NCBI GenBank assembly: GCA_012797735.1
Contig: JAAZOP010000401.1
Span: 1 to 34,927, forward strand
Direction of reading: 5' to 3'
Origin: Myxococcales bacterium
Lineage (GTDB): Bacteria; Myxococcota_A; Polyangia; DRWM01; JAAZOP01
DNA: 34,927 bases
Shown: in pieces, positions 1 to 34,927 of the stretch
Layout: every line of letters starts with the position of its first letter
Position numbering within the stretch: position 1 is the first letter of the stretch
Notes under the pieces: model-generated
The model's input: only the letters and a program-made list of their open reading frames with translations
Told to the model about the DNA's origin: nothing
Databases searched by the model: none
Translations under genes and position numbers: made by a program

Positions 1-177
1 AATCGATTCAGCATGTCCGTCCGTGACCTGCCCATAATACTACGGCTAGGTAACACGGCGACGAAACGCCTGTCAAGCGAATTTCCGCCGCTCGGCGCAA
101 CTCCGCGTCAGATCAGGGTCGGTTTGTCAGCGGCCTCGGACGGAGGCGCGACGGACGGCGCCGGCGGCCGCCGGGCC

Positions 178-2220
178 TCAGGGCGCCGTCGGTTGGCGCC
201 GCGCCGCAAACCACCACCGGTAGCCTTCCATCAGCCGGCGCTGGGCCGGCGGAGCGCGATGCGCGCAGGTCGCGTACTCCGGGTCGTTCTCACCCGCCCC
301 CCAGCGCACCTCGGGGCAGTCGTTGGGGTTGTACGCCGTCTCGAAGGCGCGCAGGCGGTCGACGAACGTCCCGAGCGTCAGGCGGCCGGCGGTGCCGTCG
401 CTCCGCCGCACCTCGATGCCCAGCTCGTCCCGCGCCCGCTGCCACTCGGCCTCCAGCTCCGCTCGCACATCGGCCGGAGTCCGCCCCGGCGGGATCCGGA
501 ACGCCCCCGCATTCTCCTCGACCTGGGCCGGGAAGCCGAGAATCTCGTCGGCCAGCGCCAGCAACCGCAGGTCGCGGCCGGGGCTCGAGTAGTCCTCCCA
601 CGGTCCCGACGTGGCGAAGATCTCCGGGCCGCTCGGGATCGGGATCACCGTCCAGCCGTTCCGTTCCATGAACTCGAAGGCGACCTGGACCGCCGTCTCC
701 CGCTCGGCGAGCATCTCCACCAGGAGCTGCAACCGGTCGCGATAGACCAGCAGCGGCTCGAGGGGCTCGGGGTTGAGGAGCTGCTCGACGCGCGCGTGCC
801 ACGCCTCGGCGTCGGCGAACTGGTATTGCTCGGTGGAATACTGGACGGCCGGCGGCGCCGCGGCCAGCGCGGCGTTGGCGGCGAAGCAGAATTCGCCGTC
901 GCGGTAGGCGAGCGGCCGGAAGGCCTTGAACCCGCCGCTGGTGGTCTTGACGGTGAAGAAGTAGTTCGTGCGCGCGTAGCGCTTGTGCGAGATCGACTGG
1001 TCCGGGTGGCCGTCGATCGCGTACAGCGTGCCGATGCGGTCGCGGCGGCCGGGAAGCCAGCGGGTGAGGATCAGCACATGGCCCCGGGGGTCGACGAAGA
1101 TCGTGCCGGGACGCAGCGCGGCGCGGGACAACGGCAACGGGTAGAAGTCGCTCACCTCGGCGTCCGCCAGCGACCGGGTCGTGCCGGAATGGACGAGCCG
1201 GGCGACCGTCTCGGCGAGGAAGCGGTTGAAGCGCAGCACCGGGTCGGCGACCTGGTCCCAGGCCGGGGTGAGGTTGGTCAGCACCTCGCCCGCGCACTCC
1301 GGCCCGAAGCCGGGGTCGCCGCGCTTGCAGACGTGCGCCGCGAACGGCAGGCGGTGCTTCCAGGCGAAGTATGCCCGCAGGAAGTACGGCGCGTCGCCGC
1401 AATCCGGCGCGAGTTCGGCGGGCACGGCCGCGGCGGGATCGTCCTCGCCCAGCCCGAGGTGTCCCCAGAGCAGGTTGCGGGTCGGGTCGCGCAGCGCCTT
1501 GTGCAGCGGGCGCCAGCCGGCCGTCATCCCGGGCTCGACGAGGAACAGGCGGGCGATCCAGGCCTGGTACAGGTCCTCCCAGCCACGGTCCCAGTTCCGC
1601 TCGATCGGCCAGATCCCGGTCGCCGGCACGGCGCGCGTCGTCTCGGCCGCGGCGGCGACCTCGAGCCGGACGCAGGCGTGTCGCGGGCGATCGCGCGAGG
1701 CGAGGCACAGCTCGAGCGTTCCGGCGGACGGAGCCGGCACCGTCGCGCTCCAGCCCCAGGGCGGTCCACCCCAGGCCTCGACCGGTCCGAGCCGCCGGCG
1801 TTCGCGACCCTCGTGGAGCAGCAGGTGCGGGTCGTCGAGGTCGCGCTCGGCGACGGCGATCACGCGCAGCGGCATTCCGGCCACCGGCCGCGCCGGGGAG
1901 AAGAAGACCCAGGCCGCGTCGTCCGCCGCCGCCAGGTCCACCTCGCAGATCGCGTGCGGAACGTGGGCCAGCGGTCCCTCGGCATCGCCGGGGTTGCCGT
2001 CCCACACGTCGAGCGGTCCGGCGTCGGGCTCTCCCGCGTCGAGCGTCCCGCCCGCCCCGCCGGAGGTCCCGTCGGGCGACCGGGCGCGCGCGCCGGGGGC
2101 GGGCTCCTCCCCGACGTCGGCGGGCGGAACCGCCGAGCGCTTTCCGCAGCCGGTCGCGGACGGCCCGGCGACCAGCGCCGCCAGGCCGACGAGCCACGCG
2201 CGTCTCGTTCCGCGGTCCAC
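178..2220 (-). CDS. Secreted/lipoprotein-like hypothetical protein (680 aa)
   Basis: Complete ORF with N-terminal signal and lipobox-like segment (WLVGLAALVAGPSATGCGKRS); divergent from the CAP-domain gene; overlapping frames are low-complexity GC artefacts. Confidence 0.75.
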   Translation of the reverse strand: MDRGTRRAWLVGLAALVAGPSATGCGKRSAVPPADVGEEPAPGARARSPDGTSGGAGGTLDAGEPDAGPLDVWDGNPGDAEGPLAHVPHAICEVDLAAADDAAWVFFSPARPVAGMPLRVIAVAERDLDDPHLLLHEGRERRRLGPVEAWGGPPWGWSATVPAPSAGTLELCLASRDRPRHACVRLEVAAAAETTRAVPATGIWPIERNWDRGWEDLYQAWIARLFLVEPGMTAGWRPLHKALRDPTRNLLWGHLGLGEDDPAAAVPAELAPDCGDAPYFLRAYFAWKHRLPFAAHVCKRGDPGFGPECAGEVLTNLTPAWDQVADPVLRFNRFLAETVARLVHSGTTRSLADAEVSDFYPLPLSRAALRPGTIFVDPRGHVLILTRWLPGRRDRIGTLYAIDGHPDQSISHKRYARTNYFFTVKTTSGGFKAFRPLAYRDGEFCFAANAALAAAPPAVQYSTEQYQFADAEAWHARVEQLLNPEPLEPLLVYRDRLQLLVEMLAERETAVQVAFEFMERNGWTVIPIPSGPEIFATSGPWEDYSSPGRDLRLLALADEILGFPAQVEENAGAFRIPPGRTPADVRAELEAEWQRARDELGIEVRRSDGTAGRLTLGTFVDRLRAFETAYNPNDCPEVRWGAGENDPEYATCAHRAPPAQRRLMEGYRWWFAARRQPTAP

Positions 2221-2372
2221 CCCGTTCCTCCCTCGCCGCGCCGCCCCGCGCCGCGCTGCCGGCTCGGACGAACGACGGGGAGATCTGATGCATCATCCAG
2301 GCGGACGCAAGCCTTGTCTCCGGCCGTCGACCGGTCCACGATGAGAAGTGCTCCGCAGACGGGGAGGGTGTC

Positions 2373-4307
2373 ATGCGTGGAATTCGGAAGCCGGGACGCG
2401 CGGGACGGGTCGCCTGGCTGGTACTGGCGGCAGAGGTGCTGGCGGCCGGGTGCGAAGAGCCGGAGATGGAGGTGGGTCGGGCCCGGCTGGCCCTGGGGGA
2501 GCCGCAGGACGGCTTCCCGGACTGGCAGGAGCGGGTGATCTTCGAATGGACGAACCGGGCGCGGTGCGACCCGGCGGCGGCGCTGGCGGGCTGCACGGTG
2601 TGCGCCGAGGCGGCGTGCTACTCGCCGGTCCCGCCGCTGGTCTGGAACCACAACCTGGCGCGGTCGGCGCGCTTCCACAGCGCGAACCTGGTGCTCAACA
2701 GCGCCGGCTTGCGGCACGACTCGCCGTGCACGCTCGTGCCGACCATCGCCACCGACTACGTGCCGGGGCCGTGCAGCGGCCTGGCGAGCTGCGCCTGCGT
2801 CGGCGGAACGCTCGCCTGCAGCCCGACCTGCACGACCTGGGACGCGCGTGTCCGGATGTTCGGGACCTCGCCGTCCGGCGAGAACATCGCCTACGGCTCG
2901 ACGAACCCCGACAGCATCTTCACCCTCTGGCTGTGGGAACCCGACTCGAACCCCGCCTGCGGCTGGCGCACCACGAACGGACACCGCGCGAACATCCTCG
3001 GCGGTTCGCGGGCGATCGGCGTGGGCCGCCAGGCGAACTACTTCACGCAGGACTTCGCCGGCACCGGCACCCCCTCCGGCGTGGTCAGCGGCGTCCACTA
3101 CCCGCAGACCGGAACCTCCATCCAGTTCTGGGCCAACTGGTACTCGACGGCGGCCCCGGCCTCCGCGGTGGTCAACATCGATGGGACCTGCACCCCGTTG
3201 GCCCGCGCCCGCGGCTCCGACACCAACGGCGCCTGGACCGCAACCGTCACGCTCGCCGCCGGCGCCTGTCACCGGTACTACTTCCGGTTCACGAGCGCGA
3301 GCGGCATCGACTACGACTATCCGACGACGGGATCGTTCGGCATCAACTGCGCCGACTGGGAGGCGACGCGACCCGCGACCTGCGGCTGCACCCCCGCCTG
3401 CGCCGGACGCGAGTGCGGGCCCGACGGCTGCGGCGGCTCCTGCGGCTCCTGCCCCGCCGGCTCGACCTGCAACGCCTCCGGCCTCTGCGTCTGCACCCCG
3501 AGCTGCGCCGGACGCGAGTGCGGACCCGACGGCTGCGGCGGCTCCTGCGGTTCCTGCCCCGCCGGCTTCGAATGCAATGCCGTCGGCGACTGCGTGCCGG
3601 CCGGGGCGGACGCCGACGCCGATGCCGATCTGGACGTCCTGACCGACACCGGCGCCGACGCCGATGCCGGCGGCGACGCCGACCTGGACGGCGCGACGGA
3701 CGCTGCCGCCGACGCCGATGCCGGCGGTGACGCCGACCTGGACGGCGCGACGGACATCGCCGCCGACAGCGTGCCGGGCGAGACCACCTGCGACCCGTCG
3801 GCGTGCAACGCCCACTGCCGGGACATCGGCGCGCCGGGAGGCGTGTGCAGGAGCGACGGCGAGTGCGACTGCATCGACGACGGCGACGTTGCCGGTGAGG
3901 GGTCCGGCGACGCCGCCGGCGACGGCGGCGCGGGCGACGACTCCGGGTCGGGGTGCTCCTGCGCCGTCCCGCCCGACGCCCGGGGCGGTTCCTGGGTGCT
4001 GCTCGGAGCGGCGGCGGCACTGCTCTTCCGGCGGCGGCGAGGCGGCAAGCGGATACCCGCGGGCGACCGCCGCCGCAGGGGGACGCCGGCTCGTACCCGT
4101 TCACGGCCTCCAGCACGGCTGGCCAGAGAACGGGTGGCGCGTCGGCGAGCGCCGCGCCCGAGCCGATGCGCGGGGGGTCCGGGGGGGACGCAGAGGCCGC
4201 GTCTGGGAAGCCGCCGAATTCCGGCAGATGTGCGGCCGGGCGGTCCCCCCCCGGGTGAACGGATACGCCGGCTCAGCCCCGGTAGAAGGTGCCCTTCGGC
4301 ACCGTGA
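2373..4307 (+). CDS. Secreted CAP/SCP-like domain protein with Cys-rich repeats, Asp/Ala/Gly linker, six-Cys module and MYXO-CTERM-like tail
   Basis: Signal peptide; CAP-like features (WNHNLARSARFHSANLV, GENIAYGS, GWRTTNGHRANIL); two CxPxCAGRECGPDGCGGSCGSCPAG repeats; DADAGGDADLDGATD repeats; CSC + hydrophobic segment + RRRR near the end. Confidence 0.85.
   Translation: MRGIRKPGRAGRVAWLVLAAEVLAAGCEEPEMEVGRARLALGEPQDGFPDWQERVIFEWTNRARCDPAAALAGCTVCAEAACYSPVPPLVWNHNLARSARFHSANLVLNSAGLRHDSPCTLVPTIATDYVPGPCSGLASCACVGGTLACSPTCTTWDARVRMFGTSPSGENIAYGSTNPDSIFTLWLWEPDSNPACGWRTTNGHRANILGGSRAIGVGRQANYFTQDFAGTGTPSGVVSGVHYPQTGTSIQFWANWYSTAAPASAVVNIDGTCTPLARARGSDTNGAWTATVTLAAGACHRYYFRFTSASGIDYDYPTTGSFGINCADWEATRPATCGCTPACAGRECGPDGCGGSCGSCPAGSTCNASGLCVCTPSCAGRECGPDGCGGSCGSCPAGFECNAVGDCVPAGADADADADLDVLTDTGADADAGGDADLDGATDAAADADAGGDADLDGATDIAADSVPGETTCDPSACNAHCRDIGAPGGVCRSDGECDCIDDGDVAGEGSGDAAGDGGAGDDSGSGCSCAVPPDARGGSWVLLGAAAALLFRRRRGGKRIPAGDRRRRGTPARTRSRPPARLARERVARRRAPRPSRCAGGPGGTQRPRLGSRRIPADVRPGGPPPGERIRRLSPGRRCPSAP
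3393..3600 (+). repeat. Two tandem Cys-rich repeats (C-T-P-x-C-A-G-R-E-C-G-P-D-G-C-G-G-S-C-G-S-C-P-A-G) within the CAP-like protein
   Basis: Near-identical repeats read directly from the translation. Confidence 0.85.
3655..3765 (+). repeat. Asp/Ala/Gly-rich coding tandem repeat, ~54 bp (18 aa) period
   Basis: DADAGGDADLDGATDAAA / DADAGGDADLDGATDIAA repeated in protein and DNA. Confidence 0.75.
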
Positions 4308-4734
4308 CGGTGGGATCGATCAGCAGCTCGCCGTCCTGGATCAGCACCTCGAACCAGGTCAGGTCGCGGTCCGCGGGACCGCCAGTGACGGTGCCGTCCC
4401 GGGCGAAGGTACTCCCGTGGCAACCGCAGGCGAAGCTGCCGTCCTCGAGCGGTTCGACAGGGCAGCCGGAGTGGGGGCATTCGCCGGAGATCGCGGCGTA
4501 GCCCTCTTCCCAGTGGATGACGTAGACGTGGGTCGTCTGGACGCGGTACGGCCGGGTGAAGATCGGGAACTCGCCCGGGGTTCCGGCGGCGAACAGGCTG
4601 GGGGGGATCTTGGCGCCGCAGCCCGCGCCGGCCCATGGGCAGAGCGCCGCGCCGGCAGCGACGGCTGCGGCCTTGAGGAACTGCCTGCGATCGGGCTGCA
4701 TCGACTCCTGGTCGCCATCGTCGCGTTCTGCCAT
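4273..4734 (-). CDS. Rieske [2Fe-2S] protein with Tat-like signal
   Basis: MAERDDGDQESMQPDRRQFLKAAAVAAGAALCPWAGAGC...; CPHSGC and CGCHGSTF Rieske ligand motifs; start at the ATG at 4734 rather than the long ORF start. Confidence 0.9.
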   Translation of the reverse strand: MAERDDGDQESMQPDRRQFLKAAAVAAGAALCPWAGAGCGAKIPPSLFAAGTPGEFPIFTRPYRVQTTHVYVIHWEEGYAAISGECPHSGCPVEPLEDGSFACGCHGSTFARDGTVTGGPADRDLTWFEVLIQDGELLIDPTVTVPKGTFYRG

Positions 4735-4905
4735 CTTGCCTCCCTTCCTCCGGAGCCTCGGCCGGTGGTGGGCCGATCTAACCGTCGTTCGGCCGGCCGG
4801 GCAAGCCCTTCGATTCTCCCGCCGCTTCCCACCTCTCCCATGTTGTCTGGCGGCCGCTTGGGAAATGAGAGAAGGGACGAAGGGGGGACGAAGGGGGCAT
4901 TTCGC

Positions 4906-4934
4906 TTGACAAGCCGGCGGCCGGAGGCTAGAGA
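4906..4934 (+). promoter_or_regulatory. Sigma70-like promoter upstream of rho (TTGACA-17 bp-TAGAGA)
   Basis: Exact TTGACA at 4906-4911, 17-bp spacer, TAGAGA at 4929-4934; ~190 nt leader before rho. Confidence 0.55.
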
Positions 4935-5130
4935 AAGGTCCGCCCGGCCGAGATCGCTCGCCGTTCGGATGGGAGAGAAGGAAGCCGGCGGGCGTCCGTA
5001 GCCCCTCGCCGAGAGCCGTTTCGGGGGTCCCTGGGCGAGGACAGGGAACAGGAACTTGCGTTCCCCGCACAAGACGAGCGGGGCCAGCCGACTTCGGTCC
5101 CACCACGCCGGACACGTCAAGGAGAGTCGA

Positions 5131-6384
5131 ATGCACCTGAAGGAACTGAAGGCGAAGCCCATCGAGGAACTCACGGCGATGGCCAAGGAGTTCAAGGTCG
5201 AGAACGCGGCGGGGATGCGGAAGCAGGAGTTGATCTTCGCGCTGTTGCAGGCGCAGGCCTCGCAGAACGGCGCGGTGTTCGGCGAGGGGGTGCTGGAGAT
5301 CCTGCCGGACGGCTTCGGTTTCCTGCGCGCGCCGGACTACAACTACCTGCCGGGCCCGGACGACATCTACGTCTCGCCCTCGCAGATCCGTCGCTTCAGC
5401 CTGCGCACCGGCGACACGGTGACCGGGCAGATCCGGCCGCCGAAGGACGGCGAGCGGTACTTCGCGCTGCTCAAGGTGGAGACGATCAACCACGAGCCGC
5501 CGGAGGTGGCGAAGGACAAGATCCTGTTCGACAACCTCGTGCCGCTCTACCCCGACCAGAAGTTCAACCTCGAGCACGAGCCGAAGAACTTCTCGACGCG
5601 GATCATCGATCTGCTGGTGCCGATCGGTTTCGGCCAGCGCTGCCTGATCGTCTCCCCGCCGCGCGCGGGCAAGACGGTGCTGCTGCAGGTGATTGCGAAC
5701 GCGATCACCGCGAACCACCCGGACGTCGACCTCCACGTGCTGCTGATCGACGAGCGGCCCGAGGAGGTGACCGACATGCAGCGTTCGGTGAAGGGCGAGG
5801 TGATCAGCTCGACCTTCGACGAACCGGCGCAGCGCCACGTGCAGGTGGCCGAGATGGTGATCGAGAAGGCCAAGCGGCTGGTCGAGCACCGGCGCAACGT
5901 GGTGATCCTGCTCGATTCGATCACCCGCCTCGCCCGCGCCTACAACACCGTCGTCCCGCCGTCCGGCAAGATCCTGTCGGGCGGCGTCGATTCGAACGCC
6001 CTGCACAAGCCGAAGCGCTTCTTCGGCGCCGCGCGCAACATCGAGGGCGGCGGCTCGCTCACGATCATCGCCACCGCCCTCGTCGACACCGGCAGCCGGA
6101 TGGACGAGGTGATCTTCGAGGAGTTCAAGGGGACCGGCAACAGCGAGATCCACCTCGACCGCAAGCTGATGGAGAAGCGCGTCTTCCCGTGCCTCGACAT
6201 CAACCGCTCCTCCACCCGCAAGGAGGAGTTGCTGCTCGACGACTACGTGCTCCAGCGCGTCTGGCTCCTCCGCCAGCTCCTCCACCCCCTCAACGTCATC
6301 GATTCGATGGAGTTCCTGCTCGACAAGATCTCCCGCACCAAGACGAACAAGGAGTTCCTCGAGTCGATGGGGGTCGAGCACTGA
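5131..6384 (+). CDS. rho: Transcription termination factor Rho
   Basis: [21 protein letters not shown]...; [21 protein letters not shown] Walker [31 protein letters not shown]. Confidence 0.97.
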
Positions 6385-6436
6385 CTTGACGGCGGGCCCA
6401 CAAGGGCCTACGGATTCGCCTCGCAGGAGAAGAACC

Positions 6437-6679
6437 ATGAAGCCCGGCATCCATCCCAAGTACGAGATCATCAAGGTGGTCTGCGCCTGCGGCAACCAGT
6501 TCGAGACCCGCTCGACCAAGGGCGGCGACACCCTGACCGTGGACATCTGCTCGGCCTGCCACCCGTTCTACACGGGCAAGCAGAAGCTGCTGGATGCCGC
6601 GGGCCGCATCGAACGGTTCCGCCGGAAGTACGCCGACAAGGGGCCGAAGGCCGCCAAGCCGGCCGAGGCCAAGGAGTAG
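6437..6679 (+). CDS. rpmE: 50S ribosomal protein L31 (zinc-type, CxC...CxxC)
   Basis: [50 protein letters not shown]. Confidence 0.97.
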
Positions 6680-6716
6680 GGTCGCCATCGCCTCCCCCGC
6701 GCCTGGTCTTCCCGTC

Positions 6717-7799
6717 ATGGACAACCCCGAGCTCCAGTGCCTCGCGGTCGGCGGCCAGGCGGTGATCGAAGGGGTGATGATGCGCGGCCCGTCCTGTCTC
6801 GCGGTCGCCGTCCGCAACCCCAAGGGCCAGATCGTGGTCCGCGACCAGCCGTGGCGCTCGATCTGGGAACGCCTGCGCTTCCTCCGCTGGCCGTTCCTGC
6901 GCGGGGTGGTGATCCTGGTCGAGTCGCTGGCGAACGGCATGCGCGCGCTGGCGTACTCGGCCGACATCGCCGCCCAGGGTCTGCCGGCCGAGGACGGCCG
7001 GCCGGCGCCGGCCGAGAACGGCTCGTCCGGTCCCTCGATGTGGCTCGTGCTGATCCCGACGCTAATCTTCGCCCTGCTGGTCTTCAAGGGCGTCCCGCAC
7101 GTCGTCGCCCTGGGCCTCGACGCCTGGGCCGGCGGCCGCGGCACCGCCGGCTGGCTGTTCCACGTCCTCGACGGCGCGGTCAAGCTCCTGCTCTTCATCG
7201 GTTACATCCTCCTCATCTCGCGGATGAAGGACGTGCGCCGCGTGTTCGCCTACCACGGGGCGGAACACAAGGCGATCGCCACGCACGAGGCGGGCGAGGC
7301 GCTGACCGTCGCCAACGCCCGCCGCCACTCGCGCTTCCACCCCCGCTGCGGCACCGCCTTCCTGCTCTACGTGATCGTGATCGGCGTGCTGCTCTACATG
7401 GCCTTGCTGCCCTGGATCCCGCCGCTCGCCGCCGCCGGCTGGCTCCACCAGTCCCTGCTGATCCTGCTCAAGATCGCGCTCCTCTTCCCGATCGCCGGGC
7501 TCTCCTACGAGGTGATCCGGCTGGCCGGAAAGTTCGGCCGCAACCCCGTCGTCCGCCTGCTCATCGCCCCCGGACTGGCGCTGCAGCGTCTCGTGACCCG
7601 CGAGCCGACCGACGACCAGCTCGAGGTGGCCCTGGCCTCGATCGCCACCGCGCTCGCCCGCGAGGAGGCCGCCCGGCGCGCCAAGGCCGGTGAGGACCTC
7701 GCCGTGCCCCCGGAGCGGGAACAGGTGTTCGCCGACTACGCCGCCTTCCGCGCGGGCCTGGAAACCTGGTATCCGGGAACCGCCCCGGAATCGGCCTAG
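6717..7799 (+). CDS. DUF1385 / YqhQ-like membrane protein
   Basis: GGQAVIEGVMMRGP...; YHGAEHKAIATHEAG; HPRCGTAFLL; located between rpmE and prfA as commonly seen. Confidence 0.93.
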   Translation: MDNPELQCLAVGGQAVIEGVMMRGPSCLAVAVRNPKGQIVVRDQPWRSIWERLRFLRWPFLRGVVILVESLANGMRALAYSADIAAQGLPAEDGRPAPAENGSSGPSMWLVLIPTLIFALLVFKGVPHVVALGLDAWAGGRGTAGWLFHVLDGAVKLLLFIGYILLISRMKDVRRVFAYHGAEHKAIATHEAGEALTVANARRHSRFHPRCGTAFLLYVIVIGVLLYMALLPWIPPLAAAGWLHQSLLILLKIALLFPIAGLSYEVIRLAGKFGRNPVVRLLIAPGLALQRLVTREPTDDQLEVALASIATALAREEAARRAKAGEDLAVPPEREQVFADYAAFRAGLETWYPGTAPESA

Positions 7800-7814
7800 G
7801 GGGAGGCCGCGCCG

Positions 7815-8894
7815 ATGGACGACAAGGTCCGCGCCCGACTCGACGGCCTCGATCGACGCTTCGACGAGATCGAACGCTCGTTCCTCGACGAGCAGGTGCT
7901 GTCCGACCCGAAACGGGTGCAGGAGCTGAACAAGGAGCGCACCGAAATCGGCGAGGTCGTCGAGACCTTCCGGCGCTACCGCAAGACCGAGGCCGACCTC
8001 GCCGACAACCGCGCCCTGCTCGACGACCCCGATCCCGAGATGCGCAAGCTGGCCCGGGACGAGGTGGCGCGGCTGGAGGCCGAGCTGGCCGCCCTGGACG
8101 AACGCCTGCGCGTGCTGCTCACCCCCAAGGACCCGCTCGACGGCAAGAACATCCTCCTCGAGATCCGCTCCGGCACGGGCGGCGAGGAGGCCGCGCTGTT
8201 CGCCGCCGAGCTGTTGCGGATGTACTCGCGCTACGCCGAAAGCAAGGGCTGGAAGGTCGAGCCGATGAGCTTGTCGTCGTCGTCCGGCGGCGGCATCAAG
8301 GAGGCGATCGTCTCGATCTCCGGCAAGGACGTCTACTCGCACCTCCGCTTCGAAAGCGGCGTCCATCGCGTGCAGCGCGTGCCCGTCACCGAGGCCCAGG
8401 GCCGGATCCACACCTCCGCCGCCACGGTCGCCGTCCTGCCCGAGGCCGACGAGGTCGATATCAAGATCGACGAGAAGGATCTCGAGATCCACGTCGCCGC
8501 CGCCGGCGGACCCGGAGGCCAGGGCGTCAACACCACCAACTCCGCCGTCCGCCTGCTCCACAAGCCCTCCGGCATCATGGTCCACTGCATGGACGAGCGG
8601 TCGCAGATCAAGAACCGCGCCAAGGCGATGAAGATCCTCCGCTCCCGCCTGATGGAGGCGGAACTCGAGAAGCAACAGGCCGAGCGCACCGCGGAGCGCC
8701 GCGCGATGATCCGCTCCGGCGATCGCTCGGAGAAGATCCGCACCTACAACTTCCCCCAGGACCGCATCACCGACCATCGCCTCGAGCGGAACTTCCACAA
8801 CCTGCCGGCGTTCATGGACGGGGAGATCGACGAGCTGGTCCAGCAGCTCCGCCTCCAGCACCAGGCGCAGCTGCTGGAGGGGAAGAAGGCGTAG
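7815..8894 (+). CDS. prfA: Peptide chain release factor 1
   Basis: RVQRVPVTEAQGRIHTSAATVAVLPE; GGPGGQGVNTTNSAVRL (GGQ motif). Confidence 0.96.
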   Translation: MDDKVRARLDGLDRRFDEIERSFLDEQVLSDPKRVQELNKERTEIGEVVETFRRYRKTEADLADNRALLDDPDPEMRKLARDEVARLEAELAALDERLRVLLTPKDPLDGKNILLEIRSGTGGEEAALFAAELLRMYSRYAESKGWKVEPMSLSSSSGGGIKEAIVSISGKDVYSHLRFESGVHRVQRVPVTEAQGRIHTSAATVAVLPEADEVDIKIDEKDLEIHVAAAGGPGGQGVNTTNSAVRLLHKPSGIMVHCMDERSQIKNRAKAMKILRSRLMEAELEKQQAERTAERRAMIRSGDRSEKIRTYNFPQDRITDHRLERNFHNLPAFMDGEIDELVQQLRLQHQAQLLEGKKA

Positions 8895-8929
8895 GCCGCA
8901 CCCGCGCGGCCCGTCGGGGAGGCGGACCG

Positions 8930-9235
8930 TTGCGCGAGCCGGTCGTCCGGGGGGCGCGGATCGAGGCCGACGGCACCGTCGTGATCGAGGGGGAGGACGA
9001 CTTCTGCATCGAGAACGCGAGCCGCCGGGTGCACGGCCGCCTGATCGCCGGCCTGCTCGACGGGTCGCTCGAAGGACCCGCCGTGGAACGCGCCGTCGAA
9101 CGGCTGGCGCGGTTCCTCGCCACCGCCGACTTCCGCGCCCTGCGGGACGGCGACCCCGACCTCCGCGGCCCGCTCGCCCGCCCGGTGCGGCTGGTGGAGG
9201 ACGACTCCGGGCGCGTCGTGCCGACCAAGCTCTGA
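8930..9235 (+). CDS. Hypothetical protein (101 aa)
   Basis: Coding-like composition; follows prfA on the same strand; no family recognised; possibly non-ATG start. Confidence 0.5.
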   Translation: MREPVVRGARIEADGTVVIEGEDDFCIENASRRVHGRLIAGLLDGSLEGPAVERAVERLARFLATADFRALRDGDPDLRGPLARPVRLVEDDSGRVVPTKL

Positions 9236-9246
9236 CTCTGGGTTCG

Positions 9247-11133
9247 TCAGAACGACTCGTACATCCCCGGGTCGGGGCGGGCGCCGGCGTACGGCAGCGC
9301 GACGCCGGTTCCGGCCGTCCAGGTGAGCGGCTCGGCGAGGGTCAGGGTGCGCGCGGCGTGGTCGACCGCCGCGACCCGCACCGCCCGGTCTTGACCCTCG
9401 AGCTGGATCAGGTCGCCGGCGACCAACCCCTCCCCGTCGCTGAAGTAGCCGCTGTCCTCCACGGCCAGGAGGGTCGCGCCGGTGCCGGCGTTCGTCGTGC
9501 GCGTGAGGAACTCGCCGGCATCGATGCACGGGCTGCCGGCACGCAGGTGAAAGTCGTAGAACCCGAAGTCGGACGGGTCGGGGACGCCCTCGGCGGCGAC
9601 GAAGCCCGGGTCCCCGCCTTCCTCCCAGTTCCCCCCGACGAACTGCTCGGCCTCGTTCACGTAGTAGTAGTAGATCGCGTAGGTCTGGTTGTCGTGGAAC
9701 ACGTTGTTCTTGATCGCCACGCCGACCATCGGGTTGTGCCCGGCGTCGTCGACCCAGCGGGCCAGCATCAGGCCGCACTGGAGCGGGCTCCAGTCGTCGC
9801 CGACCGGGTAGCCGTTGTGAAGGAACACGTTGGCGTAGATGTGGTTGCCGCTCGCGTCGTTGTGGTTGCCGCCGTCGGCGGACAGCCCCAGGCCGCTGGC
9901 GTCGTTGTGGTAGAACGCATTGCGCCGGATGATGTTGTCGCGCGTGCGGACCGACAGGCCCGTCGATGAGTCGTTGTCCGCCGGCAACCCCGAGAAGGCG
10001 ATGCGGTTGCGGTCGATCACGTTGCGGACGTTCCGGTCCGGGAAGCTGGTGTTGAGGATCACGTTGCGGTTGCCGCAACGTCCGCCGGTCACCGTCCGGT
10101 GACACTCGTACCACTCCTCGTTGTGGAAGGTGTTGCCGCGCACGACGTTGCGGTTCGAGTAGACCCCGAGGATGTGGTGCCCGCCGTAGGCGAAGGTGTT
10201 GCGCACCACCAGGTTGCGGTCGCTCTCGTCGACCACGTTGTCGTTGCCGATGTCGAGCACGCAGGCGTTGTCGTCCCACGCGCCCTCCGAGCCGGATTCG
10301 CTGCCGTAGCGGGCGAAGACGCAGTCGTGGATCCGGTTGTCGGTCGACCCTTCGTAGATCCGCGAACCGGCCCAGGTCGTCGGACCGCCCGGGTTCTCGA
10401 AGCTGCAGTACCCGACGTGGACGTGGTGCGACCCCTGCACGTACAGGTTGCGCTCGCAGTCGATGAACCGCAGGCCCCGGATCGTGACGTAGCTCCGGCC
10501 CTGCAGCCGCACGCAGTAGACGCTCCCGGTGAACGTCACCACCTCGTCCCCGTACGCCGCATACGCGATCCGCTCGGCGTCGGAAGCCCCGGAGTTCTCC
10601 GGCTGGATCGTCTCCCCCGCGTAGGTCCCCGCGCGGAGGTAGACGGTGTCGCCCGCGACGAGCGTGGCGTTGGCCTTGGCCACGGTGCACCAGGGCTGCG
10701 TCTCGGTGCCCGGGTTGGAATCCGCGCAGGGGCCGCCGATCGAGTCCCGGTCGACGAAGAAGACGCGGCCTCCGCCCAGGCAGTCCTCGTCGGCGACGCC
10801 GTCGCAGTCGTCGTCCAGGCCGTTGTGGCAGACCTCGGCGGCTCCGGGGTGGATCGCGCCGTCCTCGTCGTCGCAGTCGTCGCCCAGACACGAGCCGTCC
10901 CCGTCGATGTCGATGCACGGCCCGGCGTCGCCGTCCCGCGCCGCATCGTCGCGGGCGTCGTCCGGGCGCCCGTCGGCGTCCGGCGCGTCCGCGTCGCCGC
11001 CGGCCTCCGCCCCGACCTCCGCCCCGACATCGTCCGCAGCGTCCGTCGCGTCGTCGCCTCCGCAGGCGGCCCAGAGCAGCATCCAGGTTCCGAGCCACAG
11101 AACCGCTCCGCCGCACCAGGGGTTCTCGCGCAT
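9247..11133 (-). CDS. Lipoprotein with MopE-type motif and right-handed parallel beta-helix domain
   Basis: Signal/lipobox (MLLWAACGGDD); DCDDEDGAIHPGAAEVCHNGLDDDCDGVADEDC (MopE-like); repeated NVVRGNTFHNEE/NRNVILNTSF pattern typical of beta-helix proteins. Confidence 0.88.
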   Translation of the reverse strand: MRENPWCGGAVLWLGTWMLLWAACGGDDATDAADDVGAEVGAEAGGDADAPDADGRPDDARDDAARDGDAGPCIDIDGDGSCLGDDCDDEDGAIHPGAAEVCHNGLDDDCDGVADEDCLGGGRVFFVDRDSIGGPCADSNPGTETQPWCTVAKANATLVAGDTVYLRAGTYAGETIQPENSGASDAERIAYAAYGDEVVTFTGSVYCVRLQGRSYVTIRGLRFIDCERNLYVQGSHHVHVGYCSFENPGGPTTWAGSRIYEGSTDNRIHDCVFARYGSESGSEGAWDDNACVLDIGNDNVVDESDRNLVVRNTFAYGGHHILGVYSNRNVVRGNTFHNEEWYECHRTVTGGRCGNRNVILNTSFPDRNVRNVIDRNRIAFSGLPADNDSSTGLSVRTRDNIIRRNAFYHNDASGLGLSADGGNHNDASGNHIYANVFLHNGYPVGDDWSPLQCGLMLARWVDDAGHNPMVGVAIKNNVFHDNQTYAIYYYYVNEAEQFVGGNWEEGGDPGFVAAEGVPDPSDFGFYDFHLRAGSPCIDAGEFLTRTTNAGTGATLLAVEDSGYFSDGEGLVAGDLIQLEGQDRAVRVAAVDHAARTLTLAEPLTWTAGTGVALPYAGARPDPGMYESF

Positions 11134-11155
11134 CCCATCCTCCCGCCGGCCGCGC

Positions 11156-11683
11156 TCAGTACGAGCAGCGCTCCGGGTAGTACGACTCGTTGGCGTACAA
11201 CTCGTCGCCGATCCCGGTCTCCTTGTAGAGCATCACGGTCGTCCCGTCGGCCAGGATGCCGTCGATGCGGATGGAATCGATCTCCCAGCTCAGCTCGAAG
11301 AAACCGCCGCCGCTGTTCCAGATGCGGAACCGATCGAGGTCGCCGACCGCGATCGGCGTGGAGAGATGGATCTGGAACACGTCGGTCTGGTGCGCCTCGA
11401 AGTCGTTCGCCGGGGAGTCGAGCAGCGTGCAGGAGTAGTCGCCCTCGGAGCGCCGCTTGTAGCAGAAGTGGATGTCCATGTCGGTGCCCTCGTCGCCCGT
11501 GCGGATCGTGACGACGAAGGCGCTGATCGGCAGGGCCGGCGCCGGCCCGCAGGTGTAGTCCGGCCCGCAACCGCAGCCGGTTTCCCCGGCCAGCAGCAGC
11601 CACAGTCCGAAACCGCCGGCGAGCGCCCGCGGCAACGCTCCCGTCGCACGCAACGCCACCTTCCGCCCGGTCTTCTCGCGCAT
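11156..11683 (-). CDS. Small secreted/lipoprotein-like hypothetical protein
   Basis: MREKTGRKVALRATGALPRALAGGFGLWLLLAGETGCGCG signal followed by a beta-rich domain (DVFQIHLSTPIAVGDLDRFRIWNSGG). Confidence 0.7.
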   Translation of the reverse strand: MREKTGRKVALRATGALPRALAGGFGLWLLLAGETGCGCGPDYTCGPAPALPISAFVVTIRTGDEGTDMDIHFCYKRRSEGDYSCTLLDSPANDFEAHQTDVFQIHLSTPIAVGDLDRFRIWNSGGGFFELSWEIDSIRIDGILADGTTVMLYKETGIGDELYANESYYPERCSY

Positions 11684-11875
11684 CGTCCCCTCCCCTCCGC
11701 GGGACGGCGGCGGGTCGCTCCGTCGCGGCCCCGGCCCGGAGATCCGTCGGCCGGAATGGTACGGCGCTTCGCGGCGCGGCGCCAGGCTTCGACCTCGAAC
11801 CCTGAACTCTTCCACTCGCTTCCCGACTCGCCTCCCCGCCCAACGTCCGGTTGGACCGTCCGAGGCGGAGCCGCG

Positions 11876-14800
11876 CTAGGGACTCGCGGTTTCCGGCGGG
11901 CGGCAGTCGAGCGGCACGCTGGAGAGGACGCAGCCCCGCTCGTTGCAGCTCCAGGTCTCGTCGAGGACGTCGCGCTGGTTGCACGGGCCGTCCGCGCAGT
12001 CCGTGCGCACGACATCGGCGAGCCGGCCGTCCGCGAAGCGCACGGCGAGGCGGCTGGCGGCGCTGCCGGTGAACGGGCCGCGCGGGGGCGCGGCGAGCGC
12101 GTCGTTGGCGTCGTGGTGCTGGACGGCCAGTTGTCGTTCGCAGGGCGGCGGCGCGGGCCCCAGGTCGCGCACGGAGCGTTTCGGGATTCCCAGGGCGTTG
12201 CCCGCGGGGTGGCCGCCCGCGGCGCGCCAGACCTCGGTCCGCGGGCCGGCCAGGCGCGCCGGTCCCGCGGGCGACGGCGCAAGCGCGGCGTCCGGCACGC
12301 CGGCCAGCGCCGTCTCGCAGTACACGACCTGCACCCCCTCCTCCCGCCGCTCGCCGACCGCGCACTTCCCGTCCGGCCCCAGCACCGTCACGCGGGTCCG
12401 CACGCCGTCCGGGGTCCGCTCCTCGCGATAGCCCATCGCGCCGATCGCGTCGCCGACCGGGTTGGCATCGACCCCGACGAAGAACGTCTCCTCGACGCCG
12501 CGCCCGCGGAAGAAGAACAGCGTCTGCACCTCCGAGCCCCAGGCCAGCCCGAGCGGCGCGGCCCGGCCGACGTGGTCCCGCGACTGGATCGCGACGATCT
12601 CGCCGCCGCGCCGCCCGACGCCCTGGTCCTCGCGGAAGTAGAACAGGAACCCGCGATCGCCGGCGAGAGCGACGCCGGTCGTGCCGAGCCCCGGCCAGCC
12701 GGGCGGCGGCGCGAACGGGGCCGGGCCGGCGCCGGTCGTGCGGAGCCGCTGGTGGCTCGTGATCACCACCTCGATCTCCCACTGCTCGCGGTTCGGGTCG
12801 GGATCGACGTCGCGGTACAGGAACGACAGCCGCGTCCGTCCCAGCGCGTCGGCGGCGGGCCGGCCGTCGCGGCCCGCGAAGCGCACCTCCGCCAGCAGCC
12901 GTTCGCGGGTCCGCCCGTGCTCCGCGAACGAGAACTCGATCCGCTGCACCGGCTGCTCGTCCGGTTCGCAGCGTTCCCAGCGGCCCGGCGCCACGCACCA
13001 GACGTCCCGCGTCCAGCCCGTGCGATCGACCGCCAGGATCCGCGCCGGATAGCCGTTCTCGTACTCGACGCGCAGCCGGACCGCGGGCGCCAGCAGATCC
13101 TCGAGCCACGCCGGCGGGGTGCCGGGGACGGGGTCCCGGGCGTACCGTTCGTCGGCGCCTTCGAGCCAGCGGCCGTCGGGGGCCAGCGCGGGGATCACGC
13201 CCCACAGCCACGACTCCTCGGGGTGGGCGAGCGCGTCGAGCCAGCCGTGCGCGGGAGCCGGCAGGCCGGTCGGCCAGGAGACGACGACGTCGAGCGCCTC
13301 GCCGGCCTCGTCGACCTGGAACGCCACCAGGCGTCCCGCCTCGGCGCGCACCGTCGCCGCATCCTCGGCCCGCGCGGGCACGGGGGCGAGATCGGGGCCG
13401 AGGCGCCAGCCGCGGGCGTAGACCGGCTCGGCGCCGACCGGCGCCCCCGGCCCGGGCGACCGCTCGTCCTCGGTGGGATACAGCAGCCGCACGGTGACGA
13501 GGACGGCGGCGGCGAGACCGGCCACGATCCAGGTCCAGATCAGCGGATGCTGGCGCAGCCGCTGGCGCACGCCGCGGCGGGGCACGGCGTCCGGTTCCTC
13601 GGCGACGCAGCGGGCGACGTCGCGCACCGGATGCGCCGCGGCGACCCAGCGGCGGACGACGTCGGCCCGGAAACGGTACCCCGCCTCGCCGCGCTCCAGG
13701 TCGCCGGCCTCGACCAGCGCATCGAGCGCGCCGCGGAGGGCCGCGCGGTCGACCTCCACCGTGGCGTCCGCCCGTCCTTCCGCCAACACCGCCTCGGCCC
13801 GCTCGATCGACACGAACTGCGCGTCGTCGTCCAGCTCCGCGGCGAGCACGGAGGCGACGACGCGGCCCAGGAACCCGAGGCCGCGCCACCAGGCGAGGAA
13901 GAACGGCAGCGCCAGCTCCTCGTCGTCGACGTCCTCCAGCGCCTGCTCCAGCTCCTCGGCGGTGCAGCGGGAGGCCCCCGCGTCGCGCAGCCGGTCGAAC
14001 AGCGCGCGGCAGACCGCCTGGACGAGGAACGGGTGGCAGGCGGTGGCCCGCAGGATCGCCGGCATGACGTCCGCCTCCAGATCGACCGCCCCCGCCAGCG
14101 GCTCGCGCACCAACCGTTCCGCCGCCGCCGGCGGCAGGAACGACACGGCGCGGTGGACGGCGCGCAGCCCGAGCCGGCCCCACATCTCCGGGTCGCGCTG
14201 GTCCATCCGCCAGCCGCCGGCGAACAGCAGCGACACGGGGAGGTTCGCGTCGAGGATCCCGCCCAGCCCGTCGATCACCTCGACCCCGATGTGACCCGCA
14301 TGCACCCACCGCTCGAGCTGCTCGTAGTGGTCGACGAGCAGCAGCAGCCGGGCCGGCTTCGCCGCGCCGACGGCGGCCTGGAGGAAACGCCGGAACAGCT
14401 CGTTCGGCGACCGCTCGCGCTCCCCCGGCAGCAACGACTCCGCCGCGGCCACCGGGCGCCCCGCCGCCCGCAACCGCTCGACGACGGCCTGCGCGAACAG
14501 GCGCCAGACCCCGGCGGAGCCGCGGGGGCGCGGGCAGGCCGCCAAGTCCACGAAGACCGGCAACACCCCGTCGCCCAGCGCGCCGCTTTCGATCTGCGTC
14601 AGGATCGAGGTCTTCCCGATCTGCCGGGAGCCCCAGAGCACGACGAGCGCCGCGCCCGCCTCGACTCCTTCCACCGGCCGGAGCAGCTCGCCCCGCAGGG
14701 CCTCCAGTTCGGCCTCGCGTCCCACGAACAGCGCGGGGTCCCGTACCGGGCCCGCGGTGACGTACGGGTTCGCACCCAGCCGGCGTCGTGTCTCAGCCAT
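11876..14800 (-). CDS. Membrane-anchored AAA/STAND-like NTPase with winged-helix-like segment, one TM helix and C-terminal extracytoplasmic beta-rich domain
   Basis: VVLWGSRQIGKTSILTQ (Walker A), LLLLVDHYEQLERW (Walker B-like), HPLIWTWIVAGLAAAVLVTVRLLY TM, long C-terminal domain with several Cys; start [32 protein letters not shown]. Confidence 0.82.
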   Translation of the reverse strand: MAETRRRLGANPYVTAGPVRDPALFVGREAELEALRGELLRPVEGVEAGAALVVLWGSRQIGKTSILTQIESGALGDGVLPVFVDLAACPRPRGSAGVWRLFAQAVVERLRAAGRPVAAAESLLPGERERSPNELFRRFLQAAVGAAKPARLLLLVDHYEQLERWVHAGHIGVEVIDGLGGILDANLPVSLLFAGGWRMDQRDPEMWGRLGLRAVHRAVSFLPPAAAERLVREPLAGAVDLEADVMPAILRATACHPFLVQAVCRALFDRLRDAGASRCTAEELEQALEDVDDEELALPFFLAWWRGLGFLGRVVASVLAAELDDDAQFVSIERAEAVLAEGRADATVEVDRAALRGALDALVEAGDLERGEAGYRFRADVVRRWVAAAHPVRDVARCVAEEPDAVPRRGVRQRLRQHPLIWTWIVAGLAAAVLVTVRLLYPTEDERSPGPGAPVGAEPVYARGWRLGPDLAPVPARAEDAATVRAEAGRLVAFQVDEAGEALDVVVSWPTGLPAPAHGWLDALAHPEESWLWGVIPALAPDGRWLEGADERYARDPVPGTPPAWLEDLLAPAVRLRVEYENGYPARILAVDRTGWTRDVWCVAPGRWERCEPDEQPVQRIEFSFAEHGRTRERLLAEVRFAGRDGRPAADALGRTRLSFLYRDVDPDPNREQWEIEVVITSHQRLRTTGAGPAPFAPPPGWPGLGTTGVALAGDRGFLFYFREDQGVGRRGGEIVAIQSRDHVGRAAPLGLAWGSEVQTLFFFRGRGVEETFFVGVDANPVGDAIGAMGYREERTPDGVRTRVTVLGPDGKCAVGERREEGVQVVYCETALAGVPDAALAPSPAGPARLAGPRTEVWRAAGGHPAGNALGIPKRSVRDLGPAPPPCERQLAVQHHDANDALAAPPRGPFTGSAASRLAVRFADGRLADVVRTDCADGPCNQRDVLDETWSCNERGCVLSSVPLDCRPPETASP

Positions 14801-16847
14801 CCTGCTTGCCATCCTTCTTCCGGACCCCGGGTCCGGCTCCACGACCTGCGGCATCCGGCGCGTCGGGCGGCTCGGCCAACGCCGCCGCGTCGGTGCGCAG
14901 CCGCGCCAGCGCCAGCTCGATGCGCCGGTAGGGATCCTCGGGAACGGACGCCGGCGCAGCGGAAGAACCGCCCGGGTCGCCCGCGCCGCCGCCGGCTGCC
15001 TCCGCCGGTCGGATCTTGTCCTCGAGGCCCGACTCGACCGGCCGCTCCGCATCTTCGGTGCCCGCCGCCGCCGGCCGGACCGCGTCCTCGACCCCCGACT
15101 CGACCGGCTGCTCCGCATCTTCGGTGCCCGCCGCCGCCGGCCGGACCGCGTCCTCGACCCCCGACTCGACCGGCCGGACCGGCACCGCGGCGGCTCCCGG
15201 GACGGATCGCTCTGCGGCGGCCGGGGGAGATCCGGGATCGCTGGAACCGAAACCGCCCGCCCTCCGGGGAGGGACGGGGTCTTCCGCGGCGGGGCTTCCC
15301 GCATCCGCAGCGCCGCCCGGGCCGGCGGAGGAAGGACGGAACAGCCGGCCGGGGGTGCGGCCGGCGGCGAGCAACAGGGCGAGGGCGGCGAGGGCGGCGA
15401 GGAGGATGCCGCCGGCCGCGGCGAGCCGGCCCGTCATCGAGCGGTTCCGGTCGCCGGCAGCCGCGCCGGCCGGCCCCGCCTCGGCAGCGGGGGCGGAGGA
15501 CGCGGGGCCCTCGGCTGCTCCGGCGAGCCGGGCGAGGTCGTCGCGCGAGGCGATCAGGCGCCGGTAGCCCGGGTCCAGCGTGGCGGCCTCGCGGAACGGG
15601 GCGGGATCGGGGAAGCCGAGGTCCCGGCGGCGGAGCCCCTCGAGGTACGCCAGGTGGGCGCGCACGCGGGCGGCGCGCGCGTCGCCCTCGGGGATCAGGT
15701 AGCCGGTGAGGCGCAGGATGCGGCGCGCCTCGAGGACGTTGCCGTCGGCGAGCAGCTTCTCGCCGTAGGCGAGCAGCCCGGGGATCATCTCGGCGCGCCG
15801 CGGGTACTCCGGCTCGCGGCCGAGGATCGCGCCGAAGGCCTCGTCCATCTCGGCGTAGCGCCCGTCGCGGGCGGCGGCGAGCCCCTGGGCGAGGAGGGCG
15901 TCGAGCGGCTCGAGGCGGGCGGCGTCCTGGGCGGCGAACAGGCGGTCCATCGTCTCGCGCCAGTCCCACGACGTGTCGGCGCGCTCGCCCGTCAGGTCCT
16001 CGTACGACTTGCGCACCGCCCAGATCGCGTTGCGCTCGTAGCGCAGCAGCGATTCGCGGGCGGCGCGACGGACGAACGGACGGTCGGAGTTGATGAACGA
16101 CAGCATCACGTTGACGCCCTCGGCGTCCTTGACCTCGGCGATGGCGCGCAGGATGTCGGCGAGGAGCTGGTCGTCGTCGGTCTGTGCCATCAACGGGGCC
16201 CGTTCCTTGCCCATGCGCGCGAGCTGGGTGGCGATGAACTGCTTGACGGTCCCGTCCTGGACGCGGCGGGAAAGCACGAGGGCGGGGATGGCGCGGTCGC
16301 CCTTGGAACGGACGACGAGGCCCGCGGGGCGGGCGTAGGCGCCCTCGTACTGGCCGACGAACCGGATCACCTCCATCAGCGCCTCGCTGGAATCGATCGC
16401 GTCCAGGGCGGCGAGCAGGGCGGAGGTCTGCAGCACGGCGGCCCAGGACTCGCGGTAGGTCTCGTGGGGCGCGAGGATCAACACGTGGAGCAGGGGCGCC
16501 AGCGCGGTGCGGCGCGGCACCGGACTCTCGGGCGGCAGTTCGGCGGGCAGCCGGCGCAGGTAGTCCTCGACCAGCCGCTGCTGCAGGCCGTTGGCGATGC
16601 CGTTGGGGCGGAACAGCCTCTCGGCGAGCAGGGGCAGCGCGCCGGCCTGCGCTTCGCAGAGCTGGTCGAGCGCGGCGGCGCGGACAGCCATGTCGGCCGG
16701 GTCGACGAGCCGGCCGAGGAGGGCGTCGATCTCCGCGGCGGACAGGTCGGTCTCGGCCTGGGCTCGGGCGGCGGCCGGCAGGCAGAGCAGGACGGCGCCT
16801 GCCAGGCAGACCGGAACGGCGCGCGGCGGCATGGGCCGGAACGCCAT
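14793..16847 (-). CDS. Secreted/membrane HEAT/TPR-like repeat protein, single TM and repetitive acidic/proline C-terminal tail
   Basis: Signal peptide [25 protein letters not shown]; helical-repeat region; [23 protein letters not shown]; stop overlaps start of the NTPase gene by 8 bp. Confidence 0.78.
15031..15178. repeat. 66-bp near-perfect coding tandem repeat (~2.2 copies)
   Basis: GACTCGACCGG... recurs at 15031, 15097 and 15163; encodes (R/Q)[21 protein letters not shown] on the minus strand. Confidence 0.9.
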
Positions 16848-16852
16848 CGCGG

Positions 16853-17140
16853 CTACCCCACGATCGAGAACGCGGCGAAGCGCGTCGGCGCCTCGTGCCA
16901 TTGCAGTTCGACCGAGGCGACGCGCGCCGCCGGCGGGCCGCGGCGGCACCATTCCGCCAGCCGTTCCACGGCCTCGCGCGGACCCGTCGCCACCAGCTCG
17001 ACCGAACCGTCGGGCAGGTTGCGCACCGTCCCGCCCAGCCCGAGCCGCCGCGCCTCGGCCGCCGCGTGGGCGCGGTAGCACACCCCCTGGACGCGACCGC
17101 GCACGCGCATGGTACAGGTGCTGTCGACCATCCGCATCAC
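16853..17140 (-). CDS. acyP: Acylphosphatase
   Basis: [58 protein letters not shown]. Confidence 0.92.
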
Positions 17141-17289
17141 GCTCCGCCGCGGATCTAACAGACCGGACCGGGGGGTTCAACCGCGCCGCGGCCGGACGCC
17201 GCGCGCGCCTTGCGCGGGCGGCCCCGACGGGCGACAATGGCGCCCGGCCGCCCGGGGGGCCCGACGGCGGGCAAGGAGAGAGAGGAACC

Positions 17290-19332
<2,043 letters not shown>

Positions 19333-19339
19333 CGGGCGC

Positions 19340-20452
19340 ATGGCGCTGCGGATCGAGCAGGACCGGGCGCGCTTCCGGCAGATCATCCGGGGCAAGGTGC
19401 GCCAGAACCTGCGCAAGTACATCGCCAAGGGCGAGCTGATCGGCCGCCAGGGCAAGGACGTCGTCACCGTCCCGCTCCCCGAGATCCACCTCCCCCGCTT
19501 CCGCTTCGACCCCAAGCAGCAACAGGGCGTCGGCCGCGGCAAGGGACAGCCCGGCGACCCGCTCTCGCCGGGCGAGGAGGAGGAGGGCGAGGGGACGGGC
19601 GAGGCCGGCGACCGGCCCGGCGAACACGTGCTGGAAGAGGAGCTGACGATCGCCGAGCTCGCCGAGATCCTCGGCGAGGAACTCGCCCTGCCCCGCATCG
19701 AGCCCCGCGGCCGCCACGAGATCCGCTCGAGCAAGTACAAGCTCACCAGCGTCCGCCGCACCGGCCCCGAGTCGCTCCGCCACTTCAAGCGCACCTTCAA
19801 GGAGGCGCTCAAGCGCCAGATCGCCTCCGGCCTCTACGACCCCCGCCGGCCCCTGATCGTCCCCGTGCGCCAGGACAAGCGCTACCGCTCCTGGAAGCAC
19901 ACCACCGAGCCGTTCTCCGCCGCCGTGATCCTCTACATGATGGACGTCTCCGGCTCGATGGGCGACGAACAGAAGGAGATCGTCCGCATCGAGTCGTTCT
20001 GGATCGATACCTGGCTGCGCTCGCAGTACCAGGGCCTCGTCTCGCGCTACGTCATCCACGACGCCACCGCCCGCGAGGTCGATCGCGACACCTTCTTCCG
20101 CACCAAGGAGAGCGGCGGGACGATCATCTCCAGCGCCTACAAGCTGGCCCTGGAGATCCTCGAGGCCGACTACCCGTCCTCCGAGTGGAACGTCTACCTC
20201 TTGCACTTCTCGGACGGGGACAACTGGTCGAGCGAGGACTCGGGCGAGTGCGTCAAGCTGCTGCGGGACGAGCTGCTGCCGCGGGCGAACCTGTTCGGCT
20301 ACGGCCAGGTCCGCTCGCCCTACGGCTCCGGGCAGTTCATCAAGGACCTGCGCGAGGCGTTCGACGGCGACGAGCGCGTGGCGTTGTCCGAGATCGAGGA
20401 CCGCGACGGGATCGTCGGCTCGATCCAGGACTTCCTCGGGAAGGGGCGCTGA
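19340..20452 (+). CDS. yeaH: YeaH/DUF444 (UPF0229) family protein
   Basis: [49 protein letters not shown]-like [14 protein letters not shown]. Confidence 0.94.
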
Positions 20453-20454
20453 CG

Positions 20455-21945
20455 ATGCCGGCCAAGCCCACCTCCCTCCCCCGCTACCTGCGCGAGATCC
20501 AGGCCGAGGTCGAGCACGTCGCGCGGGAGATGGGCCTCGACTTCTTCCCCGTGATCTTCGAGATCCTGACCTACGAAGAGATGAACATGGTCGCCGCCTA
20601 CGGCGGCTTCCCCACCCGCTACCCCCACTGGCGCTGGGGCATGGAGTACCGCCGCCTCGCCAAGAGCTACTCGTACGGTCTGCACAAGATCTACGAGATG
20701 GTCATCAACAACAACCCCTGCTACGCCTACCTCCTCGAAGGCAACTCGACCCTCGAACACAAGCTCGTCATGGCCCACGTGCTCGCCCACTGCGACTTCT
20801 TCAAGCACAACGCCTGGTTCGCCCCGACCAACCGCAAGATGATGGACGAGATGGCGAACCATGCCACGCAGGTCCAGCGGGCCATGGACCGCTACGGGGT
20901 GGAGACGGTCGAGCAGTTCCTGGACCACTGCCTCTCGCTGGAGAACCTGATCGACCCCGCCTTCCCGTTCGCCCCGCGGCCGGTGCGGCCGAGCGAGCCG
21001 CCCGAGGTGCCGCAGGCCGAGGAGCTGCCGCGGCTGCCGGCCAAGCACTACATGGACTCGTTCATCAACCCCCGCGAGTACCTCGAACAGCAGCGACGGT
21101 CGCGGGCCGAGCGCCAGGCGCCGGCGCGGAAGTTCCCGGCCGAACCGCAGCGCGACGTGCTGCTCTTCCTCCTCGAACACGCGCCGCTCGAACGCTGGCA
21201 GCAGAACATCCTCTCGCTGGTCCGCGACGAGGCCTACTACTTCCACCCGCAGGGCCAGACGAAGATCATGAACGAGGGGTGGGCCACGTACTGGCACTCG
21301 GAACTGATGACTAAGCGGCTCTGCAAGGCCTCGGAGATCGTCGACTACGCCGACCACGCCTCGATGGTCACCGCCACCTCCGGCGGGCGGCTCAACCCGT
21401 ACAAGCTCGGGCTCGAGCTGTTCCGGGACATCGAGGAGCGCTGGAACGCGGGCCGCTTCGGCAAGGAGTGGGAGGAGTGCCAGCGGATGGAGGACCGGCG
21501 GTGCTGGGACCGCCAGCTGGGCCTCGGCCGCGAGAAGATCTTCCAGGTTCGGGCGAGCCACAACGACCTGACGTTCCTCGACGAGTTCCTGACGCTGGAC
21601 TTCTGCGTCGAGCACGACCTGTTCTCGTTCGGGTACAACGCGCGGAACAAGCGCTGGGAGATCGTCTCGCGGGAGTTCGCGGACGTGAAGGCGGCGCTGC
21701 TCCAGCAGCTCACCAACGGCGGGCAGCCGATCATCCATGTGGCGGACGGCAACTTCGAGAACAGGGGCGAGCTGCTGCTGGTGCACCGCCACGAGGGTCT
21801 CGACCTCGACCCGGCCTGGAGCGCCGAGACCCTCGCGGCCCTCGCCCGCATCTGGTCGCGTCCCGCGAACATCATCACCGAGCGCGACGGCAAGTCGGTC
21901 CGTCTCCGCCACGACGGCAACGAGCTGAAGACCTTCGACGCGTGA
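20455..21945 (+). CDS. spoVR: SpoVR/YcgB family protein
   Basis: [49 protein letters not shown]; order prkA-yeaH-spoVR. Confidence 0.95.
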
Positions 21946-21955
21946 GAACCGTCTT

Positions 21956-22020
21956 GCCCCGAGCGACGTCGAGCGAGTCCCGAACATCCCGGGGGACGAG
22001 CCGAGGCGAAGTCGAAGGGC
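21956..22020. repeat. Imperfect palindromic (REP-like) sequence after spoVR
   Basis: gccccgagcgacgtcgagcgagtcccgaacatcccgggggacgagccgaggcgaagtcgaagggc has partially complementary arms; could act as terminator or REP element. Confidence 0.35.
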
Positions 22021-22034
22021 CGCCGCTCCGCGGC

Positions 22035-22295
22035 CGCTCCGCCGGCCGGACGTCGGACGACGGCTCACCGCCCTCGTCCGACGGCTTCGCCGACCCGCCT
22101 TGGCAGGAGGACTGCCAGCTTCCCATCTGCGACGACGCCTCCCATGTCCCGCCGGACGCGCAGGACTGATCTTCAGCCCGATCGCGCGGGGCGCCGTTGT
22201 CCCGAACCGTCCCGGATGTTACCGTTCCAACCGTGCAGGCCGGATCGGGTGCTCGCTCGGCGAAAACCAAACCGGCGTCGGATTTCCTACGCTCC
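22035..22295 (+). mobile_element. IS91/ISCR-like right-end remnant, copy A
   Basis: Shares with copy C the coding stretch [11 protein letters not shown]...PPDAQD, and with B and C the downstream end AACCAAACCGGCGTCGGATTTCCTACGCTCC. Confidence 0.7.
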
Positions 22296-22366
22296 GCACC
22301 CGGCGTGCTGCAATCCGTCCACGCGCCGCCGGCCCGCCGTTCCGGCACGCGGGGAGCGGCAGCCGC

Positions 22367-23665
22367 GTGACCGGAGCAGCGTTGCCGGATGGGGTCGACT
22401 CGTCGGTGCCCGCACAGCCGCTCGACGCGGCGACCGGGGTCCTCGGCCCGGCGCACCTCCAGGTGCTCCTGGACCTCGAGCGCACCTTCGACCGCGCCGA
22501 GCTGGAGCGCGCGGTGGCCGGCACCGTGGCTGCCTTCCCGGTGCTGGGCAGCCGGTACGTCCCCGGCGCCTGGCGTGACCGCTGGGTCCGCGACCCGGCG
22601 ATGACAGCCGCCGACGCCGTGCGGCTCCTCGAGCCGCCGACCGACCTCGAGGCCGCGACGCGGGACTGGCTGACGCGGGAGCTCGACGACCGCTCGGGGT
22701 GGCCGTGGCGGGTCGCGCTGCTGCCGCGGGACCGTGGCTGCCGGCTGCTGGTGAGCGTGCTCCACACGGCGACCGACGCCGCCGGGACGCTCACGGCGGT
22801 GCAGGAGCTGGCGCGGCTGCTGATGGGCGGCCCGGTTGTGGAGCGACCGTCCGGGGCCGGACGCAACGTCGGACTGCTGTTCCGCCGGCTCGGTCCGGAG
22901 GGCTGGATGCGGCTCGTTGCCGCCTTGGGGCGCGAGGCGATTCGCCCGCTGGAGCTGCCGTTCCTCGCCCGCACCGCCGCGGTAGGCCCGATGCCGACCG
23001 GCAGCGCCACCTGGTGCACGGTCCGCGTGGACGTGGGCGAGGGCACGCCGCTGCGGGCGCTGTGCCGCGCCCACGGGGCCACGGTCAACGACCTGCTGGT
23101 GGCGGCGCTCGCGGTGCTCGTGCGCCGCGTCAGCCCGCGCGGCCGGCTCGGCTGCTTCTACACGACGGACCTGCGGCGTCGCCTCGCCGACAACCGGCCC
23201 CGGGTGGCGAATCTGAGCGCCGTGCTTTCCGTGGGGCTGCCGCGGTCCCGAGCCGGCACGCTGGCCGAGGCGCTGGCCGAGGTGGCCCGGCGCACCGGCC
23301 GCCGGCGACCGGACATCGCCGGCCTCGCGGCGCTGCTCTACAACCTGCCGCTGATTCAGGTCCTGCCGCACGGCCTGCTGCGCCCGCTCGCCCGCCGGCT
23401 GCTCGTGGCCTGGATCCGGCGGCTGCTTACGCGCGGCCTGATCGTCACCAACATCGGCCCGCTCGACGCGTGGCTCGCGCCCTTCGGCGACCTGCTCCGT
23501 GACGCCACCTTCGTCGGACCGTCGGTGCGACCGGTCCCGGTCCCGATCCTTACGGCGACGAGCTTCCGCAACAACCTGACGATCCACTTCAACGGCTACA
23601 CGGACACGCAGCACGAGCTGCAGCGGCTGGCCGGCGAGCTGCGGTCGGTCTTCGGGACGGCTTGA
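22367..23665 (+). CDS. Condensation-domain / WS-DGAT-like acyltransferase
   Basis: LLDLERTFDRAELERAVAGTVAAFPVLGSRY; HTATDAAG (variant of HHxxxDG); ATVNDLLVAALAVLVRR; C-terminal ILTATSFRNNLTIHFNGYTDTQHE; GTG start proposed. Confidence 0.65.
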   Translation: MTGAALPDGVDSSVPAQPLDAATGVLGPAHLQVLLDLERTFDRAELERAVAGTVAAFPVLGSRYVPGAWRDRWVRDPAMTAADAVRLLEPPTDLEAATRDWLTRELDDRSGWPWRVALLPRDRGCRLLVSVLHTATDAAGTLTAVQELARLLMGGPVVERPSGAGRNVGLLFRRLGPEGWMRLVAALGREAIRPLELPFLARTAAVGPMPTGSATWCTVRVDVGEGTPLRALCRAHGATVNDLLVAALAVLVRRVSPRGRLGCFYTTDLRRRLADNRPRVANLSAVLSVGLPRSRAGTLAEALAEVARRTGRRRPDIAGLAALLYNLPLIQVLPHGLLRPLARRLLVAWIRRLLTRGLIVTNIGPLDAWLAPFGDLLRDATFVGPSVRPVPVPILTATSFRNNLTIHFNGYTDTQHELQRLAGELRSVFGTA

Positions 23666-23690
23666 CGCCGCCTCGCACGGGCCTGCAAGC

Positions 23691-23882
23691 ATGGGCGCCA
23701 TGCGCATCACGACGGCACGGCCCGGCCTGTACGCCGCGCGACCCCGTCGCGATCCGCAGTCCCGGATCCGCGGCTGCGACCCGCGGCTCGGCATGGCCGC
23801 TACGGCACTGCTGCTGACTGCGGCGGCGCCGTCTTGCCGCCGTCCTTCGGAGGCCGAGGCCGAGCTGGACGCGCAGGCCTGA
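23691..23882 (+). pseudogene. Signal-peptide-like N-terminal fragment ending inside element copy B
   Basis: LGMAATALLLTAAAPSCRRPSEAEAELDAQA*; the stop lies in the conserved element sequence (gcgcaggcctga). Confidence 0.35.
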
Positions 23883-24009
23883 TCTTCAGCCCAATCGCGC
23901 GGGGGCGCCGTTGTACCGAACCGTCTCGGATGCTGCCGTTTCGACCATGGAGACACGAGGGGCGGATGCCTCGGCCGAAACCAAACGGGCGTCGGACTTC
24001 CTACGCTCC
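23865..24009 (+). mobile_element. IS91/ISCR-like right-end remnant, copy B
   Basis: ACGCGCAGGCCTGATCTTCAGCCCAATCGCGCGGG...ACCAAACGGGCGTCGGACTTCCTACGCTCC aligns with A and C. Confidence 0.7.
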
Positions 24010-24177
24010 CGCCAATCCGGCGTTTCCGAACGAAGATCCCGCTCGGCCGGATGTTTGCTCGCGAAGACCGACCCGAGTGAACGACAATCGTGCCATGAGG
24101 CGGAGAAGACACCGTGGGTGTTTCCAGACGTTGTCGAGCGGGTTCAATGGGCACGGCGCCTGCGCGGGGCACACGCC

Positions 24178-24857
24178 ATGAGCCGCCTGCTGTCCGTGGT
24201 GTTTCTCGCTGGCGCCGCGTTCCACTCGCTTCCGGCCGGGGCCGAGGAGCCGCCTTCGACCAGCGGGACCGCCGCGGAGGCCGACCGCACGCCGGCCGTG
24301 CCGACGACGGACGAGGCTGGCCCCCGTGAGATGCGCGGGTGGTTCCTCGAGTTGCCCTTCCAACGCATCCTCGAGCTGCAGATCGGGCTCGCGGGGTGGC
24401 CGGGGCTGTGGGGCCTCTCCCTCGCGGCGAACCCGGTCTGGTGCGTCACGCTCGAGGTGTGCTGGAACTCCAACTACGACATCCTGTCGGACTACAACGA
24501 CGTCTCGGTCGGGTTGAAGTCGCGCGCCGTGAAGTGGATCGGTCTTACGCTCGAGGATGCGGACGTCCACGGCAACCAGGTCGGCTTGGGACCCGCGATC
24601 GCCTACCGGTTCGCCCGGGAAGCGACCTGGCCGGAACCGGCGAAGGTCCGACCGGCGCGACCTGCGGCGACTGGCGTTACGGCGACTGCGAGCCGCCGCC
24701 CGACTGCACCACGGCCACGGACTGCGCAACGTGCACCGGGATGTCGATCTGCGGCTGGTGCGTCGACACCGGCAACTGCCTCGCGGGCACGCGCGAAGGC
24801 CCGGCGGGCGGCGCCTGCACCAACTGGGACTGGCTCGGCAGCGAGTGCGGCGCATAG
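24178..24857 (+). pseudogene. Frameshifted chimera: secreted outer-membrane-like N-terminus joined to Cys-rich PSI-like C-terminus
   Basis: Frame 1 MSRLLSVVFLAGAAFHSLPAGAEE...AIAYRFAREA; from ~24627 the plausible frame is GTGEGPTGATCGDWRYGDCEPPPDCTTATDCATCTGMSICGWCVDTGNC...CGA* in a different frame. Confidence 0.55.
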
Positions 24858-24994
24858 CACAGCCGATCTTCCTCCCCAGGACGCCGCCCTGGAACACTGT
24901 TGCAGACCACCGTGGACCCGTGTTGTCGTACCGTCGTCGGCTGGAGGTCGTTCGTTGCCGTGTTGCGGTCGGGGCCGACCCGGAGGCATAGGCG

Positions 24995-26317
24995 ATGCGC
25001 TGTCGCTCGACATGGAAGCTGCGAATCGGGCTGTGGTCCGTGCTGGCGTTCGGAGCGGTTTCGATGAGCTGCAAGAAGCAGGACACGGGATCCTCGGCCT
25101 CGTCCGTCGAGGTGCCACCGCTGCCGCCCCCGGCAGCGGCGGCACCGTTGGACGACGAGGAGGCCCGGCTCGTGGCCGGCGCCGTCGGCGGCCTGGCGGC
25201 CGCGCTGCATCCCCGGCTGTCCGCCGGCGAGACCAACATGGCGTTCTCGCCGACGAGCATCATGCTCGCCCTGGCGATGACCTCCGGCGGGGCCCGCGGC
25301 GAGACCGCCGCGGAGATCGACGCGCTGCTGCGCCTGGGTGACGACCCGGCCCGGGTGCGCGCGCTGCTCGGACGCGAGCAGCGGCTGCTGCTGCGCGCGG
25401 GCGGCGCGGAGGGGGTGCAGCTCGTGGTGGCCAACCGGCTGTTCGGCGAGCGGAGCTTCGAGTTCCGGCCGGAGTACCTCGAATGGACCGCGGCCGAGTT
25501 CGGAGCGCCGCTCGAGCCCGTCGACTTCCGCGGCGCGTCCGAGGCTGTCCGCGGACGCATCAACGCCTGGGTCGCGGAGCAGACGCACGACCGGATCCCG
25601 GTGATCCTGCCGCCGGGGTCCATCGGTGCCAGGACGAGCCTGGTGCTGGTCAACGCGATCTACTTCAAGGGCCGATGGGCACTGGTGTTCGAGGAGAGCG
25701 CGACGCAACCGCGCCCGTTCACGCTGGCCGACGGGACGCAGATCGAGACGCCGACGATGGAGGCCAAGGACGACTTCGGCTACGCGGCACGGGACGGCGT
25801 GCAGCTGCTCGAGCTGCCCTATGCGGGCAACGAGCTGTCGATGGTCGTGGTGCTGCCGGCGGCGGGCGAGGCGCCCGACCCGTGGCTCACCGCCGCGAAC
25901 CTGGAGGCGCTCGGCCGACTGCCCGTGCAGGAGGTCGAGGTCCGCCTGCCGCGGTTCCGCATCGACCCGCCGGAGCCGCGGGCGATCGAGGAGGACCTGA
26001 AGGCGCTCGGGATGCGGCGCGCCTTCGCGGCCGGTCGGGCCGAGTTCGAGGGGATCGCGGTGCCGCCGACGCCGGAGACGGGGCTGTACATCTCGCGGGT
26101 GTTCCACCGGGCGTTCGTCGAGGTCAACGAGGAGGGGACCGAGGCGGCCGCGGCGACGGCGGTGGTGATGGCGCCCGGCGGAGCGCCGCCGATGCCCCGC
26201 GAGCCGTTGCGATTCCATGCGGACCGTCCGTTCCTGTTCCTGATCCGGGAGATCCGCACAGGGCTGGTGCTGTTCGTCGGTCGGGTCGGCGACCCGCGCC
26301 CGCCCGCCGGAGGGTAG
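24995..26317 (+). CDS. Serpin-family protease inhibitor, predicted lipoprotein
   Basis: Lipobox-like LAFGAVSMSCKK; NMAFSPTSIMLALAMTSGGARGETAAEI; LVLVNAIYFKGRW; hinge VNEEGTEAAAATAVVM; FHADRPFLFLIREIRTGLVLFVGRV. Confidence 0.95.
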   Translation: MRCRSTWKLRIGLWSVLAFGAVSMSCKKQDTGSSASSVEVPPLPPPAAAAPLDDEEARLVAGAVGGLAAALHPRLSAGETNMAFSPTSIMLALAMTSGGARGETAAEIDALLRLGDDPARVRALLGREQRLLLRAGGAEGVQLVVANRLFGERSFEFRPEYLEWTAAEFGAPLEPVDFRGASEAVRGRINAWVAEQTHDRIPVILPPGSIGARTSLVLVNAIYFKGRWALVFEESATQPRPFTLADGTQIETPTMEAKDDFGYAARDGVQLLELPYAGNELSMVVVLPAAGEAPDPWLTAANLEALGRLPVQEVEVRLPRFRIDPPEPRAIEEDLKALGMRRAFAAGRAEFEGIAVPPTPETGLYISRVFHRAFVEVNEEGTEAAAATAVVMAPGGAPPMPREPLRFHADRPFLFLIREIRTGLVLFVGRVGDPRPPAGG

Positions 26318-26422
26318 GCCGCCGCGGCGGTTGCCGGGACCGTTCGTCGAACCCGTCTTGCCGGCGCCACGAGCTCATCCGGCGCGTCTGTGTGTCCGGG
26401 ACTTCGCGGGCCGGAGCCTTCG

Positions 26423-26833
26423 ATGACCCAACAGGTCGTCCTCGTCACGGGAGATCCGGGAGGGATCGGGCGGGCGACCGCCTTGCACCCGGCGGGGCTC
26501 GGGTACCGGGTGTTCGCCACCGGGCACAAACCCGAGCTGCTCGAGGCGGTGCAGCGCGACGCCGGGGACCTGGCGCTGGAGACGTTCCCGCTGGATGTCG
26601 ATGACGCCGCGTCGCTCGCCGCCGCCGGGGCCGAGGTCGAACGGCGGACGGAGGGCCGTGGGCTCGACGTGCTGGTGAACAACGCCGGGTTCGGACTGAC
26701 CGCGCCGATGAAGTTGATCGACGATGCGGACCTGCGCGGCCAGTTCGTCACCAACGTCTTCGGGTTGGTGCGCGCGACGCAGCAGTTCGCGCCGGCGATG
26801 CGCCTCCGCCGAGCATTGGAAGCGCCTCGATGA
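26423..26833 (+). pseudogene. SDR oxidoreductase, 3'-truncated
   Basis: VVLVTGDPGGIGRATA...LDVLVNNAGFGLTAPMKLIDDADLRGQFVTNVFGLVRATQQFAPAM then homology lost; catalytic YxxxK region missing. Confidence 0.85.
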
Positions 26834-26849
26834 GGGCCGACGGCTTGCC

Positions 26850-27308
26850 CGCCAGCCGCGCGTGAATTGGGCCGACCTCTTGCGCCGCACGCGGGCGGAA
26901 GACGTGCTGGTTTGCCCGAGGTGCGCCGGCGGCATGGCGGTCCTCGAGCCCGTCACCGAGCCCACCGACATCCGCGACCACCTCGAACGGCTCGGCCTGT
27001 CCACGGTGCCGGCGGCCTTCGCTCCTCCGCGCGACCCGGACGACCTGCCGATCTCCCGAGCGTCCCGGCCGACCGGCTCCGGCCCTCCGGCCGTCGCCCG
27101 GCCGCCGGACGAGGGTTCCCCGCCCTCACCCGACGACCTCATCGACCCGCCCTGGCAGGAAGACTGCCAGCTTCCGCTGCACGACGAGGCCGCGCAACTC
27201 CCGCCGGACGCGCAGGACGGACCTTCACGCCGTTTGCGCGGTCGCGCCGTTGTCGCGACCAGCCCCGGATGCTACCACTCCGACGATGGAGACACGATGG
27301 AGACATGA
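26850..27308 (+). pseudogene. IS91-family-like transposase, C-terminal fragment
   Basis: NWADLLRRTRAEDVLVCPRCAGGMAVLEPVTEPTDIRDHLERLGLSTVPAAFAPPR resembles the WA(D/E)LL(K/R)R..DVL.CP(R/K)CGG.M.V...I..P..I...L..LGL tail of IS91-like transposases; no upstream catalytic part. Confidence 0.75.
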
Positions 27309-27359
27309 TGGGCGGATGCCTCGGCGGAAGCCAAACGGGCGCCGGATTTCCTGCGCTCC
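27090..27359 (+). mobile_element. IS91/ISCR-like right end, copy C (longest, with transposase fragment upstream)
   Basis: Aligns to A and B through GCCAAACGGGCGCCGGATTTCCTGCGCTCC; similarity stops at the same base. Confidence 0.7.
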
Positions 27360-27371
27360 TTCGTTTGTGCC

Positions 27372-28292
27372 ATGGTCCCGCCCGTGAAGCGCGGAATGCC
27401 GAGTGCCACGGCTAGATGGGTCGCCATGTGGCGAGGCCTCGCGGACCAGTACCCACCGGAAATGCGCCTCTCTCGCGACCCGCTCGGGCTGGCCTTCGCG
27501 CCTGCGTGGGGCCGGCTCGCAGCGCGCATGACAGAGTGGGTGCCCGGGGCGCGCGCGGTTTTCGCTCATGGCCCCCTGTTCGGGTTGGCCGGGTGGATCC
27601 AGCTCCGGACACGTACCATCGACGACCAAGTCGAAGCCTTCGTTCGTGCAGGCGGGCAGCAACTGGTTCTCCTCGGGGCCGGTTACGATCTGCGCGCCAC
27701 GCGGCTCGAGAGTCTCACCATGGGGGTGACGACCTTCGAAGTGGATCACCCGGCCACGCAGGGGCACAAACAGGACGTGCTCGCCGCCCGTGGAGTCTCG
27801 CCCGAGCACGTGCGCTACCTGGCCTGGGATTTCGAGCAGTCACCGGCGGCGGCGCTGCCCCGGGCGCTCGCCGAAATCGGACATGATTCGTCCCACGCCA
27901 CCCTGACCATCTGGGAAGGCGTCGTGATGTACCTATCGGAGTCTGCGATCAAGAGCTCCTTGGCCGCGATAAGTGCCTACAGCGCCCCCGGGTCCCGGCT
28001 TGTCTTGAACTACGTCGATCGAGGCCGTGCCAAAGCGAAGACGCCGCTCCTCATGGTGGTTCGTAGCGTGGGGGAACCCTACCGAGAGGGACTCGAGCCC
28101 GCCGAAGTCGCCGAGTTCCTGCGTGCGGAGGGATGGCGAGTCGAGGGCAACTGGTCGGACGTCGAGCTCGCCAAGCGTCACTTCCCGCCGCACCTCGCCG
28201 CGCGGTTTCCTCCTCGGGGCGGCTGGCTCGCGCTGGCCGAACGGCAACCATCGGCCATCGACGCCGAATTGCTCGTGCCTCGCCCATCCTGA
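27372..28292 (+). CDS. Class I SAM-dependent methyltransferase, TIGR00027 / leucine carboxyl methyltransferase-like
   Basis: TRTIDDQVEAFVRAGGQQLVLLGAGYDLRATRL; TFEVDHPATQGHKQDVL; WEGVVMYLSESAIKSSL. Confidence 0.85.
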   Translation: MVPPVKRGMPSATARWVAMWRGLADQYPPEMRLSRDPLGLAFAPAWGRLAARMTEWVPGARAVFAHGPLFGLAGWIQLRTRTIDDQVEAFVRAGGQQLVLLGAGYDLRATRLESLTMGVTTFEVDHPATQGHKQDVLAARGVSPEHVRYLAWDFEQSPAAALPRALAEIGHDSSHATLTIWEGVVMYLSESAIKSSLAAISAYSAPGSRLVLNYVDRGRAKAKTPLLMVVRSVGEPYREGLEPAEVAEFLRAEGWRVEGNWSDVELAKRHFPPHLAARFPPRGGWLALAERQPSAIDAELLVPRPS

Positions 28293-28668
28293 CTGGAGTT
28301 GATCCGGTTTCGTGGACGGTTTCGGGCTTGGCGATCTGGTGCCGCCAAGCAGGGAACTTGATACCCGATCGGCGAGGACGTGTCGAGGTCGAGTCGGTTC
28401 ACGGTCGGGCCTCCTGCGAGGGGCTCGCCACCGCCCTCGGCGCGCTGGGCGCCTCATTCTGAACCCTGCTCCAGATGGCGCGCAGCGCCGGGATGACGCC
28501 CCCGCGGCGGAGCGCTGCCCCGGGCGGCCGTGCCGTCGTCGCCGCGCGCGCGGCGCTCGGGGCGTTGATCGCCGCGCTCGAGCCGGCTGGATGGATGGTC
28601 GGGACCCGTGGGGACGCTGCCGTCACCGTGGGTGCCGCCCGGCGGCCGAGCCCGCACCAAGCTTGGCG

Positions 28669-29357
28669 TCACCAGCACCCGATGACGTCGGCGCCCGGCT
28701 CGAAGCGCGTCCAGCCGTCGTCGTCGACGTCCCCGGCGTCCCCCGCGTCCGGATCCGGTAGGCACTGCCCCCGGACCCCGTACGACTCGCCCCGCCGGAA
28801 CTCGAAACAGACCGTGCCCGCCGGACATTCGTCGGTGGTCGACGGCCCGCCGCACTGCCCGCCCATGTAGCAGTGGTGGCCCACGACCTCCCAACACTCC
28901 AGGGAGTGGCAGCCCCGCAGGACCGCTGGGCTCTCGCAGAACGACTGGTTCCGGCAGGGGAAGTCCACCGCGACGATCCCCTCGCAGGCGCGGAGTCGCC
29001 CCCGCAGGCCACGCAGGCGGCCGCATCGCAGACGCCGCCGGTGTGCTCGACGACGAAGACGTCGAGGTCGACCCCGGGATCCGGGCCGGCGACCACCACC
29101 GTGTAGTCGCCTGCCTCCGGCGCGACGAAGGAGTACGCGTATTCCGGACCGGACTCGTCCCACGTGCCGCAACTCCCAGGACAGGCGCCGTAGCCGTCCA
29201 GCACGTCGGTGCTTCCCGCCGCGTCGTTGCGTCCCTCGACCGTCCCGTCGAGGATCCCGCAGCCGAGCAGGCCGGCGGGCCGGCATTCCTGCGCGGTGGC
29301 CGGTCCGGCGCTGCACAGCAGGACGACGGGAAGAACCACACAGGCGACTCTCGGCAT
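28669..29357 (-). pseudogene. Secreted pre-peptidase C-terminal-like / Cys-rich protein with apparent frameshift
   Basis: MPRVACVVLPVVLLCSAGPATAQECRP...SFVAPEAGDYTVVVAGPDPGVDLDVFVV...ACVACGGDS continues only after a frame change (~28985-29010) as ACEGIVAVDFPCRNQSFCESPAVL...ADVIGCW*. Confidence 0.65.
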
Positions 29358-29821
29358 GTTTGCCTCCCGACGAATGTCCGCATCACACGGGATCCGTCGG
29401 CCCGGATCGATGCGCAGCCATTTCAGGGTGCGCGCCTGACCCGACGTTCTTGAGCAGCGGGGAGTCGAGCGGTTGGTACATGGCGTCTGTTTCGAAACCG
29501 CAGGCGCGCGAGGCGCGGAGCGCGCTTCGGAAATCGATGCTTGCGGAACGCGGCAAGGGAGACCCCCGCAGCCAGCGCCGTCAGGGCACGGGCCAAGTCG
29601 GCCGCGGTGATGCGCGCGCAGGGTTCCCAGGCCGCCCCGGGTACGGCAGTCATCATGCCCTCGTGCATCGCACGCAGTTCGACAGCCAGGCAGTCGCTGG
29701 AGAACGGTCGCGGACGGCCAGTGCCCCCTCAACGCCTTCTTGACGGCCAAGCATCGGCATCGGCATCGGGCATGTCCATCCGCATCGACTTCATCGGACG
29801 CCTGTGCGATCCTTTTCCCCC

Positions 29822-30394
29822 ATGGTCGTCCCTCCCCCGCCTGCCGTGGCCCGCGCCGCAGCGTCCGGCTCGCGGCCTGCCCGGCGCGGGATCCGCCTGG
29901 CCGGCGTGGCGCTCGCCCTCGTCGCCGTCGGCACGTTCTTCCTGCCATGGCACGTGGCGATCGACGTCAACCCGTTCGGGGCGCTGTGCTTCGCGCCGGA
30001 CTGCCATCCGGACGTCACCATCTCCGCGCCCAAGGAGTGCAGCGGCCTCGACCACGCCGGAGCCATCGGTGTCGTGGCCGTGCTGGCCACGTTGGCCGCC
30101 CAGGCCGCGACCTTCCTGCCGCGGCCGGCGCGCGGCCGCCGCATCGGTGCCATCGCCGTGATGGTCATCGCCGGCGCGGCCCTGGGTTGGGACTTCCTCG
30201 CCGGTCCCGTCGCGCACCTCTTCGGCCGCGTCGAGACCTACGCGACGACCTGGATCCACCTGGGGTCGCTGGCCGGCGTGTCCGTCACCGCGCTGCTGCA
30301 GATCGTGGCGGAGCGCCGGGGCCCGTCTTCCTCGCCACCCCCCAGCCCCCAGTCCCCGGCCCCTCGCCGGGAGGACCATTCGCCAGCGGACTGA
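29822..30394 (+). CDS. Hypothetical multi-pass membrane protein
   Basis: MVVPPPPAVAR...LAGVALALVAVGTFFLPWHVAI; further TM segments; Pro/Ser-rich tail. Confidence 0.6.
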   Translation: MVVPPPPAVARAAASGSRPARRGIRLAGVALALVAVGTFFLPWHVAIDVNPFGALCFAPDCHPDVTISAPKECSGLDHAGAIGVVAVLATLAAQAATFLPRPARGRRIGAIAVMVIAGAALGWDFLAGPVAHLFGRVETYATTWIHLGSLAGVSVTALLQIVAERRGPSSSPPPSPQSPAPRREDHSPAD

Positions 30395-30789
30395 TTGCAC
30401 CCTCCATTGCCGATGTCCGCGCTCGACACGCCCGTGGGTGCCCGCACGGGAACTGGCTGTTGCGCCGTGGCGGACGCACCGGGCGCCTGCCGGTCGCCAT
30501 CGAGAACGGTTGGGTCGTCCCCGAGGATTCACGGAGAACTCCGTCCGTTCGGCTTCGACATCTCGGAGCGCAGGGGATCGCGCTGCCTCCACGGACTTCG
30601 TCGTCGACCGGAAGCGCGCCCGTCGTGGCTCACCTTCCCACGGACCGTTGCGATTGGGACCGGGTCACCGTTCGTACCCCTCCCGGTCCCGGAGGTGGTT
30701 TCGGCGACGGACAGGCGTGCCAGGTCCGGGCTCAGCCCACCGGACGCAGCAACTCGTTCAGCGTCCGCACGGCCTGCTCGGCCGGGCGA

Positions 30790-31084
30790 GACCGAGGCCA
30801 TTGCGCTGCTCCGCGAGGCGGCCGGGGAGGAGCGCGGCTTCTGGATCCTCGATGCCCTGGCCCGCGTGGACATCGACTGGCTGCTGGCCAACGCGCGCGC
30901 CGTGGTGCCGATCCGTGCGCTCGGCGGCGTGCTCCGGGCCCTGCCCGACCGTCGCGCCCGGGCGAAGCTCCTCCGCGCTCTGGCCCCTTGGGATCCCGCC
31001 GAGCGGGCGGCGGCGCTGGCCGCCCCGTTCTGGGCCGTCGTGCCCGACGCCGCGGCCCTGCGCCGCGCGCTGGAGCGCGCCTGA
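30790..31084 (+). pseudogene. C-terminal gene fragment of unknown family
   Basis: ETEAIALLREAAGEERGFWILDALARVDIDWLLANARAVVPIRALGGVLRALPDRRARAKLLRALAPWD...RALERA* coding-like only from ~30790; no start. Confidence 0.35.
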
Positions 31085-31324
31085 TCCAACAGACCGATGC
31101 GCTGGACGACACCGCGGTGCTCCAGCGACTGTACGAGCGGTGGCGGGCCGTGCGGACGGGGACGGACGACGGCGCCACGCCGCCGCGCGCCTCCTCCTTC
31201 GGCGGAAGGAAGCTCGTGGGCGGATTCCGGCAGACGCGCCGCCAGACCGAGGACCCAACCCGACCGCCGCCCGACCTGCATGGGCCCGCCCGATCGTCCC
31301 GCGGAGCTGCGAGATCCTTCTTCA

Positions 31325-31353
31325 TTGACGCCCCTCCACCCTGGAGACATATT
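31325..31353 (+). promoter_or_regulatory. Possible sigma70-like promoter (TTGACG-17-CATATT) for the glycoside hydrolase gene
   Basis: Hexamers with 17-bp spacing just upstream; implies a very short leader to ATG 31374. Confidence 0.3.
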
Positions 31354-31361
31354 GGCAGACC

Positions 31362-32996
31362 ATGATCGTCTCGATGCCGTACCGTATCGCTCTCATTGCG
31401 CTCGCGCTGTTGGCCGGATCGTGCACCGATGGGGTCGGGGCGACGGCGCTCGACGCCGACGCCGTCCCCGAGACCGCGGACGAGGGGAGTTCGGCAGAGG
31501 TCGACGGTGGCCGCGACGACGCGATCTTCGGGGAGAACGGCGAAGGGATTCCGGACGAGGTTTCCGAGGTGATCGGCGAGGGCGGCGACGGGGACGCGGT
31601 CGACGACGCCTGCGTGCCCGTGGAAGAGACGTGCAACGGTCTGGACGACGATTGCGACGGGACCACGGACGGGGCTGCGGCGGCGAGGTCCTGTCGCTTT
31701 GCGTACGGTTCGGGGACCTGCCTTGCGGGCTCGTGCATCCCCGACGTCGCACCGCTGCCGCGGATCGAGGTCACCGAGGGGGTTCCCGGCGGTTTCCGGC
31801 GCGCGGACACGGGGGCCGACTTCATCCCGCGCGGCAACAACTACGTCCGCATCGGCGGGGCGGGGACCGACTGCATCCACACGACGTTTCGTCCGGCCAC
31901 CTACGATGCGGTCGCCGTGGAATCGGCGCTCGCGGCCATGGAGCGCGACGGCTACAACGCCGTGCGCGTGTTCATCGAGCCGGGGCAGTGGTTCTGCAGC
32001 GAGGGGATCGGCGGGCCGCGGAGCACGAGGGGCCTGGACGGCGCCTATTTGGACGCGGTGGCCGACTTCGTCCAACGGGCCGCGCGGCATCACGTCTACG
32101 TGGTGCCGGTCCTGCATGACATCCCCTACAACGACGACTACAACGCGGTCCGTGACGAGGGTTCCGATCCGAACCTCCAGGGTTGGAATGCGAGGTACAT
32201 GCATCCCGGTCACATCGAGGCCAAGCGGCGCTACGTGGCCGACTTCATCGACGGCCTGATCGCGCGGGTCGGGCCGGATCTCCGAACGACGATCCTCGCC
32301 TACGAGTTGGAGAACGAGGCGGCGTACGAGACCTCGGCGAACCCGTTCGCCTTGCGCTCCGGCATGGTCACGACGGCGGACGGCCGCACGTACGACATGG
32401 CCGTGGCGGCCGACCGGCAGCAGGCGGCAGATTCCAACGCGGTGCGGTGGGCGACCATCCTGTCGGACGAGGCCCGCGCGCACGACGCCGGCTGTCTGGT
32501 GACGGTCGGGCTGTATACCTATCGCGCGGTCGGGAAGCCGGGCCCCGACGGTCTCCAGGGCGCCTGCCGGCGGTGCGACGCGGGGCAGTCCTACCCGGCC
32601 TGCGACCCGGACATCGACTGGGGCTGCCGCTACCCGGTGCGGGCCTACGCGCTGACGCACTGGTCGCGGCTGTCGTTTCTCGACGTGCACACCTACCCGA
32701 TGGCGGAGTACGCACTGGCGGACGACCTCGCAAGCCTGGAGTGGTCCACCCTCGCGTTCCCGCGTCCGATCGTGATGGGCGAGTTCGGCGCGTTCAAGAG
32801 CCAGTTTCCGTCGGTGGTCGGCGCCGCGTTCCGGATGCGGGACCATCAGATCGAGAGCTGCAGTTTCGGCTTCCGCGGCTGGCTGTTCTGGACGTACGAC
32901 AGCGCTGAGCAGCCCGAGCTGTGGAACGCGCTCGACGAGCGCGGCGCGATCAACGGCGTCCTCGCCCCCGTAGCACGACCCGATCCCTGCTCGTGA
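31362..32996 (+). CDS. Clan-A (GH5-like) glycoside hydrolase lipoprotein with MopE-type motif
   Basis: Lipobox LLAGSC; ETCNGLDDDCDGTTDG; catalytic-like ILAYELENEAAYE and IVMGEFGAFKS. Confidence 0.75.
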   Translation: MIVSMPYRIALIALALLAGSCTDGVGATALDADAVPETADEGSSAEVDGGRDDAIFGENGEGIPDEVSEVIGEGGDGDAVDDACVPVEETCNGLDDDCDGTTDGAAAARSCRFAYGSGTCLAGSCIPDVAPLPRIEVTEGVPGGFRRADTGADFIPRGNNYVRIGGAGTDCIHTTFRPATYDAVAVESALAAMERDGYNAVRVFIEPGQWFCSEGIGGPRSTRGLDGAYLDAVADFVQRAARHHVYVVPVLHDIPYNDDYNAVRDEGSDPNLQGWNARYMHPGHIEAKRRYVADFIDGLIARVGPDLRTTILAYELENEAAYETSANPFALRSGMVTTADGRTYDMAVAADRQQAADSNAVRWATILSDEARAHDAGCLVTVGLYTYRAVGKPGPDGLQGACRRCDAGQSYPACDPDIDWGCRYPVRAYALTHWSRLSFLDVHTYPMAEYALADDLASLEWSTLAFPRPIVMGEFGAFKSQFPSVVGAAFRMRDHQIESCSFGFRGWLFWTYDSAEQPELWNALDERGAINGVLAPVARPDPCS

Positions 32997-32998
32997 GC

Positions 32999-33365
32999 GA
33001 GGGAAGGCCTCCGTCACCTCCAGCAGCACGCGCGCCATCACGCCGCGGTCGCCGGGCCGCACGTCGGGCCGCCCCCGCAACAACGCCTCGACCCGCTCCA
33101 CCCACAGCTCCTCGTGCTTGCGCGCGGCGACGTCCAGCCGCGGCACGGGCGGCGCCTGGGCGGAGACCGCCCGTGTCAGCTTCGGGTCGGCGTCGTGCAC
33201 CGCCCCCAGCCCCTCGATCAGCCCGCGCAGGCCGCGCTCCAGCGGCACCGCCGGGTCGGTCAGCTGCACGAACGACCGCGCCACCACCGCCTCGACATCC
33301 GCCGCGTGCCGCTCGAGCAGCGCCGCCAGCAGCGCGTCCTTCCGCACGGCCCCGCCGAAGGCGAG
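32999..33365 (-). pseudogene. TetR/AcrR-family regulator remnant (C-terminal domain only)
   Basis: GGAVRKDALLAALLERHAADVEAVVARSFVQLTDPAVPLERGLRGLIEGLGAVHDADPKLTRAVSAQAPPVPRL...ERVEALLRGRPDVRPGDRGVMARVLLEVTEAF; no HTH upstream, no natural C-terminus. Confidence 0.6.
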
Positions 33366-33407
33366 TTGGCAACCCGAGCAAGAACTCGTATTCACCGGCT
33401 CATGGTG

Positions 33408-34061
33408 ATGAGCAATGACTCGCATCGTCAACCACCCTCCTCCGGACCGTCGGACGAAGCGGCTCCCGGCACGGCACCCTACCCGGCCGGCCGGCCGTAC
33501 GTCTGCCCTCCCTGGATCGGACGGCTCCTCGTCAGCCCCCTGCGCCGCCTGTTCACCGACCCCCGCCGGCGGCTCGGCCCCCACGTCCGCCCCGGCATGA
33601 CGGTGCTCGAGCCCGGCTGCGCGATGGGCTTCTTCTCCCTGCCCTTGGCCCGCATGGTCGGCCCGACCGGACGCGTGGTGTGCGTCGATCTGCAGGCAAC
33701 GATGATCGACGGCCTCCTGCAACGGGCGAAGCAGGCCGGTCTCGACGATCGCCTGGTCCCGATCTGCGGCACCCTCGACGATCCGCGCCTGGAGCCGTAC
33801 GTCGGCCGGATCGACTTCGCCGCGGCGATCCACATGGTGCACGAGGTACCCGACGGCGCCGCCTTCCTGCGCCGCCTGCACGACCTGTTGCGCCCCGCCG
33901 CCCGGCTGCTCGTGATCGAGCCGCGCTGGCACGTGCCGGCCGCGGCCTTCGCCAGGACGGTGGAACGAGCGCGCAAGGCGGGCCTCGTCGAGCTCGACCC
34001 GCCGCGCGCCGGGCGGCCTCGCTCCGCCCTTTTCGAGCGCCCGGCGGAGCGCGCTCCGTGA
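33408..34061 (+). CDS. Class I SAM-dependent methyltransferase (UbiE-like)
   Basis: VRPGMTVLEPGCAMGFFSLPLARMVGPTGRVVCVDLQ; DFAAAIHMVHEVPDGAAFLRRLHDLLRPAARLLVIEP. Confidence 0.85.
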   Translation: MSNDSHRQPPSSGPSDEAAPGTAPYPAGRPYVCPPWIGRLLVSPLRRLFTDPRRRLGPHVRPGMTVLEPGCAMGFFSLPLARMVGPTGRVVCVDLQATMIDGLLQRAKQAGLDDRLVPICGTLDDPRLEPYVGRIDFAAAIHMVHEVPDGAAFLRRLHDLLRPAARLLVIEPRWHVPAAAFARTVERARKAGLVELDPPRAGRPRSALFERPAERAP

Positions 34062-34423
34062 GCCCCGCGGGCCGCCGTGGGCTGGCGGTCGTGCTGGCCG
34101 CCGTCTTCGTCGGCGTGGTGATTGCGGCCGTCCTGGTGCTCCCGAGGCTCGGGGCGGTCTCGCTGGCCGTCTCCGTCATCGTGCTGCTGCACGTGCTCGG
34201 CTACCTGGCCCTCGGGTTCCTGCTCCTGGTGCTCGGGCCACGCCAGGCCGCACGGCTCAAGCTCCGGATGGCGCGCCGCGGTCGTCGCCGGGCGCCGGCC
34301 GCGCCCGAGGTCTCCGTGGGAACCGAACCGGCGTCGGATTCCCCGGGCTCCGACCCGGCCGACGGAGCGGGGTCGCGGCCGTGCCCGGACCCGCGTTGCC
34401 GACCGACCTCGCGCATGCCATAG
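34058..34423 (+). CDS. Small two-TM hypothetical protein, GTG start overlapping upstream methyltransferase
   Basis: GTGA overlap; LAVVLAAVFVGVVIAAVLVLPRLGAVSLAVSVIVLLHVLGYLALGFLLLVLG. Confidence 0.55.
   Translation: MSPAGRRGLAVVLAAVFVGVVIAAVLVLPRLGAVSLAVSVIVLLHVLGYLALGFLLLVLGPRQAARLKLRMARRGRRRAPAAPEVSVGTEPASDSPGSDPADGAGSRPCPDPRCRPTSRMP
34321..34351 (+). mobile_element. Possible short fourth copy (D) of the IS91-like end
   Basis: AACCGAACCGGCGTCGGATTCCCCGGGCTCC versus AACCAAACCGGCGTCGGATTTCCTACGCTCC (copy A), including 15 identical consecutive bases. Confidence 0.4.
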
Positions 34424-34444
34424 TCGGTGCGAGGGAGAGAGACG

Positions 34445-34927
34445 ATGCGTACGCTGGCCATCGCGGCCATGATCGCGGGCTTGGTCGGGTGCGGCGGCCG
34501 GACGGTGGACGAGAACGCGTGTCTCGGGCCGTTCTGCGGCGAGGTGCCGGACGGAGGGGGCGTGCCGTGCACGGCGACGGCCTGCAACGACTCCTGTCGG
34601 ACGCTCGGCTACGCCGGCGGCGCCTGCACGGCGGACCTCTGCACCTGCACCGGCGCGGCGGACGGGGACGCGGACGGGGACGCCGACGCCGACGCCGATG
34701 CCGACGACGGCGAGACCGGGCCGCTTTGCCCGGCAGGGCTATCGTGGTGCGTCGACCGTTGCGTGGACATCCGCGTCGACCCGGACAACTGCGGCGCCTG
34801 CGGAACGACCTGCGCGGAGGACGAGGTGTGCGGCGAGTTCGCGTGCCGGTTCGCCTGTCCCGCGGGGACGACGGACTGTTCCCGATCCTGCGTGGACCTG
34901 CTGCACGACCCGCGCCACTGCGGCGAT
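34445..34927 (+). CDS. Cys-rich lipoprotein with six-Cys (defensin-like) module and NCGxCGxxC repeats; truncated by window end
   Basis: MRTLAIAAMIAGLVGCGGRTVDENAC; PCTATACNDSCRTLGYAGGACTADLCTC; DGDADGDADADADADDGE; CPAGLSWCVDRCVDIRVDPDNCGACGTTCAEDEVC; open at the right edge so absent from the ORF track. Confidence 0.85.
   Translation, partial: MRTLAIAAMIAGLVGCGGRTVDENACLGPFCGEVPDGGGVPCTATACNDSCRTLGYAGGACTADLCTCTGAADGDADGDADADADADDGETGPLCPAGLSWCVDRCVDIRVDPDNCGACGTTCAEDEVCGEFACRFACPAGTTDCSRSCVDLLHDPRHCGD

Follow-up and report, generated by a model that had tools for sequence, protein, structure and literature searches.

A predicted defensin-fold module beside the membrane anchor of a myxobacterial CAP-domain surface protein, and its expansion within a genus

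The window analyzed here (the whole stretch of 34,927 nucleotides from a Myxococcales genome) encodes a CAP-domain surface protein that carries a short six-cysteine module between an acidic linker and a C-terminal anchor; the features of this locus, together with a second module in the same window, are collected in Table 1. An earlier note, made from the letters of this DNA without database searches, had proposed both the CAP domain and a MYXO-CTERM-like anchor, and profile searches bear it out: PF00188 scores above its gathering threshold, and TIGR03901 matches positions 3879-4052 with 23.6 bits (cut-off 20), which places the protein among the MYXO-CTERM proteins. With the MYXO-CTERM/myxosortase surface proteins it shares the signature (GCSC, Cys codons 3954-3956 and 3960-3962), the hydrophobic helix, and the Arg cluster. 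The open reading frame continues for ∼80 residues beyond this Arg cluster (4041-4307), so that the true C terminus is uncertain; the last part of the frame overlaps a Rieske-like reading frame on the minus strand (4273 onward) at the 3' end of the latter. It should be noted that the protein carries a lipobox at its N terminus (recognized, as throughout, by a simple script) in addition to the MYXO-CTERM anchor at its C terminus, as does a paralog (L293); a lipobox-like signal is also found in an 85% ortholog (L292), the contig of which ends early. With two anchors, the CAP protein may possibly be a doubly lipidated surface protein.

Table 1. Coordinates of the CAP-domain protein, its parts, and the second module of the window
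Feature	Positions	Strand	Basis and remarks
CAP-domain surface protein (host reading frame)	2373..4307	+	Translation; 644 aa from ATG 2373
N-terminal signal with lipobox L-A-A-G-C	2373..2453	+	Script; predicted lipidated Cys is residue 27
CAP domain (PF00188), residues 84-222	2622..3038	+	26.9 bits, E 9.3e-6; gathering threshold 21.1
Two tandem Cys/Gly-rich repeats (CTPxCAGRECGPDGCGGSCGSCP...)	3381..3593	+	Sequence reading; no kinship to the module
Acidic linker, rich in Asp/Ala	3594..3785	+	Sequence; most host proteins have a like linker adjoining the module
Predicted CSalphabeta (defensin-fold) module	3789..3872	+	A1 profile, 42.2 bits, E 6.4e-10 in own genome
Short acidic Gly/Asp spacer, module to anchor	3873..3944	+	Sequence
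MYXO-CTERM anchor	3945..4040	+	TIGR03901, 26.4 bits there
Second predicted CSalphabeta module of the window	about 34556..34660	+	41 bits, E 1.6e-9; N-terminal in lipoprotein-like reading frame

The module reads CDPSACNAHCRDIGAPGGVCRSDGECDC in translation, and its cysteines follow the spacing C-x4-C-x3-C-x9-C-x5-C-x-C, exactly as first described; the leading Thr of the peptide given in that description is encoded by the preceding codon (3786-3788). The window contains the spacing pattern 4-3-9-4/5-1 at two places, and 150 dinucleotide-preserving shuffles of the window do not contain it at all, which rules out a chance origin of the pattern; real modules are distinguished by their score with a profile built from 38 relatives of the module (the A1 profile). 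The second occurrence lies in a reading frame (34424-34927) with a lipoprotein-like signal, the module, and then a Stig1-like stretch; this frame runs off the end of the contig and has a near-copy (L249) on contig C103.

Searched against the PDB, the A1 profile found 92 sequences at E ≤ 1 (best 3.7e-7), and the best 60 of these are insect defensins, short CSalphabeta peptides from scorpions or wasps, or designed peptides that use a CSalphabeta scaffold. When the non-Cys columns of the profile were permuted, such that spacing, composition, and conservation were retained, a single match was left (nasonin, E 0.081); likewise, Pfam Defensin_2 matches 33 of the 38 members before permutation and none of the 38 after it. 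As the PDB and Defensin_2 matches nearly vanish on permutation, the resemblance exceeds what cysteine spacing provides. Against the Defensin_2 gathering threshold (PF01097, 20.4 bits), the full window protein scores 18.9 bits, the isolated module 24.9-26.6 bits, and the full-length L145 protein 22.6 bits. AlphaFold2 run with an alignment predicts a helix (residues 7-16) and two strands (21-24 and 30-33) with a pLDDT of 88, and the same helix and two strands are obtained when the window module and its flanking residues are folded as a single sequence, at a local pLDDT of about 90. A rival explanation is convergence, i.e., a Cys-rich repeat that looks CSalphabeta-like by its cysteine spacing and nothing else, an idea to which the short length of the module and the wealth of unrelated Cys repeats in the host proteins (MopE, Stig1-like) lend some color; a spacing-only resemblance is ruled out by the column-permutation control, which left spacing and composition in place, and in view of the folding of the module from a single sequence we regard convergence as extremely improbable.

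Structure comparison points the same way. Among the 50 Foldseek matches listed from the PDB, almost all are CSalphabeta structures. Navitoxin, BmBKTx1, and drosomycin superpose with rmsd values of 0.5-0.8 Å over about 29-30 columns; the E-values lie above 0.1 because the query is short (∼30 residues). All six cysteines are kept in 140 of 140 full-length matches, with CxxxC in the helix, CxC in the last strand, and the cysteine order of CSalphabeta peptides, and a GXC gamma-core (Gly two residues before Cys4) is present in 98% of the 77 genus modules with standard spacing. Variants that have lost a cysteine pair, from which disulfide pairing could be read, were absent from the 140 full-length matches; from the fold and the cysteine alignment with solved structures, the expected pairing would be C1-C4, C2-C5, and C3-C6. 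Membership in another, unrelated Cys-rich family, the case that the earlier note had named as fatal to its proposal, found little to sustain it, EGF-type Pfam matches being weak and confined to few of the 38 members. We conclude that the module very likely adopts the CSalphabeta/defensin fold of one alpha-helix and a two-stranded sheet, and the original assignment, for which structure prediction and a Foldseek comparison had been proposed as the check, is thereby supported by profile, prediction, and structure search alike.

The module does sit in a CAP-domain protein, as originally described, and it is not peculiar to this protein, since there are about 40 modules in the genome, on many unrelated proteins. 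The A1 profile gives 40 matches in the genome of origin (38 with E < 1e-3) and 37, 41, and 46 matches in three genomes of the same genus, and a genus-wide expansion of the module is as good as certain. Elsewhere the modules thin out. A profile search across the phylum, as the earlier note had suggested, yielded counts that are lower bounds for class and phylum: in the rest of the class, a minority of genomes have modules, at least one to three each (at least 27 of 318 genomes are positive, the genus counted in), and elsewhere in the phylum modules are rare on such lower-bound counts. In a scan of GTDB for the spacing pattern, real modules were told from noise by profile score, matches below ∼20 bits being Cys/Gly-rich noise; the matches listed include groundwater Deltaproteobacteria MAGs and small peptides of Corallococcus, as well as candidate modules in Acidobacteriota and nanoarchaeal contigs. 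The nanoarchaeal cases (L172, a 1590-aa reading frame, and L222, of 317 aa) have the same six-Cys spacing at 29-31 bits within longer proteins; contamination or mis-binning of these contigs is possible.

In the genome of origin, 39 modules are distributed over 30 host reading frames. As a rule, a lipobox is followed by a short acidic spacer, then by one to three modules, an (Asp-Ala)n linker, and an unrelated domain. The domains beyond the linker comprise MopE repeats, a P-domain, an SGL-like propeller, FGE-sulfatase, Stig1, and CAP, and further hosts are beta-helix-like proteins, Laminin_G_3 proteins, and M36/M4 peptidases; most host proteins are 200-1100 aa long. The CAP hosts themselves vary, the module being C-terminal in the window protein and N-terminal in L250, which has a weak CAP match. 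The reversed order, with the module adjoining a C-terminal MYXO-CTERM-like anchor, is seen in the window protein, its CAP paralog L293, L230, L145 (beta-helix-like), and L161 (Laminin_G_3), and also in two proteins from another family of the class (L101 and L103). A recognized anchor is present in 94 of 112 host reading frames (which include orthologs of one another and hence are not all independent); in these, the distance from the anchor Cys to the module has a median of 24.5 residues and is 60 residues or less in 79 of the 94, and the median relative position of the module is at 0.076 of the free length. Although there are exceptions (some modules are distant from the anchor or, as in L243 and L252, at the extreme C terminus), anchor-proximal placement of the modules is highly probable. 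Two kinds of sequence variant were also seen: L231, L166, and L259 have two additional cysteines that occur together, located in the helix-strand loop and after Cys6, respectively, and likely form a fourth disulfide, and a short six-Cys stretch at the C terminus of L040 and L257 (GCDPLLC..SCGGTC..GGECEC), in which the C3-C4 loop is far shorter, may be a degenerate module.

Because the modules adjoin both types of anchor, they could conceivably serve in sorting or export, as a folded tag close to the lipid anchor that machinery such as type II secretion would recognize on the way to the cell surface; such a role would be compatible with the proposed route of myxosortase clients, which are thought to fold, become lipidated, and then exit via the T2SS (PMC11980579). 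However, the majority of MYXO-CTERM proteins are without a module, and the majority of modules belong to N-terminal lipoproteins. The genome of origin has about 48 MYXO-CTERM proteins above the cut-off, of which, judged by coordinates, the window protein alone has an adjacent module; in a second genome (G003), the figure is similarly about one (some 48-51 such proteins per genome). Moreover, CAP relatives from other genera (L294 and L295) are without the module, and L295, though module-less, still terminates in a MYXO-CTERM-like anchor. Since nearly all MYXO-CTERM proteins and these CAP relatives do without it, the module is not required for export; a general export tag for MYXO-CTERM proteins is disfavored, and we consider the tag explanation as a whole improbable. 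The CAP relatives further indicate that the module was gained, or lost, within the linker.

The composition of the modules bears on whether they act as defensins proper. The genus modules (n = 97) have a median net charge of -2 and a mean of about -2, and not one of the 97 contains Lys. Conserved across modules are the six cysteines and two glycines and, more weakly, Asp-Pro and turn residues; the commonest spacing in the family is 4-3-9-4-1, the window module being one residue longer in the C4-C5 loop. Because the modules are anionic and Lys-free and have little conserved besides six Cys and two Gly, a role as antimicrobial or channel-blocking peptides is unlikely, and the antimicrobial activity that had been suggested for the module fits poorly.

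Cardoso et al. (2024; PMC11561630), who described 74 cis-defensins from bacteria and distinguished five classes, restricted their survey to proteins of 30-130 aa, and embedded modules would therefore have been excluded from it. The class I cis-defensins of that survey (short n-loop, mostly from Corallococcus) share with the modules the CSalphabeta core, the GXC gamma-core, and the short first loop, but they are small, secreted, stand-alone peptides with 30-130-aa precursors, cationic in our Corallococcus matches, whereas the modules are anionic, number about 40 per genome, and are embedded, here within a 644-aa anchored protein. Four small secreted peptides from Corallococcus/Myxococcaceae (L129, L183, L199, and L223) have the spacing 4-3-9-4-1, score 32-40 bits with the A1 profile, and, standing alone, carry a net charge of +2 to +3; to judge from their genus and features, they are probably published class I defensins. 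Stand-alone bacterial defensins, including these cationic peptides of the same spacing, are the nearest known kin of the modules. They are closer than the comparator first put forward, the Anaeromyxobacter peptide AdDLP, which, like other two-disulfide CSH peptides, resembles the module in being myxobacterial with a disulfide-stabilized helix, but has four cysteines, lacks the GXC gamma-core, and stands alone (PMC5116183). Actinodefensin/actifensin (NF038042; PDB: 2ru0) belongs to the same fold class, and 2ru0 is among the Foldseek matches, but these are free bacteriocins, and NF038042 matches the module weakly (16.0 bits against an NCBIfam cut-off of 65 bits). The arthropod defensins and short CSalphabeta toxins (PF01097; PDB: 1ica, 2rty, 1pjv, 1scy, and 2koz) share fold, cysteine order, GG-x-C, and the SAC..HC pattern, and navitoxin (2rty), as aligned, has the commonest spacing of the module family; unlike the modules, they are free secreted animal peptides without a membrane anchor or fused domain. 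They are also typically cationic.

It could nonetheless be argued that the module is a true defensin, acting as an antimicrobial or antagonistic peptide that the surface protein either displays or releases, given the fold and gamma-core of the module, the cationic Corallococcus peptides of like spacing, and the antibacterial activity of actifensin-type defensins (PMC6989792 and PMC8819291). Against this, an antimicrobial defensin is a cationic, released peptide, and the genus modules are Lys-free, negatively charged segments of long proteins, lying beside the anchor; even a stand-alone relative, the class II peptide xanthusin-1, showed no antimicrobial activity (PMC11561630). We therefore hold this possibility to be very unlikely.

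What, then, might the module do? Our overall reading, which we favor by a modest measure, is that a CSalphabeta domain has been reused as a non-toxic, anchor-adjacent building block in surface proteins that have a lipid anchor. In each protein, one to three copies would adjoin the membrane anchor, after the lipobox in lipoproteins or before the MYXO-CTERM segment, and the Asp/Ala linker would connect them to very different functional domains. As a compact, disulfide-locked stalk or collar, the module would stabilize the segment next to the anchor in a folded state that resists proteases, would set the functional domain at a distance from the outer membrane, and would have a surface free to vary. 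This stalk or collar function is put forward tentatively, with chances somewhat short of even. The main rival is a binding role, in which each copy would recognize its own partner (a surface glycan, a matrix polymer, peptidoglycan/lipid II, or another protein) and serve in tethering or cell-cell contact. A variable surface on a fixed scaffold in ∼40 copies would suit such a role, as would the diversity of partners bound by known CSalphabeta peptides, e.g., actinomycesin, a bacterial defensin that inhibits cell-wall biosynthesis (PMC8819291). Ortholog comparison gives an omega of 0.39 for the modules, which becomes 0.60 (interval 0.41-0.84) when Cys and Gly are left out; for the domains downstream, it is 0.24. 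The purifying selection on module positions other than Cys/Gly leaves room for a host-specific binding surface. On the other hand, strong conservation across modules does not extend to any surface residue other than Cys and Gly, and binding domains are usually distal, whereas the modules are separated from the anchor by no more than about 25 residues; we rate a binding role as unlikely, though it is a serious competitor to the stalk or collar.

A literature search that covered few subscription journals yielded neither an account of anchored bacterial proteins with CSalphabeta modules nor a paper that treats MYXO-CTERM and defensins together, and the embedded, expanded, anionic form of the defensin fold seems undescribed in the literature searched. 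Bacterial defensins have so far been described as small, stand-alone, secreted peptides; with ∼40 embedded anionic CSalphabeta modules per genome, the fold probably does a job other than killing. As natural Lys-free, disulfide-stabilized mini-domains, the modules should be easy to express and assay. More speculatively, and with rather little probability, the defensin fold might be a general, non-toxic, shuffled extracellular domain of anchored bacterial proteins, from which stand-alone bacterial, and possibly eukaryotic, defensins and toxins were released as cationic peptides, rather than the reverse. In any case, the modules bring a large number of bacterial sequences to bear on the origin of defensins and scorpion-type toxins.
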